DNA of 64,000 nt, from contig NZ_CP030126.1 in assembly GCF_003568845.1 (NCBI RefSeq), positions 2,959,501 through 3,023,500 on the forward strand, given 5' to 3'. The position numbers and the translations under genes were made by a program. The DNA comes from Indioceanicola profundi. GTDB taxonomy: Bacteria > Pseudomonadota > Alphaproteobacteria > Azospirillales > Azospirillaceae. Of the stretch, positions 1-64,000 are shown in pieces. Position 1 is the stretch's first letter. Every line of letters begins with the position of its first letter. The notes beneath the pieces are model-generated. The model was not told the origin of the DNA. It made no database searches and saw only the letters and a list, made by a program, of their open reading frames with translations.

Positions 1-139
1 GGCGGAGGAGCTGTTCGCCCGCCTGCCCCCCGGTCCCAACCAGCTCCGCCGCTTCCCCCATTGCGGGCACGGCGTCTTCCGCGACGATCCCGATGCGGCG
101 CTGGAGGCGATCCGCGGATTCCTCCAGCAGCTTGGCTGA
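1..139 (+). CDS. C-terminal end of an alpha/beta hydrolase (partial)
   Basis: Only the last 45 codons are present, read in the frame starting at base 2 and ending in TGA at 137-139. The peptide contains PHCGHGVFRDDPDAAL followed by an amphipathic helix. This is the usual context of the catalytic histidine of alpha/beta-hydrolase-fold esterases and proline-iminopeptidase-like enzymes: H in a CGHG turn, then D-P-x-A and a last helix. The nucleophile and acid lie upstream of the window, so the substrate cannot be inferred. It reads towards ppa but is separated from it by 200 bases. Confidence 0.6.
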   Translation, partial: AEELFARLPPGPNQLRRFPHCGHGVFRDDPDAALEAIRGFLQQLG

Positions 140-140
140 T

Positions 141-163
141 GGGCATCCGCCTTCCGGACGCCC
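141..163 (+). terminator. weak hairpin after the hydrolase gene
   Basis: GGGC and TCC pair with GGA and GCCC around one A-C mismatch, with a 7-base loop, 2 bases after the stop codon. Only CTCCTT follows, not a clear T-run, so termination here is uncertain. Confidence 0.3.
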
Positions 164-340
164 ACTCCTTCAGCTCAGACTTTCGGGAGCCTTCGTATGC
201 GGCGCAATCGCGCGGGATGCACGCCTTACGGACGCTTCATTTCGCTACTGCACTCGCATAGACTGCCCGGCGCATCACCCCGGACCCCGCTCAGCATGGG
301 CCGGGTTTCAAGGAAACGCCAGCAGCAAGAAGGCTGAGCC

Positions 341-880
341 ATGGACATCACCAAGATCCCCGTCGGCAAGAATCCGCCGTGGGACATCAACGTCGTCATT
401 GAGATCCCGCAGGGCGGCCAGCCCGTGAAGTATGAGTTGGACAAGGATTCCGGCGCCCTGTTCGTCGACCGTTTCCTGCATACGGCGATGTTCTATCCGG
501 CCAATTACGGCTTCGTGCCGCACTCCCTGGCCCTCGACGGCGACCCGATGGACGTGATGGTGGTCGGCACTACCCCCGTGGTGCCGGGCGTGATCCTGCG
601 CTCCCGCCCGATCGGCGTGCTGATCATGGAAGACGATGCCGGCGTGGATGAGAAGATCCTGGCCGTGCCGGTGGACAAGCTGCACCCCTTCTATTCCAAC
701 ATCGCCAGCTACCGGCAGCTTCCCCAGATCCTGGTGGAGCAGATCTCCCACTTCTTCGAGCACTACAAGGACCTCGAGCACGGCAAGTGGACGCGCATCG
801 TCCGCTGGGGCGAGGCCGACGAGGCCGCCAGCCTGATCGAGGAAGCGATCAAGCGCGCCGGCGAGACGGGCGAGGGCTGA
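341..880 (+). CDS. ppa: inorganic pyrophosphatase
   Basis: A family I soluble inorganic pyrophosphatase of 179 residues, the usual bacterial length. It hydrolyses cytosolic diphosphate to phosphate with Mg2+ and so pulls biosynthetic reactions forward. The metal-binding signature DGDPMD is at residues 66-71. The conserved active-site stretch FYPANYGFVP is at 51-60, and the N-terminal IEIPQGGQPVKYE region carries the conserved glutamate and lysine. The ATG follows an AAGAAGG ribosome-binding site. The gene stands alone and ends in a strong intrinsic terminator at 906-943. Confidence 0.97.
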   Translation: MDITKIPVGKNPPWDINVVIEIPQGGQPVKYELDKDSGALFVDRFLHTAMFYPANYGFVPHSLALDGDPMDVMVVGTTPVVPGVILRSRPIGVLIMEDDAGVDEKILAVPVDKLHPFYSNIASYRQLPQILVEQISHFFEHYKDLEHGKWTRIVRWGEADEAASLIEEAIKRAGETGEG

Positions 881-905
881 TCCCGCCCCGATGCGGAGGC
901 GGGAG

Positions 906-943
906 ATGGGCGGGCCGGTGCCACCGGACCGCCCATTTCTTTT
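906..943 (+). terminator. intrinsic terminator of ppa
   Basis: ATGGGCGG (906-913) pairs with CCGCCCAT (929-936). Inside it CCGGT pairs with ACCGG around a 3-base loop, giving a long GC-rich stem followed directly by TTCTTTT. Confidence 0.9.
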
Positions 944-953
944 GGACCTGTGA

Positions 954-2093
954 ATGGACTTGGGACAACTCGACGCCGCCCTCCGGCTTGGCGGCATGAC
1001 CATGCTGCTGTTCCTTGCTTGGCTGCTGTTCCGGCAGCGGCGCACGATCGGCATGCCCGCATTGCTGTTTCCGCCCATGGCGATCTGCCTGTCGGGTTTC
1101 CTCACCGGCAACACGCCCGATCTGGCGTTGCGCCTGTCCGGCGCGCCCGGTGCGATCGCCCATTTCGCCAGCGGCTGCACCGTCGTCTTCCTCTGGTGGT
1201 TCTGTCTGGCCTGCTTCGACCGGCAGTTCAGGCCCCGGGGCGGGGTGCTGGCGGTGGGACTATGCTGGATCGCCTTGGCCGCCGCCGATCGGGCCATCGC
1301 CGATCCGGCGCCGGCGCTGTCCTATACGCTGGTCGGGCTTGGCTTCGGGATCGTGGCGCATCTGGTCTGGCGGCTCTATGCCGAACGCGAAGGCGACCTG
1401 ATCCAGAAGCGCCATGATGCCAGGGCCATGATCGCTATGCTGCTCGGCGGTCTGCTGCTGACCGACCTTTCGATCGACCTGGTCTTCGGTTTCGCGTGGC
1501 GTCCCCTTCTTTTCGCCATGGCGCAGAACGTTGCGATCCTCGGCTTTTCGCTCTGGCTTGCGGGACGGGTCCTGACCGCCCGGTCGGACGTGCTCAGCTT
1601 CGATGGCGCCGCCCTGGCCGCGCCATCGCCGTTGCCGCCCACGGAGGACATTGAGGATCGAACGGCGGACGGCGCGCTGCGGCAGCGGTTGGCCGCGCTG
1701 ATGGAGGTGGAGCGGATTCACCTCGATCCGGACCTGACCTTCGCCATGTTCGTGCAGCGGATGAACGCGCCTGAACGGGCCGTCCGGAAGCTGGTGAACC
1801 ACGAGCTGGGCTTCGACCATTTCCGCTCCTTCTTGAACCACTATCGTGTCATGGAGGCTCGGAAGCTATTGGCGGACCCCGGCCGTTCCGCTGACAAGCT
1901 GATCGCGATCGCACTCGACAGCGGCTTCGCATCTCTCCCGAGCTTCAATCGCGTCTTCCGCGCCAACGAGGCGTGTACGCCCGGCGAGTACAGGGACGCG
2001 GCCCTGGCCGCCCGATCCACGGCCCAGAACAGTGATTTTCCGGCGGAATCGTCCTCCGGGCCGTGTTTCGAGAAACGATCAGCCGCCTTTTGA
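954..2093 (+). CDS. AraC-family regulator with an N-terminal membrane domain
   Basis: 379 residues. The first ~205 residues are a run of about six or seven hydrophobic segments (e.g. around 15-31, 37-53, 98-113, 160-180). They are followed by a hydrophilic linker and an AraC/XylS double helix-turn-helix at about 245-350, ending in the family-typical FNRVFRANEACTPGEYR. Membrane-anchored AraC proteins of this layout are known in many proteobacteria; the signal is presumably sensed in the membrane, but nothing here identifies it. It starts just past the ppa terminator. The CPBP protease 60 bases downstream on the same strand could be co-transcribed. Confidence 0.85.
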   Translation: MDLGQLDAALRLGGMTMLLFLAWLLFRQRRTIGMPALLFPPMAICLSGFLTGNTPDLALRLSGAPGAIAHFASGCTVVFLWWFCLACFDRQFRPRGGVLAVGLCWIALAAADRAIADPAPALSYTLVGLGFGIVAHLVWRLYAEREGDLIQKRHDARAMIAMLLGGLLLTDLSIDLVFGFAWRPLLFAMAQNVAILGFSLWLAGRVLTARSDVLSFDGAALAAPSPLPPTEDIEDRTADGALRQRLAALMEVERIHLDPDLTFAMFVQRMNAPERAVRKLVNHELGFDHFRSFLNHYRVMEARKLLADPGRSADKLIAIALDSGFASLPSFNRVFRANEACTPGEYRDAALAARSTAQNSDFPAESSSGPCFEKRSAAF

Positions 2094-2153
2094 TGCGACC
2101 GCAGCGAGCGACAGGGGCATAGATGCGCGCGCCAACTATCTGAGAGCAACAGC

Positions 2154-2867
2154 GTGAACGCCCTGATCGGACTTTGTGGAACCCTCGTCCTCCTGCTGCT
2201 CGTCGGAGGATTGATCGGCATTCTGGATCGCGAGCGCTTCGCGCCGCGCTGGCTGCTGATCGCCGCCCTGCTTGTGGCAATCAACGATGCCTTGCTCACC
2301 CGCATCTACCGCACGATACCCAATCTGATAGAGGGCGATCGGAACTGGCAGGGAATGCTGCTGGCGCTGATCGCGACCCTGGCGATTGCGGCACTTCCGA
2401 TGTTCGGGTGGCGCCGGGTCGGCCTGACGCTCGCGCAGGCATCGGGAAGCCTCAAATCCGCTCTGCCCGTCCTGGCGCTGTACTGCGCATTCTTCGTCGT
2501 CATCGCGGTGGCGTTTCCAAGCGGTCCGACGAGCGCCGAAGACATCGCGTTCCAGCTCACCATGCCGGGGCTGGCGGAAGAAGCGTTCTATCGCGGCCTC
2601 CTGCTATTCGCCCTCGACCGGGCATATACCGGCCGCGTGCATTTCCTTGGCGTCGACTGGGGTTGGGGCGCAGTGCTGTCATCCCTTCTGTTCGGCATGG
2701 CGCACGCGTTCGGTTTCTCCAATGGTCAGTTCTCGTTCGACGCGCTCACCATGGCCCTGACGGCGCTTCCTTCTTTCATCGGTGTCTGGCTGAGATTGCG
2801 GACCGGCAGCCTGCTGCTGCCGATCGTGATGCACAACTTCGGAAACTCCATATCGACATTGATATAG
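2154..2867 (+). CDS. CPBP-family intramembrane glutamic protease
   Basis: 237 residues with about seven or eight hydrophobic helices. The family (Rce1/CAAX-protease and bacteriocin-processing type) is recognised by E142-E143-x3-R147 (EEAFYR), H184 in MAHAFGF and H227 in MHNFGN, all present. It should cleave substrates within the inner membrane; the substrate is unknown. The start is GTG at 2154; no upstream in-frame ATG looks better. It follows the membrane-bound AraC regulator at 60 bases, suggesting, but not proving, a functional link. Confidence 0.88.
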   Translation: MNALIGLCGTLVLLLLVGGLIGILDRERFAPRWLLIAALLVAINDALLTRIYRTIPNLIEGDRNWQGMLLALIATLAIAALPMFGWRRVGLTLAQASGSLKSALPVLALYCAFFVVIAVAFPSGPTSAEDIAFQLTMPGLAEEAFYRGLLLFALDRAYTGRVHFLGVDWGWGAVLSSLLFGMAHAFGFSNGQFSFDALTMALTALPSFIGVWLRLRTGSLLLPIVMHNFGNSISTLI

Positions 2868-3156
2868 CGCCCGCATCTTGCACGACGGGCCCAGGCAAGC
2901 GGACCGTTGGAAAACCAACTGGAACCGATGCCCGCCGGCAGCCCGGCAGCGACATCGGCAACGTTCCATGGAAGGATCGATCCGGGTCATGGCGGCCTGC
3001 GTAGCGACGTCAGCGGACAGGGCCGGCGGGACCCGAAAGGGCTGGCCCCTCGCCTTTTGACCCACATCATCGCCGCGGATTTCCATTCCTTTACCCTGTC
3101 GGCACGGGTTGTTCGCCCGCACATTTGTTCTGCCGCCGAAAGGGAGCCCGCAGCCG

Positions 3157-5865
3157 ATGACCATCCGCAACCTGGACCGACTGCTGAAGCCGACCTCCAT
3201 CGCACTGATCGGGGCAAGCCGCCGGGAGCGGTCGGTCGGGCAGGTCGTTGCGCGGAACCTGTTCAATGCCGGGTTCGACGGGCCGATCATGCCGGTCAAC
3301 CCGAAGGAGCGCTCGATCGAGGGGGTGCTGGCCTATCCCTCCGTCGCGGACCTTCCCATGGTCCCGGACCTGGCCGTGATCGCCACTCCGCCGCACACCG
3401 TGCCCGGCCTGATCGCCGAGCTGGGGGAGCGGGGCACGAAGTCCGCCATCGTCATCTCCGCCGGCTTCGCCGAGCTGGGCGAGGAGGGCATGCGGCTGCA
3501 GCAGCAGGTGCTGGATGCCGCCAAGCCGCATCTGCTGCGCATCATCGGGCCGAACTGCCTGGGCGTGATGGTGCCGTCCTGGGGGCTGAACGCCAGCTTC
3601 GTGCATGTGCCGCCGCTGAAGGGCGACATCGCGCTGGTGGCGCAGTCGGGCGCGGTGGTCACCAGCATCGTGGACTGGGCGACGCCCAAGGGCATCGGCT
3701 TTTCCCACCTGATCAGCCTGGGCGCCATGGCCGACGTGGATTTCGGCGACCTGCTGGACTATCTGGCCCAGGATTCGGGCGTGCGCGCCATCTGCCTGTA
3801 TGTGGAGGCGGTGACCCACGCGCGGAAGTTCATGAGCGCCGCCCGCACTGCCGCCCGTTCCAAGCCCGTCATCGTCATCAAGGCCGGCCGCAGCGAGGAG
3901 GCGGCGAAGGCCGCCAGCTCCCACACCGGCGCGCTGGCCGGGGCGGACGAGGTCTATGACGCCGCCTTCCGCCGCGCCGGCATGCTGCGCGTCGGTGAGC
4001 TGGACGAGCTGTTCGATGCCGTGGAGACGCTGGCCACCGGCGTGAAGATCGAGGGCGACCGGCTGGCCATCCTGACCAATGGCGGCGGCATCGGCGTGCT
4101 GGCCACCGACGCGCTGATCACCGGCGGCGGCAGGCTGGCCGAGCTGTCGCCGGAAACCATCCAGAAGCTGAACGGCGTCCTGCCCCCGACATGGAGCCGC
4201 GGCAACCCGGTGGACATCATTGGCGACGCCAACGGCAAGCGCTATGCCGACGCGCTGAAGATCCTGCTGGAGGACCGCGGCTGCGACGCCGTGCTGGTCC
4301 TGAACTGCCCCACCGCCGTGGCCGACAGCGAGGAGGCGGCGCGGGCCGTGGTGGAGGTGCTGTCCCACAGAACCGGCGGCGGCATCCGCAGGGCGCCGGT
4401 GCTGACGAGCTGGCTTGGCGAATATGCGGCGGCCGATGCCCGCAAGCTGTTCACCCAGGCCCGCATCCCGGACTACGCCACCCCGAACCAGGCCGTCCGC
4501 GCCTTCATGCATCTGGTCCGCTACCGCCGGAACCAGGAGCTGCTGATGGAGACGCCGCCCAGCGTACCGGAGCAGTTCGAGGTGGATATGAAATCCGCCC
4601 GCGCCCTGGTGGACCGGGCGCTGGAGGAGGGCCGGTCCTGGCTGTCGGAGTACGAGGCCAAGGAAATCCTGCGCGCCTATGGCATCCCCGCCGTGCAGAC
4701 CGTGGTGGCCGCCACCCCGGCGGAGGCGGAGCGGGCGGCCAAGAGGCTGGGCGGACGCATCGCGCTGAAGATCCTGTCGCCCGACATCATCCACAAGTCC
4801 GACATGGGCGGCGTGGCCCTGAATCTATCCCCCGCCCAGGTCTGGGCGGAGGCGGAGGCGATGCTGGAGCGCATGCGCAGCGCCGTGCCCGACGCCCGGA
4901 TCGAGGGCTTCACCGTGCAGGAGATGGCCCACCGCCCCGGTGCCCACGAGCTGATCGTGGGCATGGTGGACGACATGCTGTTCGGGCCGGTGATCCTGTT
5001 CGGCCAGGGCGGCACCTCGGTGGAGGTGGTGGACGACAAGGCGTTGGCCCTGCCGCCGCTGAACATGAACTTGGCGAAGGAGATGATGTGCCGCACCCGG
5101 GTGAACCGGCTGCTGCAGGGCTACCGCTCCCGCCCGGCGGCCGACCAGGACGCCATCGCCCTGGCCCTGATAAAGGTCAGCCAGCTCGTCACCGATTTCC
5201 CGGAGATCGCGGAGCTGGACATCAACCCGCTCTTCGCCGACGAGGCCGGCGTGCTGGCGCTGGACGCCCGCATCCGGGTGGCGAAGCCGAAGCTGGTGGG
5301 CAAGGCCACCAGCCGCCTGGCGATCCGCGCCTATCCGAAGAAGCTGGAGCACAAGGCCGTGCTGCGCGACGGGCGCGAGTTCCTGATCCGTCCGATCCGG
5401 CCGGAGGATGAGCCGCTGATCCACGAGATGGTGGCAAACACGGCGATGGAGGATCTGCGGCTGCGCTTCTTCGCGCCGATGAAGCGCCTGTCCCACCAGA
5501 TGGCCGCCCGCCTGACCCAGATCGACTATGACCGCGAGATGGCGCTGATCGCCGCCTGCCGGGTGCCGGACGAGGCCGGCGGGCAGCGCGAGGCCATCTA
5601 CGGCACCGTCCGCATCACCGCCGATCCCGACAATGAGCGGGCCGAATATGCGGTGCTGGTGCGCACGGAGATGAAGGGCAAGGGGCTGGGATATCTGCTG
5701 ATGCGGGAAATCCTGGCCTATGCCAAGTCGCGCGGCATCCGGGAAGTCTTCGGCGAGGTGCTGCGGGAGAACACCAGCATGCTGGGGCTGTGCCGCGAGC
5801 TGGGCTTCCATCATCACGACAATCCCGACGATCCGGGCATCGTGGAGGTCAGCTACCGGTTCTAG
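3157..5865 (+). CDS. ADP-forming acyl-CoA synthetase fused to a GNAT acetyltransferase
   Basis: 902 residues when started at the ATG at 3157, which has AAAGGGAG upstream; an extension to 3109 adds 16 residues and no recognisable domain. Domains in order: CoA-binding Rossmann domain (about 8-105, IALIGASRR), succinyl-CoA-ligase-like domain with the phosphohistidine loop SSHTG (H256), ATP-grasp_5 domain (about 465-690) and a GNAT domain (about 720-895, with KGKGLGYLLM as the acetyl-CoA loop). This is the Pat/AcuA-like architecture. Such enzymes either make acyl-CoA with ADP release or act as protein lysine acetyltransferases that control acetyl-CoA synthetase. Because H256 is retained, catalysis by the ligase half remains possible. 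It is monocistronic. Confidence 0.93.
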   Translation: MTIRNLDRLLKPTSIALIGASRRERSVGQVVARNLFNAGFDGPIMPVNPKERSIEGVLAYPSVADLPMVPDLAVIATPPHTVPGLIAELGERGTKSAIVISAGFAELGEEGMRLQQQVLDAAKPHLLRIIGPNCLGVMVPSWGLNASFVHVPPLKGDIALVAQSGAVVTSIVDWATPKGIGFSHLISLGAMADVDFGDLLDYLAQDSGVRAICLYVEAVTHARKFMSAARTAARSKPVIVIKAGRSEEAAKAASSHTGALAGADEVYDAAFRRAGMLRVGELDELFDAVETLATGVKIEGDRLAILTNGGGIGVLATDALITGGGRLAELSPETIQKLNGVLPPTWSRGNPVDIIGDANGKRYADALKILLEDRGCDAVLVLNCPTAVADSEEAARAVVEVLSHRTGGGIRRAPVLTSWLGEYAAADARKLFTQARIPDYATPNQAVRAFMHLVRYRRNQELLMETPPSVPEQFEVDMKSARALVDRALEEGRSWLSEYEAKEILRAYGIPAVQTVVAATPAEAERAAKRLGGRIALKILSPDIIHKSDMGGVALNLSPAQVWAEAEAMLERMRSAVPDARIEGFTVQEMAHRPGAHELIVGMVDDMLFGPVILFGQGGTSVEVVDDKALALPPLNMNLAKEMMCRTRVNRLLQGYRSRPAADQDAIALALIKVSQLVTDFPEIAELDINPLFADEAGVLALDARIRVAKPKLVGKATSRLAIRAYPKKLEHKAVLRDGREFLIRPIRPEDEPLIHEMVANTAMEDLRLRFFAPMKRLSHQMAARLTQIDYDREMALIAACRVPDEAGGQREAIYGTVRITADPDNERAEYAVLVRTEMKGKGLGYLLMREILAYAKSRGIREVFGEVLRENTSMLGLCRELGFHHHDNPDDPGIVEVSYRF

Positions 5866-5882
5866 GGCGGCCGCGGCGGGGG

Positions 5883-5912
5883 TTGACGGTCGGCCGCCCC
5901 GGATCGGATAAG
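5883..5912 (+). promoter_or_regulatory. candidate sigma-70 promoter for the XRE-PAS gene
   Basis: TTGACG (5883-5888) and GATAAG (5907-5912) are separated by 18 bases and lie 27 bases upstream of the ATG at 5939. The match is 5/6 at -35 and 4/6 at -10. It overlaps a GC hairpin formed by GGGCGGCCG at 5865 and its complement at 5891. Confidence 0.4.
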
Positions 5913-5938
5913 AACCCCTGTCCACAGGGAGCGGCACC

Positions 5939-6514
5939 ATGGGCAGAACCCCGACCCCGGCAGCCACAATGCTCCCGCATCCGGGACTGCGCCTGCGCCG
6001 TCTCCGCCGGCTGCGGGGGATCAAGCAATCCGCCATGGCGGAAATGGCCGGCGTCACCCAGGCGACGGTGTCCCGATGGGAGAAGGGCGCGCTGCGGCCC
6101 GACCCCCATGTGGTCGAGACCGTGCTGCGGCACCTCGCCCGGAGCCGGCCCGGAAGCGGCGACGCGGCCTTGCGGCGTCTGGTCGAGAGTTCGCGCGCAC
6201 CGGTCCATCTGGTCACCGACGTGGACCACCGGCTGCTGGCCGCCTCCCCCGCCCGCGTGCGGGAATGGAACCGGGACTGCGCCGGCCTTCTCGGCACAAG
6301 CCTGTGGAGGTTCGCGACGCCGGAGATCCAGCAGGCCGAGCAGGGCCTCGCGCAGTGCGGCTGGTGGGAGGAGGAGTGCGTGGACCCGGTCGAGGTCCGC
6401 ACCGGTCCCGGGGCCGCAGGGCTGACCATCCGGGCGGGGTTGATGGTGTGGGAGCGGATATACCTTGCTGATGGAACGCCGGCGCGGCTCTGCACCACGG
6501 TCGCCTTCTCCTGA
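5939..6514 (+). CDS. XRE-family regulator with a C-terminal PAS-like sensor domain
   Basis: 191 residues. Residues ~15-70 form a lambda-repressor-like helix-turn-helix (IKQSAMAEMAGVTQATVSRW). Residues ~85-190 look like a PAS fold: VHLVTDVDHRLLAAS at its start, LLGTSLWRF in the middle and a LADGTPARLCTT final strand. HTH-PAS fusions bind DNA in response to a ligand or redox cue; no ligand-specific residues can be named here. The ATG has GGGAG 9 bases upstream. The next gene, an HD hydrolase, is 138 bases downstream in the same direction. Confidence 0.8.
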   Translation: MGRTPTPAATMLPHPGLRLRRLRRLRGIKQSAMAEMAGVTQATVSRWEKGALRPDPHVVETVLRHLARSRPGSGDAALRRLVESSRAPVHLVTDVDHRLLAASPARVREWNRDCAGLLGTSLWRFATPEIQQAEQGLAQCGWWEEECVDPVEVRTGPGAAGLTIRAGLMVWERIYLADGTPARLCTTVAFS

Positions 6515-6652
6515 CGGGGTCCCGACGGGCTTTCCGCATATTTTATGCGCTGACAGCCGCGCCCGACGGGGCTATGGCTGCCGGGAAGTGCCGGAAGCGT
6601 AGCCAGTATCGCAAAGGGGGCTGCCGCGGCGTGTTCGGAAAGGAACGGTCTC

Positions 6653-7309
6653 GTGAAATCGGATGCATGGCTGCACGCCCTCGACCCCCGCCTTGCCAGG
6701 CAGTTGGGCTTCCTCATGGAGGCGGATCGGCTGAAGGGCATCATCCGCGCCAACCGTATTTCCGACGGCACGCGGCGGGAGAACACGGCCGAGCATAGCT
6801 GGCACCTGTCGCTGTTCGCGATGGTGCTCGGCGAATGGGCGGTCGGAGAGGTCGACAGGTTCCGTGTCGTCGCCATGCTCATCCTGCACGACCTCGTGGA
6901 GATCGAATGCGGGGACACGCCGCTTTACGACGCCACGCTGTCCGCCAGCCAGGATGAGCGGGAGAAGCAGGCCGCCGACAGGATCTTCGGGCTGCTGCCG
7001 CCCGACCAGGAGGCCGAGTTCCGCAGCCTGTGGGAGGAGTTCGAGGCCGCCGAAACCATCGATGCCCGGTTCGCGAAGGCCCTGGACAGGTTGCAGCCGG
7101 TGTTGCTGAACCATGCCGTCGGCGGGGGCACCTGGACGGACTATGACGTAGATGTGGCGCGCTGCCGGGCGAAGACCGGCCGCATCCAGGAAGGCTCCGC
7201 CGTTCTCTGGCAGGCGGCGGAAGCCGTGTACAGGGATGCCGTCGCGAATGGCTGGCTGCGGCCGGCTCCGGATGCCAATGTCGAGGCCGCGGCGGAAGCG
7301 AGCCGCTGA
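6653..7309 (+). CDS. HD-domain hydrolase (YfbR-like)
   Basis: 218 residues starting at GTG 6653, with GGAAAGGAA upstream; no in-frame ATG near it has a better site. It has the HD-domain metal-binding set: H48 in NTAEHSWH, H79-D80 in ILHDLVE, and a later D. The N-terminal LDPRLARQLGFLMEADRLK pattern and overall length fit the HD_3/YfbR-like phosphohydrolase group, whose members dephosphorylate nucleoside monophosphates or related small phosphates. The precise substrate is not evident. It lies between an XRE-PAS regulator and a YjaB-like acetyltransferase, all on the plus strand. Confidence 0.88.
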   Translation: MKSDAWLHALDPRLARQLGFLMEADRLKGIIRANRISDGTRRENTAEHSWHLSLFAMVLGEWAVGEVDRFRVVAMLILHDLVEIECGDTPLYDATLSASQDEREKQAADRIFGLLPPDQEAEFRSLWEEFEAAETIDARFAKALDRLQPVLLNHAVGGGTWTDYDVDVARCRAKTGRIQEGSAVLWQAAEAVYRDAVANGWLRPAPDANVEAAAEASR

Positions 7310-7371
7310 GGCCGGGCCCGCACCGCCGGACAGCGATAGCATCTTCCGCCTGGGACCAGCATGGGCAGTCC

Positions 7372-7809
7372 ATGATCACCATCCGCAAATCCAGGCCCTC
7401 GGACCTGTCGGCGCTCATCGACATCTGGCGCAGTTCCGTCCGCGCCACGCACGGCTTCCTGTCGGAAGCGCATTTCCGGGAGATCGAAACCGTCGTGTCG
7501 GAGGCCTATCTTCCCCACGCCGACCTCTGGGTGGCTGCCGATGGCGAGGACCGGCCGGTCGGTTTCATGGGAATGACCGGCGCCCATGTCGACGCGCTGT
7601 TCGTCGGCGCCGAGCAGCGGGGCAAGGGGATCGGCCGGATGCTCCTCGCCCATGCGGAGCGGCTTTTCCCCGGCCTGACGGTGGATGTGAACGAACAGAA
7701 CCTGCAGGCCGTCGGCTTCTATCACCGTATGGGATTTACGGAAACGGGACGCTCCCCCACCGATGACGAGGGCCGCCCATATCCGCTCCTCCATCTCCGC
7801 AAGGGGTGA
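7372..7809 (+). CDS. GNAT acetyltransferase, YjaB-like
   Basis: 145 residues, full length for the family. From memory the protein closely follows Escherichia coli YjaB: IRKSRPSDLSALIDIWRSSV at the N-terminus, VDALFVGAEQRGKGIGRMLL as the acetyl-CoA pyrophosphate loop, VNEQNLQAVGFYHRMGF and a PYPLLHL end. YjaB binds acetyl-CoA; its physiological acceptor is not established. The gene is 62 bases after the HD hydrolase and may share its transcript. Confidence 0.88.
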   Translation: MITIRKSRPSDLSALIDIWRSSVRATHGFLSEAHFREIETVVSEAYLPHADLWVAADGEDRPVGFMGMTGAHVDALFVGAEQRGKGIGRMLLAHAERLFPGLTVDVNEQNLQAVGFYHRMGFTETGRSPTDDEGRPYPLLHLRKG

Positions 7810-7866
7810 GCGGTCGGCTTGGGGCGGCCAGATCGGGCGGATAGGGCGCGTCCGGTTTCCCTTGAC

Positions 7867-7887
7867 TTATCCACAGCTTTGTCCACC
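7867..7887 (+). other. DnaA-box pair upstream of a small gene
   Basis: TTATCCACA (7867-7875) is a perfect match to the classical DnaA box. TTGTCCACC (7879-7887) follows in the same orientation three bases later and matches at 7 of 9 positions. The pair lies 9 bases before the ATG at 7897. There is no origin-like AT-rich element nearby, so a regulatory or titration site is more likely than an origin, and chance is possible. Confidence 0.45.
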
Positions 7888-7896
7888 CAATTCAAC

Positions 7897-8172
7897 ATGC
7901 TTATCCCGCCCACCCCGCCCGTGGCTCCTGCCCAGCCCGCCGGCCCCAATCCGCAGCAGAATGCCGCGCTGGCGACGGCGGCCGTGACAGCGCAGCGTGT
8001 TGCCCGCCCGGTGCAGGCCCAGACGGCCCGGGCCGCGACGCCGGTGGGGCCTGTGGAAAAGGGCCGCACGGGGCAGCACGCCACCTTCCGCGGCCGCCAA
8101 TACGATGCGGAAGCCGAAACGGTGGAGCAGGAAACCCAGTCCAGCGGTTTCAAACTGGATGTGAGTGTTTAG
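7897..8172 (+). CDS. small proline/alanine-rich protein of unknown function
   Basis: 91 residues from the ATG at 7897. The frame is open further upstream, but that would run through the DnaA-box pair. The first half is low-complexity (PPTPPVAPAQPAGPNPQQ) and the C-terminal ~30 residues are polar and more protein-like (ATFRGRQYDAEAETVEQETQ, ending FKLDVSV). There is no signal peptide, membrane segment or recognised domain. Codon third positions are GC-rich like the neighbours, which supports coding. I do not recognise the family. Confidence 0.55.
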   Translation: MLIPPTPPVAPAQPAGPNPQQNAALATAAVTAQRVARPVQAQTARAATPVGPVEKGRTGQHATFRGRQYDAEAETVEQETQSSGFKLDVSV

Positions 8173-8195
8173 TGGGGTGGGATGGTGGCAAGCGG

Positions 8196-8226
8196 TGTCG
8201 GCCATGCTTTGCATGACCGACCTACG
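8196..8226 (+). repeat. REP-like hairpin, divergent copy
   Basis: A 31-base element in the convergent gap between the small gene and olsA. It matches the elements at 43182, 43267 (inverted) and 43717 in its outer parts (TGTCGGCCA and TGACCGACCTAC). The hairpin stem here is CATGC/GCATG, where the other copies have CACGC/GCGTG, so both sides of the stem changed together. Confidence 0.8.
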
Positions 8227-8237
8227 TTCGCGAATCC

Positions 8238-9113
8238 TCAGCCTGCGGCTGGAAGCGGCAGCATATCGGGGTTGGCCGGGGCTGCCGCGGGCAGCGGCCG
8301 GCCGGATACGGCGCGGTTGACGCCGGCGGCGACTTCCCTCCAGCAATGGTCGGCCAAGGCCTTGCGGCTAGAGAAACCGTCCAGCGTCACCGGCGGATGG
8401 AATTCCACCACGACCCGGATCATGCCGGCGCGGACCGCCCGCCAGAGGTGCGGCGGCAGCTCCATGTCGCCGTACCAAGCATAGAGCGCCCGCCACACAT
8501 GGCCCAGCGGCATGCCGTCCAGATGGGTGGCGGTGACGGAGACAGGCTGGATGGTCAGCGGCCGGTCGCCGATCCGGGTGGAGGCCACGGCGAACAGCGC
8601 CGTCTTGAACGGCAGGGTGCGGTTGCCGTCGCTGCTGGTCCCTTCCGGGAACAGCACCAGATTGTCCCCGGCCTGGAGCCGGCCGGCGATGCTGTCGGCC
8701 TGCTTCTGCGTCTCGCGCCGGGCGGTGCGGTCGATGAAGACCGTCTGCTGCAGCCGGGCCAGCCAACTGAAGAAGGGCCAAGTCCCCACCTCCGTCTTGG
8801 CGACGAAGGAGACCGGAATCACGGAGGCCAGGACCGGGATGTCCAGGTAGGAGGAGTGATTAGAAATGAACAGGGTCGGCACAATGTCCGACGGCTTCCC
8901 CACCACCTCCACCTCAAGCCCGATCAGCGGGCGGCACATGCGGTGGTACCAGCGCGGGAAACGGGTCCGCCAGGGGCTGTTCAGCGCCAGCAGCGCCAGC
9001 TGCACCGGCATGCAGGCGAAGGTGAAGGCGAAGTAGAGGGCAAGCCGCCATGTGCCGCGCAGGCTGGACCCGATGTCCATGGCGGCCGCGCTTCCTGCCC
9101 CCTGCGTTCCCAT
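8238..9113 (-). CDS. olsA: lyso-ornithine lipid O-acyltransferase (PlsC family)
   Basis: 291 residues of the PlsC/1-acylglycerol-3-phosphate acyltransferase family. An N-terminal membrane segment (about 24-44) is followed by the catalytic HX4D motif (H86 in NHSSYLD, D91) and the FPEGTSSDGN block. By sequence alone it could be a phosphatidic-acid-forming PlsC. Its position 5 bases after an OlsB-type gene makes the second step of ornithine-lipid synthesis (esterifying the 3-hydroxy group of lyso-ornithine lipid at the inner membrane) the best call. The start could be 9113 or a second ATG 33 bases in. Confidence 0.85.
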   Translation of the reverse strand: MGTQGAGSAAAMDIGSSLRGTWRLALYFAFTFACMPVQLALLALNSPWRTRFPRWYHRMCRPLIGLEVEVVGKPSDIVPTLFISNHSSYLDIPVLASVIPVSFVAKTEVGTWPFFSWLARLQQTVFIDRTARRETQKQADSIAGRLQAGDNLVLFPEGTSSDGNRTLPFKTALFAVASTRIGDRPLTIQPVSVTATHLDGMPLGHVWRALYAWYGDMELPPHLWRAVRAGMIRVVVEFHPPVTLDGFSSRKALADHCWREVAAGVNRAVSGRPLPAAAPANPDMLPLPAAG

Positions 9114-9118
9114 GGCGC

Positions 9119-9937
9119 TCAGAGCAGGGCCTGGGTGCTGCGCCGCTCATAATGGCGCATGTATTTCTCGGTGATCAGGTCCGACTTCACCACGATCGCC
9201 ACGTCGGTCGTGTTGAACTGATGGTCGATCACGGCCCCGTCGCCGATGAAACCGCCGAGGCGCAGATAGCCCTTGATCAGCGGCGGCAGCTCCGCCAGCG
9301 CGCGGCGGGCATCGACGGCCTGCTGGTCCAGCATGCGCATGTCCACATAGCGGTGCGGCAGGGCCATGGGACGCAGGGCTGGCGGCGCGAGGTGATGGTA
9401 GTAGAGATAGGAGAGCGGCAGGGCCAGCTTCGACGGCTCGGTTCCGGGCAGGCTGGCGCAGCCGAACATCAACTGGATATCGTACTGGAACGCGTAGGCC
9501 GCGATGCCGCGCCACAGAAGCTGCATCGCCTGACGGCTGCGGTAGGCCACATCCACGCAGGACCGGCCAAGTTCCAGCACCTCCCCCGGATAGCTCTCGA
9601 TCCGGGAGATATCGTACTCGTCGGAGGAGTAGAAGGAGCCGGTGCGGGCGGCGGCGTGGCGGCGGATCAGCCGGTAGGTGCCGACGACGCTGGCGGCACC
9701 CTGGCCCAGCGCATGGTCGATCACCAGGAGATGATCGCAGACCTCGTCATAGAGGTCGAAATCCCGCTGGATGGCGGCCATCTCCGCCGTGGGACGCGCC
9801 CTCATCTCCTCATAGAAGACGCGGTAGCGCAGGGCCTGTGCCGCTTTGACTTCAGCGGCCGTTTCGGCGAGGCGGACCTCCAGACTGCCCATGCGCAGGT
9901 CGGCGGAGGAAAGCGCGTCGGTGGTGATATCAGCCAT
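9119..9937 (-). CDS. olsB: L-ornithine N-alpha-acyltransferase
   Basis: 272 residues of the GNAT-related OlsB family. It joins a 3-hydroxyacyl group from acyl carrier protein to the alpha-amino group of ornithine, giving lyso-ornithine lipid. Family features are the core from VRLAETAAEVKAAQALRYRV, YDEVCDHLLVID, LELGRSCVD, a LMFGCASLPG block and a long C-terminal region. I chose the ATG at 9937, preceded by GAAGAGAG; the frame stays open to 10054, but that extension is not conserved-looking. With olsA it forms a two-gene operon for phosphorus-free membrane lipids, often induced by phosphate limitation; no Pho box was recognised. Confidence 0.9.
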   Translation of the reverse strand: MADITTDALSSADLRMGSLEVRLAETAAEVKAAQALRYRVFYEEMRARPTAEMAAIQRDFDLYDEVCDHLLVIDHALGQGAASVVGTYRLIRRHAAARTGSFYSSDEYDISRIESYPGEVLELGRSCVDVAYRSRQAMQLLWRGIAAYAFQYDIQLMFGCASLPGTEPSKLALPLSYLYYHHLAPPALRPMALPHRYVDMRMLDQQAVDARRALAELPPLIKGYLRLGGFIGDGAVIDHQFNTTDVAIVVKSDLITEKYMRHYERRSTQALL

Positions 9938-10090
9938 GCTCTCTTCACGGTCGCTGGCGCGGGACGGAACGTCCATTCCCCACGTCTCAGCCCAATGGCA
10001 TACCACAATGAGCCAGACGGAGGTCAACCGACTCCTGAGTAGCGATACCCCCAAGTCACGAAAGTTTCACGTGCGGGAAGGGGGTACGGA

Positions 10091-10117
10091 AGAGGCGGCC
10101 CGATATGGACCGCCTCT
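10091..10117 (-). terminator. hairpin between mucR and olsB
   Basis: AGAGGCGG (10091-10098) pairs with CCGCCTCT (10110-10117) around an 11-base loop, downstream of mucR. There is no strong T-run on the minus strand, so termination is plausible but unproven. Confidence 0.45.
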
Positions 10118-10152
10118 TGAATTCCCCGCCCGTGTCCCCTTTCGCGCCGGAC

Positions 10153-10572
10153 TTACTCCGCCGCGTTGCGGCGTGCCCGCGTCCCCAGCCCGATCTGCTT
10201 GGCCAGCTTGGAACGCTGCTTCGCATAGTTCGGCGCGACCATCGGATAGTCGGCCGGCAGGCCCCAACGGTCCCGGTATTCTTCCGGGGTCATATCGTAT
10301 GCAGTCTTCAGATGCCGCTTCAGCATCTTCAGCTTCTTTCCGTCTTCCAGGCACACAATGTATTCCGGGGTGACGGACTTCTTGATCGGCACGGCCGGCT
10401 GCGGACGCTCCGGCTGGGCAACCTGCTCCTGACCCACATTGGTCAGGCTGCGGTAGACTTGGTCGATCAGGGAAGGCAGATCGGCAACGGCGACTGTATT
10501 GTTGGAAACGTGAGCGGCCACGATCTCGGCGGTGAGAGACAACAGCTCATTCATAGGGGACTCGGACGACAT
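10153..10572 (-). CDS. mucR: MucR/Ros-family zinc-finger regulator
   Basis: 139 residues, the usual length. The C-terminal half carries the family core: YIVCLEDGKKLKMLKRHL (single zinc-finger-like unit with C and H ligands), MTPEEYRDRWGLPADYPMVA and NYAKQRSKLAKQIGLG. The N-terminal helix-forming region matches the oligomerisation part. MucR proteins bind AT-rich DNA and silence exopolysaccharide, motility and cell-cycle genes in alphaproteobacteria, and usually their own promoter. The 91-base gap shared with the divergent TusA-like gene is AT-richer than its surroundings and is a likely binding region. Confidence 0.95.
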   Translation of the reverse strand: MSSESPMNELLSLTAEIVAAHVSNNTVAVADLPSLIDQVYRSLTNVGQEQVAQPERPQPAVPIKKSVTPEYIVCLEDGKKLKMLKRHLKTAYDMTPEEYRDRWGLPADYPMVAPNYAKQRSKLAKQIGLGTRARRNAAE

Positions 10573-10663
10573 CTATCTTTGCTCCATCGTAGGAACGTAC
10601 TGGTGGTATAAGTCTTAAAGCGAAGCTTGGCAATATCGAATTAGTGCGGTCGAAGAGGACAGC

Positions 10664-10918
10664 GTGACGGTCGAAAAAGCTGCGGATTACTTTCTGGACA
10701 TAACGGCTCTGGTCTGTCCGATGACCTTCGTTCGGACCAAGCTGGCTGTGGAGCGATTGACTGCGGGCCAGACGCTTGAGGTGCGCCTTAATGCAGGCGA
10801 ACCGCTGGCCAACGTGCCCCGCTCATTGGCGGAACACGGGCACTCTGTCCTGTCGGTAGAGCCGGAGGATGGGACAAACCCGCAAGGGGTGCATCGTCTG
10901 CTGGTAAGAAAGTCTTGA
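10664..10918 (+). CDS. TusA/SirA-like sulfur carrier protein
   Basis: 84 residues, full length for the family. The key cysteine is C18 in LVCPMTFVRTKLAVERL, the TusA-type CPxx motif at the start of the first helix. The characteristic end is followed by a beta strand (GVHRLLVRKS). TusA-fold proteins relay persulfide sulfur, for example in tRNA thiolation or sulfur oxidation; the acceptor is not shown here. The start is GTG 10664. It is divergent from mucR, so it may be regulated from the shared 91-base region. Confidence 0.85.
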   Translation: MTVEKAADYFLDITALVCPMTFVRTKLAVERLTAGQTLEVRLNAGEPLANVPRSLAEHGHSVLSVEPEDGTNPQGVHRLLVRKS

Positions 10919-10939
10919 AATTCCATACCCGGTGAGAGA

Positions 10940-11434
10940 TCAGCCCAAGAATTGGGCCGGTCCCGCCATGATGATGGCATCCACCGCACGCCCACCCAGC
11001 CGGTAATAACCGCGCCGCCGGCCCACATCGTTGAAGCCGAGGCTGGAGTAAAGGCCGCGAGCCGGCGCGTTGGTTTCCGCCACCTCCAGGAACAGGGTGG
11101 TCGCACCCGCCCCGGCGGCATGGGCCATGGCGCCCCGGACCAGATGCCTTGCCACCCCGCCCCGCCGCTGTTGCGGCAGCACGCCGATGGTCAGGATCTC
11201 CCCCTCGTCCGCCGCGGTGCGGGCGAGGATCAGGCCGGCGGGCGGGGCATCCGCCCCCCCCCCCCGCACCGCGACCAGAGCGAAGGTGCCGGGAAGGGAC
11301 AGCAGGTCGGCAAAGGATCTGTCGTCCCAGGCCGGACCGGTCACGTCCGGATCGGCGAAGCATTGCGCATGCAGTGCTGCCAGCAGCTCCGCTCCCGCGG
11401 GGCCGAGTTCCACCAGCCGGGGTTCCGCCGTCAT
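10940..11434 (-). CDS. rimI: ribosomal protein bS18-alanine N-acetyltransferase-like GNAT
   Basis: 164 residues. GNAT fold with the acetyl-CoA loop LPQQRRGGVARHLV and the RimI-typical LFLEVAETNAPARGLYSSLGF and RRGYYR blocks. RimI acetylates the N-terminal alanine of ribosomal protein S18. Its ATG overlaps the intended tsaB stop as ATGA, the usual tsaB-rimI coupling. The gene contains a run of twelve C on the plus strand (11254-11265), read as a glycine stretch (RGGGADAPP). The reading frame is intact as given but would break with any slip of one or two bases. Confidence 0.88.
   Translation of the reverse strand: MTAEPRLVELGPAGAELLAALHAQCFADPDVTGPAWDDRSFADLLSLPGTFALVAVRGGGADAPPAGLILARTAADEGEILTIGVLPQQRRGGVARHLVRGAMAHAAGAGATTLFLEVAETNAPARGLYSSLGFNDVGRRRGYYRLGGRAVDAIIMAGPAQFLG
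11254..11265. repeat. 12-base C/G homopolymer inside rimI
   Basis: An uninterrupted run of 12 C on the plus strand (G on the coding strand) within the rimI reading frame. Such tracts are prone to replication slippage and to sequencing error. Confidence 0.95.
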
Positions 11435-12125
11435 TCCCTGGCCTTCGGCATGGTGACGTCGGCGGGCGCAGATAGAAGGGCTGGGCCGGCCGGGCCGCCA
11501 GCTCCGCCTCGCTCAATTCCGCCGTCAGCCGCGCCACGGCCACGGCCTCCGCCGCCCCCGTGCCTGGCCGCACCTCCATGTCGCCCGCCCAGCCGCCCAG
11601 GCCGGCCGCCGCCCGCTCCGCCGCGTCGCCGGCCAGCACCAGCGGCCCCGGCGGCAGATGCCGGGCCGCCCAGGCCGGCAGGTCGGCGGGCAGCACGTCC
11701 GCCGGTTCGGCCAGGGGCCGCAGCCCCTCGCCGAAGGGCTGGAGGAAGAGATCGTCGCGGCGGGACTCCACACAGGCCAGCACGGTGCGCCCCGCCCGCA
11801 CAGCCGGGTCCAGCCCGTGCGCCACCGCCTCGAAACTGGTGATCCCCGCCAGCGGCTTTGCCGAGGCCAGCGCCAGCCCCCGCGCCGCCGCCAGCCCGAT
11901 GCGCAGCCCCGTGAAGGTGCCCGGCCCCACGGTGGCGCCGTATCTGTGGATATCGGCGAAGCCCACCCCCGCCTCCGCCAGCAGCTCCTGCACCAAGGGC
12001 ACCAGCCGTTCCGCCTGCCCGCGGGCCATGGGCTCCGCCCGAACGGCCAGGACGCGCCGCTCCCTGCCGCACCAGAGGGCGGCGGCGCAGGCGCTGGTGG
12101 CGGTTTCGAGGCCGAGGGTCAGCAT
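11431..12125 (-). CDS. tsaB: tRNA threonylcarbamoyladenosine biosynthesis protein TsaB, with a 3' frameshift
   Basis: Starts at ATG 12125 (MLTLGLETATSACAAALW). About 220 residues of TsaB sequence follow, including the GPGTFTGLRIGLAAARGLA signature. TsaB is the scaffold partner of TsaD in making t6A37 on ANN-decoding tRNAs. At PFYLRPP the frame goes wrong: with one extra C in the CCCGCC run near 11461-11468 it would read DVTMPKARE and stop at 11431, overlapping the rimI ATG as ATGA. As written, the protein instead runs on through rimI in another frame to a stop at 10788, about 445 residues. Coordinates given are for the repaired gene. A sequencing error or a genuine frameshift are both possible. 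Confidence 0.88.
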
Positions 12126-12203
12126 GGCGAACTCTTGACTGGCCGGTCGGGACGGGCGTGGTAGAGCTGGCGTCCCGCACCGCCCCAACCAGCAGACCGC
12201 CCG

Positions 12204-12755
12204 ATGCAGTTCCGCCGGATCGCCCCGCCCGCCTTCGACGTTGATCTGGATATCCGCTATGCCACGGCCAGCAACCTGACGGGAAGGCCCATCTATGCGC
12301 GGCCGCTCTGCCTGCTGCACCCGGAGGCGGCGGCGCGGCTGGATGATGCCGTGCGGCTGGCCGGGGCCATGGGGCTGCGGCTGCGCATCTTCGACGGCTA
12401 CCGGCCGCCCGCAGCGCAATGGGCGCTGTGGCGGGCGCTGCCGGACCCGCGCTTCATCGCCGATCCCCGCATTGGTTCCAACCACGCCCGCGGCGTGGCG
12501 GTGGATCTGACGCTCTCCGCCGCCAACGGAACGGTGCTGGAGATGGGCACCGGCTTCGACGATATGGAGGAGCAGGCCTACCATGCCCGCACCGACATCC
12601 CGGTTGAGGCCCAGCGCAACCGCGCCACCCTGCTGGGCATCATGACGGCGGCGGGGTGGGAGCGGTACGAGTATGAGTGGTGGCACTACCAGCTTCCAGA
12701 TGCGAAATCCTACCCGCTGGTGGAGGATGGCGCCTTGGGGGAGCGGGTGATGTAG
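12204..12755 (+). CDS. ddpX: D-alanyl-D-alanine dipeptidase (VanX/DdpX type)
   Basis: 183 residues of the M15D zinc peptidase family. Metal and catalytic residues are visible: H94 and D101 in SNHARGVAVDL, the E158-x2-H161 motif in EYEWWHY, and R67 in DGYRPP. It cleaves free D-Ala-D-Ala. In bacteria without van clusters this serves peptidoglycan recycling or D-Ala use rather than vancomycin resistance; no vanH, vanA or vanRS genes are nearby. There is no signal peptide, so it is cytosolic. It is divergent from tsaB and convergent with the Ada-like gene, whose stop is 6 bases away. Confidence 0.9.
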   Translation: MQFRRIAPPAFDVDLDIRYATASNLTGRPIYARPLCLLHPEAAARLDDAVRLAGAMGLRLRIFDGYRPPAAQWALWRALPDPRFIADPRIGSNHARGVAVDLTLSAANGTVLEMGTGFDDMEEQAYHARTDIPVEAQRNRATLLGIMTAAGWERYEYEWWHYQLPDAKSYPLVEDGALGERVM

Positions 12756-12760
12756 CGGGC

Positions 12761-13642
12761 CTATCCCGCCAGCCGCGCCGCCTCCCAGGCCAGCAGGGCG
12801 CGCTTGCGGGCGGGGCCCCAGCGGTAATTGTCCAGCACGCCGGTCTTGCGGATCACCCGGTGGCAGGGAATGACGAAGCTGATCGGATTGGCGCCCACCG
12901 CATTGCCCACCGCCCGGTTCGCTCCCGGCCTGCCGATGCTGCGCGCCACGGCGTCATAGGTGGTGACCTGCCCGAAGGGGATGGCGAGCAGCGCCTGCCA
13001 GACCTTGAGCTGGAAATTGGTGCCGCGCAGATGCACCGTCACCGGCCCCTCCCCCACCCCCTCGAAGGCGCGGGCCGCCATGGAGGCGGTCGCCGCCGGG
13101 TCCTCCACAAGGCCGGCCGCCGGCCATTCGGCCCGCAGCTCCGCCAGATTCTCCTCCAGCCCCTTGCCGGTGCCGGGTGCGGCGACGAAGCTCAGCCAGC
13201 AGAGCCCCCGCGGGGTGGCGGCCAGCAGGGCGCGGCCCAGCGGCACATCATGCACGCCCCAACGGATGGTCAGCCCGGCTCCAGCCGCCTTGTACTCGCC
13301 CGGCGTGCAGGCCTCCGCCACCACGAACAGATCGTGCAGCCGCGACGGGCCGGACAGGCCGAGATCGTAGGCGGCGTCCAGCAGCCCGCCCCTCTCCTCC
13401 CGCAGCAGGCGGCGGGCATGGCCCAGCGTCACGAACTGGGCGAAGCGCTTGGGGCTGACCCCGGCGCGGCGCTTGAACAGCTTCTGGAAATGGGCCGGCG
13501 ACAGCCCGGCCTCGGCGGCGAGATCGTCCAGGTCGGGCGGAGCCTGCCAGTCCCGCGCCAGCCGCTCGATCGCCCGCTGCACGATCAGCCCGGCATTGTC
13601 CAGCTCTTCATCCACAGGCGCGTTTGTCAGCATTATGGTCAT
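12761..13642 (-). CDS. AraC-type regulator fused to a 6-O-methylguanine-DNA methyltransferase (Ada-like)
   Basis: 293 residues. Residues ~15-118 are an AraC double HTH (LAAEAGLSPAHFQKLFKRRA, ending ACTPGEYK). Residues ~125-293 are an Ogt/MGMT domain with helix-hairpin RPGANRAVGNAVGANPI and the alkyl-accepting C260 in IPCHRVIR. It repairs O6-methylguanine by suicide transfer. It lacks the N-terminal zinc domain (with its methyl-phosphotriester-accepting cysteine) that triggers Ada autoinduction in E. coli. Regulation by methyl transfer to that site is therefore not possible here, and what switches its DNA-binding half is unclear. Confidence 0.93.
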   Translation of the reverse strand: MTIMLTNAPVDEELDNAGLIVQRAIERLARDWQAPPDLDDLAAEAGLSPAHFQKLFKRRAGVSPKRFAQFVTLGHARRLLREERGGLLDAAYDLGLSGPSRLHDLFVVAEACTPGEYKAAGAGLTIRWGVHDVPLGRALLAATPRGLCWLSFVAAPGTGKGLEENLAELRAEWPAAGLVEDPAATASMAARAFEGVGEGPVTVHLRGTNFQLKVWQALLAIPFGQVTTYDAVARSIGRPGANRAVGNAVGANPISFVIPCHRVIRKTGVLDNYRWGPARKRALLAWEAARLAG

Positions 13643-13746
13643 GGCCCGGTCCTCCCGTTTCCGGCGGGATGATGAGGCGGCGGGACCTGGCGCGCCACCC
13701 GAAAGCTGTGGTGCGGGTCCGGGTGTTCCCGCCTTTCCTTTTTCCT

Positions 13747-13826
13747 GTCATCCCGGCGGAAGCCGGGACCCAGAGCCACGGGCACCTTCCTCGGGACTCC
13801 TGGGCCCCGGCTTCCGCCGGGGTGAC
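13747..13826. repeat. palindromic dispersed repeat, full copy
   Basis: A left arm beginning GTCATCCCGGCGGAAGC (13747) is the inverted complement of a right arm ending in GCCGGGGTGAC (13826), with about 20 bases between. A truncated relative with the same centre lies at 23301-23360. Repeats of this form are common between genes in many alphaproteobacteria. It separates the Ada-like gene from the patatin gene. Confidence 0.85.
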
Positions 13827-13924
13827 GGTAGGGAAAACCTTCTCCCAACCTTTTCCACATTCCCGTCATTTGACCCGCGGCACCACGCGGGCGCACACTC
13901 GAAGGCGGGGCCGATGTTCCAGGT

Positions 13925-16357
13925 GTGCCGGTGAAGGAAAAGGAACTGCGCATCGCGCTGGTCTGCTATGGCGGCGTCAGCCTGGCCGTCTACATGCACG
14001 GGGTCACCAAGGAGCTATGGAAGCTGGTCCGGGCCAGCCGGGCGCTGCACGCCCTGCCCGATCCGGCTGCCCGCACGGGTTCCAGCTTCGCCGATGTGGA
14101 TGGCGACCGCGCCTTCGACACGGAGGCCGTCTATTTCGACCTGCTGCGCGACATCGGGGAAAGCCTGGACCTTCGCGTGCTGATCGACGTGGTGTCGGGA
14201 TCGAGTGCGGGCGGCATCAACGGGGTGTTCCTGGCCCGCGCCCTGGCCCATGACCTGTCGCTGGAACCGCTGACCGCCCTGTGGCTGGAGAATGCCGACG
14301 TCACCCGCCTGATCGCGGAGGACCGGCGCGCCACGCCCTGGAGCAAGTGGTTCATGCGCCCCCTGCTGACCCTGCCGGCCTGGCGCAGGATCGCGCCGGA
14401 TGCGGAGACGCAGGAGAAGCTGTCCCTGTTCGTGCGCTCCCGCTGGTTCACCCCGCCCTTCGACGGGCACCGGCTGATGGAATTCCTGCTGGAGGCAAGC
14501 CGCGCCATGGGGGAGGCGGCGGAGCCGCGATGCAGCCTGATCCCGACCGGGCTGCCTTTGTCGCTGTCCGTCACTGTCACCGACTTCCACGGCTATCGCC
14601 AACGCATCCCCGCCCATGATCCCGCCGAGATCGAGGAGCGGGAGCATCGGCATGTCCTGTCCTTCCAGTACCGACGCGGGGCCGACGGGCGGGTGGTGAG
14701 CGACTTCGAGGATGGCAACATCCCAGGCCTGGTTTTCGCCGCCCGCGCCACCAGCAGCTTCCCCGGCGCATTCCCGCCGACCCAGCTCCGCCAGCTCGAC
14801 CGGCTGCTGGCCGAGCGGGAGGAGGCATGGCCGGACCGCACCCGCTTCATCGACGCCAACTTCACCTATTACCGCGCCTGCGGCTTCGATCCGGAGCAGG
14901 CCAGCTTCATCGATGGCAGCGTGCTGAACAACAAGCCCTTCGCGGAGGCGCTGGCGGCCATCCAGGGTCGCCCCGCCTATCGCGAGGTGGACCGGCGCGT
15001 GGTCTATATCGATCCCAATCCGGAGCAGCCGGTCCCGCTCGGCCGGACGGAGGCGCCGGGCTTCTTCCGCACCATCATCGGAGCCCTGTCCGACATTCCC
15101 CGGAACGAACCGGTGCGCGACGAGCTGGCGGAGATCGCGGCCACCAATGCCGGCATCAACCGGCTGCGCGGGGTGGTGGAGGCGGCGCGCCCCCGCATCT
15201 CCGCCCTGGTGGCGGAGACCATCGGCGGCCGCATTCCGGAAGCGCCGACCGGAGCCGAGATCGGCCGCTGGCGCGAAATGTCCATGAACCGCGCCGCGGC
15301 GGAGGCCGGCTTCGCCTATGAGGCCTATCTGCGCCTGAAGATCGACGGGGTGCTGGATCATCTGGCCCGGCTGCTGGCCGGGCTGGGCGGCCATGCGGAT
15401 GGGGAGGCGGTGGCGCGGATGCATGCCGCCCTCAGCCTCTGGGCGGTTGAGCGCGGCGTGTTCGGCCCGCGCCCGCTGACCGAGCCGGTGGATGCCGACG
15501 GGAAGTCCGCCCCCTGGGTACGCTTCCTGATGGCGTTCGACGGAGCCTTCCGCGCCCGCCGCCTGCGCTTCGTGATGCGGGAGCTGAACCGTCTCTACGC
15601 CCGCGGCGGCGGCGCTGCGGCCCCGCACGGGCTGGACAGCCTGAAGACCGGCCTTTACGCCGTGCTGGAACGGCTGCGCGGCATCACGAACGGCAGCATC
15701 CTGGATGAGGAGGACCGCACCGCCCTGATCCTGCATCTGGCCCCGGACCCCGATGTGGGCGGGCTGGACCGGGCGCTGGCCCGTCTGGAGGCGCGGTTCG
15801 ACCTGGAAAGCCTGACCCTGGAGGTGGACGAGGTATTCGGCCGCTCCATGGTGGCGGGCCTGGATGCGGAGGCGCGGGGCGACCTGCTGACCGCCTATCT
15901 GGGATTTGCCTTCTGGGACGTGCTGACCTTCTCCACCAGCGGCTGGAAGGAGCTGGACGAGTACCATGCGATGAAGGTGGACCGGGTCGGCCCGCCGGAT
16001 GCCCGGCTGCTACGCCGCGGCGGAGCGCCCGTGCAGTTGAAGGGCGCGCGGCTGAACCGCTTCGGCGCCTTCTTCTCCGCCGCCGACCGGGAGCATGATT
16101 ATCTTCTGGGCCGGCTGCACGCGGCGGAGCGGGCCATCGACCTGGTGGTGGATGCCGCCGGCGAGAACCGTCCCCGCGCGGACAAGGTCACCGCCCTGAA
16201 GCTCCGCGCCTTCCGCACCATCCTGGCGACCGAGCGCGAACGGCTTGGACCCGAGAGCCGGGGATTGAGGCTGGCCGAGCAGTGGGTGGAAAAATGTGCG
16301 GAAGGACAGATTGATTGTACGTATTCCGACAAACCAGTTGTTCAGCTTTCTGCCTGA
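13925..16357 (+). CDS. patatin-like phospholipase domain protein
   Basis: 810 residues; GTG at 13925 or the GTG two codons later is the start. The N-terminal glycine-rich loop CYGGVSLAVYMHGV, the nucleophile elbow S91-GSSAGG (catalytic S94) and the D330-G pair in SFIDGSVLNNKPF form the patatin Ser-Asp dyad. The remaining ~450 residues are a long helical C-terminal extension typical of the bacterial patatin-like/DUF3376 group. Substrate is probably lipid acyl esters; no signal peptide is seen. The last ~15 codons, after LAEQWVEK, turn AT-rich and merge into the island to the right, so the original C-terminus may have been replaced. Confidence 0.88.
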   Translation: MPVKEKELRIALVCYGGVSLAVYMHGVTKELWKLVRASRALHALPDPAARTGSSFADVDGDRAFDTEAVYFDLLRDIGESLDLRVLIDVVSGSSAGGINGVFLARALAHDLSLEPLTALWLENADVTRLIAEDRRATPWSKWFMRPLLTLPAWRRIAPDAETQEKLSLFVRSRWFTPPFDGHRLMEFLLEASRAMGEAAEPRCSLIPTGLPLSLSVTVTDFHGYRQRIPAHDPAEIEEREHRHVLSFQYRRGADGRVVSDFEDGNIPGLVFAARATSSFPGAFPPTQLRQLDRLLAEREEAWPDRTRFIDANFTYYRACGFDPEQASFIDGSVLNNKPFAEALAAIQGRPAYREVDRRVVYIDPNPEQPVPLGRTEAPGFFRTIIGALSDIPRNEPVRDELAEIAATNAGINRLRGVVEAARPRISALVAETIGGRIPEAPTGAEIGRWREMSMNRAAAEAGFAYEAYLRLKIDGVLDHLARLLAGLGGHADGEAVARMHAALSLWAVERGVFGPRPLTEPVDADGKSAPWVRFLMAFDGAFRARRLRFVMRELNRLYARGGGAAAPHGLDSLKTGLYAVLERLRGITNGSILDEEDRTALILHLAPDPDVGGLDRALARLEARFDLESLTLEVDEVFGRSMVAGLDAEARGDLLTAYLGFAFWDVLTFSTSGWKELDEYHAMKVDRVGPPDARLLRRGGAPVQLKGARLNRFGAFFSAADREHDYLLGRLHAAERAIDLVVDAAGENRPRADKVTALKLRAFRTILATERERLGPESRGLRLAEQWVEKCAEGQIDCTYSDKPVVQLSA

Positions 16358-16451
16358 TACCTGTATATACATACTGACATTAATCACGAATAACTTAACT
16401 CGGGCATGCATTTCCGCTTAGCGTGAGTAATGGCGAATTAACCGAAGCTAG

Positions 16452-16478
16452 TTGCTCCGCGTTTCTGAGACATATAAT
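16452..16478 (+). promoter_or_regulatory. candidate promoter in the AT-rich island
   Basis: A perfect TATAAT (16473-16478) with TTGCTC (16452-16457) upstream at a short 15-base spacing, 134 bases before the island gene. The -10 is convincing; the -35 is not. Confidence 0.35.
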
Positions 16479-16612
16479 TCTAACATTTCCTTGCAGCGTT
16501 AGCATACGTGCGACTAGATAGCATTAACATATCGGGGTAAGGCTACGAATGAGGAACTTGTGGTATAGTCGCCTAATTCTAGAAACCCAAGGAGCTGCAT
16601 AAGGACAAGCCC

Positions 16613-17200
16613 ATGGTATTAGAAGATAGCACTACAGACAAATCTCAACAAATTGACATCATAATGGAGGAGTTCAAAGCTCTTAGAAACGAAATTCTTT
16701 TCCGTGCCAGCACTCAATTAAATATAATCAAATTAAACATTACCGCAATGGGACTGATAGCCGGAGCATATTTTACAAAAACGGATCTGTTTTATAATCG
16801 CATACTCTTCCTTATTCCTGTTATTTCACCTATCCTGGGTCTCTTGTGGTTAGACAACGCAACATCTATAACGAACATAGGAAATTTTATCCAGAAAGAT
16901 ATAAAGAGCGACATCAAACATATTCTAGGAAAGGAGATTCCTGATTTTGAGTCATACGTGCGAGAATTAGAATTCAAAAGATTAGACAGGTCTTTTCTTA
17001 TAGGGATTCCGGTACTTACACTTTTTGCCCTACTTCCACTTATAGCCCTTCTGGTTCCTATACTAACTACTCAATTCGAAGAGACCAAAACTACCATCCT
17101 TGCACTCTGTGCTCCTGGCGTTATTTTCTTATTAATATTCAGTTTTTACTGGATCAGATTCGTTTGGGTCAGGATTCCTTCAGATAAGCAGACGCTATGA
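16613..17200 (+). CDS. AT-rich four-helix membrane protein of unknown function
   Basis: 195 residues. The gene and its 250-base upstream region are far richer in A+T than anything else in the window and use codons such as AAA, ATA and TTA that neighbours avoid. This indicates recent transfer. An N-terminal cytosolic helix (EEFKALRNEILFRASTQ) leads into two hydrophobic segments (about 40-60, 67-85). A basic/acidic loop of ~40 residues and two more segments (about 128-153 and 163-185) follow. AAGGA 7 bases before the ATG sets the start. The layout resembles small membrane proteins found in accessory and defence islands, but I cannot name the family. No partner gene is adjacent. Confidence 0.8.
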   Translation: MVLEDSTTDKSQQIDIIMEEFKALRNEILFRASTQLNIIKLNITAMGLIAGAYFTKTDLFYNRILFLIPVISPILGLLWLDNATSITNIGNFIQKDIKSDIKHILGKEIPDFESYVRELEFKRLDRSFLIGIPVLTLFALLPLIALLVPILTTQFEETKTTILALCAPGVIFLLIFSFYWIRFVWVRIPSDKQTL

Positions 17201-17252
17201 AGCCGTTCCAGTCCAATTTGGGTGAAGACACCTAACAAAACGTAGCCAGCCC

Positions 17253-17792
17253 CTACACCGCCGACAGCTCCGGCCGCCGCACTTCGTCCAGGGCGCGGCG
17301 CAGGGCGTTGGCGAAGTCCAGACGCTCCTGCGGCGTCAGGAAGGCGCCGATGATCAGGCTCTGGCCGTGGCTGGTCAGGGTGATGTGGCTTTCGTGGCGG
17401 GGCGGGTCCTCGATGCTGACGCGGAGCCAGTAGGGCTGAAAGCTCCAGCTCCGCACCGGCCGCTTCGGCACCACCCGCTCCACCCGGAGTTCCGCCGGGG
17501 TCAGCTCCACCGTCTCGTACATCCGGCCGCTGCGCGTGCTGGCGGAGAGCGCCCACCAGAGAAGCAGCACGTCCAACCCCAGGAAGCCGAAGATCGGCCA
17601 CGCGCCCTGAAGGAAGAACGCCCCGCCCAGGATCAGGCTGGCCGCCCCGACCCCGCCGACGATCATCCTGATGCCGCGCGGGCTCAGGCTGCGGTGGGGG
17701 TGCAGGACGGCGCGGAATACCGGGTTCGTCCGGGAAGACGACGCTTCCCGTCCGGCCGCATCCGTCGCCGGGAATGTCGAGGGCTGGCTCAT
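17253..17792 (-). CDS. DUF2244 integral membrane protein
   Basis: 179 residues from ATG 17792. It has two closely spaced transmembrane segments (about 43-61 and 64-84, around LILGGAFFLQGAWPIFGFLG) followed by a soluble beta-rich domain (VELTPAELRVERV ... WLRVSIEDPP) and a C-terminal helix. This is the DUF2244 pattern, widespread in alphaproteobacteria and often near nth or cytochrome oxidase genes. Function is unknown. It is divergent from nth. Confidence 0.85.
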   Translation of the reverse strand: MSQPSTFPATDAAGREASSSRTNPVFRAVLHPHRSLSPRGIRMIVGGVGAASLILGGAFFLQGAWPIFGFLGLDVLLLWWALSASTRSGRMYETVELTPAELRVERVVPKRPVRSWSFQPYWLRVSIEDPPRHESHITLTSHGQSLIIGAFLTPQERLDFANALRRALDEVRRPELSAV

Positions 17793-17969
17793 GGCAGGAT
17801 CATATGCACCGCTCCGGCCTGTGGACAAGCGGCGGCGACTGCATCGTTGGGCGGGCGAAGCGTGCGCAAAGGAGGAGATTCGGCGGCGATTGCGGGGGTG
17901 GAAGCGGATGGCTACTCTCCCGCCCAACAACAAAGGCCCGCGTCCGTTCCGATTCTGGAGTTCCCGCCC

Positions 17970-18665
17970 GTGACCAGCACCGCCGCCAAGCCCGCCAGCC
18001 GCGCCGGCACCATGAAACCGGCCGAGCGGGTGGAGTTCTTCCGCCGTCTCGCGGAACGGATGCCCGAGCCGAAGACCGAGCTGGAATCCTCCAATCCCTA
18101 CACCCTGCTGGTGGCGGTGGTGTTGTCGGCGCAGGCCACCGATGTGGGCGTGAACAAGGCCACCAAGGCGTTGTTCCAGATCGCGGACAACCCCGCCGCC
18201 ATGCTGGCGCTGGGGGAGGCCACGGTGCGCGATCACATCCGGACCATCGGCCTTTTCAAGACCAAGGCCGCCAACGTCATCAAGCTGAGCCAGATCCTGG
18301 TGGACAAGCATGGCGGCCAGGTTCCCCGCACGCGGGAGGAGCTGGAGGAACTGCCGGGTGTCGGTCGCAAGACGGCCAATGTGGTCCTGAACGTGGCGTT
18401 CGGGGAGCCGACCATGGCCGTCGACACCCATATCTTCCGCGTTTCCAACCGCACCGGCCTTGCTCCCGGCAAGGACGTGCTGGCCGTGGAGGAGAAGCTG
18501 CTGAAGGTGGTGCCCAAGGATTACCGGGTGCACGCCCATCACTGGCTGATCCTGCATGGCCGCTATATCTGCAAGGCCCGCAAGCCGGACTGCCCCGTGT
18601 GCCCGGTGATCGACCTCTGCCGCTATCCGGCGAAGACCACGGCCGAGGAGAGCGGCCGGGCCTGA
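17970..18665 (+). CDS. nth: endonuclease III
   Basis: 231 residues from GTG 17970, which has GGAG 9 bases upstream; ATG 18012 would remove 14 poorly conserved residues. A base-excision-repair DNA glycosylase/AP lyase for oxidised pyrimidines. The helix-hairpin-helix LPGVGRKTANVV holds the catalytic lysine, and VDTHIFRVSNR holds the catalytic aspartate. The C-terminal 4Fe-4S cluster is C-x6-C-x2-C-x5-C (CKARKPDCPVCPVIDLC). It is convergent with the histidine kinase gene, whose stop lies 7 bases beyond. Confidence 0.96.
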   Translation: MTSTAAKPASRAGTMKPAERVEFFRRLAERMPEPKTELESSNPYTLLVAVVLSAQATDVGVNKATKALFQIADNPAAMLALGEATVRDHIRTIGLFKTKAANVIKLSQILVDKHGGQVPRTREELEELPGVGRKTANVVLNVAFGEPTMAVDTHIFRVSNRTGLAPGKDVLAVEEKLLKVVPKDYRVHAHHWLILHGRYICKARKPDCPVCPVIDLCRYPAKTTAEESGRA

Positions 18666-18672
18666 GCCCGGT

Positions 18673-20673
18673 TCAGGCGTCCCGCACCCGCTGGACCAAC
18701 TGCCGCAACTCCTCCGGCTTTACCGGCTTGCGCAGAAGCCGGACCTCGGCGGCGCGGGCCAGCGGTTCGACCTCGTCGGCGACGTCGCCGGTGATCAGCA
18801 CCGCCGGCAGGGGAAGGGCCGCGGCGTCGCGCAGGCGGCGCACCGCCTCCAGCCCGTCAACCTCCCCCGGCAGGCGGTAGTCGGTCAGGATCAGGTCCGG
18901 CAGGGCGCCTCCGCGGACCAGAGACAACGCCTCTGCCGCCGTCCGCGCCTCCAGCACCTTGCAACCCGTCGCCTCCAGCAGCAGCCGGGTGGCCATCATC
19001 ACCAGGGAATCATCCTCCAGCAGCAGGACGGTCAGTTCCTCCTGCAAGGTCGGCCGACCGACGCGGGCGCCGGGCTGGGGCGCGCCGGGCTCCGGCTCCG
19101 TCGTGACCGGCAGCTCGATGGAGAAGCGCGACCCCCGCCCGGGGCGGGAGCGGACGGTGATCGGGTGGTTCAGCAGATCCGCCGCGCGGCGCACGATGGC
19201 AAGGCCGATGCCGTGCCCGCCGCCCCGCTCCCGCGCCGGGTTGCCCAGCTGCTGGAACTCCTGGAAGATATCCTCCAGATGCTCCTCCGGGATGCCCGTG
19301 CCGGTATCCACAACGTCGATACGCACCCGGTTCCCCCGCCGGCGCAGGGCCATCAGCACGCCGCCCTGGTCGGTGTAGCGGATCGCATTGGCCAGCAGGT
19401 TGCGCAGGATGCGTTCCAGCAGGGTGCCGTCGCTGAGCACCCGCAGATTCAGCGGGCGCATACGCAGTTCCAGCCCCTTGGCATCCGCCGTCGGGCCGAA
19501 ATCCCGCTCCAGCTTCGCGAACAACGCCGGCACGCCGACCGGCCGCACGTCGAGCTGCACCGCTTCGGATTCCAGCTTCGAGAGGTCCAACAGCCCCTCG
19601 AACAGCTCGATCATCGCTGCCAGACTGTCCTCGAGCTGCTCCACCACCGTGACGTTCCGCGGTTCGCTCAGCCGAGCGCGCAAGGTCCCCACCAGCAGGC
19701 TGAAGGCGTTCAGGGGCTGGCGGAGATCGTGGCTGGCTGCGGCGAGGAAGCGGGACTTGGCGCGGTTGGCGCGCTCCGCCGCGTCACGGGCGGCGGCAAG
19801 GGCCTGCTGGGCCTGCTTCTCGGCGTCGATGTCGGTGGCGGTGCCGAACCAGCGGACGATCCGCCCGGTCTCGTCCCGCATCGGCCAGGCGCGGGACAGC
19901 ATCCAGCGCCATCCTCCTCCGGCCCGCCGGATCCGATGTTCCGTCTCATAGGCCTGGCCGGTGGCTACGGCCTGTAGCCAGACCTCCAGGGTCTGCTCCT
20001 TGTCATCGGGATGCAGCGCGTCGGCCCACTCCCCTTCCTTGCCGGAATAGGCCGGCAGGCCGGTATAGTGGGTCCAGCGCTGGTTATAATAGTCGACGAT
20101 CCCGTTCGGCTGGGCGCTCCAGACGATCTGCGGCAGCATTTCCGCCATGAAGCGGTAGCGCCGCAACTCCTCCTCCCGCTGGGCCAGCGTTTCGTTCCGC
20201 CGCGCATCCGCCGTGAGCCGGTCCAGGGCGGCCCCGAAAAGGGAAGCAAATCCTCGCAGAAGGTCCGCTCCGTCGTCCCAACTGCGCAGCTCCGTCGACG
20301 CCAGCTCGATCACTCCGACAATGCTGTTGTCCGTCCCCACCGGGACGGCCAGAGCGGACCGAAGCCCATGCCGGCGCAGCAGTTCGAGGCCGGGCGGGGG
20401 CGGCTGATCCCGGCTGACATCATCCACGCCCGCCGTTGGCTCGCCGGTCGTGGCCGCCAGAAAGGCCATACCGTCAGGCGTCAGGGGCTGACCGATCATG
20501 TCCTGCGGCCAGCCGGTTACGGCTTCGACCCGGAACAGGTCCGCATCCGCGCCGCGCAGCGCGATCAGGGACCGGTCCGCCCCCAGCGCGCTCGCCGCCT
20601 GCCGCGCCATTCCCTCCAGCAGGGCCGCCCGGTCAATGCATCGCAACGCGAATGTGCCGAATTCGACAAGCAT
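18673..20673 (-). CDS. soluble hybrid sensor histidine kinase (GAF-PAS-HisKA-HATPase-REC)
   Basis: 666 residues without membrane segments, so a cytosolic sensor. GAF domain at about 15-155, PAS/PAC at about 172-290 (PQIVWSAQPNGIVDYYNQRW), HisKA with phospho-acceptor H315 (AASHDLRQPLNAF), HATPase with the N box LLANAIRYTD and G box GGGHGIGLAI, and a C-terminal receiver domain with phospho-acceptor D598 (LILTDYRLPG). This domain order and the SHDLRQPL H-box are like the NahK/RpfC-type orphan hybrid kinases. No cognate regulator gene is adjacent, so its phosphorelay partner lies elsewhere. Confidence 0.93.
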   Translation of the reverse strand: MLVEFGTFALRCIDRAALLEGMARQAASALGADRSLIALRGADADLFRVEAVTGWPQDMIGQPLTPDGMAFLAATTGEPTAGVDDVSRDQPPPPGLELLRRHGLRSALAVPVGTDNSIVGVIELASTELRSWDDGADLLRGFASLFGAALDRLTADARRNETLAQREEELRRYRFMAEMLPQIVWSAQPNGIVDYYNQRWTHYTGLPAYSGKEGEWADALHPDDKEQTLEVWLQAVATGQAYETEHRIRRAGGGWRWMLSRAWPMRDETGRIVRWFGTATDIDAEKQAQQALAAARDAAERANRAKSRFLAAASHDLRQPLNAFSLLVGTLRARLSEPRNVTVVEQLEDSLAAMIELFEGLLDLSKLESEAVQLDVRPVGVPALFAKLERDFGPTADAKGLELRMRPLNLRVLSDGTLLERILRNLLANAIRYTDQGGVLMALRRRGNRVRIDVVDTGTGIPEEHLEDIFQEFQQLGNPARERGGGHGIGLAIVRRAADLLNHPITVRSRPGRGSRFSIELPVTTEPEPGAPQPGARVGRPTLQEELTVLLLEDDSLVMMATRLLLEATGCKVLEARTAAEALSLVRGGALPDLILTDYRLPGEVDGLEAVRRLRDAAALPLPAVLITGDVADEVEPLARAAEVRLLRKPVKPEELRQLVQRVRDA

Positions 20674-20848
20674 TTCTGCGCTAAAATACCTCGTTCTGCA
20701 TGCGATTTACAGCATGCTTTACTAGCCAGGGGTGGCTGATGATCTGATCAATTCTAGCGAAGCGCGCTAGTCGGCGACATAAGCTCTTTGGAGCGGAGCG
20801 CACAGCCGGACCTATCCCAATATGGACAGGAAACCGGTTTCCCTGCAA

Positions 20849-21472
20849 TCAGAGCATATCGGGGTCTTCCGCCTCCAGCACTTGGCGGGCGGTGCCGAGA
20901 TCAAAGCCGGCGCGGGCCATGGCGGCGAGATCCTTGTCGAACCGCGCCCGCTCCTCCCCCGATTCCGCCAGCCTGTCCCGGCGCACGGCGTCGCGGAAGG
21001 GGCCGAGCCGGCGGCGACGGGCATAGGCGATGGCGGCCTCCAGCTCCGCCCGGCCCTCCTCCGCCCCCTCCAGCCCGCCCATGGCCTGGTCGATCTCCGC
21101 CGCCCCCACGCCCTTGGCCGCCAGCTTCTGCCGGATCATGCGGGTGGAGCCGCCGCGGCGCTGCAGGCCGGACGCCTTCATCTCCGCATAGGCCGTATCG
21201 TTCAGCAGACCGCTGCCCGTATAGCGCTGCACCAGATCCTCCACCCAGCGCGCCCCCTCCTCCGGATCGGTACCGTGGAACTGGGCGGAGCGGTGGACCT
21301 TGCGCATCAGCACCCGTCGCAGATTGGCGCTGCTGCTGGCATAGCGTTCCAGGTAATGCAGCGCGGCGCGCTCCAGATATTCAAGGCTCACCCGCTTCGG
21401 CGGCTTCGGCCCCTGCCGGCCGGCGCGCTTGTCCCCGGCGCTTCCGCCGTTCCGTTCGCTGGCATCCGTCAT
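20849..21472 (-). CDS. recX: RecX-family regulatory protein
   Basis: 207 residues from ATG 21472, preceded by GGGGCGG; an upstream extension to 21523 is possible. RecX modulates RecA filament growth. The family's repeated three-helix units are visible (LEYLERAALHYLERYASSSANLRRVL; SGLLNDTAYAEMKASGLQRRGGS; RMIRQKLAAKGVGAAEIDQAM), with an extended C-terminal region. It is not next to recA here. A 14-base perfect palindrome lies just beyond its stop (20829-20842). Confidence 0.88.
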   Translation of the reverse strand: MTDASERNGGSAGDKRAGRQGPKPPKRVSLEYLERAALHYLERYASSSANLRRVLMRKVHRSAQFHGTDPEEGARWVEDLVQRYTGSGLLNDTAYAEMKASGLQRRGGSTRMIRQKLAAKGVGAAEIDQAMGGLEGAEEGRAELEAAIAYARRRRLGPFRDAVRRDRLAESGEERARFDKDLAAMARAGFDLGTARQVLEAEDPDML

Positions 21473-21579
21473 GCGTGCCGCCCCATTGTCCCCGCAGCCG
21501 CGGGTGATTAACTTCCCGGTCACCTTTCTACACCGGTTCCCACCGGCGCGCAGGCGAAGTCAGCCCGTCAGGACATCTC

Positions 21580-22401
21580 ATGCATCAGCCCAGCCCTACC
21601 TTGCCGAAACCGCTTCCGGCCCCGCGTCAGGTCGGCGCCGTCAACTGGATCGGGCTTCAGACCCTGCTGGGGCGGGAGGTGCGGCGCTTCCTGAAGGTCT
21701 GGATCCAGACCATCGCCGCCCCGGTGGTGACCACGCTGCTGTTCTACGCGGTCTTCGCCCTGGCGCTCGGCGGGGTGGTGCGGATGGTGGGGGACGTGCC
21801 CTTCCTGAAGTTCCTGGGGCCGGGCCTGGTCATGATGTCCATCGCCCAGAACGCCTTCGCCAACACCTCCAGCTCCGTCCTGGTCTCCAAGGTCCAGGGG
21901 AACATCGTGGATGTGCTGATGCCGCCGCTGTCCGCCGGGGAACTGGCGGCGGGCTTCGTTCTGGGCGGGGTGATCCGCGGGCTGATGGTGGGGCTGGTGA
22001 CGGCCGCCGCCATCTGGGTGTTCGTGCCCTTGGGCATCCACAACCCGTTCTTCATCCTGTTCCATGCCGTGATGGCGGCCATGCTGCTGTCGCTGCTGGG
22101 CCTGATCGGCGGCATCTGGGCGGAGAAGTTCGACCACATGGCGGCGGTGACGAACTTCATCGTGACGCCGCTCTCCTTCCTGTCCGGCACCTTCTATTCC
22201 ATCGATGCGGTGCCGGAGCTGTTCCGCTTCATCGCCCACCTGAACCCCTTCTTCTATTTCATCGACGGCTTTCGCTACGGCTTCATCGGCCAGACGGACG
22301 GCACGCTGGTGCAGGGGGTCGTGGTGCTGCTGGCGGTGAACGCGGCCCTGCTGGCGGTGGCGATGCGGCTGCTGTCCAGCGGCTACAAGCTGAAGGCCTG
22401 A
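21580..22401 (+). CDS. ABC-2 type transporter permease
   Basis: 273 residues with six predicted membrane helices and an ABC-2 permease layout: an N-terminal amphipathic stretch (LLGREVRRFLKVW), then a first helix VVTTLLFYAVFALALGG and a conserved FFYFIDGFRYGFIGQTD loop near the end. Such permeases export drugs, polysaccharides or lipids together with an ATP-binding subunit. It is followed after 4 bases by a second, related permease. No ATPase gene is in the vicinity. Confidence 0.9.
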   Translation: MHQPSPTLPKPLPAPRQVGAVNWIGLQTLLGREVRRFLKVWIQTIAAPVVTTLLFYAVFALALGGVVRMVGDVPFLKFLGPGLVMMSIAQNAFANTSSSVLVSKVQGNIVDVLMPPLSAGELAAGFVLGGVIRGLMVGLVTAAAIWVFVPLGIHNPFFILFHAVMAAMLLSLLGLIGGIWAEKFDHMAAVTNFIVTPLSFLSGTFYSIDAVPELFRFIAHLNPFFYFIDGFRYGFIGQTDGTLVQGVVVLLAVNAALLAVAMRLLSSGYKLKA

Positions 22402-22405
22402 GACC

Positions 22406-23251
22406 ATGCGGAAACCGCTGGAAGCCGACACGCCCGCGGCCCGGGTGGCCGGGGCCTTCAACCCCGCCATCAGCCGCAGCATCCCCGCCTTCCACTGGGC
22501 CGGCTTCCAGGCCCTGCTGGAGCGGGAGCTGCTGCGGGTCAGGAAGCTGATCGGCATGGTGGTGATCGGCCCGGCGGTGATGTCGGTGATCTATTTCCTC
22601 TGCTTCGCCTTCGGCCTCGGCGGGCAGCGCGGCACGCCGGAGGGGGACGCTGTCCTGACCTTCCTGGTGCCGGGGCTGGTGATGCTGTCGGTGCTGCTGA
22701 AGGGGGCGGAGAACACCTCCTTCTCCCTGCTCTATTCCAAGATCGAGGGCATGGTCACCGACCAGTTGATGAGCCCCAATTCCGCGCGGGAAACGGTGCT
22801 GGCCTATGTGCTGGCCGGCATGCTGGCGGGGCTGGCCTCCGGCATCGCCATCTGGCTCTGCACCCTGCTGCTCTGGCCGTTGCCGGTGGAGCATCCGCTG
22901 GCGGCGCTGCTGTTCGCGTCGCTCGGCGCGCTGATGATGTCGCTGGCCGGGCTGCTGGTGGGGCAGGCGGCGGAGAAGTGGGACCATATGGCCGCCGCCT
23001 TCACCTTCCTGTTCATGCCCATCAGCTTCCTCTCCGGCGTCTTCGCCCCGATCGAGGGCATGCCGGGCTGGTTCCAGACGGTGGTTCTGTCCAACCCCGT
23101 CTATTACGCCATCGACGGCTTCCGCTACGGCATGCTGGGCACCGCCCAGACCAGCCCCTGGCTGTCCGCGGCGGTGCTGGTTCTGGTGATCGCCGGGCTT
23201 TATGCGCTGACGGCGGCGCTGTACCGGCGGGGATGGCATTTGAAGGGGTAG
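22406..23251 (+). CDS. ABC-2 type transporter permease, second copy
   Basis: 281 residues, related to the preceding permease along its length: ALLERELLRVRKLIGMVV at the start, AEKWDHMAAAFTF matching AEKFDHMAAVTNF, and VYYAIDGFRYGMLGTAQ matching the end. A tandem duplication followed by divergence is the simplest reading. The two could form a heterodimeric membrane domain. They appear to be one transcript (4-base gap), and the following 325 bases contain only repeats. Confidence 0.9.
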   Translation: MRKPLEADTPAARVAGAFNPAISRSIPAFHWAGFQALLERELLRVRKLIGMVVIGPAVMSVIYFLCFAFGLGGQRGTPEGDAVLTFLVPGLVMLSVLLKGAENTSFSLLYSKIEGMVTDQLMSPNSARETVLAYVLAGMLAGLASGIAIWLCTLLLWPLPVEHPLAALLFASLGALMMSLAGLLVGQAAEKWDHMAAAFTFLFMPISFLSGVFAPIEGMPGWFQTVVLSNPVYYAIDGFRYGMLGTAQTSPWLSAAVLVLVIAGLYALTAALYRRGWHLKG

Positions 23252-23300
23252 GGGGATGAGCCCCCGCCCCGCCGGAAGTGAAACAGCCGCTCTCCTCTCC

Positions 23301-23360
23301 GTCATCCCGGCGAAAGCCGGGACCCAGAGCCACAAGCACCGCCCTCGGGGTTCCTGGGTA
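23301..23360. repeat. palindromic dispersed repeat, truncated copy
   Basis: The left arm GTCATCCCGGCGAAAGC (23301) and the centre match the element at 13747-13826. The right arm stops after CCTGGGT and a different repeat follows, so this copy has lost about half of its right arm. Confidence 0.8.
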
Positions 23361-23386
23361 AGCGGGGTTCTTGCGAAGGCACCCGC

Positions 23387-23506
23387 CCCATCCCCTCGCC
23401 CTTCGACAGGCTCAGGGTGAGGGGATGGGGCTACGACCTCAGCCAGAACCTGAACCAGAAATCTTCACCGAGCCCCACCCTCACCCTGAGCCTGTCGTTG
23501 CCGAAG
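23387..23506. repeat. second inverted-repeat element in the permease-addB gap
   Basis: CCCCATCCCCT (23387) pairs with AGGGGATGGGG (23420-23430), enclosing CTTCGACAGGCTCAGGG. The same GACAGGCTCAGGGTGAGG sequence recurs inverted at about 23478-23497. With the truncated element before it this fills the 325-base gap; no gene is seen there. Confidence 0.75.
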
Positions 23507-23576
23507 GCAGACGCCGCAGGCGGCTAGGGCGAGGGCGGGGCGGTCTTACCGGGTGAGCCTGGGCGAAAAGCCCCCC

Positions 23577-26561
23577 TCACTCCTCCCCGCCCCCGGCCGA
23601 CCACTCGGCCACCCGCGCCAGATGGGCGTAGTCGGTGTAGCGGGGGGCCCAGCCGGGGCGGGGGACGGAGGCGTAGGCGGTGTCGGGATCGTCGAACAGG
23701 CGGATCAGCTCGATCAGACCGGCCCGCGCCTCCTCCGCCAGGGCCGGCAGGTCCTCCCTGACCTCCTTGATCTCGCCGGCCGGGTCGTTGCCGGACAGCC
23801 GCCAGAAGGCGAGGTTGCCCACATCGGCCGCCGCCACCCCGTCGAAGCCGCCGGCCTTCGCGATCACCGCCTCGAGCGGCAATTGCGGGGCCATGCCGAG
23901 GCGGACCTCCTTGGGGCTGGGCGGGGTGCCGGTCTTGTAGTCCACCAGCCCGAGCCCGCCATCGCCCAGCCGGTCGATGCGGTCCGCCTTGGCGGTCAGG
24001 GTGAAGGGGCCGGCGGGGCCGGGCAGCTCCACCTTGCCCCAGACTTCGGTTGCCAGCGGATGGGTGCCGCCGCGCCGCCGCTCCTGCTCGATCCCGATGA
24101 ACCATTGGGCCACCTTCTCGAAGCGCGGCCACCAGAAGGCGTAGACGCCGGGCTGCTCCAGCAGCGGGCCGAAGGCGCGGCGGCCCATGGCGAGGAGTTG
24201 GTCCAGCGCATCCGCGGGCAGCTTGTCCGGCCAGGCCCGCACGAACTCGTCCAGGGCCTGGTGCAGGATCTGCCCGCGCTCCGCCGCACCCGGATCGGCG
24301 TCGATCTCCTCCAGCGCCTGGAGGTTCAGCACCTTGCGGGCATAGATGGCGTAGGGGTCGCGCATCCAGGTTTCGATCTGGGTGACGGACAGCTTGCGCG
24401 GCCGCGCCTCCACCGGCGGCTTCGGCGCCGGGGCGGCGCAGGGCTTCACCTCCGCCGGCCAGTCCAGCCCCGCCTGGATGCCCAGCCAGCGCGCCGCCGG
24501 TGCCCGCAGCCGCCCGGCCAGCCCGGCCCGGTCCAGCACCGCGTCCAGGCGCAGCAGCCAGCGGGACGGCACGGTCGGCGTGCCCTCCACCCGCTGCGCG
24601 CGGCTCAACACCACCTCGCCGGCACCGGCGGCCATGGCGAAGTCGTGGGCGGTCTGGCCGATCTGCTGCTCCGGGCTGGGCAGGCCGAAGCGGGTGCGCA
24701 TCGGCCGGCTCATCCACGGGTCGGCGGCGGGGGCCGGCGGCCAGGTGCCCTCGTTCAGCCCGGCCAGCACGACCAGATCGAACTGCTGCAGCCGCGCCTC
24801 CATCAGGCCGAAGATGTGCAGCCGCGGATGCAGGCCGAAGCGCGGGCGCACCGACAGCCCGCTCATCAGCACCTCGATCAGGGCGGCGTAGTCCGGACCT
24901 TTCAAAGCGGGGAAGCCGTGCGCCGCCTCGCGCAGCTCGTCGATGAAGCGGGCCGTGGCCTCGCCATCCTCATGCCGCCAGATACGGGCGGCCCCGGTCT
25001 CCTCCGCCGTCTGGGCCAGCGCTTCCGCCGACTGGATGTGCAGGCGCAGCCAGCCGGTCAGGGGCAGCTCCACCCCGTCCTCGATGGCCTCCAGCATCGG
25101 ACCCATCCGCTCCCGCAGCCGGTCCACCAGCGCCACCAGCGCGCCGCGCAGTGCCGGCCGGTCGAAGCTGCGATCCTCCGCCAGTTCGATGGCGCTGCGG
25201 AGCGCGTCCAGACCCTCTGCCGGGCGGGGGCCGCGGAACACGGCGCGTTCCAGGTCGCGCACCCGCAGCTTGAACTCGCCGCCCTCCATCCCCGCCGCCG
25301 CCAGCGGGTGTTTCAGCAGGGAGAGCAGCGGCACAGGGGCCGGGTTGGCGGCGGCATCGGCCAGCAGGCGCAGAAAGCTGCCCACCGGCGTCTGGGCCAA
25401 GGGTCGGCCGGCGCTGTCATCCACCTCGATGCCCCAGCGGCGCATCTCCATCGCCACCCGGCGGGCCAGATTGCGGTCCGGGGTGACCAGGGCGGCGGTG
25501 CGGCCCGGCGTTTCCAGCACCTGCCGGAACATCAGCGCGATGGTTCCGGCCTCCTCCTGCGAGCTGGGGGCGTCCAGGCGGAAGAGGTTGTCCAGCACCT
25601 CCGGCCCCACGGGCGGAAGGTCGCGCCAAGCCTCCGTCGTCTCCGCCGGGCGCAGCGCCTCCGCGAGCAGGCGGGTGCGGGCGGGGCTGGAGCGGTGGTG
25701 GACATGGTCCGGCACCGGCCAGGGCCGCGCCTCCTCCCACTCCACCCCCAGCCGGGCGAGGAGCTGCTTCAGGCCATATTGCGGGTGCGCCTCGTCCAGC
25801 GCGGCCCAGGTAGCGGCGTCCGTTTCCAAGTCCAGGCCGGGCAGCACCACGCAGCCCTGCGGCAGCCGCGCCACCACGGCCAGCAAATCCGCCGCGGCGG
25901 GGATGGAGCCGGTGGAGCCGGCGGCGATCACCGGCCCCTGGGGCGGCACCGCCTCCCACGCCTTCGCCAGCGCCGCCAGCCGGGCATTGCGCTCCACCGC
26001 CGGGTCGACCAGCCCCAGCTCCCCTAGGATGCCGGGCCAGAGCTCGGTCAGGATTTCCAGGAACTTCAGCGTGATCTGCCAGTGCTCGGAATAATCCTCC
26101 GGCACCAGATCGTGCAGCCGGGCGAAATCCAGCCGCTCCGTCTGCACCTGGTCCAGCAGCTTCGCCAACTCCTTGGCCAGATTGGCGGCCTGGGCCGTGG
26201 TGGCGGCCAGGTCTGGCACCTTCTTGACGAGCTGGGTCAGCAGGAGCTGGCGGCGCAGGGGGGAGATCGCGGGCGGCACGTCCAGCCCGCCGGCGCTGCC
26301 CGCCAGCCCCTCCATGGTCAGGGAGATGTCGTCCGCATCCACCTCCCCCAGCGGGGCCAGCCGGGGCAGCAGCACCGGCCGCCCGTCCGACAGCCGCAGG
26401 AACGCCTCCCGCAGGGAGCGGACGGCGCGGGCGGTGGGCAGCAGCACGGTTGCCCGGCTCAGCGCCAGCGGCTCCTCCCCGATACGCTCCACGATTCCCG
26501 CCGCCAGCGCATCCACGAAGGGCAGGGTCGGCGGCAGGGTGAAGATGGCGGGACGGGTCAT
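23577..26561 (-). CDS. addB: double-strand break repair protein AddB
   Basis: 994 residues, the usual length for alphaproteobacterial AddB. It opens with FTLPPTLPFVDALAAGI and ATVLLPTARAVRSLREAFL, the inactivated-helicase N-terminus. It ends in the RecB-type nuclease domain with LRKLSVTQIETWMRDPYAIYA and the catalytic LGLVDYKTGTPPSPKEV (D and K of the PD-(D/E)xK motif). I see no C-terminal cysteine cluster like that of Bacillus AddB. With AddA it resects double-strand breaks for RecA loading. The partner addA, usually directly downstream, is not here; repeats and permeases lie there instead. Confidence 0.95.
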   Translation of the reverse strand: MTRPAIFTLPPTLPFVDALAAGIVERIGEEPLALSRATVLLPTARAVRSLREAFLRLSDGRPVLLPRLAPLGEVDADDISLTMEGLAGSAGGLDVPPAISPLRRQLLLTQLVKKVPDLAATTAQAANLAKELAKLLDQVQTERLDFARLHDLVPEDYSEHWQITLKFLEILTELWPGILGELGLVDPAVERNARLAALAKAWEAVPPQGPVIAAGSTGSIPAAADLLAVVARLPQGCVVLPGLDLETDAATWAALDEAHPQYGLKQLLARLGVEWEEARPWPVPDHVHHRSSPARTRLLAEALRPAETTEAWRDLPPVGPEVLDNLFRLDAPSSQEEAGTIALMFRQVLETPGRTAALVTPDRNLARRVAMEMRRWGIEVDDSAGRPLAQTPVGSFLRLLADAAANPAPVPLLSLLKHPLAAAGMEGGEFKLRVRDLERAVFRGPRPAEGLDALRSAIELAEDRSFDRPALRGALVALVDRLRERMGPMLEAIEDGVELPLTGWLRLHIQSAEALAQTAEETGAARIWRHEDGEATARFIDELREAAHGFPALKGPDYAALIEVLMSGLSVRPRFGLHPRLHIFGLMEARLQQFDLVVLAGLNEGTWPPAPAADPWMSRPMRTRFGLPSPEQQIGQTAHDFAMAAGAGEVVLSRAQRVEGTPTVPSRWLLRLDAVLDRAGLAGRLRAPAARWLGIQAGLDWPAEVKPCAAPAPKPPVEARPRKLSVTQIETWMRDPYAIYARKVLNLQALEEIDADPGAAERGQILHQALDEFVRAWPDKLPADALDQLLAMGRRAFGPLLEQPGVYAFWWPRFEKVAQWFIGIEQERRRGGTHPLATEVWGKVELPGPAGPFTLTAKADRIDRLGDGGLGLVDYKTGTPPSPKEVRLGMAPQLPLEAVIAKAGGFDGVAAADVGNLAFWRLSGNDPAGEIKEVREDLPALAEEARAGLIELIRLFDDPDTAYASVPRPGWAPRYTDYAHLARVAEWSAGGGEE

Positions 26562-26693
26562 GACGGCTCCGGAAGGCGGGAGCGGGCATGATAACGGGTG
26601 CGGAGCAGGATGGGGTAGACATTGCGCGGCGCTCCCCCTCCTCTTGCGGATCGCTGCGGGCCAGGGGGAAGCGCCGGGTCCTGACCGGCCCGC

Positions 26694-29090
26694 CTATTCC
26701 TGGTTGGCGGCGCTGGTCACTGTCCGGGACAGGTCGGCATTCTCCAGCAGCACGCGGGCCGCCGGCGCCCTGCCATCCCTGTCCGTGCCGAAATACACGG
26801 TCTGGTGCGGGAACGGGATTTCGATCCCCAGCTCGTCGAAGCGCTTCTTCATGCGGCGATTGAACTCGCGCCCCACCATCCACTGCTTGATCGGCTTGGT
26901 CTTGAAGCGGGCCTTGATGATGACGGCGCTGTCGCGGAAGGCGTCCACGCCGATGATCTCCAGCGGCTCCAGGATCACGGCCCCGTACGCCGGATCGGCC
27001 TGAAGTTCGCTGCCGAGCTGCTTCAGCACGTCCACCACCCGGTCTGTATCCTCGCGGTAGGCGACGCCGACATCGAAGACGTAGAAGCTGAAATCCTTGG
27101 TCAGGTTGGCGACGTTGGTGACGTTGCTGAAGGGGATGGTGTGGACCGTGCCGGTCATGTCGCGCAGGCGCAGGGAGCGGATGCTGATCGCCTCCACCGA
27201 CCCGCCGATCCCGCCGACATTCACCACGTCGCCCACGCTGATCGAGTCCTCGATCAGGATGAACAGGCCGGTGATGACGTCCTTGACCAGCGTCTGGGCG
27301 CCGAAGCCGATGGCCAGACCGATGACGCCGGCGCCGGCCAGCAGCGGCGCGATGTCCATCCCCACTTCCGACAGCACCGTCAACACCACCAGCGTGCTCA
27401 GCAGCACCAGGAAGGCGTTGCGCATCAGCGGCAGCAGCGTGCGCATGCGCGCACTCCGCTCCACCGTCTTGCCCTGCTTGTCGGTGGCGCTGAGATAGCG
27501 CTCGATCAGGCCGCTCACCACCTCCCAGGCGGCCAGCGCCATGACCAGGATCAGCAGGATGGAGACGAGGGAGGCGCTGACCCGCTGCCCGAAGGGGGAA
27601 CCCAGCCAGCCGAAGCTGTCGACGCCCCAGGCCTGCAGGACCACCAGGGCGGCCACCACCCAGATCGCGCCCTTCAGCACCCGGTGCAGGATGGGCAGAT
27701 AGCGGTTGGCCCGCTGCTCCAGCCTCGGGTGCTGCGCCTTCAGCTCCGGCGCGATGGCGAAGCCCCGCCGGATCAGCCGGTCCACGGCGGCGCCGATATA
27801 GCGCGCGGCCACCAGCGTTATCAGCGTCGTGACCGTGGCCCGGACGATGTATTCGAAGCCGCCTTCGATCCGCAACGCCCAGATGGCGTAGATCGCGACG
27901 ATGTAGACGATGGCCAGGACGTGCCAGATCTCCGCCAGCCGGCGGCGGGCGGCGCGCAGAGCCCGGCTGCGGCGCTGGCCGGTTCCCTCCTCCGCTGGCG
28001 TCAGGTCCGGGGCCGTGCCGGGGCTGGCGGCGGCCGGCCCGGCGGCTTCCGTGACCGTCGCCTCCCCGGACAGCGCGGCGGCCAGAGCGATGTCATCGGC
28101 ATTGTCCGTGTGGCCGTCCCGCCGTCCGCGCAACCAGTCCGCAACATGCTTGCGGTTCTGCAGCACCAGGATGACGAGCATGGCCGTGACCGCCAGCCCG
28201 ACCAGCTTCAGCAGCGCGTTGAAGGCATCCCGGGGCAGGCCCAGCAGCAGGGCAGCCTGGGCCAGGAAATAGCCGTAGACGGCGGTCACGGCGATGCGGC
28301 GGGTCCAGATCACCAGATAATGGGCCGTCTCGTCGGAGACCGGCAGCAGCCGCAGGTTCGGCTGTTCGGGTGAGACCAGCGCGCGGGCGAGGACCAGCAC
28401 GCCCTGCACCACTAGGCTGGCATTCAGGAAGGTGATCGCCGCCAGCCGCACCACGCGCGGCGGATCGGTGATCGAAAGGGCGCCGTATCCGGCCACCGCG
28501 AAGGCGGCCACGGGCAGCAGATCCATCACCGCGCGGAGCAGCAGCAGGAGGATGCGGGTGAACCAGCCCGACGGATCGCGGGCGCCCAGCGCCCGCCGCG
28601 GGCCGCGCAACAGCCACATGATGATCAGCCGGGCGGCATAGCCGGCCACCACCACCACCACCAGCGCCAGCATCAGGCCGGCCCAGGTTTGCCGCTGCTG
28701 CGGGTTGGAAATCTGGTTGCGCAGCCAGGTCGCGGCACGCGGCGCGTCGGCCAGGGTGCGACCGGCTGCGCTGATCTGGCCGCTGAATGCCTCCACCCGC
28801 TCCGACAGCTCCGAGAGGAGCCGGGTGCCCAGCGTCTCCTCCTCCTCCGCCTGCCCTTCCGCCTGTGCGGCGAGAAGCGTGCGGAGCTGGCCGAGCAGGA
28901 CCTTGCGCCGCCCCTCATCCTCGATGGTCGCGATCAGCTCCTCCAGCTCCGCAGCGCTCGGTTCGGCCGCCGTGGCGGCAGGCGCCGGCGCCGCGCTCTG
29001 CGCCCAGGCGGGCAACGCTGGAACCAGCAGCAGGAGGAGAAGCGGAAAGAGGAGGAGCATCGCGCGGAGTGCGCGGGTCGTCGAAGACAT
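26694..29090 (-). CDS. MscS-family mechanosensitive channel with large N-terminal membrane domain
   Basis: 798 residues from ATG 29090; upstream in-frame residues to 29210 do not look like protein. A cleavable signal peptide (ends PAWAQS) leads to a periplasmic coiled region (about 45-110), roughly nine to eleven membrane helices, and the MscS core: LLAGAGVIGLAIGFGAQTLV (pore-lining helix) and IEDSISVGDVV (beta domain start), then the C-terminal cytoplasmic vestibule. This is the MscK/YbiO-like class that opens on hypo-osmotic shock. Monocistronic. Confidence 0.92.
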   Translation of the reverse strand: MSSTTRALRAMLLLFPLLLLLLVPALPAWAQSAAPAPAATAAEPSAAELEELIATIEDEGRRKVLLGQLRTLLAAQAEGQAEEEETLGTRLLSELSERVEAFSGQISAAGRTLADAPRAATWLRNQISNPQQRQTWAGLMLALVVVVVAGYAARLIIMWLLRGPRRALGARDPSGWFTRILLLLLRAVMDLLPVAAFAVAGYGALSITDPPRVVRLAAITFLNASLVVQGVLVLARALVSPEQPNLRLLPVSDETAHYLVIWTRRIAVTAVYGYFLAQAALLLGLPRDAFNALLKLVGLAVTAMLVILVLQNRKHVADWLRGRRDGHTDNADDIALAAALSGEATVTEAAGPAAASPGTAPDLTPAEEGTGQRRSRALRAARRRLAEIWHVLAIVYIVAIYAIWALRIEGGFEYIVRATVTTLITLVAARYIGAAVDRLIRRGFAIAPELKAQHPRLEQRANRYLPILHRVLKGAIWVVAALVVLQAWGVDSFGWLGSPFGQRVSASLVSILLILVMALAAWEVVSGLIERYLSATDKQGKTVERSARMRTLLPLMRNAFLVLLSTLVVLTVLSEVGMDIAPLLAGAGVIGLAIGFGAQTLVKDVITGLFILIEDSISVGDVVNVGGIGGSVEAISIRSLRLRDMTGTVHTIPFSNVTNVANLTKDFSFYVFDVGVAYREDTDRVVDVLKQLGSELQADPAYGAVILEPLEIIGVDAFRDSAVIIKARFKTKPIKQWMVGREFNRRMKKRFDELGIEIPFPHQTVYFGTDRDGRAPAARVLLENADLSRTVTSAANQE

Positions 29091-29285
29091 CCGGTGCTCT
29101 GCAACATCGTTCGGGAAAGGCGCAGAGTAGCCGGGGGCCTCTCTCCTGCCAACCCGCCTACCCCTTTTGAATTTCACCGCCGGCGCCGGCATGTCCGGGC
29201 ATAGCTGCATGACGCCCCCTCGCGAAACCCGGCACCCGCCGCTATGTTAGGCCCCAAGCGCTCATTTCATCAGGCGAACAGACCC

Positions 29286-29939
29286 ATGTCCCAGGACGAT
29301 ACGACCGGCCAGATCAGGCAGAAGCTGGTGGACACCAAGGAGAAGCTGGCGAAGGCGGGCCACCTCCTGACCGGCGGCGGCGGCAAGGACCGCCTTCCGC
29401 CCGGCCAGCGGGAAGTGAAGAACTGGCCCGTGCTCGACCTCGGCATCCAGCCGGAGATTCCGCTGGAGAGCTGGGAGCTGACGGTGGACGGGCTGGTGGA
29501 GAATCCGGTGACCTGGAACTGGGCGCAGTTCCAGGCCCAGCCGCAGCAGCAGTTCCTGACCGATATCCACTGCGTCACCGCCTGGTCGCGCTACGACAAC
29601 CACTGGGACGGCGTCTCGGCCCGGCACCTGCTGTCCGTGGTGAAGCCCAAGCCCGACGCCCGGCACATCGTTTTCCACAGCCATGACGGCTACACCACCA
29701 ACGTGAAGCTGGAGGTGTTCAACGATGAGGACGTGCTGCTGGCCCATAGCTGGGAAGGCAAGCCGATCACGACCGAGCATGGCGGGCCGGTGCGCGTGAT
29801 CATCCCCAAATACTATTTCTGGAAATCCGCCAAGTGGGTGAAGCGCATCGAGTTCGTGGCCGAGGACCAGCCCGGCTTCTGGGAGGAGCGCGGCTACCAC
29901 AATGAGGGCGACCCCTGGACGGAGCAGCGCTACTCCTGA
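29286..29939 (+). CDS. sulfite-oxidase-like molybdopterin oxidoreductase, cytosolic
   Basis: 217 residues of the oxidoreductase molybdopterin-binding domain family (SUOX/YedY fold). The molybdenum-ligating cysteine is C96 in TDIHCVTAWSRYDNHWDGV; GGPVRVIIPKYYFWKSAKWV and the C-terminal FWEERGYHNEGDPW are family hallmarks. It has no twin-arginine signal and no dimerisation domain, so it is a stand-alone cytoplasmic member whose electron partner and substrate are unknown. The ATG at 29286 is preferred over one 42 bases upstream because conserved sequence starts after it. Confidence 0.9.
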   Translation: MSQDDTTGQIRQKLVDTKEKLAKAGHLLTGGGGKDRLPPGQREVKNWPVLDLGIQPEIPLESWELTVDGLVENPVTWNWAQFQAQPQQQFLTDIHCVTAWSRYDNHWDGVSARHLLSVVKPKPDARHIVFHSHDGYTTNVKLEVFNDEDVLLAHSWEGKPITTEHGGPVRVIIPKYYFWKSAKWVKRIEFVAEDQPGFWEERGYHNEGDPWTEQRYS

Positions 29940-29961
29940 CGCCTGTGGGGACGCGCCCGGC

Positions 29962-30651
29962 TCAATCGGCCGGGCGCAGGGCGACGGTGCGGTTGAAGAA
30001 GGTCAGCGCGCCCATCAGCATCACCGTCACCCCCAGCATCTCCAGGAACTCCTCCAGCGCGACCTGGAGGGGCGGGCTTCCGAACAGCCCGTAATAGCCC
30101 ATCACCTCCACCCCCACGGCGCCCGCGACCAGAAGGGCGAAGCCGCCGCCCATCAGCAGCGCCGTCTGGCGGTGGTGGACCAGCATGGTCATCAGGTTGC
30201 GCCAGGTGAATGCCGCCAGCGCCGCCCCGATCAGGGCGTAGAGGAATATCCAGCTGCCGTGCGTATCGTTGAAGCGCGGCACCCAGGCCTGATCGCGGCC
30301 GATGGCGGTGATCCGCTCATGGATCATCGCGGCTTCATCCATCGACAGGAAGACGAATCCCAAGCCGACGATCTGGCAGAACAGCGGCGTGGGCCAGTTC
30401 TTCCGCTCGCTGAAGGGGCTGGCGGCCAGCATCAGCAGCCCCACCGCCAGAAGCTGGGATGCGGCGAACCAGGAGGCCACGGTCAGCTCCGCATCCAGGT
30501 CGAACCAGCGGGACAAGGTCCAGGACCCCGTGACCGTCATCAGCCAGTACATGCCGATCAGGAAAACCTCGAACCCCAGCAGCAGGGTGAAGACTTGCCC
30601 CAGGCGCGCCGGGACGGTGGATTCGACCAGCCCTGCCTTGGCATATGTCAT
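29962..30651 (-). CDS. conserved polytopic membrane protein of unknown function
   Basis: 229 residues from ATG 30651 with about six membrane helices. A striking acidic/histidine cluster, LSMDEAAMIHERI (roughly residues 104-116), sits after the third helix. A similar DE...IHE motif recurs in uncharacterised membrane proteins of cyanobacteria and proteobacteria, as far as I recall. A second charged cluster ALEEFLEMLG lies near the end. The motif could bind a metal or take part in chemistry at the membrane surface, but this is inference. It is convergent with the sulfite-oxidase-like gene (22-base gap). Confidence 0.7.
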   Translation of the reverse strand: MTYAKAGLVESTVPARLGQVFTLLLGFEVFLIGMYWLMTVTGSWTLSRWFDLDAELTVASWFAASQLLAVGLLMLAASPFSERKNWPTPLFCQIVGLGFVFLSMDEAAMIHERITAIGRDQAWVPRFNDTHGSWIFLYALIGAALAAFTWRNLMTMLVHHRQTALLMGGGFALLVAGAVGVEVMGYYGLFGSPPLQVALEEFLEMLGVTVMLMGALTFFNRTVALRPAD

Positions 30652-30901
30652 GAAGCCTTGTCCTCCTGTCCATGCACCGGGATGACAGATGGACGAACCA
30701 TTTGTTTCAGGTTCTTGACCTCGTTTCCCTTGCCCGGACGCCGAGCCCGCATTGCCGAGTTCCTGCACGTCGCGGAATTCGCAGCGGAATCATCGGCATG
30801 TCGCCGCGGCATCACGGCGATACATCGGGAGGGGTATGATCCTTTGCGCGCACGCACCAACTCCATGGCATAGTGCGCCCATACAACCGGACCGGTCCGC
30901 C

Positions 30902-33685
30902 ATGCCCGACATCCATACGCCCGCCGCCATCCATGCCAAGCCCCCCGGCCGCGCGGCCATTGCCATGCGGATCGCGGCCAGGGTGGATGCCCATGACGGC
31001 TCGGTGGACAGTTTGCGCACGCCCGTGCTGGCGGAGCTGAAATCGTGCCTGGAGGAAGGGCGGGCAGCGCTGCGGACCCAGTTCGAGGCGCAGCACCGGG
31101 GCGAGACGACGGTGCGCGCCCTGTCCCGCCTGATGGACAGCCTGATCCAGGCGCTGGCCGACTTCACCATGCAGACGGTCTATCCCACGGCGGAGCCCAC
31201 CAGCGCCGAGCGCTTCGCCGTCGCCGCAACCGGCGGCTACGGGCGGGGCGAGCTGGCGCCCCTGTCGGACGTGGATCTGCTGTTCCTGCTGCCATACAAG
31301 CGCACGCCCCGGGTGGAGCAGATGGTGGAGTACATGCTCTACATGCTCTGGGACCTGGGGCTGAAGGTCGGGCATGCCGTCCGTTCCGTGGATGAGTGCC
31401 TGCGCCAGAGCACGGACATGACCATCCGCACCGGCCTGCTGGAGACCCGTTTCCTGTGGGGCGAGGAGAAGCTGTTCGACGAGCTGCGCGCCCGCTTCCA
31501 GAAGGAGATCGTGGCCAGCAGCGCCCCCGCCTTCATCGAGGCCAAGCTGAACGAGCGCAACGAGCGCCACCGCAAGCTGGGCGACAGCCGCTATGTGCTG
31601 GAGCCGAACCTGAAGGAGGGCAAGGGCGGGCTCCGCGACCTGCAGACGCTGTTCTGGATCGCCAAATACGTCTATCAGGTCGATGAGGTCGAGGAGCTGG
31701 TCGCCAGGGGCGTCCTGCTGGAGGAGGAGGCGCAGCGCTTCGCCAAGGCGCAGAACTTCCTGTGGACGGCGCGCTGCCAGCTCCACTACCTGACCGGCCG
31801 GGCGGAGGACAGGCTGACCTTCGACGTGCAGCCGGAAATCGCCCGCTGCCTTGGCTACACCAACCACGCCGGCACCTCGGACGTGGAGCGGTTCATGAAG
31901 CACTACTTCCTGACTGCCAAGGATGTGGGCGACCTGACCCGCATCTTCTGCGCCAACCTGGAGCAGGAGAGCAGGCGCCCGCCCCGCTTCACCCGCCTGT
32001 TCCGTGCCTTCACCCGCGGGGAGGTGGACGGGTTCGCGCTGGATGCCGGGCGTCTCAACGTGCGTTCCGACCGGCATTTCCGCGACCATCCGCTGGACCT
32101 GATCCGGCTTTTCCGCGTGGCCCAGGTCCATGATCTGGACATCCACCCCAACGCCCTGCGCGCCATCACCCGCGCGCTGTCCGTGATCGGTCCGAAGCTG
32201 CGGGAGGACAGGGAAGCGAACCGGCTTTTCCTGGAGATCCTGACCAGCCGCAAGGACCCGGAGCTGACGCTCCGCCGGATGAACGAGGCCGGCGTGCTGG
32301 GCCGCTTCGTGCCGGATTTCGGCCGTACCGTCGGCATGATGCAGTTCGACATGTACCACCACTTCACGGTGGACGAGCACACGCTGTACGCCGTGGGCAT
32401 CATGCACCGGATCGAGGCCGGGCAGCTGAACGACGAGACGCCCCTGTCGGCGGAGGTGATCCATGAGATCGCGTCCCGCCGCGCCCTGTACGTGGCCGTG
32501 CTCTGCCACGACATCGCCAAGGGCCGCGGCGGCGACCATTCCATCCTGGGCGCCAAGGTGGCCCGCAAGCTCTGCCCCCGTCTCGGCATGACGGAGGAGG
32601 AGACGGAGACGGTGGCCTGGCTGGTGCGCTGGCACCTGCTGATGAGCCATGTGGCCTTCAAGCGCGACCTGGACGACGACCAGACCATCCGCCAGTTCGT
32701 GGAGATCGTGCAGAGCCCGGAGCGGCTGAAGCTGCTGCTCTGCCTAACCGTGGCCGATATCCGGGCTGTCGGCCCCGGCCGCTGGAACGGCTGGAAGGCT
32801 ACGCTGCTGCGCCAGCTCTACAGCCGGGCCGTGGAGATCATGTCCGGCAGCATCGGCGACGAGGGGCGGGAGCGGCGCGTGGCCGCCGCTCAGTCCACCC
32901 TGCGGGAGGAACTGGCGGATTGGCCGGCAGCGGATGTGGAGGCGCATCTGGCGCTCGGCTATCCCAACTACTGGCTCAGCTCCGATACCGCCACGCTGGG
33001 TCGGCAGGCGCGGCTGATCCGGGAGGCGGAGCGGGCCAAGGCGCCGCTGACCTTGGACACCCGGATCGACCGCGGACGGGCGGTGACGGAGGTGACCGTC
33101 TATACGGCCGACCATCCCGGACTGTTCTCCCGCCTTGCCGGCGCGCTGGCATTGGCCGGGGCGGACATCGTGGATGCCCGCATCTTCACCATGACCAACG
33201 GCATGGCGCTGGACGTCTTCACCGTCCAGGCCTCCACCGGCGGCATGTTCGACAGCCCGGACAAGCTGGCCCGTCTATCCGTCATTGTGGACAAGGCGCT
33301 GGCCGGGGAAGTGCGGCTGGCCGAAGAGCTGGCCAAGCGGCGCGCGGCCCTGAGTTCCCGCCACCGCGCCTTCAAGGTCGCTCCCCGCGTGCTCGTGGAC
33401 AACAAGGTTTCCTCCGGCCATTCAGTGGTGGAGGTGAACGGTCGCGACCGTTCCGGCCTGCTCTATGACCTGACCCGCGCGCTGACCGGGCTCAACCTCC
33501 AGATCGCCTCTGCCAAAATCTCCACTTATGGGGAGGCGGCGGTGGACGTCTTCTACGTCAAGGACGTGTTCGGCCTGAAGATCACCCATGAAGCGAAGCT
33601 GAAGCAGGTTCGCGAAGCCCTGCTGGCCGCCCTGGCCGACCCCGATCCCGAGCCGAGGAAGGCAGGACGGAAGAGAGCGGCTTAA
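30902..33685 (+). CDS. glnD: bifunctional PII uridylyltransferase/uridylyl-removing enzyme
   Basis: 927 residues from ATG 30902. The glutamine sensor of nitrogen control: it uridylylates PII proteins when glutamine is low and removes UMP when it is high. Nucleotidyltransferase motif GGYGRGELAPLSDVDLLF (111-128), the GlnD linker domain (VLEPNLKEGKGGLRDLQTL), HD domain with H536-D537 (LCHDIAKGRGGDHS), and two C-terminal ACT domains (about 722-800 and 833-905) that sense glutamine. It is normally followed in alphaproteobacteria by murJ and trpS; here an unrelated two-gene insert comes between. Confidence 0.97.
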   Translation: MPDIHTPAAIHAKPPGRAAIAMRIAARVDAHDGSVDSLRTPVLAELKSCLEEGRAALRTQFEAQHRGETTVRALSRLMDSLIQALADFTMQTVYPTAEPTSAERFAVAATGGYGRGELAPLSDVDLLFLLPYKRTPRVEQMVEYMLYMLWDLGLKVGHAVRSVDECLRQSTDMTIRTGLLETRFLWGEEKLFDELRARFQKEIVASSAPAFIEAKLNERNERHRKLGDSRYVLEPNLKEGKGGLRDLQTLFWIAKYVYQVDEVEELVARGVLLEEEAQRFAKAQNFLWTARCQLHYLTGRAEDRLTFDVQPEIARCLGYTNHAGTSDVERFMKHYFLTAKDVGDLTRIFCANLEQESRRPPRFTRLFRAFTRGEVDGFALDAGRLNVRSDRHFRDHPLDLIRLFRVAQVHDLDIHPNALRAITRALSVIGPKLREDREANRLFLEILTSRKDPELTLRRMNEAGVLGRFVPDFGRTVGMMQFDMYHHFTVDEHTLYAVGIMHRIEAGQLNDETPLSAEVIHEIASRRALYVAVLCHDIAKGRGGDHSILGAKVARKLCPRLGMTEEETETVAWLVRWHLLMSHVAFKRDLDDDQTIRQFVEIVQSPERLKLLLCLTVADIRAVGPGRWNGWKATLLRQLYSRAVEIMSGSIGDEGRERRVAAAQSTLREELADWPAADVEAHLALGYPNYWLSSDTATLGRQARLIREAERAKAPLTLDTRIDRGRAVTEVTVYTADHPGLFSRLAGALALAGADIVDARIFTMTNGMALDVFTVQASTGGMFDSPDKLARLSVIVDKALAGEVRLAEELAKRRAALSSRHRAFKVAPRVLVDNKVSSGHSVVEVNGRDRSGLLYDLTRALTGLNLQIASAKISTYGEAAVDVFYVKDVFGLKITHEAKLKQVREALLAALADPDPEPRKAGRKRAA

Positions 33686-33776
33686 GCCCTGCTTATAGTT
33701 TAAGTTGATTTCCACTCGACGGCGGAAACCTGAGCTAGCACTGTGAGGATGTGTCAACTCAGGTGTATCTCCACCG

Positions 33777-34802
33777 ATGATAATGGAAAGATGTTTGCGG
33801 TTGCTGGCCACCGCCAGCTTCGTGCTGCTTCTATCGGCCTGTGGAACGCCACGGCCGAAAGATGCCGTCCTGGCGTTTGCCGCTGCCGCAGATGCAGCGC
33901 CGGGTCTGGTCGCCTCAAGCAGCGATGCAAGCCATACGGCTTCGGCATCATCCAACATGCTGCAAAGGGCCATGGCCGGGGATGCTATCTCCATCGTCTG
34001 CGGGCAAAGCGGGACCAGGCCCAAAGACGGGGCCTGTACCTTGGTGCCGGAGGAAAGCGGGCCCGCAACCGCCACCCCGTCCAGCCAGGATGCCGAAGTC
34101 GCTCTGCAAACCTATGCCGAAGCGCTGGTTGCATATGGATCGGCATTGAAAATGATCGCGGAGGCCGATACGGGCGAAAAGCTCGACAAGGCTTCCGAAG
34201 AGCTTGCCAAGTCCGTGACGAACCTCGCGGGCGCGAGCAAAGCGCCGATCGACTCCGTCAAGGCCGAATTGGGCGTGGCCGCCCGGATTGTCGGCTTCGT
34301 CACCGGCAGACTCGTCGAGCATCGGCAGCAGGCAATCCTGCGCAAAGCGGTCACGCGGGTCGGTGAGCACGGTCTTCTCAAACAGGCAATCGATCGGATA
34401 ACCCCTCCCTTGGATCAGGCGCATGATGGCGCGGTCCATGACCGCTGGACCAGAATCCAAAGCATGCGCAGTCTTCTCGCCAGCATCAGCCCTAGCCAGA
34501 TCACTTCCGTGGGACTGGCCGCGGAAGAAAAAGGGGATGCAGCGGCAGGCAGCGTGACTGCCGCGGTCCAGGCCGCCCGGGTCGCCATCATGTTGGCAAT
34601 CGAGGATGATCTGGATGCGTTGAACGCCCTGCTCATGGCTGATCCCAGGCCAGCCCTCGCAAAGATCACCGAAACCCACGATGCACTGGAAACAGCCCTC
34701 AGGAAATCGGAGCCGGCCCCGGCACGTATTCCGCATCAACAGACGAACACAGACGATGCCGTCGCGGCGTCCGAAGCTGAGCACGGGAGTGTCGGACCAT
34801 GA
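33777..34802 (+). CDS. alanine-rich helical lipoprotein of unknown function
   Basis: 341 residues. Lipoprotein signal peptide with lipobox LLLSAC (C22). Residues after the lipobox to about 105 are Ala/Ser/Pro-rich and probably disordered. The rest (about 108-310) is a helical bundle rich in Ala, Lys and Glu (e.g. EKLDKASEELAKSVTNLAG). There is an acidic, polar tail. I recognise no family. GC content is lower than in flanking glnD and murJ. Its stop overlaps the next start as ATGA, so the two are translationally coupled. It sits as an insert between glnD and murJ. Confidence 0.78.
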   Translation: MIMERCLRLLATASFVLLLSACGTPRPKDAVLAFAAAADAAPGLVASSSDASHTASASSNMLQRAMAGDAISIVCGQSGTRPKDGACTLVPEESGPATATPSSQDAEVALQTYAEALVAYGSALKMIAEADTGEKLDKASEELAKSVTNLAGASKAPIDSVKAELGVAARIVGFVTGRLVEHRQQAILRKAVTRVGEHGLLKQAIDRITPPLDQAHDGAVHDRWTRIQSMRSLLASISPSQITSVGLAAEEKGDAAAGSVTAAVQAARVAIMLAIEDDLDALNALLMADPRPALAKITETHDALETALRKSEPAPARIPHQQTNTDDAVAASEAEHGSVGP

Positions 34803-35164
34803 GCGACCTGAACGCCCTCTCCGCCATTGAACAGGTGCGCGCGGAAATACGTGCGAAGCTGGAAACGCTTCGTGATCATCGGGATGAGATCGCGGGACTG
34901 CCGAAGAACGTAAAGCAGCAAGTCGCATTCATGCAGCTTCAGCATGAAATCATCCGGCTTCAGAACCTGGATGCGCAGCTCTGGACGGATGAAATCCTTG
35001 CCCGCGCCGAGGCGGAGAACTGGGCAGAGGCGATCAGCGAACTCCACGGCTTGGCCGACGATCTGAAGAAGGAGCAGAACAAGCTCGACCGGATGGTCGC
35101 GATCACGGACAAGGTGAAGAAGGTCGTCGACATCATCGAGAAGATCGTCAAAGCCCTGCTGTAG
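34799..35164 (+). CDS. small coiled-coil cytosolic protein coupled to the lipoprotein gene
   Basis: 121 residues, no signal peptide and no membrane segment. Almost entirely predicted helix: MSDLNALSAIEQVRAEIRAK, then LQHEIIRLQNLDAQLW, and a lysine/isoleucine-rich end (VKKVVDIIEKIVKALL) that could form an amphipathic membrane-binding helix. The ATGA overlap with the lipoprotein gene indicates co-translation, but the two products should end up on different sides of the inner membrane unless the lipoprotein is the only exported one. I know no family for it. Confidence 0.75.
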   Translation: MSDLNALSAIEQVRAEIRAKLETLRDHRDEIAGLPKNVKQQVAFMQLQHEIIRLQNLDAQLWTDEILARAEAENWAEAISELHGLADDLKKEQNKLDRMVAITDKVKKVVDIIEKIVKALL

Positions 35165-35274
35165 GGTCGGCCCGATGGAAGGTGCGGCGGCCCCTTAAAG
35201 GTCGCCTTCCCGCCGCCGCGATTTTCCGGTAAGCCGCTGCCCGTCCCCTTCCGCTGCACCGGCCTGCCCCTCCC

Positions 35275-36819
35275 ATGAGCTTTGCGCGCGCCATCGCCAC
35301 TGTCGGCGGTCTGACCATGCTGTCCCGCGTCGCGGGGTTCGTGCGGGACATGCTGACGGCCTGGGTGCTGGGGGCGGGCACGGCGGCCGACATCTTCTTC
35401 GTGGCCCAGCGCATCCCGAACTGGTTCCGCGCCATGTTCGCGGAGGGCGCCTTCACCGTCAGCTTCGTGCCCATGTATTCCGCCCGGCTGGAGAAGGACG
35501 GGCGGAAGGCCGCCGATGCCTTCGCCGACCAGGCGCTGAGCATGATGGTCACGGTTCTGCTGCCGCTCACCGTCGTCATGATGGTGGCCATGCCGGGTAT
35601 CATGCTGCTGGTCGCCAGCGGCTATGCCGAGGAGCCGGGGGTGTTCGCCCAGCTTGTCAGGCTGGGCCAGATCACCTTTCCCTATCTGATCCTGATCTCC
35701 GTCGTGGCGCTTCAGACCGGCGTGCTGAACGCGCTGGGGCGGTTCGGGCCGGGCGCGGCAGCGCCCATCATGCTGAATCTGTGCATGATCGCCGCCATCG
35801 GCGTGTCCTGGGCCTATGGGGTGGAACCGAATACGGCGCTGGCCTGGGGCTTCACCGTGTCGGGGGTGGCGCAGCTTCTCTGGCTGTCGGTGAGCTGCTG
35901 GCGAGCCGGGGTGACCCTGCGCATCACGGTTCCGCGGCTGAGCCCGGAGGTGCGGCAACTCTTCCGCCAGATGGCGCCGGGCGCCCTGGCCGCCAGCGTC
36001 ATCCAGATCAACCTGCTGGTCGGCACCCACATCGCCTCCCTGCTGCCGGCGGGCTCCGTCTCCTACCTCTACTATGCCGACCGGCTGAACCAGTTGCCGC
36101 TGGGCGTCATCGGCATCGCCATCGGCACGGCGCTGCTGCCCACCTTGTCCCGCCATGTGCAGGCCGGCCGGCAGGATCAGGTCCGTCATTATCTGAGCCG
36201 GGGCATGGAGTTCGGGCTGATGCTGGCCCTGCCGGCGGCCGTGGCGCTGGCCGTGATCCCGGAGCCGATCCTTACCACCCTGTTCCAGCGCGGAAATTTC
36301 GGCCCCGCCGAGACGGCGGCCACGGCCATGGCGCTGCAGGCCTATGCCATCGGCATCCCCGCCTATGTGGCCAGCAAGGTCTTCAACGCCGCCTTCTTCA
36401 GCCGCCAGGACACCCGCACCCCGGTCAAGGCCGCCATCATCACCCTGCTGATCAATACCGCCCTGGCGCTGCTGCTCAGCCAGTATCTGGGCCATGTCGG
36501 CATCGCCCTGGCCAGCGGGTTGGCCGCCTTCCTGAATATCGGGCTGCTGGGGCTGGCCCTGCACCGCAAGGGCATCCTGAAGCTGGACGCCCAGGTGAAA
36601 CGGCGCATTCCCCGCATCATCCTGGCCGCCGCCGGCATGGGGCTGGTGCTGGCGGGGCTGGAGATGCTGCTGCACGACCTGTTCACCGCCGCGGCCTATA
36701 TCCGCATTCCGGCGCTGGCCGGCCTGATCGCGGTGGGCGGGGCGGCCTATGGTGCCCTGGTGCTGCTTCTGGGCGCGGGATCGCTGGCCGACGCCAAGGC
36801 GCTGCTGCGCCGCCGCTAG
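35275..36819 (+). CDS. murJ: lipid II flippase MurJ
   Basis: 514 residues, 13-14 membrane helices, MOP superfamily. The start SFARAIATVGGLTMLSRVAG and the GAGTAADIFFVAQRIPN and RRLFAEGAF-like (FRAMFAEGAFTVSFVPMYS) blocks are typical. They contain the charged residues of the central cavity. It flips lipid II to the periplasm for peptidoglycan synthesis. Only the coiled-coil insert upstream and a coiled-coil gene downstream separate it from glnD and trpS. Confidence 0.96.
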   Translation: MSFARAIATVGGLTMLSRVAGFVRDMLTAWVLGAGTAADIFFVAQRIPNWFRAMFAEGAFTVSFVPMYSARLEKDGRKAADAFADQALSMMVTVLLPLTVVMMVAMPGIMLLVASGYAEEPGVFAQLVRLGQITFPYLILISVVALQTGVLNALGRFGPGAAAPIMLNLCMIAAIGVSWAYGVEPNTALAWGFTVSGVAQLLWLSVSCWRAGVTLRITVPRLSPEVRQLFRQMAPGALAASVIQINLLVGTHIASLLPAGSVSYLYYADRLNQLPLGVIGIAIGTALLPTLSRHVQAGRQDQVRHYLSRGMEFGLMLALPAAVALAVIPEPILTTLFQRGNFGPAETAATAMALQAYAIGIPAYVASKVFNAAFFSRQDTRTPVKAAIITLLINTALALLLSQYLGHVGIALASGLAAFLNIGLLGLALHRKGILKLDAQVKRRIPRIILAAAGMGLVLAGLEMLLHDLFTAAAYIRIPALAGLIAVGGAAYGALVLLLGAGSLADAKALLRRR

Positions 36820-36932
36820 GACCGGAAGGGGTGGCGCACCCCTAATGACCAGGGAGCAGAAAGCCCTTCACCGTTGCAGGCGGGTTACAGGGTGGGCGAA
36901 AGTTCCGGGCCTTCCGGAACCAGCGGTGACCC

Positions 36933-37448
36933 ATGAACACGGACCTCAATTCCCTGCATGACCGTGCCCGGTCCACGGCCCTCAGCGACGCGGCCCAGGC
37001 CCTGCGCGAGAACGGCCAGATTCAGCAGAGGCGCGGCGATACGGTCATGGAGGATGGCAGTCCGAACGGCGATAGCTCCGCAACCGAGCGTGCCGGCGAT
37101 GGCCAGCCCCGCAAGGAGACGAAGCCGGCCGGCGGTCCCCAGCGCCAGCGCCGCGCGCGCAACCGCCGCAGCAGCAATGGCGACCCGGCGGGGGCGGCGG
37201 CGGAAGAGGCCGTGGCCCTGCTTGCCGACGCGACTCAGGAGTTGGCCGCGGCCCGGCGCGAAATCGACCGGCTGCGCGGCGAGCTGGATGCCGCCAACGC
37301 CCGCCTGCTGGAGGAAACCCAGGAAGCGGCCCTGATGCGCCGCCAGCGCGATGGCTTGCAGCACCGCACCGACTATCTGGAAGAAAAGCTGGAACTGGTC
37401 ACCCGCGCCCTGAACCGCGCCCGCGCTCCCTGGTGGAAGCGGCGGTAA
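36933..37448 (+). CDS. basic coiled-coil protein of unknown function
   Basis: 171 residues. The N-terminal half is disordered and rich in Arg, Gly, Asp and Ser (e.g. PQRQRRARNRRSSNGDP), which may bind nucleic acid or be a linker. From about 88 to 160 it is a long coiled coil (ATQELAAARREIDRLRGEL ... RDGLQHRTDYLEEKLELV) with a very basic end (WWKRR). No signal peptide or known domain. It lies between murJ and the PIN toxin gene. Confidence 0.6.
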   Translation: MNTDLNSLHDRARSTALSDAAQALRENGQIQQRRGDTVMEDGSPNGDSSATERAGDGQPRKETKPAGGPQRQRRARNRRSSNGDPAGAAAEEAVALLADATQELAAARREIDRLRGELDAANARLLEETQEAALMRRQRDGLQHRTDYLEEKLELVTRALNRARAPWWKRR

Positions 37449-37518
37449 GCGGCTGGGCGGCACACTGCACCTGAGGTGGTGGGCTTGCTTCCGAGGATGC
37501 ATCCGCTAACCTCCTCGG

Positions 37519-37944
37519 ATGAGGCGGATCGTTCTGGATACCAGTGTTCTGATCGCGGGACTTCGCAGTTCGCTGGGGGCAAGCTTCCTGGTGCTCAGGG
37601 CCATTGGCGACAGGCGTCTTCGGCTTCTGGCGACGCCTCCGCTATTCCTCGAATATGAGGATGTGCTGAAGCGGCCCAACCAGTTGGCAGCCCACCACCT
37701 GTCACCGGATACTGTCGACGCGGTACTCACGGAATTGGCTGCCCTGATCGAACCGGTCGAATTGAATTTCCGCTGGCGTCCTCAGCTCCGCGATCCCAAT
37801 GATGAGATGGTTCTCGAGGCGGCGATCAATGGCGGGGCCGATGCCTTGGTCACGTTCAATATCAAGGATTTCAGTCCCGGGGCGGAGCGGTTTGGAATCG
37901 GGTTGCGGACTCCCCGGCAATTGCTGAAGGAACTCGGCTCATGA
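37519..37944 (+). CDS. PIN-domain toxin of a type II toxin-antitoxin pair
   Basis: 141 residues of the 'putative toxin-antitoxin system toxin component, PIN family' group. The acidic metal-binding residues are D7 (LDTSVLIAG), E45, D92/D95 (RDPNDEMVLEAA) and D117 (VTFNIKDF). PIN toxins are Mg2+-dependent ribonucleases, usually of tRNA or rRNA. The gene overlaps the downstream antitoxin start by ATGA. Toxin-first order is less common than antitoxin-first. The pair sits between murJ and trpS. Confidence 0.88.
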   Translation: MRRIVLDTSVLIAGLRSSLGASFLVLRAIGDRRLRLLATPPLFLEYEDVLKRPNQLAAHHLSPDTVDAVLTELAALIEPVELNFRWRPQLRDPNDEMVLEAAINGGADALVTFNIKDFSPGAERFGIGLRTPRQLLKELGS

Positions 37945-38183
37945 GCAGCTATCCCCTGAACCTTCCGAATTCCCTGAAGCGGGCAGCGGAACGCCTTGCC
38001 GAGCAGGACGGCGTTTCCCTGGACCAGTGGATCGCAACGGCAGTGGCGGAGAAAGTCGGGGCAGTGGAAGCGGCCGATTTCTTCCAGCGGCGGGCACAGG
38101 GCTCCAGCGGCTCGGGCTTGAACACGCTGCTGGACAAGGTCGCGGCGAACCCGCCCATGCCAGGGGATGAGCTGGACCGCTGA
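37941..38183 (+). CDS. ribbon-helix-helix antitoxin (HicB-like)
   Basis: 80 residues. The N-terminal YPLNLPNSLKRAAERLAEQ and VSLDQWIATAVAEKVGAVE pattern is the RHH (Arc/MetJ/CopG) fold: one DNA-binding strand and two helices. The C-terminal ~35 residues, likely to wrap the toxin, end in PPMPGDELDR. It should neutralise the PIN protein and repress the shared promoter. The start overlaps the toxin stop (ATGA). A longer start is not possible. Confidence 0.82.
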   Translation: MSSYPLNLPNSLKRAAERLAEQDGVSLDQWIATAVAEKVGAVEAADFFQRRAQGSSGSGLNTLLDKVAANPPMPGDELDR

Positions 38184-38270
38184 CCAACCGTCCCTGCCCC
38201 GCTTGACCGGCCTGCGGGAACAGCGCCATAAACGCGGCGGTCTGACACCATTCCGCCAGCAGAGGCCGTG

Positions 38271-39269
38271 ATGAACCGCATTTTCTCGGGCATGCAGCCC
38301 ACCCGCCAGCTCCACCTCGGCAATTATCTGGGGGCGCTGAAGAACTGGGTGGCCTTGCAGAACGAGTATGAGTGCATCTTCTGCGTGGTCGACCTGCACG
38401 CCCTGACCATCGAGCACAAGCCCGAGGTGCTGCGCGAGAACATCCGCGAGGTCACCGCGGCCTATGTGGCGGCCGGCATCGATCCCGAGAAGAACATCCT
38501 GTTCAACCAGTCCACCGTGACCGGCCATGCGGAGCTGAACTGGATCCTGGCCTGCCATACGCCGTTGGGCTGGCTGAACCGCATGACCCAGTTCAAGGAG
38601 AAGGCGGGCAAGCACCGGGAGAACGCGGTGCTGGGCCTTTACAGCTATCCCACGCTGATGGCTGCCGACATCCTGCTGTACAAGGCCACCCATGTGCCGG
38701 TCGGCGAGGACCAGAAGCAGCACCTGGAGCTGGCCCGCGACATCGCCGGCGCCTTCAACCGGTATTACGGGGTGGAGTTCTTCCCCCAGCCGGAACCGCA
38801 GATCATGGGCGAGGCCACCCGCATCATGAGCCTGCGCGACGGCACCAAGAAGATGTCCAAGTCGGATGAGAGCGATTACAGCCGCATCAACCTGACCGAC
38901 GACGCCGACACCATTGCCCTGAAGGTCCGCAAGGCCAAGACCGATCCGGAGCCGCTGCCGGAGACGGTGGAGGATCTGGAGAAGCGGCCGGAGGCCGACA
39001 ATCTGGTCACCATCTACGCGGCCCTGACCGACAGCAGCCGGGCGCAGGTGCTGGCCCAGCATGCCGGTTCCCAGTTCTCCGCCTTCAAGGGGGCGCTGGT
39101 GGATGTGGCGGTGTCGAAGCTGTCCCCGATCTCGGCGGAGATGAACCGGCTGCTGTCCGACAAGGCGGAGATCGACCGCATCCTGAAGAAGGGTTCCGAC
39201 CGCGCCAACGAGATCGCCGCGAAGAACATGGATGCCATCAAGGACATCGTCGGGCTGCTGCGGCCGTGA
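38271..39269 (+). CDS. trpS: tryptophanyl-tRNA synthetase
   Basis: 332 residues. Class I synthetase, charging tRNA-Trp. HIGH-type motif HLGN at 15-18, and KMSKS at 194-198 ([11 protein letters not shown]). The GlnK-like pocket region [12 protein letters not shown] is conserved. AGAGG lies 5 bases before the ATG at 38271, favouring it over the GTG one codon earlier. Its stop overlaps the pcp start (TGATG), so the two are co-transcribed. Confidence 0.97.
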
Positions 39270-39895
39270 TGCGCATCCTGCTGACCGGCTTCGAACCCTT
39301 CCTGACCCACGCCGCCAATCCCACCGCCCTGCTGGCCGAGCGGCTGGACGGGGCGGAGGTGGCGGGAGCGCGCATCCACGGGGTGAAGCTGCCCGTGGCC
39401 TTCGACCGGGCGGCCGACGCCTTCGTGGAGGCGTTCCAGGCCGTGCGGCCGGACGCCGTGCTGCTGTTCGGGCTGGCCTATTCCTATGACGAGGTCCGGC
39501 TGGAACGGCTGGCCCTGAACCTGGACGATGCCGCCAGTCCGGACAGTGAGGGCGCCGTGCGCCGGAACCGGCCCATCGTGGCGGACGGACCGATGGGCTA
39601 CTGGTCCAGCCTGCCGGTGGACCTGATCCTGGACCGGCTGAACTCGGCCGGACTGACGGCAAAGCCGTCGCGGGATGCCGGCGGCTATGTCTGCAATCAC
39701 CTGTTCTTCCGGGTGCGGCACTGGCTGGAGACGCAGGGGCTGGATATCCCCGCCGGCTTCATCCATGTGCCCCCCACCCCCGACCTGCTGACCCCGGCCG
39801 ACCGCGGCCGCCGCACCGGCTGGCCGCTGGAAGGGATCGAGCAGGCGGCCCGGCTGGTGGTCGAGACCGTCGTGGACAGCGCCAGGAGCGCATGA
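39269..39895 (+). CDS. pcp: pyrrolidone-carboxylate peptidase
   Basis: 208 residues, slightly under the usual ~215. A C15 cysteine peptidase removing N-terminal pyroglutamate. The catalytic triad is visible as E79 (LERLALN), C142 (GGYVCNHLFF) and H166 (FIHVP). Start ATG 39269 overlaps the trpS stop; GTG 39266 is an alternative. An unusual feature is the weakly conserved stretch after residue 88. A bidirectional terminator follows immediately. Confidence 0.9.
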   Translation: MRILLTGFEPFLTHAANPTALLAERLDGAEVAGARIHGVKLPVAFDRAADAFVEAFQAVRPDAVLLFGLAYSYDEVRLERLALNLDDAASPDSEGAVRRNRPIVADGPMGYWSSLPVDLILDRLNSAGLTAKPSRDAGGYVCNHLFFRVRHWLETQGLDIPAGFIHVPPTPDLLTPADRGRRTGWPLEGIEQAARLVVETVVDSARSA

Positions 39896-39897
39896 AA

Positions 39898-39925
39898 AAG
39901 GCCGGAGGCAAATGCCCCCGGCCTT
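39898..39925. terminator. bidirectional terminator between pcp and secB
   Basis: AAGGCCGGAGGC pairs with GCCCCCGGCCTT (one mismatch) around an AAAT loop. A-runs precede and T-runs follow it, so it can end transcription from both sides of this convergent pair. Confidence 0.88.
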
Positions 39926-39950
39926 TCCACATCCGCCAATCAGGCCTGGA

Positions 39951-40484
39951 TCAGGCGGTGCCCTGCGGGGCGTCGTTGGCTGTCGGCTGGGCCTGGGGCC
40001 CGAGCGTCTGGCGGCGGTAGACGTCCACAAAGTCGATGGGCTGGAGCATCAGCGGCGGGAAGCCGCCCTGCTGCACCACCGTGGCCAGGATCTGACGGGC
40101 GAACGGGAACAGCAGGCGCGGCCCCTCGATCAGCAGCAGGGCCTTGGCCTGCTCCGGCGGCAGCGGCGGGATGGAGAGGACGCCGGCATAGACCACCTCG
40201 GCGATGAAGGCGGTGCGCTCGCTCTGGGTCGCCTCGGCGCGCAGGGTCAGCGCCACCTCGGCCACATTCTCACCCAGGCCGCGGGCCTGCACGTCCACCG
40301 CCATCTCGATCTTCGGCGGCTGCTGTCCGCCGCCGACCAGGCTCTGGGGGGCGTTCGGGTTCTCGAAGGACAGGTCCTTCAGGTACTGGGCATTGACGAC
40401 GACCGACACGGCGCGCGGGCCGGCCTGCTGCCCCTGGTCCTGGCCGCCGGCGGGGAGGTCGTTGCTGTTGGTCTCGTCGCTCAT
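39951..40484 (-). CDS. secB: protein-export chaperone SecB
   Basis: 177 residues from ATG 40484. SecB keeps preproteins unfolded and delivers them to SecA. Conserved blocks: VVVNAQYLKDLSFENPNAP, EVALTLRAEA, VVYAGVLSIP and GPRLLFPFARQILATVVQQG with the FPPLMLQPIDF end. The N- and C-terminal tails are Gln/Gly-rich and disordered, common in alphaproteobacteria. Upstream (40485-40828) lies the metZ leader on the other strand. Confidence 0.96.
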   Translation of the reverse strand: MSDETNSNDLPAGGQDQGQQAGPRAVSVVVNAQYLKDLSFENPNAPQSLVGGGQQPPKIEMAVDVQARGLGENVAEVALTLRAEATQSERTAFIAEVVYAGVLSIPPLPPEQAKALLLIEGPRLLFPFARQILATVVQQGGFPPLMLQPIDFVDVYRRQTLGPQAQPTANDAPQGTA

Positions 40485-40658
40485 GTCCTCGAACTCCTTC
40501 AATGCCCCGGATGGCCGGCCGGCCCGACGATCGGCACCGCTGGAACCGGCCCAAATGGCCGGGCGGGACTAGCACGGATAGCCCCTTGCCGCAACCGCCG
40601 CCGAGCTTTCCCTACCGGGTCCGTACTCGCGCGCGCCCCACGCATGCGAGAGCACGGC

Positions 40659-40690
40659 TTGACAGACGGGGGTTGGAGGGCTTGTCTATC
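40659..40690 (+). promoter_or_regulatory. metZ: candidate promoter of the metZ transcript
   Basis: A perfect TTGACA (40659-40664) lies so that a start site just past a weak -10 (around 40682-40688) would begin transcription at about 40690, immediately before the riboswitch aptamer. Confidence 0.55.
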
Positions 40691-40750
40691 GCGGCGTGGT
40701 GATTTGGGCGACCGGATTGCAGGCCACGATAAACAAGCTGCTAAAAGGTT
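40691..40750 (+). promoter_or_regulatory. SAM-II riboswitch
   Basis: Stem P1 is CGTGG (40695-40699) with CCACG (40724-40728). The conserved SAM-II blocks TGATTT, GATTGCA, GATAAA and GCTAAAAGG follow in order, and GACC (40710-40713) can pair with GGTT (40747-40750) as the H-type pseudoknot. SAM-II aptamers in alphaproteobacteria repress methionine genes when S-adenosylmethionine is high. It sits 78 bases before the metZ ATG. The rest of the 344-base gap shows no gene. Confidence 0.9.
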
Positions 40751-40828
40751 GAAGCCGATCCAGCCGCGCACCGCGCAGCGATGGGCCTCGATCCTGACGG
40801 TCGGCCCGTTTCACCAGTGGATACGGCG

Positions 40829-42049
40829 ATGACGACCAAGCTCCCCCAGCCCGATACCCTTCCCGAGGATTGCCGGCCGCGCACCCTGATGGTGCATGGC
40901 GGAACCCGCCGCAGCGGGTTCGAGGAAACGTCGGAGGCGATGTTCCTCACCTCCGGCTTCGTCTATGACAGCGCGGAGGAGGCGGAGAACGCCTTCGCGA
41001 ACGAGGGATCGCGCTTCGTCTACAGCCGCTTCCGCAATCCCACCGTGGCCATGTTCGAGGACAGGCTGGCCGCCTATGAGGGGTATGAGCGCTGCTTCGG
41101 CACGGCCAGCGGCATGGCCGCCGTGTTCGCCGCGGTGATGGGCCAGTTGAAGGCCGGCGACCGGATCGTCGCCAGCCGCGCCCTGTTCGGCTCCTGCCTC
41201 TACATCGTCAAGGAGATCGCGCCCCGTTTCGGTATCGAAACGGTGCTGGTGGACGGGACCGACAACGCCCAGTGGGCCGAGGCGCTGTCCAGGCCGGCCG
41301 ACATGGTCTTTCTGGAAAGCCCCAGCAATCCCTGCCTGGACGTGGTGGATCTGAAGACGGTGGTGAAGCTGGCCAAGGCGGCCGGGGCCAAGGTGGTCGT
41401 GGACAATGTGTTCGCCACCCCGGTGCTGCAGCGCCTGAAGCCGCTGGGGGTGGACGTTACCGTCTATTCCGCCACCAAGCATATCGACGGCCAGGGCCGC
41501 TGCCTGGGCGGGGCCATCCTGTGCGATGCGGAGATCGCGGCCAAGCTGGGCCTGTTCCTGCGCCACACCGGCCCGTCCATGAGCCCGTTCAACGCCTGGG
41601 TGCTGCTGAAGGGGCTGGAGACGTTGGAGCTGCGCGTGAAGTCCCAGTGCGACAGCGCGCTTGCCGTCGCCACCGCGCTGGAGGAGAGCGCGTCGGCCGC
41701 CCGCGTGCGCTATCCGGGGCTGAAGAGCCATCCGCAGCATGATCTCGCCATCCGCCAGATGGCGGCCGGCGGCACGCTGATCTGCTTCGACGTGGTGCCC
41801 CGCGACGGCGAAACGGAGAAGCAGGCGGCCTACCGCGTCATGAATGCCCTGCGGGTGGTGAAGATTTCCAACAATCTGGGCGACAGCAAGAGCCTGATCA
41901 CCCATCCCGCCACCACCACCCACCAGCGCCTGACGGACGAGGAGCGGGCCACCCTGGGCATCCTGCCCGGCACCGTGCGCCTGTCCGTAGGCCTGGAAGA
42001 TCCCGCCGACCTGATCACCGACCTGACCCGCGCGCTGTCGGCGTCCTGA
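40829..42049 (+). CDS. metZ: O-succinylhomoserine sulfhydrylase
   Basis: 406 residues from ATG 40829. PLP-dependent Cys/Met metabolism enzyme. The PLP lysine is K217 in SATKHIDGQGRCLGG; ESPSNPCLDVVDL, TASGMAAVFAAVMGQL and ATTTHQRLTDEER are family blocks. The length and SATKHIDGQGR motif fit MetZ (direct sulfhydrylation of O-succinylhomoserine to homocysteine) rather than cystathionine synthase. The open frame extends to 40781, but the SAM-II riboswitch upstream and the conserved start favour 40829. It is regulated by S-adenosylmethionine through that riboswitch. Confidence 0.95.
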   Translation: MTTKLPQPDTLPEDCRPRTLMVHGGTRRSGFEETSEAMFLTSGFVYDSAEEAENAFANEGSRFVYSRFRNPTVAMFEDRLAAYEGYERCFGTASGMAAVFAAVMGQLKAGDRIVASRALFGSCLYIVKEIAPRFGIETVLVDGTDNAQWAEALSRPADMVFLESPSNPCLDVVDLKTVVKLAKAAGAKVVVDNVFATPVLQRLKPLGVDVTVYSATKHIDGQGRCLGGAILCDAEIAAKLGLFLRHTGPSMSPFNAWVLLKGLETLELRVKSQCDSALAVATALEESASAARVRYPGLKSHPQHDLAIRQMAAGGTLICFDVVPRDGETEKQAAYRVMNALRVVKISNNLGDSKSLITHPATTTHQRLTDEERATLGILPGTVRLSVGLEDPADLITDLTRALSAS

Positions 42050-42168
42050 TCCCTGGCCCGGCACTCTCCCCGTTTCACGCAGGCGGGGAGAGCGCCGGGA
42101 TGGGCGCTGCCAATCCGCCGCACCCACCATTGCCCGCGCGACGCCGTAGCGGAACTCTGCCAGGATGC

Positions 42169-42189
42169 TTATGTTGCAGTGCAGCATAA
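42169..42189. promoter_or_regulatory. PhaR-like operator upstream of the phasin gene
   Basis: A 21-base near-palindrome (TTATG then TGCA-G-TGCA then CATAA, one mismatched arm pair plus the centre). It contains TTGC-N3-GCAG, matching the CTGC-N3-GCAG style of PhaR sites at 7 of 8 defined bases. PhaR represses phasin genes until polyhydroxybutyrate granules titrate it. Confidence 0.6.
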
Positions 42190-42205
42190 TTTGGCGGAGC
42201 AGGAT

Positions 42206-42745
42206 ATGGGACGGAACAGCAGGACGGCGGCAGACCCCAAGAAGGCTGTGCGGATGGCGCAGGTCGGGGTGGAGCTGGCCGAGACGTCCATGGTCTTTGC
42301 CGAAATGGCGACGGCCGCACAGCAGACGATCACCTACCGGTTGGTGCGCATGGCCGGGATCATGGCCGACCCGAAGACGATGCACGATCCCGAATTCCGC
42401 CGCATGGGCCAGGAAAAGCTGGTCGCCGCCTCCCAGGCCGTGTTCGCCCTGGGCGAGGGCTGGCGCGAGGTACTGGATGGGGTCTGGAGTTGGGCCGGCA
42501 TCCAGGCCACGGCGTGGGAGCAGTTGGCCATGACCGTGGCGACGGCCCGCGATCCAGGCGCATTGATCGAGGCGCAGAGCCGGTTCCTCGACCGTTCCCT
42601 CACCGCGGCGGAAGAGGCCAGCGCCCATATGGCGGTCGGTGTCAGCCGGTTGGCCGGCCTGGGCCTGGCCCCCATCCACAAGGCCACCCGCGCCAACGCC
42701 CGCCGGCTGAGCCGTGAAGCGCGCTTACCGGCGCTGCTGGGGTGA
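42206..42745 (+). CDS. phasin family protein
   Basis: 179 residues from ATG 42206, which has GGAG 8 bases upstream; the GTG at 42179 lies inside the operator palindrome. All-helical phasin_2-type protein (VGVELAETSMVFAEMATAAQQTITYRL; ARDPGALIEAQSRFLDR) that coats polyhydroxyalkanoate granules. There is no signal peptide. It has its own operator, so it is probably induced when PHA is made; no phaC, phaR or other pha genes are nearby. Confidence 0.88.
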   Translation: MGRNSRTAADPKKAVRMAQVGVELAETSMVFAEMATAAQQTITYRLVRMAGIMADPKTMHDPEFRRMGQEKLVAASQAVFALGEGWREVLDGVWSWAGIQATAWEQLAMTVATARDPGALIEAQSRFLDRSLTAAEEASAHMAVGVSRLAGLGLAPIHKATRANARRLSREARLPALLG

Positions 42746-42798
42746 CCGCGGGTTCTTGTGCCCTGCTGTCGGGGCCGGCGGCATTCTGGAAGGTGAAG

Positions 42799-43214
42799 GC
42801 GTCGGGGTCCGCGACATCTAGAAAGATGAAAAGGATGGGAAAGATGGAATTGATGGACCGGGCGCGCCGCAGGCGGTGATCAAGACCGGTCAGGGCTGAT
42901 CCGTAGCCGAATGGACCGACTTCTTCATCCTGTTCATCTTTCCAGATGTCACCGGCCTGGCCATTCGACCCTGTCCGCGCGGGCCGGTTGGTTATCAGGC
43001 AAGGATGAATAGGATGGATAGGATGGCGCGCTGGACAGGCGGAGCCAGTCCTGTATCACCAGCCCGCACCGGCGGATGAGGTGTTCTCCCTCATCCTATC
43101 CATCCCATTCATCCTTTCCCATATCCCTAATCAAGCCTCTCCACGGGGAGGACGGCGCCCAATGGCGCGGAAGAGCGAAGGCTGTCGGCCACGCTGCGCG
43201 TGACCGACCTACGG
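42799..43214. repeat. nested inverted-repeat cassette, copy A
   Basis: Begins GGCGTCGGGGTCCG. First hairpin: the arm starting GACATCTAGAAAGATG (42813) pairs with its complement ending CAGATGTC (42950), over about 31 bases. Second hairpin: arms 43001-43025 and 43092-43116 (AAGGATGAAT units, about 24 of 25 paired), enclosing a 66-base core at 43026-43091. It ends in a REP-like hairpin (43182-43212). No gene is seen. Confidence 0.9.
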
Positions 43215-43297
43215 CTCCGCGGTGTACGAGCCCGGGCGGCGGGGCCGCAACGGACCAATGTTTGGAGTAGGTCGGTCACGCGCAGCGTGGCCGACAG
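43182..43297. repeat. head-to-head pair of REP-like hairpins
   Basis: A 31-base arm at 43182-43212 is the exact inverted complement of 43267-43297, with 54 bases between. Each arm also contains a small hairpin with stem CACGC/GCGTG and a TGC loop. This forms a BIME-like unit between the two cassettes. Confidence 0.92.
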
Positions 43298-43312
43298 GAC
43301 TGTCCGCGCTTC

Positions 43313-43749
43313 GGCGTCGGGGTCCGAGACATCATGAATGATGAAAAGGATGAAGAGGATGAAAATGATGAACCGAGAGCGCCGCAGGCAGTGATGAAGA
43401 CCGGGCAGAAGCTGAGGCGACAGCCGAATGGCCCTGCACCATCATTTTCATCCTCTTCATCATTTTCATCTTTCTAGATGTCACCGGCCCGACCATTCGA
43501 TCCTGCCCGCGCCAGCTCCGGCAGACAATCGGTTATCAGGCAAGGATGAATAGGATGAAGGAGAGCACCTCATCCGCTGGTGCGGGCTGGTGATACAGGA
43601 CTGGCTCCGCCGGTCCAGCGCGCCATCCCATCCATCCTATTCATCCTTGCCAATACCCTAAATCAGGCCTCTCCACAGGAAGGACGGCGTCGAATGGCCC
43701 GGAACACAGGCGAAGGCTTTCGGCCACGCTGCGCGTGACCGACCTACGG
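43313..43749. repeat. nested inverted-repeat cassette, copy B
   Basis: The same order as copy A, starting GGCGTCGGGGTCCG. First hairpin: arms 43328-43370 and 43440-43482, about 43 bases with few mismatches. Second hairpin: arms 43542-43557 and 43624-43648, enclosing a 66-base core at 43558-43623 that is the reverse complement of copy A's core. It ends in a REP-like hairpin at 43717-43747, 27 bases from the uspA stop. Confidence 0.9.
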
Positions 43750-43774
43750 GCCTGTGGACCTGGACGGTGGGGCA

Positions 43775-44263
43775 TCAGGTGATGGCGTCGAGCTGGGCGT
43801 CGGTGAGCGTACCGGGGACGACCGTGACCGGGATGCGCAAGGTGCCGCTCATCTGCCCGACGATGTGGCTGATCAGGGGGCCGGGGCCGCCGCGGCCAGC
43901 GCCGGCGGCCAGCACCAGGATGGAGATCCCAGGCTCCTCCTCGATCAGCTTCAGCAGCTCGTCGCGCCGCGTTCCCTCGCGGATATAGAGGCAGGGCAGG
44001 AAGCCGGAGATATCCACAACCTCCTTAGCAAGGCGCTGGAGCAGATGCTCCGCCTCCTCCCGCGCCTCCTGCTTCATCAGGGCTTCCACGGCGCCCCACT
44101 GCTGAAGCTCCCCCATCTCCATCACATGCAGCAATGCCACCCGCCCGCCGGAATTGCGGGCGCGCAGGGCGGCGTAGTGCAGCGCGACGGTCATTTCCTC
44201 GCTCTCGTCCACAACGACCAGGAAAATGCGCTGATGAATTTCGGTGGCGATGGGTTGGGTCAT
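43775..44263 (-). CDS. universal stress protein (UspA family)
   Basis: 162 residues. Usp fold: IFLVVVDESEEMTVALHYAA at the start, then the nucleotide-binding end ISILVLAAGAGRGGPGPLISHIVG ... PVTVVPGT, though the glycine-rich G-2x-G-9x-G(S/T) loop is only approximately matched. It follows the TIGR02186 gene by 22 bases as the last gene of the TauE-TIGR02186-Usp group, which often travels together in alphaproteobacteria. Its exact role is not known. Confidence 0.85.
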   Translation of the reverse strand: MTQPIATEIHQRIFLVVVDESEEMTVALHYAALRARNSGGRVALLHVMEMGELQQWGAVEALMKQEAREEAEHLLQRLAKEVVDISGFLPCLYIREGTRRDELLKLIEEEPGISILVLAAGAGRGGPGPLISHIVGQMSGTLRIPVTVVPGTLTDAQLDAIT

Positions 44264-44285
44264 GACGTCTCTCCCCGATCAGGGA

Positions 44286-45071
44286 TCAGGACTTGCGGAA
44301 CACGACGCCGGCCAGCCAGCCGGCGGCCACGGCCAGCAGGATGCCGACGATGGCATAGAGCACGGGCAGACGTTGCGCGAACTCGAACACATTGGCGGAG
44401 AAGCCGATCTTGGAAACGGAGAGCGGGATGGTCTGGGCGCTGACCACCTCCCCCTCCCGGATCAGGAACACGGTCGTGGTGTAGATGCCGGTGGGCACGT
44501 TGGCCGGAATGTGGATGCGGACATCGAACAGGCGCTGGCCCAGGAAGGTGATCTCCTGCGCTTCCGTGCTGTAGAGGCTCAGCTTCTGCTTGTTGCGGAT
44601 CAGGGCCGCGCGGAACCGGGCCACATCCTCGGCGGAGGCCTCGTCCTCCGGCACCAGCCGCACATGGTCCAGCCCGATCTCATGCCGCTGCAGCACCGCC
44701 GGGCTCACATCCTCCGTAAGGTCGCCGCTGGTAGCCACGGCATAGAAGCCGGGCACCCGGTCGAAGGTCATGCTCTCGGTGTTCATCCAGATGCCGGCCA
44801 CCCGGTCCTTCTGGCGCACGACCACCTCCCCCTCCGGCCCCTGGACCACGATGGCGACCTCTCCCGGCCCGTCGGTAGTGCCGTAGATCAGCAGGTCCGT
44901 GCCGGTGAAGCCGGTGGTGATGGCGATCAGATGGTCGGACAGGTTCGCGACCAGCGCCTGCGCCAGCACCGGCCGCGGCCAGAACGCCGCAAGCGCCAGC
45001 AGGAGGAGCAGCGCCGACGCCATGGTCCGGGTACGGGAGGCGGAGCGCGCCGGGAAGGTGCCGTCGGTCAT
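44286..45071 (-). CDS. TIGR02186 family periplasmic/membrane protein
   Basis: 261 residues from ATG 45071. An N-terminal signal/anchor (ends PVLAQALVANLSDH), a beta-rich periplasmic domain (ITTGFTGTDLLIYGTTDGP, GPEGEVVVRQKDRVAGIWMN), and a C-terminal membrane helix (LPVLYAIVGILLAVAAGWLAGV). This fits the TIGR02186 family of unknown function. It lies 11 bases after the TauE gene, so they probably act together at the inner membrane, perhaps in sulfur-compound transport (inference). Confidence 0.85.
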   Translation of the reverse strand: MTDGTFPARSASRTRTMASALLLLLALAAFWPRPVLAQALVANLSDHLIAITTGFTGTDLLIYGTTDGPGEVAIVVQGPEGEVVVRQKDRVAGIWMNTESMTFDRVPGFYAVATSGDLTEDVSPAVLQRHEIGLDHVRLVPEDEASAEDVARFRAALIRNKQKLSLYSTEAQEITFLGQRLFDVRIHIPANVPTGIYTTTVFLIREGEVVSAQTIPLSVSKIGFSANVFEFAQRLPVLYAIVGILLAVAAGWLAGVVFRKS

Positions 45072-45082
45072 GCCTCGACGCC

Positions 45083-46000
45083 TCACATGGCCGGCAATGT
45101 GATGGTGTAGAGATCCTCCGGCCGGACGATCAGGTCCACGGCCAGCTTCACCGCGACCGCCAACACCATCAGCGCCAGCAGGGCGCGGGCCTGTTCGCCC
45201 CGCAGGCGGGTGCCGGCGCGGGTGCCGAACTGGGCGCCGACCACCCCGCCCACCAGCAGCAGCAGCGCCAGCACGATATCCACCGTCTGGTTCAGGCTGG
45301 CCTGCATGAAGGCGGCGATGCCGGTGGTGAAGATGATCTGGAATAGGCTGGTGCCCGCCACCAGGGCGGTCGGCATGCCCAGCAGGTAGATCATGGCCGG
45401 CACCAGCAGGAATCCGCCACCGATGCCCATGATTGCCACAAGGATGCCGCCGATGAAGCCGATCCCCGCCGGCAGCAGCGCCGAGATGTAGAGGCGGGAG
45501 CGCGGAAAGCGCATCTTCAGCGGCAGGCCATGCAGCCAGTTGTGACGGTGGAGCTTGGATCGGCTGGCGGCGGGATTGCGCCCGCGCAGGATGGCCCGCA
45601 CGCTTTCCCACAGCATCAGCGAGCTGATGGTGCCCAGGAAGAACACGTAGGACAGGCTGATCACGAGATCGATATGGCCAAGGCTCTGGAGCAGGCCGAA
45701 CAGCCAGACGCCCAGCACGGTGCCGATCACGCCCCCGGTCAGCATGATGGAGCCGAGGCGCACATCCACGTTGCGCCGCCGCCAGTGGGCCAGCACGCCG
45801 GAGACGCTGGCGCCGACGAGCTGGTTGGCCTGGGTGCCCACGGCCACGGCCGGCGGGATTCCGATGAAGATCAGCAGCGGCGTCATCAGGAAGCCGCCGC
45901 CGACGCCGAACAGGCCGGACAGGAATCCGACCAGCCCGCCCAGCCCGAGGATCAGCAAGGCGTTGACCGAGAGTTCGGCGATGGGGAGATAGACCTGCAT
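45083..46000 (-). CDS. TauE/SafE-family sulfite/anion exporter
   Basis: 305 residues with about eight membrane helices in two repeated halves. Each half opens with the family's glycine-rich signature: GLVGFLSGLFGVGGGFLMTPLL near the N-terminus and GGILVAIMGIGGGFLLVPAM in the middle. TauE/SafE proteins export sulfite, sulfoacetate or other organosulfur anions. It is the first gene of the group with TIGR02186 and usp. The start ATG 46000 has GGAG-like sequence nearby. Confidence 0.92.
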   Translation of the reverse strand: MQVYLPIAELSVNALLILGLGGLVGFLSGLFGVGGGFLMTPLLIFIGIPPAVAVGTQANQLVGASVSGVLAHWRRRNVDVRLGSIMLTGGVIGTVLGVWLFGLLQSLGHIDLVISLSYVFFLGTISSLMLWESVRAILRGRNPAASRSKLHRHNWLHGLPLKMRFPRSRLYISALLPAGIGFIGGILVAIMGIGGGFLLVPAMIYLLGMPTALVAGTSLFQIIFTTGIAAFMQASLNQTVDIVLALLLLVGGVVGAQFGTRAGTRLRGEQARALLALMVLAVAVKLAVDLIVRPEDLYTITLPAM

Positions 46001-46098
46001 GGAAAGGCCGCGGCGGGACGGGATCGGGACTCTAGCCGCCCCGCTTCGAAGGCGAAAGAAAAATTCCCGGAATGGTCAGGCTGCCGCAGGGCGCGGCA

Positions 46099-46899
46099 TC
46101 AGTCCAGCACCTCTTCCAGAAAGCCCAATGTTTCCTTCCAGCTTTCCAGATCGGCGGCAGGATCGTAGCCGAGCGCGTCGGTAGCGGGCGTGCCCCAGAC
46201 GGTGAAGGCGTGCTTGGCGCCGCCATAGAGTTCCATCCGGTAGTTCACGCCGGCGGCGTCCATGGCGGTGGTGAGTTCCGCCACCTGACCCATGGGCGCG
46301 TAGGGATCGTTCGTGCCGTGCAGGATCAGGACGGGGGCGGCAACGCCCTGCCAGCTCTGGTCGGGCGGGGTGTCCAGCGTGCCGTGGAAGGCGACGAAGC
46401 CGGCCAGCTTGTCGCCGGTCCGCGCCCATTCCAGGACGGCAGCGCCCCCGAAGCAGTAGCCCATGGCCACGGCCGGCGCCTTGGATACGCCGGGCTGCTG
46501 CCGCCCCACCTCCAGCCCCTTGCCGAGACGCCGGCGCATGGCGACGCGGTCCTTGTAGAGTTCGCCGGAGCGGGCCTTCTTGTCCTCTTCCCGGTCGGGG
46601 CGCACGCCCTGGCCGTAGAGATCGACGGCGAAAGCGGCATATCCCAGCTCCGCCAGCATGCGGGCGCGCTGCTTCTCATAGTCGCCGAGCCCGTCCCAGT
46701 CATGAATGATGATGACCAGCGGCCGTTCTCCCGGAAAGCCGGCATTGCGGGCAAAGAAGCCCTGAAAGGGCTGCCCCTCGATCTCGTAGGTCACGTCGTT
46801 GCTGACGATCTGGGCCAGCGCCTGCCCCGCAAAACCACCCGCGGCCAGCATCGCCGCCGCCGCAGTGCCCGCCACTTTCGCCGCGATCCCGGCCATCAT
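46099..46899 (-). CDS. dienelactone-hydrolase-family protein with signal peptide
   Basis: 266 residues from ATG 46899, with AGGTGGG just upstream; a second ATG follows at once. A signal peptide (to about 30, AGGFAGQALAQ) directs it to the periplasm. Alpha/beta hydrolase fold with the DLH-type cysteine nucleophile in GYCFGG, then an aspartate in HGTNDPYAP and a histidine in GGAKHAFTVWG. Substrate unknown. It is 19 bases after ctaG on the same strand and could be read with the oxidase operon. Confidence 0.85.
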   Translation of the reverse strand: MMAGIAAKVAGTAAAAMLAAGGFAGQALAQIVSNDVTYEIEGQPFQGFFARNAGFPGERPLVIIIHDWDGLGDYEKQRARMLAELGYAAFAVDLYGQGVRPDREEDKKARSGELYKDRVAMRRRLGKGLEVGRQQPGVSKAPAVAMGYCFGGAAVLEWARTGDKLAGFVAFHGTLDTPPDQSWQGVAAPVLILHGTNDPYAPMGQVAELTTAMDAAGVNYRMELYGGAKHAFTVWGTPATDALGYDPAADLESWKETLGFLEEVLD

Positions 46900-46918
46900 C
46901 CCACCTGTCCTGTTCGGT

Positions 46919-47824
46919 TCATCCCTTGTGGAACGCTCCGCCGGGGACATGATGTTCCGCCGGCGTCATCCGGTTCAGCCACAAAGCCAGAAGCCCGACC
47001 CCGGCCCCGATATAGGCGAAGCCGGCCGGCACCCACATGACCAAGCCGGCCAACTGCTGATCGGTCAACGGGCTGATGCCCCAGGCCGTGGGGCGGATGC
47101 CATAGGCATAGAGCGGTTCCGGGGCGAAGGCGATGAGGCAGCCCAGCAGCCCGCTATGCATCAATGTGAACAGCAGCGCGCCCGCGGCGGCGGGGGCCGC
47201 CATCCGGTCGCGCGCCCGCACGGCCCGCAGCACCATGGCCCAGAACAGCAGCCCGGTCAGGAAGAAGCTGGCATGCTCGGCCCGGTGCACCCACTCATCC
47301 GCCAGGGCAGCGTCGAAGGCTACTGGCGCGTGCCACGCCCACACAGCCGCCCCGTGCAGCAGGCTGGCGGTCGTCGGACCCAGCAAGGGCTCGATCCATC
47401 GCCGCAGCTTGCGGGCGGCGATGGCCATGGTCCGGCGCAGGCGGATCGGCAATGCAACCAGCACCGGCCCGGCCGGCCGGCCGAGCAGCAGCAGCGGCGG
47501 GGCGAAGACGGTCAGCACCATATGCTGGGCCATGTGGGCGCTGAACAGCGTCTCCCCCATCGCATCCAGCGGCCAGACGAGCCCCAGCGCCAGCAGCGCC
47601 ATCCCGGCGGCGAAGGCTACGGCACGGCTGTCGCGGAACCTGGGCTCCCGCGCCATTCCACGGCCGTAGAGCCACCAGCCCAGCGCCATCGGAACCAGCA
47701 CCAGCGGGTCCAGCGTCCAGGCGTGCCAGACCTCGTTCGGCCCGATCCAGCCGGCTCCCGCATGGCCCAGCGCCGCCGTGGGCAGCAGGGCGAGGCCGAG
47801 CCCCAGGGTGTACCCTATCCGCAT
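46919..47824 (-). CDS. ctaG: cytochrome c oxidase assembly protein CtaG (caa3 type)
   Basis: 301 residues from ATG 47824. A caa3_CtaG (PF09678-type) membrane protein with seven to eight helices and the SAHMAQHMVLTVFAPPLLLLG histidine motif. It differs from the Cox11 protein also called CtaG. It helps CuA or caa3 assembly in bacteria. Its start overlaps the preceding gene by 10 bases, marking one transcript with the oxidase genes. Confidence 0.9.
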   Translation of the reverse strand: MRIGYTLGLGLALLPTAALGHAGAGWIGPNEVWHAWTLDPLVLVPMALGWWLYGRGMAREPRFRDSRAVAFAAGMALLALGLVWPLDAMGETLFSAHMAQHMVLTVFAPPLLLLGRPAGPVLVALPIRLRRTMAIAARKLRRWIEPLLGPTTASLLHGAAVWAWHAPVAFDAALADEWVHRAEHASFFLTGLLFWAMVLRAVRARDRMAAPAAAGALLFTLMHSGLLGCLIAFAPEPLYAYGIRPTAWGISPLTDQQLAGLVMWVPAGFAYIGAGVGLLALWLNRMTPAEHHVPGGAFHKG

Positions 47825-48210
47825 GCCGGCACCCAGAGGGCCGGCATGCCGACCATGAAGGTGGACAGGGCCGACAGCCCGCAGAGCAGCAGCGCCGCAT
47901 AGGCCAAGAAGCGTTGCCGCGCCGGGACCGACCGGTCGATGTCCTTTTCCTGCACAAGGTGGGCGGCGTCGCGCACCGGCTGGTACCGCTTCCAGGCGAT
48001 CCAGGCCAGCCAGCCGATCAGCGCCAGCGCCAGAACCGTCAGCAGGGAAACCACCACCGCCACCATGGGCAGGCCCAGCCACCGTGTCCCCCCGGCGCCC
48101 TTGGCGCAGGCGATGGCGTTGAAGACATAGACCAGCACGAAATGGGCGCCCCAGACGATCGGCCCCATCACGATGGTCATCGGGTTGTCGCGGGCGAGAA
48201 GGTTCGGCAT
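47815..48210 (-). CDS. small membrane protein of the caa3 operon
   Basis: 131 residues with three to four hydrophobic segments (IVMGPIVWGAHFVLVYVFNA at 13-32; VAVVVSLLTVLALALIGWLA; AYAALLLCGLSALSTFMVG). The position after subunit I/III and before CtaG suggests a subunit IV-like or assembly role. I know similar unnamed proteins in coxMNOP-type clusters, but no function is established. It starts 18 bases beyond the subunit I/III stop. Confidence 0.75.
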   Translation of the reverse strand: MPNLLARDNPMTIVMGPIVWGAHFVLVYVFNAIACAKGAGGTRWLGLPMVAVVVSLLTVLALALIGWLAWIAWKRYQPVRDAAHLVQEKDIDRSVPARQRFLAYAALLLCGLSALSTFMVGMPALWVPACG

Positions 48211-48228
48211 CGCTTCTTCGCTCCCCGC

Positions 48229-50769
48229 CTAGAGCCAGTCCGGGGCGATGACGATCACGGCCAGGCTGAACGCCATCTGGGCGGCCGACCAGAGGGTCCA
48301 GATCATCGTGCACTCCGCCGTCAGCGACCAGCCCCAGCCCTTGGGCCGCACCGCCGCCTTGGCCGCTGTCAGCAGAAGCATGACCGCGCTGATGCCGAGA
48401 TGGGCCAGCGGGAAGCAGACCATCACCCAGACCACGGCGTTGTAGGTATGCACCGTCGGCTCCAGCCCGCTGCTGGTCAGCAGCAGGGTTCCGGGGATGA
48501 AGACCCCCAGCGCCGCCACCCCGCCGATGCCGGCGAACAGCGCGACCAGCGGCGTGGCGCCCATCCGGTCCATCCGCACCGCCAGCCAGCCCAGCAGCCC
48601 CGCCCCGACGGCGGCAACCCCTGTCAGCACCGCCAAGCCGGTGGACAGGCTGTCCTCCCCGCCCAGAGGCGGCCAGGCGGGGCTGACGGTCCAGAGATAG
48701 AAATAGGCGAAGACCAGGCTGACATAGGCCGCCCCGTCCACCAGCACCATGATCACCGCCGCCCACCAGGCATGGCTGGACGGGCCGGTGACGCGGTAGG
48801 GCAGCACGATGCCATGGCCGATGTCCCGATGGCTCTCGGCCGGCAGTTCCTCGCACTGCCAGGCCCAGGCCAGGAGTGCTGCGAGCATCAGCACCGCCCC
48901 CGCCAGCGACACCCACCAGAGATGCCAGATCGCCACGATGAAGGTGACGGCGGTAAAGACCGCCGCGATCAGCGGCTTGAAGGTCGGATGCGGCAGACGC
49001 AGCACCTGCTCCGGCCGGGCATCCACCGTGCTGGTGCGCAGCGTCTCGCGCTTCGCCTCCGGCGAGGTGGGAAGCAGCCCTTCCCGGCGGCTGATCCGGC
49101 CCGGCAGGTCGGGGTCGCTCCAGAGCGGATAATGCCCGCTGATGAAGGGCAGCGACTGGAAACCGGTCTGCGGCGTCGGCAGCTCCGTCGCCCATTCCAG
49201 CGTGCCGGCCCCCCAGGGATTCCGGCCCGCCGGCCGGCCGGTCCGGAAATGCGCGACCAGGTCCCAGAAGAACAGGGTGAATCCCGCCGCCAGCATGTAG
49301 GAGCCGAAGCTGGAGATCAGGTTCAGCCAGTCCCAGCCGAACTCCGCCGGGTAGGTGTAGATCCGCCGCGGCATGCCCAGCAGCCCCATGATGTGCATGG
49401 GGAAGAAGGTGATGTTGAAGCCGAGGAAGATCAGCCAGAAGGACCATTTCCCCAGCCGCTCCGACATCATGCGGCCGGATTGCAGCGGCATGTAGTAGAT
49501 GATGGCCGCCAGCAGCGGGAACACCATCCCGCCGATCAGCACATAGTGCAGGTGCGCCACCACGAAGTAGCTGTCATGCACCTGCCAGTCGAAGGGCACG
49601 GACGCCACCATCACGCCGGTCAGCCCGCCGCCGACGAAGACGAACAGGAATCCCAGCAGGTACAGCATGGGTAGCTTCAGGACCGGCTTGCCCGCCCAGA
49701 TGGTGGCGATCCAGGCGAAGACCTGGATGCCGCTGGGGATCGCCACGGCCATGCTGGCGGCGGAGAAGAAGCTGAGCGACAAATGCGGGATGCCGGTCGC
49801 GAACATGTGGTGGACCCACAGCCCGAACGACAGGAAGCCGGTCGTCACCGCCGCCAGCACGATCCAGGTGTATCCGGTCAGCGGCACCCGCGCGAAGGTC
49901 GGGATCATGGTGCTGACCAGCCCCGCCGCCGGCAGGAAGATGATGTAGACCTCGGGATGGCCGAACAGCCAGAACAGGTGCTGCCACAACAGCGGATCGC
50001 CGCCGCGGTCGGCATCGAAGAAGGGCCAGTCCATGGCCCGCTCCAGCTCCAGCAGGATGTCGCCCAGGATCAGCGCCGGGAAGGCGAAGGCGATCATCAG
50101 GGCGGTGACCAGGATGTACCAGGAATAGATCGGGATGCGGTCGATGGACATCCCCGGCGCCCGGGTCTTCATCACCCCGACCGTGACCTCCACCACCTGG
50201 GCGATGGCGCTGATTTCGATGAAGCCGATGCCGAGAAGCCAGAAATCGTTGTTGATCCCGGCGCTGAACTCCTTGGACGACAGGGGCGGATAGAGGAACC
50301 AGCCGCTGTGCGGCGCCACCCAGAAGAAGATGCTGGAATAGCTGATGAACCCGCCGAACACATAGCACCAGAACCCGTAGGCGGAGAGCCGGGGAAAGGG
50401 AAGGTCGCGGGCTCCCATCTGCAATGGCAGGATATAGACGGCCACCGCTTCCATGATCGGCACGGCGAACAGGAACATCATGGTGGAGCCGTGCAGGGTG
50501 AAGACCTGGTTGTACTTGTCCCCCGTCAGGAAGTCGTTTTCCGGGATGGCCAACTGCGTGCGGATCATGATCGCCAGCACGCCGCCCAGGATCAGGAAGA
50601 TCAGGCCGGTGACGATGTACCACTGGCCGATGAAGGTGTTGTTCACCTCCGACAAGGCGCGCCAGCCCTTCGGCTGCGCCCAGGCGCGCTCCATCTCCTC
50701 CAGCGCGGGGAGCGGGTCCTCCGGCCTGTGGGCCTGGGCCGCGATGATCTGCTCGGTGGTCAGCGGCAT
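48229..50769 (-). CDS. cytochrome c oxidase subunit I fused to subunit III
   Basis: 846 residues: subunit I (about 1-555) fused to a subunit III-like part (about 600-846). Heme and copper ligands are present: H93 (TLHGSTMMF), H271 and Y275 in GHPEVY, H320-H321, and H406/H408 (HDSYFVVAHLHY). E273 and D122 of the D-pathway are present. By alignment from memory, the K-pathway lysine (PTGIKVF in model enzymes) is Q349 here (IPSGIQVFAW). A D-pathway asparagine (FPRLN) is S129. It is a heme-copper A1-type enzyme, downstream of the cytochrome-c-fused subunit II. Confidence 0.93.
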   Translation of the reverse strand: MPLTTEQIIAAQAHRPEDPLPALEEMERAWAQPKGWRALSEVNNTFIGQWYIVTGLIFLILGGVLAIMIRTQLAIPENDFLTGDKYNQVFTLHGSTMMFLFAVPIMEAVAVYILPLQMGARDLPFPRLSAYGFWCYVFGGFISYSSIFFWVAPHSGWFLYPPLSSKEFSAGINNDFWLLGIGFIEISAIAQVVEVTVGVMKTRAPGMSIDRIPIYSWYILVTALMIAFAFPALILGDILLELERAMDWPFFDADRGGDPLLWQHLFWLFGHPEVYIIFLPAAGLVSTMIPTFARVPLTGYTWIVLAAVTTGFLSFGLWVHHMFATGIPHLSLSFFSAASMAVAIPSGIQVFAWIATIWAGKPVLKLPMLYLLGFLFVFVGGGLTGVMVASVPFDWQVHDSYFVVAHLHYVLIGGMVFPLLAAIIYYMPLQSGRMMSERLGKWSFWLIFLGFNITFFPMHIMGLLGMPRRIYTYPAEFGWDWLNLISSFGSYMLAAGFTLFFWDLVAHFRTGRPAGRNPWGAGTLEWATELPTPQTGFQSLPFISGHYPLWSDPDLPGRISRREGLLPTSPEAKRETLRTSTVDARPEQVLRLPHPTFKPLIAAVFTAVTFIVAIWHLWWVSLAGAVLMLAALLAWAWQCEELPAESHRDIGHGIVLPYRVTGPSSHAWWAAVIMVLVDGAAYVSLVFAYFYLWTVSPAWPPLGGEDSLSTGLAVLTGVAAVGAGLLGWLAVRMDRMGATPLVALFAGIGGVAALGVFIPGTLLLTSSGLEPTVHTYNAVVWVMVCFPLAHLGISAVMLLLTAAKAAVRPKGWGWSLTAECTMIWTLWSAAQMAFSLAVIVIAPDWL

Positions 50770-50800
50770 GGCGAGGCCTCGAGGCGGGCGCGGGGCGGTC

Positions 50801-51844
50801 TCACTTCAGGCTCTCCAGATACCGCGCGACGGCGGTCAGGTCTTCGGACGGCAGGCGGTCGAAGTTCGGCATGCGGTTGCCGGGCTTGATCCCCTGGGCA
50901 TTGGCGATCCAACCGCCCAGCGGGCCGACCCCGTTGGGCATGGCGCCGGCCCCGAGCGACAGACGGCTGCCCACATGGGTCAGGTCCGGCCCCAACTGAC
51001 CCACGGCCTGCAGCGGGCCATCGGACAGGCCGCGCACCACGTGGCAGGCGCCGCAGCCCTGTTCCAGGAACACCTCGGCCCCCCGCTGGAGTTCCGGCGT
51101 ATCCGGCTCGCGGGCCGGGCGGGCCTGGGCCGCCAGCCAATCCTCGAACTCCTCCGGCTCGTGCGCCATGACGAAGAAGGACATCAGCGTGTGCTGGTCG
51201 CCGCAGAATTCCGCGCACTGGCCGCGCAGCAGGCCGGGCTTTTCCGCCTGCATGACGATCAGGTTATTGTGGCCGGGGATCATGTCCCGCTTGCCATGCA
51301 GGCTGGGTATCCAGAAGCTGTGGATGACATCCGCCGCCTTCAGCCGGAATTCCACGGGCCGGCCGACCGGGATATGCACCTCGTTCGCCAGCACCACGTC
51401 GCCATGGGGCGTGCCGAGATAGCGGAACTCCCACCACCACATGTATCCCACCGCCTCGATCACCAGCCTGTCCTCGTCCGGCTGGATACGGGTGCCGGCG
51501 CCGATGATGTTGACGTCGGAGGCGTCGGACACGCGGCTGCCGACCCAGGTGCTGTAGACGGTCAGAACCACCAGGACGCTGGATGTGAAGACCACCCCGC
51601 CGCCGACCATGAAGCGCCGCGGATTCACGCGGCTGAGCTGGTCGGGCCAGATGAAGCCGGCCACCGCCATGGCCATCACGGCGACAAAGATCAGGGCCGC
51701 CCCGATGAACAGCACCCAGGCCAGGGTGGCGATGGCATCGGCCTGCGGCCCGCGCGGGTCGAGCGCCGACTGGATGCCGGAACAGCCGGCCAGCAGCAGC
51801 GGAAGCGCCAGGGCCAGGACCCTGCGGCCACCCGGGCGGCTCAT
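50801..51844 (-). CDS. cytochrome c oxidase subunit II with fused cytochrome c (caa3 type)
   Basis: 347 residues. Lipoprotein signal with lipobox LLLAGC (C21), two membrane helices (about 42-63 and 82-100), and a CuA cupredoxin domain with ligands H175, C210, C214, H218 and M221 (GQCAEFCGDQHTLM). There is a C-terminal cytochrome c domain with heme site CGACH (C264-H268) and a distal Met near PNFDRL. It receives electrons from soluble cytochrome c and passes them to subunit I. Its start overlaps the stop of the upstream cytochrome gene (ATGA). Confidence 0.95.
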   Translation of the reverse strand: MSRPGGRRVLALALPLLLAGCSGIQSALDPRGPQADAIATLAWVLFIGAALIFVAVMAMAVAGFIWPDQLSRVNPRRFMVGGGVVFTSSVLVVLTVYSTWVGSRVSDASDVNIIGAGTRIQPDEDRLVIEAVGYMWWWEFRYLGTPHGDVVLANEVHIPVGRPVEFRLKAADVIHSFWIPSLHGKRDMIPGHNNLIVMQAEKPGLLRGQCAEFCGDQHTLMSFFVMAHEPEEFEDWLAAQARPAREPDTPELQRGAEVFLEQGCGACHVVRGLSDGPLQAVGQLGPDLTHVGSRLSLGAGAMPNGVGPLGGWIANAQGIKPGNRMPNFDRLPSEDLTAVARYLESLK

Positions 51845-52239
51845 CGCGGCAACTCCTGCAGCGTGTAGAGATAGGCGGCCACATGGGTGGCCTCCTCGCG
51901 GCTGATCCCGGTATTCGGCATGGCGCTCTGCGGGTCGATCCGCTGCGGATCGTATATCCAGTTCACCAGATTTTCCGGGTAGTTCGGCAGCCGGCCGGCG
52001 ACATAGCCCCGGACCGCCATGCCATGGAGCGGCGGCCCGACGCTGCCGCGGGCGTGCCGGACGCCGGGGATGGCGTGGCAGGCGCCGCAGCCGTAATCGC
52101 GGTCGTTCAGGATGCGGCGGCCGATCTCGGGATCTCCGCCCGCCACATGGCGCGCGATCTCGGACGCCGGCCGCTCCGTCGCCGCCTCGTTGCAGGCGGT
52201 GAGCGTCAGGAAGAGCAGGAAAAGGACGGGCAGCCGCAT
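51841..52239 (-). CDS. monoheme c-type cytochrome, lipoprotein
   Basis: 132 residues from ATG 52239. Lipobox LTLTAC gives a membrane-anchored periplasmic protein. Heme site CGACH in NDRDYGCGACHAIPG and a distal axial methionine in SAMPNTGIS near the end. It probably feeds electrons to the fused cytochrome domain of subunit II. It follows the diheme cytochrome by about 11 bases and overlaps the subunit II start. Confidence 0.88.
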   Translation of the reverse strand: MRLPVLFLLFLTLTACNEAATERPASEIARHVAGGDPEIGRRILNDRDYGCGACHAIPGVRHARGSVGPPLHGMAVRGYVAGRLPNYPENLVNWIYDPQRIDPQSAMPNTGISREEATHVAAYLYTLQELPR

Positions 52240-52250
52240 CGTCCGCCCCC

Positions 52251-53033
52251 TCAGCCCGGACCGTCGCCGCGGAGCGGAGCGTCGCCGCCCCGCAGTCCGG
52301 CGTAATAGAGGGACAGAGCCTGGATCTCCTCGTAGGTCAGAAGAAGGGCCGCCCGCCGCATGCTGTTCAGCGGATCGTTGTTCCGCACCCCGTTGCGCCA
52401 GAGCATGAGCTGCCCCTCGATCACGCTGGCCCATTGGCCGGCCAGATAGGGAATAGCGGGGGGAGCGCCCTCCCCTTCCTGCCCGTGGCAGGCGGCGCAG
52501 GGACGCAGGCCCCGTTGCGGATCGCCCTCCAGGGCCAGACGGCGCGCCTGCTCCAGCATCTCCGGAGGGGCCGGCGGCGGCGGCGGAAAGGGCGGGGTCT
52601 GCGCTTCGAAATAGGCGGAGACGTCCAGGATTTCGGCTTCCGTGAGGGCCATGGCGATGGGGGTCATCGCCTCGTTCGGGCGGGTTCCACGGGCATAGCC
52701 GTGCATCTGCTTGCGCAGATAGCCCGTCGGAAGGCCCGCAAGCCGCGGCACGGCGGAGGCGCCGTCCCCCTCGCCCAGGGCGCCATGGCAGTAGAGACAG
52801 GCGCCCTTGTGCCCGGCACTGCCGCCGGAGGTCATCACATACTGTCCGTTCATCAGATCGGGCTCGGTGGGTCCCCGCCCGGACGGCTCCACCTTCCCGG
52901 CAGGCGGGATCGGCGCGTGCTGCGCCAGCGACCCGGCGGCCGCCAGACCCGTGGCCAGCAGCGTCAGCCCGGCCAGGACCCGGCGGGCGGACAGGCGGAC
53001 GGGCTTGCGTCGCGCGGGTGGAGGGCCGCCCAT
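52251..53033 (-). CDS. diheme c-type cytochrome (c4-like)
   Basis: 260 residues. A signal peptide or anchor (about 15-38) and two cytochrome domains, with heme sites CLYCH (in GHKGACLYCHGALGEGDG) and CAACH (in LRPCAACHGQEGEGAPP). Axial methionines are expected in the TPIAMAL and NSMRRAA regions. The lobes are joined by a proline-rich hinge (PPFPPPPPAPP). Such c4-type proteins shuttle electrons to caa3 or cbb3 oxidases. It is part of the oxidase operon. Confidence 0.9.
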   Translation of the reverse strand: MGGPPPARRKPVRLSARRVLAGLTLLATGLAAAGSLAQHAPIPPAGKVEPSGRGPTEPDLMNGQYVMTSGGSAGHKGACLYCHGALGEGDGASAVPRLAGLPTGYLRKQMHGYARGTRPNEAMTPIAMALTEAEILDVSAYFEAQTPPFPPPPPAPPEMLEQARRLALEGDPQRGLRPCAACHGQEGEGAPPAIPYLAGQWASVIEGQLMLWRNGVRNNDPLNSMRRAALLLTYEEIQALSLYYAGLRGGDAPLRGDGPG

Positions 53034-53040
53034 GCCGCCC

Positions 53041-53544
53041 TCACTCCGGCGTCGGCGGCAGGTCCGGCTGGCCGGCCACGCTGCCGGTGCGGCAGCGGTC
53101 CCGCTCCACCGCGTCGGTCAGAGCGGTGCAGGCGGCGTTCACGCCGGCCGGCTGGTCCTCCACGCCGGCCGGCTCGGTCGGGATGGGAAAGATGGAAGGG
53201 CCTTCGATGCTGGATGACTGGCTGGCGCCGACGGCGCTACGGCTGTCGGCCTGGGGCGGCGGCGGAACGGTGCGCCCGCCGGGCCGGGGGTCATCGAGGG
53301 TGTTGTCGGCGTCATCAGCCCAGCTGGTGGGCCCTGGACCCGTTTCATCGGCACGGGGGGCGACCACCGCGGGCGAGCCGGCGGTTGGCGCCGGATCGGG
53401 AGGAAGTGCGTCGGGCGCATCGCCCGCCGCCTGGGCAGACGGCAGAGGCGGACGCCGATCCTCGCCATCCTGCGCCAGGGCGGCGCCGGCGGCGAGAAAC
53501 AGAGAGAGGGCGATCAGGGGGATCGGGGCGGATCGGCCCGGCAT
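53041..53544 (-). CDS. secreted proline-rich protein in the oxidase operon
   Basis: 167 residues from ATG 53544, which has AAAGGG about 9 bases upstream. A signal peptide (ends GAALAQDG) followed by a low-complexity region rich in Pro, Asp and Ala; two cysteines near the C-terminus (NAACTALTDAVERDRCR) could form a disulfide or bind metal. Its stop is 7 bases before the diheme cytochrome start. I know no family; an accessory periplasmic role for the oxidase is only inferred from position. Confidence 0.6.
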   Translation of the reverse strand: MPGRSAPIPLIALSLFLAAGAALAQDGEDRRPPLPSAQAAGDAPDALPPDPAPTAGSPAVVAPRADETGPGPTSWADDADNTLDDPRPGGRTVPPPPQADSRSAVGASQSSSIEGPSIFPIPTEPAGVEDQPAGVNAACTALTDAVERDRCRTGSVAGQPDLPPTPE

Positions 53545-53628
53545 GCGTGCACCCTTTCGTCTTCGGGATAAGGGATAAACACGCAAGCTATGGAATGGTC
53601 GCAGGACCAGCCGCCCCTTTCGTCGGGA

Positions 53629-53811
53629 TCAGCGCTCTTCGGCGTCGAATTCGGCGGTCGGCCGCTCTTCCACCAGATCGGCCACCACCTCGAAGGCGCG
53701 GGCATTGTGGTCCATCTGCGGCCGGATGGGATCGTTCTGTTCCCCGACATGGCGGAAGAACTCGGCGGCATCGCGCAGCAGCTTCGCGGCGATTTCTGCG
53801 TTGGTGGCCAT
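53629..53811 (-). CDS. 60-residue helical protein of unknown function
   Basis: 60 residues from ATG 53811 with an excellent AAGGAG site 7 bases upstream. Predicted all helix: ATNAEIAAKLLRDAAEFFRH, EQNDPIRPQMDHNARAFEVV, with an acidic end. No signal peptide or membrane segment. Codon usage matches neighbours. I have the impression that short proteins of this type occur near oxidase or flagellar genes in Rhodospirillales, but no function is known. Confidence 0.72.
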   Translation of the reverse strand: MATNAEIAAKLLRDAAEFFRHVGEQNDPIRPQMDHNARAFEVVADLVEERPTAEFDAEER

Positions 53812-53867
53812 GTATATTCTCCTTAAATCCAGGATATTGCCGGTGGTTGAACGCTTTTCGCGGGCGG

Positions 53868-54329
53868 TCAGGCCTGACCGGCGGCAAGTTTTCCGGTGGC
53901 GCGGGCGCGGGTGAGCCGGTTGCGGTCCTCGATCACGCATTCGGCGTAGCGGTCCAGTTCCGCCCCGACCTCGTCCGGAAGATCCCCGGCGCGGGCGGCG
54001 GTAAGCTGCTCCAGAAAGTCCTGCTGGGACCGTTCCAGCCCCTCCAGTATGTCGTCGGCGCCGCGGGCGCCGATGGCTACCCCGAACTCCGCCACCATGC
54101 GGCGGGCGCCGCCCAGCAGGGTTCCGGTCGCGTCGGGAGCCCCGCCGATGGCCACGACCCGCTCCTGCATGTCGCGGATCATGCTGCCGCGGCGGTCGGC
54201 CAGGGCGGCGCAGAGGGCCTTGAGGTCGGGATCTTCCAGATCCTCCTCCCCCCGTTGCAGGGCCAGATGGGTGTCTTCCGCAGCACGGATCAGATCATTC
54301 AGGGCATCCACGACGGCATCAAGGTCCAT
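53868..54329 (-). CDS. four-helix-bundle DUF2383-like protein
   Basis: 153 residues from ATG 54329, preceded by GGAGGGA. Helical throughout, with an N-terminal DALNDLIRAAEDTHLALQRG, DRRGSMIRDMQERVVAIGG in the middle and a last long helix (DEVGAELDRYAECVIEDRNR). This resembles the PA2169/DUF2383 ferritin-like group of unknown function. It may belong to the same minus-strand transcript as the oxidase operon; the gap to the next gene is 56 bases. Confidence 0.68.
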   Translation of the reverse strand: MDLDAVVDALNDLIRAAEDTHLALQRGEEDLEDPDLKALCAALADRRGSMIRDMQERVVAIGGAPDATGTLLGGARRMVAEFGVAIGARGADDILEGLERSQQDFLEQLTAARAGDLPDEVGAELDRYAECVIEDRNRLTRARATGKLAAGQA

Positions 54330-54491
54330 GCGCGCTCCCTCCTCCGCCGCGGCCCAGGCCGCCTTTCCGGGAATCTCCCTGGGACAACCAGAGGCGCAGG
54401 CGCGGGTTCCGTTCTCCTTTGTTCCTATGCCGGGGTGCCCCGCGCAGCCGGCCCTTGACACCCGCCGCGGCAAGGCCGACCTATCCGCCCC

Positions 54492-55553
54492 ATGCCGCGC
54501 GACAAAGCCCCTATCCCCCGCACCCTGCGCACCCCCGCCCAGCTCGAGGCTGCCGGGCTGGTGCGGCCCGACGCCCTGCCGGAGCTGGAACGGGTGGCCG
54601 AAAGCTTCGCCGTCGCCGTCACTCCGGCCATGGCGGAGCTGATCGATCCCACCGACCCGGCCGATCCCATCGCCCGCCAGTTCGTGCCCACCGGGGCGGA
54701 GCTGGATGTCAGGCCGGAGGAGATGGACGATCCCATCGGGGACGATCCGCACAGCCCGGTGAAGGGCATCGTCCACCGCTACCGCGACCGGCTGCTGCTG
54801 AAGCCGGTTCATGCATGCCCGGTCTATTGCCGGTTCTGCTTCCGGCGGGAGATGGTGGGGCCGGGGTCGGAGGCGTTGACGACGGCCGAGCTGGACGCCG
54901 CCCTGGCCTACATCGCCGACCACGAGGAGGTGTGGGAGGTGGTGCTGACCGGCGGCGACCCGCTGGTGCTGTCGCCCCGCCGGCTGGGGGAGATCGTGCG
55001 GCGGCTGAACGATATACCGCATGTGGGCATTGTGCGCTTCCACACCCGCGTGCCGGTGGTGGACCCCGACCGCGTCACGGCGGAGATGGTGGATGCGCTG
55101 AAGGGCGGCCGGGCGGCCACCTGGGTGATGCTGCACTCCAACCATTGGCGGGAGATCACGGATCAGGCCCGCACCGCCATCGGCCGGCTGGTGGATGCCG
55201 GCATCCCCATGCTGGCCCAGACCGTGCTGCTGAAGGGCGTCAACGACGATGCGGCGACCCTGACCCGCACTTTCCGCGCCCTGGTCCAGGCGCGGGTGAA
55301 GCCGCACTACCTGCACCATGGCGACCTGGCCAAGGGAACGGCGCAGTTCCGGACCAGCGTGGCGGAGGGCCGGGCGCTGATGCGGGAGCTGCGCGGCGAT
55401 GTCTCCGGCCTGTGCCAGCCCACCTATGTGCTGGACATCCCCGGCGGCCATGGAAAAGTGCCGCTGACGCCGGACTACCTGGAGCCGGGCGCGGAGCCCG
55501 ACGCCTGGACCGTCACCGATCCCAGGGGCGGGCGGCACCCCTACCGGGGCTGA
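54492..55553 (+). CDS. lysine 2,3-aminomutase-like radical SAM protein
   Basis: 353 residues. The radical SAM cluster motif is C109-x3-C113-x2-C116 (CPVYCRFCFRRE). The PLP-binding lysine is likely K322 in IPGGHGKVPL. It is shorter than clostridial lysine 2,3-aminomutase and lacks that enzyme's C-terminal tetramerisation part, as in EpmB and other proteobacterial members. It converts lysine to beta-lysine, or beta-lysylates elongation factor P with EpmA; neither epmA nor efp is in the window, so the acceptor is undecided. Confidence 0.9.
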   Translation: MPRDKAPIPRTLRTPAQLEAAGLVRPDALPELERVAESFAVAVTPAMAELIDPTDPADPIARQFVPTGAELDVRPEEMDDPIGDDPHSPVKGIVHRYRDRLLLKPVHACPVYCRFCFRREMVGPGSEALTTAELDAALAYIADHEEVWEVVLTGGDPLVLSPRRLGEIVRRLNDIPHVGIVRFHTRVPVVDPDRVTAEMVDALKGGRAATWVMLHSNHWREITDQARTAIGRLVDAGIPMLAQTVLLKGVNDDAATLTRTFRALVQARVKPHYLHHGDLAKGTAQFRTSVAEGRALMRELRGDVSGLCQPTYVLDIPGGHGKVPLTPDYLEPGAEPDAWTVTDPRGGRHPYRG

Positions 55554-55577
55554 GCCGCCACGGCCTCTGGCCGTAAA

Positions 55578-56900
55578 TCAGAACGCCTGGGTCTCGAAGG
55601 TCTCGCGGGCGGGATCGATGACGACCGAACCGTTGCGCGTCACCTCCATCACCGCCAGGGCCCGCTCGGTGATGCCCTCCGGCATCAGGCGGAAGATGCC
55701 GTCCATACCGGCGAAGCCGTTCGGGTTGGTCAGGTCGTGCGGTTCGAACGGGCGGTCGTCCATGCTGCCGCGGGCCAGGACGGAGGCAAGGGCCGTGGCG
55801 TCGTAGGCCAGCGTGGCCAGCCGGTGCGGGCGCTGCCCGTAGATCTGCTCGTACCGCTTCTCGAAATCGGCCCTGGCGCTCGGCGGCGGGGCGGCGAACC
55901 AGCCGCCGACCAGCGCCGGTTCCCGCCCGAGATCGGGCTCATCCCACTGGCCGGTGCCCAGGAACTTCACCGGGCCGGGGTCCACGTCGAAGAAGGGGAA
56001 CAGGGCCGCAAGCTCCCGCAGGGACTGACCGCCTTCCGCCAGCATCACGGCGCGGAAGGGCAGGTCCCCGAAGGTCTCTGCGTTCTGCAGCCGGCGCAAG
56101 GCCTGCTTGGCCGCCCCGTCGCCCTGTTCCGCCAGCTGGGCCAGCTTCGCCCGCTCCTCCTCCAGCGCCTGGCGGCGCTGGTCGAAGTCGGACAGGCGCT
56201 TCACCACCTCCGTCACGTCGGTCTGGCCGGGGGTGTAGCGCTCCACCTTCGTGACCTCGCCGCCAGTGCGGGCGACGGTCTGGGTCAGGCTGTCCACCAC
56301 GGCCTGACCGTGTGGCGTGGTGGGGGCCAGGACGCCGAATGTGGAATAGCCCTGCGCCGCCGCATAGCCGACGACGCGCGCCACCTGCTCCTGCGGCTGG
56401 AGGCCAAGCACCCAGAGTCCGCCGCCGGCGATGTTCCAGTCATTGGAGAAGGCCAGGACCGGCACCCCGGCGGAGGCCGCCATCGGCTTCACGGCGGCGG
56501 CATCGGGGCTGAACAGGGGGCCGAGGATCAGGTCCGCCCCCTTCTCCAGCACGTCGCCGGCCGCGGCGGTCGCACCCCCGGCATTTCCGCCGGTGTCGCG
56601 GGGCAGCAGCAGGATACGGTCGTCCGCCACGTCGAACAGGGCCATCTGCGCGGCATCCAGCATGGACTGGCCGACCACGGCCCCCGGTCCGGACAGCGGC
56701 ACCAGCAGCGCCACCCTGATCTTTCCGTCTTCCACGGGAACCGGTTGAGCAGGCTCCGGAAGCTGGACCTGCGGCGGGACTTGCGGCGTCGGGGCCGGGG
56801 CCGGTACGTTGGACCCGCTGGAGCAAGCGCCCAGCAGCCCCGTGAGCGCAAGCGCCCCCGCCAGAAGGCGCATCCGTGCCGCACCCGTACCCTTGGACAT
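55578..56900 (-). CDS. LpoA-like penicillin-binding protein activator, lipoprotein
   Basis: 440 residues from ATG 56900, which has GGAG 6 bases upstream. ATG 56915 (SD AAGGAG at only 2 bases) and ATG 56873 are alternatives. Lipoprotein signal with lipobox LLGAC, then a Pro-rich linker, then a periplasmic-binding-protein type I fold (IRVALLVPLSGPGAVVGQSM ... LAYDATALASVLARG). It presumably activates a bifunctional penicillin-binding protein from the outer membrane. It is divergent from rsmI; the two start regions overlap. Confidence 0.85.
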   Translation of the reverse strand: MSKGTGAARMRLLAGALALTGLLGACSSGSNVPAPAPTPQVPPQVQLPEPAQPVPVEDGKIRVALLVPLSGPGAVVGQSMLDAAQMALFDVADDRILLLPRDTGGNAGGATAAAGDVLEKGADLILGPLFSPDAAAVKPMAASAGVPVLAFSNDWNIAGGGLWVLGLQPQEQVARVVGYAAAQGYSTFGVLAPTTPHGQAVVDSLTQTVARTGGEVTKVERYTPGQTDVTEVVKRLSDFDQRRQALEEERAKLAQLAEQGDGAAKQALRRLQNAETFGDLPFRAVMLAEGGQSLRELAALFPFFDVDPGPVKFLGTGQWDEPDLGREPALVGGWFAAPPPSARADFEKRYEQIYGQRPHRLATLAYDATALASVLARGSMDDRPFEPHDLTNPNGFAGMDGIFRLMPEGITERALAVMEVTRNGSVVIDPARETFETQAF

Positions 56901-56913
56901 CGTCATCTCCGCC

Positions 56914-57882
56914 ATGGCTCCTTCAACTCCCCCGGACCGGGACGGCCCGACCTGTTCAAGCAACATTCCGGGAACCGCCGATCCGGACGATCGGGCGGAT
57001 GATACCACCGATGCGCCGGAGCCTAACGGCACCGCCGCCGCACGTAAACCGTCCCCCGGCCTGTACATCGTCGCGACCCCCATCGGCAATGCCGGCGACA
57101 TCACGTTGCGGGCGCTGGAGACGCTGAAGGGCGTCGACACCATCGCCTGCGAGGATACACGCGTCACCGGCAAGCTGATGCAGCGATACGGCGTGCGCAC
57201 CCGGCTGGTTCCATACCACGATCACAACGCGGCGAAGATGCGGCCGCAGATCCTGTCCCGCATCGCGGCGGGGGAGGCCATCGCGCTGGTGTCCGACGCC
57301 GGCACGCCGCTGGTGTCCGACCCCGGCTACAAGCTGGTGCGCGACGCGGCGGCCCAGGGCCTGCCGGTCACCCATCTGCCGGGGGCCAGCGCCGCTTTGA
57401 CCGCCCTGGTGCTGTCCGGCCTGCCCAGCGACCGCTTCCTGTTCACGGGCTTCCTGCCCAACAAGCAGGGGGCGCGGCGGGCGGAGCTGGAAGGGCTGAG
57501 GCCGGTCAAGGCTACGCTGATCCTGTATGAGAGCGCGCAGCGGCTGGAGGACCTGCTCCAGGACGCCGCCGAGGTGCTGGGCGGCCGCGAGGCGGCGGTG
57601 GCGCGGGAGCTGACCAAGATGTTCGAGGAGGTGCGGCGCGGCACCCTGCCGGACCTGGCCGCCCATTACCGCGAGGCCGGCCCGCCCAAGGGCGAGGTGG
57701 TGGTGGTGATCGGCCCCCCGCCGGAGGGAGAGGCGGAGGCCGATGCCGCCGACATGGACCGGCTGCTGCGCGATGCCCTGGCCAGCATGTCCGTGCGCGA
57801 CGCCGCCGCCCATGTGGCCACCGTGACCGGGCAGCCCAAAAAGGCGGTCTATGCCAGGGCGCTCGAGCTGTCGAAGGAATAG
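56914..57882 (+). CDS. rsmI: 16S rRNA (cytidine1402-2'-O)-methyltransferase
   Basis: 322 residues. RsmI methylates the 2'-OH of C1402 in the decoding site of 16S rRNA. The conserved core starts at LYIVATPIGNAGDITLRAL (about 50) and includes CEDTRVTGKL, SDAGTPLVSDPG and the GASA loop of the tetrapyrrole-methylase-like fold. The N-terminal ~48 residues are unusually long and disordered; no internal in-frame start exists between them and the core, so ATG 56914 is needed. It is followed after 2 bases by yraN. Confidence 0.95.
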   Translation: MAPSTPPDRDGPTCSSNIPGTADPDDRADDTTDAPEPNGTAAARKPSPGLYIVATPIGNAGDITLRALETLKGVDTIACEDTRVTGKLMQRYGVRTRLVPYHDHNAAKMRPQILSRIAAGEAIALVSDAGTPLVSDPGYKLVRDAAAQGLPVTHLPGASAALTALVLSGLPSDRFLFTGFLPNKQGARRAELEGLRPVKATLILYESAQRLEDLLQDAAEVLGGREAAVARELTKMFEEVRRGTLPDLAAHYREAGPPKGEVVVVIGPPPEGEAEADAADMDRLLRDALASMSVRDAAAHVATVTGQPKKAVYARALELSKE

Positions 57883-57884
57883 AG

Positions 57885-58274
57885 ATGGCCGCTCCCGCCC
57901 GCAGCAGGCGCGACCGGGAACGGGCCGAAGGGCTGGGGCGGCGGGCGGAATGGCTCTGCCGGCTGGCCTTGTGGCTGAAGGGCTATCGTATCCTGGGCTC
58001 GCGGGTGCGGGTTCCGGCGGGGGAGATCGACATACTGGCCGCCCGGCGCACCCGGTTCGGCCCCGTACTGGCCGTGGTGGAGGTCAAGGCCCGCAGCCGG
58101 GAGGAGCTGGCCCATGCCGCCGTCGGCCGGTCGAGCTGGCAGCGGCTGGCGCGGGCCGCGGGGCAGGTGCAGGCGGCCCGCCGAGGCGTGCGGGATCATA
58201 CGCCCCGCTTCGACCTGATGATCGTGCTGCCGGGGCGCTGGCCCCTGCATCTGGAGGATTACTGGCGACCTTGA
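57885..58274 (+). CDS. yraN: YraN/UPF0102 endonuclease-fold protein
   Basis: 129 residues with the typical order RRAEWLCRLALWLKGYRILG, VPAGEIDILAARR (D of the PD-(D/E)xK-like site) and VVEVKARSREELAHA (E-x-K). It probably binds or cleaves Holliday-junction-like DNA; activity is not established. It is a conserved neighbour of rsmI. In many genomes gshB follows, but here a terminator and a short minus-strand gene come next. Confidence 0.92.
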   Translation: MAAPARSRRDRERAEGLGRRAEWLCRLALWLKGYRILGSRVRVPAGEIDILAARRTRFGPVLAVVEVKARSREELAHAAVGRSSWQRLARAAGQVQAARRGVRDHTPRFDLMIVLPGRWPLHLEDYWRP

Positions 58275-58283
58275 GGGTGTCCG

Positions 58284-58311
58284 GCCCCCTCTCCCCCGCG
58301 GGGAGAGGGGC
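58284..58311. terminator. hairpin after yraN
   Basis: A GCCCC(C)TCTCCCC / GGGGAGAGGGGC stem of 12 pairs with one bulged C, tight 2-3 base loop. Only a weak T-rich stretch (ATTCATTCT) follows on the plus strand. It sits between yraN and the convergent 56-residue gene. Confidence 0.5.
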
Positions 58312-58323
58312 ATTCATTCTGAT

Positions 58324-58494
58324 TCAGGCGGCGGTCCGCATCTCCTCCCGCCGCCGGCGGGAGAGGCGGTCGGAGGTGGCTTCGACCACGCGGCGCACCT
58401 CGTCAGGCGACAGCCCGTCGCGGGCCATCACCAGACGCACCAGGGGATCGTCCAGCAATTCGTGCAGCTTCGGCTCGCGGATGTGCTCGCTCAT
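58324..58494 (-). CDS. 56-residue protein of unknown function
   Basis: A complete small gene: ATG at 58494 with GAGGAAG 8 bases upstream, and TGA at 58324. The product begins MSEHIREPKLHELLDDPLV, continues RLVMARDGLSPDEVRRVVE and ends in a basic stretch (RRRREEMRTAA). It looks like a short DNA- or protein-binding helical protein. Similar tiny proteins occur in Rhodospirillales as I recall, but with no assigned role. Upstream gap to rho's terminator is about 180 bases. Confidence 0.72.
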   Translation of the reverse strand: MSEHIREPKLHELLDDPLVRLVMARDGLSPDEVRRVVEATSDRLSRRRREEMRTAA

Positions 58495-58674
58495 GGCAAT
58501 GCTTCCTCACAGAAAATCGGCGCCCGTCTTGACGCAGGCGTCCGAACGGTCCTGCCGCCCGTCGGAGCGGCGAGCGATTAATGCTCCACCTGGATTACAG
58601 GCACATGTCCGGACGGAGTCCTTTTCGGGATGCGGCCACAGAAGTACCTCCGCCGGGCAGCATTGAAACAGAAA

Positions 58675-58699
58675 CGCCCCGGACGGATGGTCCGGGGCG
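58675..58699 (-). terminator. intrinsic terminator of rho
   Basis: CGCCCCGGAC (58675-58684) pairs perfectly with GTCCGGGGCG (58690-58699) around a 5-base loop. On the minus strand the hairpin is followed by TTTCTGTTTC. It lies 33 bases after the rho stop. Confidence 0.85.
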
Positions 58700-58731
58700 C
58701 CTGCATTTCCGCCTGATCGTTCGGGATCGGG

Positions 58732-59997
<1,266 letters not shown>

Positions 59998-60394
59998 CGG
60001 GGTCCGGTAGTACGGTTGGGCAATGCGGGAGGGTGGCAGGTGGGTTGGACCCTGGCCGGGTCCGGGGCGGGCTGGACCCGATCGAACCGGCTATGATCCG
60101 GCGGAGCAGGTCAGCGAAGGTGTCGGTGATCAGGCCTCGGTAACGCCGCCCCTGGGAAGGGCGCCGGAGAGTGCGTTAGACTCTCGGTAGGAACGGGCCT
60201 GTAGCCATGCAGATGGTTACCCCAGCTTCCAATCCAAGTCAAAAACAAAAGCAACACGTCCCAATTCCCGGCAAACCGATGCTTTCGCCGGAAAACGGAT
60301 CGGAGGGAGCATGATTTGAGCCGGATCAATGCGGGCCCGCCCGCAGCCGTCTAGAAACGAGGAAGATCGACCGGAAGACCGCGGAGCCCTTGCC
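59998..60394. other. intergenic region between rho and the P-type ATPase
   Basis: About 400 bases with no convincing gene. On the minus strand TTGACT (at 60242-60237) with a weak TAACCA at 17 bases could be a rho promoter. An AT-richer stretch (60230-60260) surrounds it. No hairpin or riboswitch is recognised here. Confidence 0.5.
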
Positions 60395-63106
60395 ATGGAC
60401 AGCCTGAACCCTGCGCCGAAGACGGAGCCCGCCCCCTGGCATGCCCTGCACCGGGACGATGTCTACCGCCAGCTCGACAGCGGACCGGAGGGGCTGCATC
60501 CGGAGGAGGCGGCCCGGAGGCTGGAACGGCACGGGCCGAACCGGCTGACTCCGCCGGCCCCTGTCTCGTCCCTGCGGCGCTTCCTGCGCCAGTTCGCCAG
60601 CGCGCTGATCCTGATCCTGGTGGCGGCGGCCGTGGTGATGGCGATGCTGGGCGACTGGGTGGATGCGGCGGTGGTGGCGGGCGTCGTCCTGATCAACGCC
60701 GCCATCGGCTTCATCCAGGAGGGCAAGGCGGAGAAGGCCATGGAGGCCATCCGCAACATGCTGAGCCCCCAGGCCAGCGTGGTGCGCCAGGGCGCGCGCC
60801 AGCCCATCCCGGCGGAGCATCTCGTACCCGGCGACGTGGTCCACCTCGCCTCCGGCGACAAGGTGCCGGCCGACCTGCGGGTGGTGGAGGCGCGTGGGCT
60901 CCAGGTGCAGGAGGCGGCCCTGACCGGCGAGAGCCTGCCTGTGGGCAAGCACACCGACCCGGTGGCGGAGGATGCCGCTCTGGGCGACCGCCGCTCCAGC
61001 CTCTATTCCGGCACGCTGGTGGCGCGGGGACAGGCGGTCGGGGTGGTGGTGGCCACGGGCGACGCCACGGAGATCGGCCGCATCGGCGCGCTGCTGGCAC
61101 GGACGGAGCAGGGCGAGACGCCGCTGATGGCCCAGCTCGGCGCGTTCGGGCGCTGGCTGACCGCCGCGATCCTGGGACTGGGGGCCGCGACCTTCGCGGT
61201 CGGGGTGCTGTTCCGCGGCTATACGGCGGAGGAGATGTTCGGGGCCGCCGTCGGGCTGGCCATCGCCGCGATCCCGGAAGGGCTGCCCGCCATCATGACC
61301 ATCACGCTGGCCATCGGCGTCACCCGCATGGCCCGGCGCAAGGCCATCATCCGCCGCCTGCCGGCGGTGGAGACGCTGGGGGCGGTCAGCGTGATCTGCA
61401 CCGACAAGACCGGCACCCTGACCCGCAACGAGATGACCGTCCGCTCCGCCCGGACGGCCGTGAAGAGCTATGCGGTGGAGGGCACCGGCTATGCCCCGAC
61501 GGGTGCGGTGCTGGATGGCGGCGGCACAGCCATCGACGACCCGCTGCTGACCGAACTCGCCCGCGCCGTCCTGCTGTGCAACGACGCCCGCATCTTCCAG
61601 GGGGATGATGGCTGGGGCGTGGAGGGCGACCCGGTGGACGGGGCCATGCTGGCCTTCGCCGGGAAGCTGGGCATGGAGCGGCGGCCCGTCCTGGCGGCCT
61701 ATCCCCAGCTCGATGCCGTCCCGTTCGAGAGCGACCGGGCCTATATGGCGACGCTGAACGGTACGCCCGACGGCCATTCCGTGGCCTATGTGAAGGGCGC
61801 GCCGGAAGCGTTGCTGCGGCGCTGCGCGGCCGAGATGCACGCCGACGGCCCCCGTCCGCTGGACCGGCAGCGCTGGCTGGACGCCGTGCATGGGGAGGCG
61901 GCGGAGGGACGGCGGCTGATCGCCGTGGCCTGCAAGCTCATGCATGACGCCGCAGGGCTGGACCCGGCGGAGCTGGATGAGGGGCTGGTCCTCCTGGGGC
62001 TGGTCGGGCTGATCGATCCCCCGCGGGAGGAGGCGGTGCTGGCCGTGGCCCGGTGCCGGGAGGCCGGCATCGAGGTGAAGATGATCACCGGCGATCACGG
62101 CGCCACCGCCAAAGCCATCGGGGAGGCGGTCGGGCTGACCGGCGGGGTGGTGACGGGGCCGGAGCTGGACCGGATGGACGATGCCGCCCTGGCCCGTGCG
62201 GCGGAGGAGAACGCCGTCTTCGCCCGCGCCACGCCGGAACACAAGATCAAGCTGGTGGAGGCGCTGCGCCGGGGCGGGCGCATCATCGCCATGACCGGCG
62301 ACGGGGTGAACGACGCCCCGGCCCTGAAGCGGGCGGATGTCGGCGTCGCCATGGGGGCGAAGGGCACGGAGGCCGCGAAGGAGGCATCCGACATGGTTCT
62401 GGCCGACGACAATTTCGCCACCATCGTCCATGCGGTGGAGGAAGGCCGCACCGTCTATGACAATCTGCGCAAGGCCCTGATTTACATTCTGCCCACCAGC
62501 TTCGGACAGGCGGGGGTGATCGTGTTGGCGGTGCTGCTGGGCACCATGATGCCGATCACGCCCACCCAGATTCTGTGGGTCAACATGGTGACGGCGGTGA
62601 CCCTGTCCATCAGCCTGGCCTTCGACCCGGCCGAGGCCGACCTGATGCGCCGCCCGCCCCGCCTGCCCGGCACGCCGCTGCTGACCCCGTTCCTGGTCTG
62701 GCGGGTGCTGTTCGTCTCCGGCCTGATGGTGGCCGGGGCGGCCTTCATCTTCGCCCGCGCCATGGATGACGGCCGGGCGGTGGAGGAAGCGCGGACCCTG
62801 GTGGTGAACGCCATTGTCCTGTTCGAGGTGGCCTATCTGTTCAACTGCCGCGCCCTTTACGGCAGCGCGCTGCGTATGGGCGTGCTGTTGGGCAACCGGC
62901 TGGCGCTCCAGGCCGCGGCGGGGATCATCGTGCTGCAACTGGCTTTCACCTACGCCCCGCCCCTCCAGACCCTGTTCGACACGGTGCCGGCCCGGCCCCT
63001 GGACTGGCTGTGGCTGGCCGGGCTGGCATTGCTGCTGTTCCTGGTGGTGGAGGGCGAGAAGCGGCTGTTGAGCGGTGCTGCCCGCCGGGCACGGACCGGA
63101 GGGTGA
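60395..63106 (+). CDS. cation-transporting P-type ATPase (type II-like)
   Basis: 903 residues from ATG 60395, with GGAG about 10 bases upstream; an upstream extension to 60329 adds 22 residues. N-terminal cation-ATPase domain, actuator loop (LTGESLPVG), PEGLP in helix M4 (IAAIPEGLPAIM), phosphorylation site D337 (DKTGTLT), and hinge TGDGVNDAPALKRADVG. It belongs to the SERCA/PMCA-like group. In M6, WVNMVTAVTLSISLAF lacks the aspartate that in SERCA follows NLVT; the ion may not be Ca2+. Substrate is left open. Confidence 0.92.
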   Translation: MDSLNPAPKTEPAPWHALHRDDVYRQLDSGPEGLHPEEAARRLERHGPNRLTPPAPVSSLRRFLRQFASALILILVAAAVVMAMLGDWVDAAVVAGVVLINAAIGFIQEGKAEKAMEAIRNMLSPQASVVRQGARQPIPAEHLVPGDVVHLASGDKVPADLRVVEARGLQVQEAALTGESLPVGKHTDPVAEDAALGDRRSSLYSGTLVARGQAVGVVVATGDATEIGRIGALLARTEQGETPLMAQLGAFGRWLTAAILGLGAATFAVGVLFRGYTAEEMFGAAVGLAIAAIPEGLPAIMTITLAIGVTRMARRKAIIRRLPAVETLGAVSVICTDKTGTLTRNEMTVRSARTAVKSYAVEGTGYAPTGAVLDGGGTAIDDPLLTELARAVLLCNDARIFQGDDGWGVEGDPVDGAMLAFAGKLGMERRPVLAAYPQLDAVPFESDRAYMATLNGTPDGHSVAYVKGAPEALLRRCAAEMHADGPRPLDRQRWLDAVHGEAAEGRRLIAVACKLMHDAAGLDPAELDEGLVLLGLVGLIDPPREEAVLAVARCREAGIEVKMITGDHGATAKAIGEAVGLTGGVVTGPELDRMDDAALARAAEENAVFARATPEHKIKLVEALRRGGRIIAMTGDGVNDAPALKRADVGVAMGAKGTEAAKEASDMVLADDNFATIVHAVEEGRTVYDNLRKALIYILPTSFGQAGVIVLAVLLGTMMPITPTQILWVNMVTAVTLSISLAFDPAEADLMRRPPRLPGTPLLTPFLVWRVLFVSGLMVAGAAFIFARAMDDGRAVEEARTLVVNAIVLFEVAYLFNCRALYGSALRMGVLLGNRLALQAAAGIIVLQLAFTYAPPLQTLFDTVPARPLDWLWLAGLALLLFLVVEGEKRLLSGAARRARTGG

Positions 63107-63156
63107 GTCCAGCCCGGACCTACTACCCCTTCTTTGCGGACCGGCCCGCGGAACAG

Positions 63157-63654
63157 ATGAGGCGGCATCCACGTTCGTTCGGCATGCCGAACCCAGCTTA
63201 TTTCCGCATGCGTGCGATCCTGCTGGGGCTTCTGTGCTGCCTGATCGCAGCGTGTTCCAGCAGTAGCCCCGGCCCGACCCCTGCCAGCCTGACCGCTGCC
63301 CGAACCGCCCAGGAAAGCCTGGACCGGGTCAGGGCCGCTCAGATCGCCGGCCCGCAACTGACCCATCTCGACCGGCTGGTCGCCATGGCCGATGTGGCCT
63401 GGGAACGTGGGGAACGGCGGCAGGCCCAATTCTATGCGGAAGAGGCGCTGGCGACCCTGCGCCTGGTGGAAGCCATGTTCGCCGCCGACGCGGCGCGGGT
63501 GGAGCGGGACACGGTGCATTCCACCATCGTCCGCCTGCGCGAAGAGGTGGGGCTTGGACGGCCCCAGCCGCCGACGCCGGCGATCCAACAGCCTGCGGCC
63601 CAGCCCCCCGTACAGCCCCCATCCCGCGGCTCGGCCGGAGGAGTGCAGCCATGA
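63157..63654 (+). CDS. DUF4398-like lipoprotein
   Basis: 165 residues from ATG 63157; ATGs at 63184 and 63208 are possible. A lipoprotein signal (LLGLLCCLIAACSSS) is followed by a helical pair (AARTAQESLDRVRAAQIAGP; GERRQAQFYAEEALATLRL) like the DUF4398 domain found with OmpA-like cell-envelope lipoproteins. The tail is Pro/Gln-rich. Its stop overlaps the next start by ATGA, giving an operon with the lipoprotein that runs out of the window. Confidence 0.78.
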   Translation: MRRHPRSFGMPNPAYFRMRAILLGLLCCLIAACSSSSPGPTPASLTAARTAQESLDRVRAAQIAGPQLTHLDRLVAMADVAWERGERRQAQFYAEEALATLRLVEAMFAADAARVERDTVHSTIVRLREEVGLGRPQPPTPAIQQPAAQPPVQPPSRGSAGGVQP

Positions 63655-64000
63655 TCCGCCTGTTCCCGGACCATTCCGCCCGTCACAAGCCCTTTCTGGC
63701 CGTCGGGTTCGCCGCGGCGCTGCTGGTTACCGCCTGTTCCTCGAAACCGGACAGCTATCAGCCCCTGAACGATCTGCGTGCGGAGGTGCAGAAGCTCCGC
63801 CAGACCAACCTGCCGTCCCTGGCTCCCACGAGCTTCGCGGAGGTGGAGGTGGCCCTGTCCCGGGCGGAGGGCGCACTGGGCGATGTGGAGATCGAGGAAC
63901 TCCGCCATCTCACCGCCCTGGCGGAGATCCGCCTCGCCACCGCCCGCGCGGAGGGGCAGACGGCCGCGTCGCGGGCGGAGCGCGACCAGTTGCTGGAGGA
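63651..64000 (+). CDS. lipoprotein with coiled-coil region (partial, cut by window end)
   Basis: The first 116 codons only. Lipobox LLVTAC (C29), then a helical, coiled-coil-prone stretch (PLNDLRAEVQKLRQTNLPSL, VEVALSRAEGALGDVEIEEL, RAEGQTAASRAERDQLLEE). In this gene order a DUF4398/OmpA-type outer-membrane lipoprotein is typical, and the OmpA domain would lie beyond the window (inference). ATGA overlap with the upstream lipoprotein gene. Confidence 0.75.
   Translation, partial: MIRLFPDHSARHKPFLAVGFAAALLVTACSSKPDSYQPLNDLRAEVQKLRQTNLPSLAPTSFAEVEVALSRAEGALGDVEIEELRHLTALAEIRLATARAEGQTAASRAERDQLLE

Follow-up and report, generated by a model that had tools for sequence, protein, structure and literature searches.

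Minute inversions occur at hairpins of chloroplast DNA: the segment between the two arms is reversed in place, with no site-specific enzyme. The locus described here, which lies in a stretch of 64,000 nucleotides of the Indioceanicola profundi genome (the window; contig NZ_CP030126.1, positions 2,959,501 to 3,023,500), resembles these cases in the way its segment is reversed. It also resembles the GTAG-type REP elements and their BIME/REPIN arrangements associated with RAYTs, the REP-associated tyrosine transposases (PMC2817692, PMC3116915, PMC3733652). Like these, it has a GTAG tag with an imperfect palindrome, tail-to-tail dimers with a spacer and a mosaic make-up, it forms a lineage-specific family that is extragenic and often placed between convergent genes, and a RAYT with GTAG palindromes is present in the same genome. 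Inversion of the spacer between inverted repeats has been described in yeast, where template switching both inverts the spacer and homogenises the arms (Abraham and Hazkani-Covo 2021, PMC8604942). Again, the reversal takes place in situ, the arms are kept and no site-specific enzyme is involved, but here 66 nt and the inner parts of the arms are reversed rather than the few bases of the yeast coding cases, and the flipped form is found on a dispersed repeat family and not at a single site. Invertons and invertible promoters (PMC5903667, PMC11892184) share the inverted repeats around a reversed intergenic segment; they differ from our locus, which has no recombinase nearby and no sigma-70-like promoter match, lies between convergent genes and has an orientation bound to the sub-family. 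Finally, MITEs are likewise short, non-coding, dispersed, hairpin-forming and intergenic, but many of the units studied here lack matching terminal inverted repeats and have a REP at one end and a hairpin-1 arm at the other.

Two collinear cassettes with inverted cores

The composite fills the gap between an ORF of 188 amino acids and a universal stress protein gene, and consists of two cassettes, units A and B (Table 1). Their flanks are collinear direct repeats with identities of mostly 74-88%: 83% for the block 42798-42893/43313-43408, 88% for 42922-42980/43454-43512, 84% for 43092-43172/43624-43704, and 98% for 43175-43214/43710-43749. The cores of the second hairpin are different: core A and reverse-complemented core B agree at 62 of 66 bases, as compared to 23 of 66 if the two are aligned directly. 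The inverted match includes the arms (42998-43105 versus 43544-43651, 108 nt, 94% complementary, blastn E 4e-44), and the inner arm parts of hairpin 2 are inverted along with the core. In unit A, the arms of this hairpin are 28 nt long, 93% complementary and separated by 66 nt; the left arm in unit B is about 9 nt shorter. Compared with shuffled sequences, much stronger folding as DNA was seen for hairpin 1 of unit B, for hairpin 2 of either unit and for the REP pair (z -6.0 to -9.6). The inverted core is a real feature that exceeds chance, and the earlier note on this DNA had been right in its description of an inversion at about 62 of 66 positions, of collinear flanks that are not inverted themselves (the direct-repeat blocks of 83-98% identity), and of an interior devoid of coding sequence or recombinase, as there is no ORF of at least 100 amino acids in 42745-43754.

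Table 1. Features of the A+B composite and its surroundings (window coordinates).
Feature	Coordinates	Strand	Remarks
Flanking ORF, 188 aa	42179..42745	+	without a hit in Pfam; points towards the element
Unit A (hairpin-2 core in orientation A)	42798..43214	+	first half of the A+B composite
Unit A, hairpin 1	42806..42957	+	arms ~32 nt, 84% complementary; compared with other copies, the right arm has a single 15-nt deletion
Unit A, hairpin 2	42998..43119	+	left arm 42998-43025, core 43026-43091, right arm 43092-43119; ssDNA fold z -6.0
Core A, orientation A	43026..43091	+	sequence closest to B-type cores
Tail-to-tail GTAG-type REP palindrome pair	43182..43297	.	joins A to B; 31-nt arms, 100% complementary, 54-nt spacer
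Unit B (hairpin-2 core in orientation B)	43313..43749	+	right end exactly at the REP tag ...GACCGACCTACG
Unit B, hairpin 1	43320..43490	+	51-nt arms, 86% complementary
Unit B, hairpin 2	43539..43651	+	block 43544-43651 corresponds to 42998-43105 in reverse complement (108 nt, 94%)
Core B	43558..43623	+	reverse complement of core A at 62/66
Right-end REP of the composite	43717..43747	-	GTAG-tagged palindrome
Flanking universal stress protein gene	43775..44263	-	PF00582; converges on the element

A BIME-like repeat family of one chromosome

The two cassettes in the window together make up a single copy of a BIME-like mosaic repeat that is non-coding and dispersed on one chromosome. Searching the organism's own genome (5.37 Mb, 4 contigs) revealed about 20 units at 15 loci, all of them on the largest contig, and 20 units were extracted and aligned. 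In each unit, hairpin 1 (about 165 nt) is followed by a linker, hairpin 2, a tail and the GTAG-tagged REP palindrome. Hairpin 2 has a 66-nt core between 28-nt arms that are built of 9-bp repeats, the number of which differs among the copies. A+B composites are present at the window locus and four further loci, and ten others have one unit only, of type A or B. The right ends of 11 copies are identical up to ...CTAC plus one G, i. e. ...GACCGACCTACG, and only 18-35% identical beyond, which marks the REP tag as the end of the element. On the left, the boundary is variable: it is formed either by a second, inverted REP, as in most B units, or by the outer arm of hairpin 1.

L024 (C1:3187902-3188138) carries hairpin-1 arms that are almost perfect over about 50 nt around an unrelated loop of about 140 nt, and other loops are also found in hairpin 1 of L009A and L025. 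The arms of hairpin 1 seem to be kept while the loops get replaced. At L013, L014, L015, L017 and L020, a second class of REP pair (GTAGGTCGCAAGGAGCGCAGCGGATTGCGAC ... GTCGCAATCCGGCCTCCTTGCGACCTAC) is located immediately upstream of the left REP of the cassette, giving rise to larger mosaics.

The cassette palindrome reads GTAG-GTCGGTCACGCGNAGCGTGGCCGAC, and tag plus palindrome have the layout of RAYT-associated REP elements (PMC2817692, PMC3733652). With up to three mismatches, 36 REPs in the genome match GTAGGTCGGYCACGCGNAGCGTGRCCGAC, versus none for the backward control pattern. A solitary, slightly degenerate copy of the cassette palindrome lies outside the cassettes on the minus strand of the window, at 8196-8226. 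The genome encodes one Y1 transposase, which scores 195 bits (cut-off 80) with the RAYT model NF047646. The gene (C1:2600234-2600551; L059, L060) is located between inverted GTAG-tagged palindromes of a different class, GTAGGTCGGCGCCGAGCG...GGCCCGAC, which have only the tag and the outer bases in common with the cassette REP and differ in the stem. Since this RAYT is flanked by a REP sequence other than the element's own, its action on the cassettes remains putative. The cassettes do share with GTAG-type REPs and BIMEs a tag and palindrome in many copies, the extragenic location and a RAYT in the genome, and REPs that alternate in orientation with spacers are represented by the tail-to-tail pair 43182-43297, which recurs in all five composites. 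Besides the different REP class around the RAYT, the family departs from these systems in the low copy number of the cassette REP class (36 found), in the roughly 330 nt of conserved double-hairpin sequence that each unit adds beside the REP, and in its confinement to one arc of one chromosome. The view of the earlier note that no named element is like this one was only partly right: the ends are GTAG-type REPs, a RAYT is present in the genome, and spacer inversion has been described.

At eight of the 15 loci the element sits between converging ORFs, mostly with gaps of 10-120 bp, and the remainder are in tandem or unclear arrangements, as judged from ORF-based gene calls; in several loci the flanking genes are backed by Pfam. 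REPs have been described to prefer the space between convergent genes (PMC3733652). On the largest contig, all full units fall within the arc 2.38-3.44-0.08 Mb, about one fifth of the genome, and the other three contigs are free of copies except for one lone REP on C2. The sampled GC skew switches its sign near 0 and near 1.4 Mb, so that this arc is probably close to the origin and for the most part within a single replichore.

The arms are mostly complementary within each copy, and few pairs are changed on both sides. RNA covariation is weak, with 2 and 4 such pairs, and we therefore make no claim of a conserved RNA. Matches to Rfam were restricted to sub-threshold hairpins, with nothing above the gathering score; intrinsic terminators were not detected by consensus, and a scan of 42700-43800 for sigma-70-like promoters, the one promoter type covered, gave no match.

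The family seems restricted to this lineage. A covariance model of hairpin 1 retrieved further, more diverged copies on the largest contig; the remaining contigs and 81 further genomes from the same taxonomic family yielded no convincing match. The earlier note had suggested a search of related genomes for the cassette; no repeat unit was found in any of these 81 genomes: the only other match in the family, to a part of the core in G071 (E 3e-4), is attributed to chance, as the sequence there is apparently coding. When GTDB was scanned with the hairpin-1 loop as a pattern, 10 single hits appeared in unrelated genera and were also taken as chance, and plasmids did not match the repeat. We found no published account of this REP-tagged mosaic repeat.

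Age and probable mechanism of the inversion

We favour, with a probability of roughly 0.7, the idea that this non-coding, BIME-like, REP-tagged repeat carries an old sub-family inversion that came about without an invertase, and that core A of the window was later converted. The units split evenly into 10 of orientation A and 10 of orientation B, and in all five composites unit A comes first and unit B second, linked by a common REP-spacer-REP junction. The identical arrangement and junction suggest that the composite was copied as a block and that the inversion is older than the amplification of the composites; a recent flip of the window copy was accordingly rejected. The proposal of the earlier note that the segment flipped in one copy holds insofar as one core is inverted relative to the other, but a flip of the window copy itself is not supported, as the five composites match.

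The flip appears to be an old trait of the sub-family, fixed before the A+B composite was copied, and this idea is supported by phylogeny. On the tree of the joined 5' and 3' flanks, which like all our flank trees is short and has few well-supported branches, orientation requires 2 changes as compared to a mean of about 7 after shuffling; none of 500 shuffles was as low, and a clade of single origin is not rejected (AU p = 0.30). The separate, even shorter trees require 5 changes for the tail (3') and 4 for the 5' flank, and the units L018A and L020A are A-oriented but have B-like flanks or cores, so that two or three inversions are possible. It is tempting to take these numbers as a sign of recurrent, unregulated flipping by replication template switching that is frequent on the evolutionary scale. 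The breakpoints inside the arms would fit, as would the variable number of 9-bp repeats, which suggests a hairpin prone to replication errors. We consider this scenario unlikely: on the combined flank tree 2 changes suffice and a single origin is not rejected, and hairpin 1, whose arms are longer and whose loop is similar, has one loop orientation in all copies in which the loop is recognisable, which argues that hairpin flips are rare.

The same observations bear on the comparison with an invertible element that the earlier note had drawn. If the 28-nt arms were the target of a recombinase in trans that flips the hairpin-2 segment in the population, one would expect what is indeed present: good inverted arms around a non-coding 66-nt core, both orientations in equal numbers in the genome, and hints in L018A and L020A at more than one flip. 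Yet orientation tracks the sub-family and is constant in all five composites, the arms consist of degenerate 9-bp repeats and do not form a fixed recombinase site, and, with convergent gene ends and no sigma-70-like promoter match, a flip would have no obvious readout. No recombinase is linked to the segment, as judged from the interior, which contains no ORF of 100 amino acids or more, and from the two flanking ORFs. We regard an actively inverting element as highly improbable. We give even less credence to the possibility that hairpin 2 is inverting today at about 15 intergenic sites per chromosome, driven by single-strand processing by the RAYT at the adjoining REPs, although such RAYT-driven flipping, if true, would be a micro-inversion system that is assisted by an enzyme and coupled to REP elements. 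An active switch, though conceivable, finds no support in the data.

The arms themselves retain traces of the event. At arm positions 14, 20 and 23, the A/G states went with the core when it was inverted, whereas position 3 stayed in place, suggesting that the flipped block comprises the core and the inner part of both arms. The inversion is bounded by the inverted arms, with the outer arm bases left where they were, and this is the expected product of template switching or of recombination inside the arms. According to the favoured explanation, the inversion would have arisen once or a few times, through a polymerase template switch or a recombination event between the two inverted arms of hairpin 2, whose outer part would contain the breakpoints; a dedicated invertase would not have been involved, and the flipped form may have spread by copying of the element. 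The enzyme-free route that the earlier note had put forward, replication slippage or hairpin recombination, is plausible. Spacer inversion has been described in yeast (PMC8604942), where template switching is documented for spacers much shorter than 66 nt.

It is doubtful, but conceivable, that no inversion in place occurred at all, and that B units resulted from recombination at the arms of two oppositely oriented copies. Copies are present on both strands at many loci, the nearly complementary arms would make the product identical, and the flank pieces look mosaic, with differing 5' and 3' trees. The collinear flanks, however, require an exchange at both arms, which in practice amounts to gene conversion of the hairpin, and the present data do not separate such an exchange from template switching.

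If the hairpins act at all, they may resemble other REP/BIME elements at the 3' ends of genes, as RNA 3'-end structures or as DNA hairpins, and the REP ends would be what a RAYT-type transposase recognises.

Likeness of the window cores and significance of the family

In the window, cores A and B are far more alike than in the other four composites: their identity is 94%, versus 65-80% after re-orientation elsewhere. Flank identity is 78-79% in the window and similar in the other four, where cores and flanks resemble each other in their level of identity. The excess of core over flank identity is significant in the window (Fisher p 0.002) but not in the other composites. Moreover, the highest identity of the window's core A to any other A core is 83%, as against 91-94% to several B cores, whereas the flanks of its unit are of the A type (5' flank 88% to L010A; 3' flank 87% to L009A, L011A and L012A). 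Core A was likely overwritten later by core B, through inverted gene conversion or a template switch that left its orientation unchanged, and this overwriting would explain the 94% likeness; the inverted arms may have served as homology when the core of unit A was replaced by that of unit B. On a core tree of 66 columns, a position of the unit A core among the other A cores is still acceptable in the AU test (p 0.28).

Taken together, the element is a lineage-specific variant of REP/BIME repeats that contains an old hairpin inversion, with inverted gene conversion likely at the window locus. The case calls for caution, as an inverted core between adjacent repeats is not necessarily an invertible switch. 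Our data also put on record a REP-tagged mosaic repeat that is particular to its lineage, a relative of Azospirillum. They provide a natural data set as well: some 20 paralogues from a single genome form a tree on which a small hairpin inversion can be positioned. Cases of this kind are useful for estimating the rarity of hairpin flips and the frequency with which one inverted copy overwrites another.
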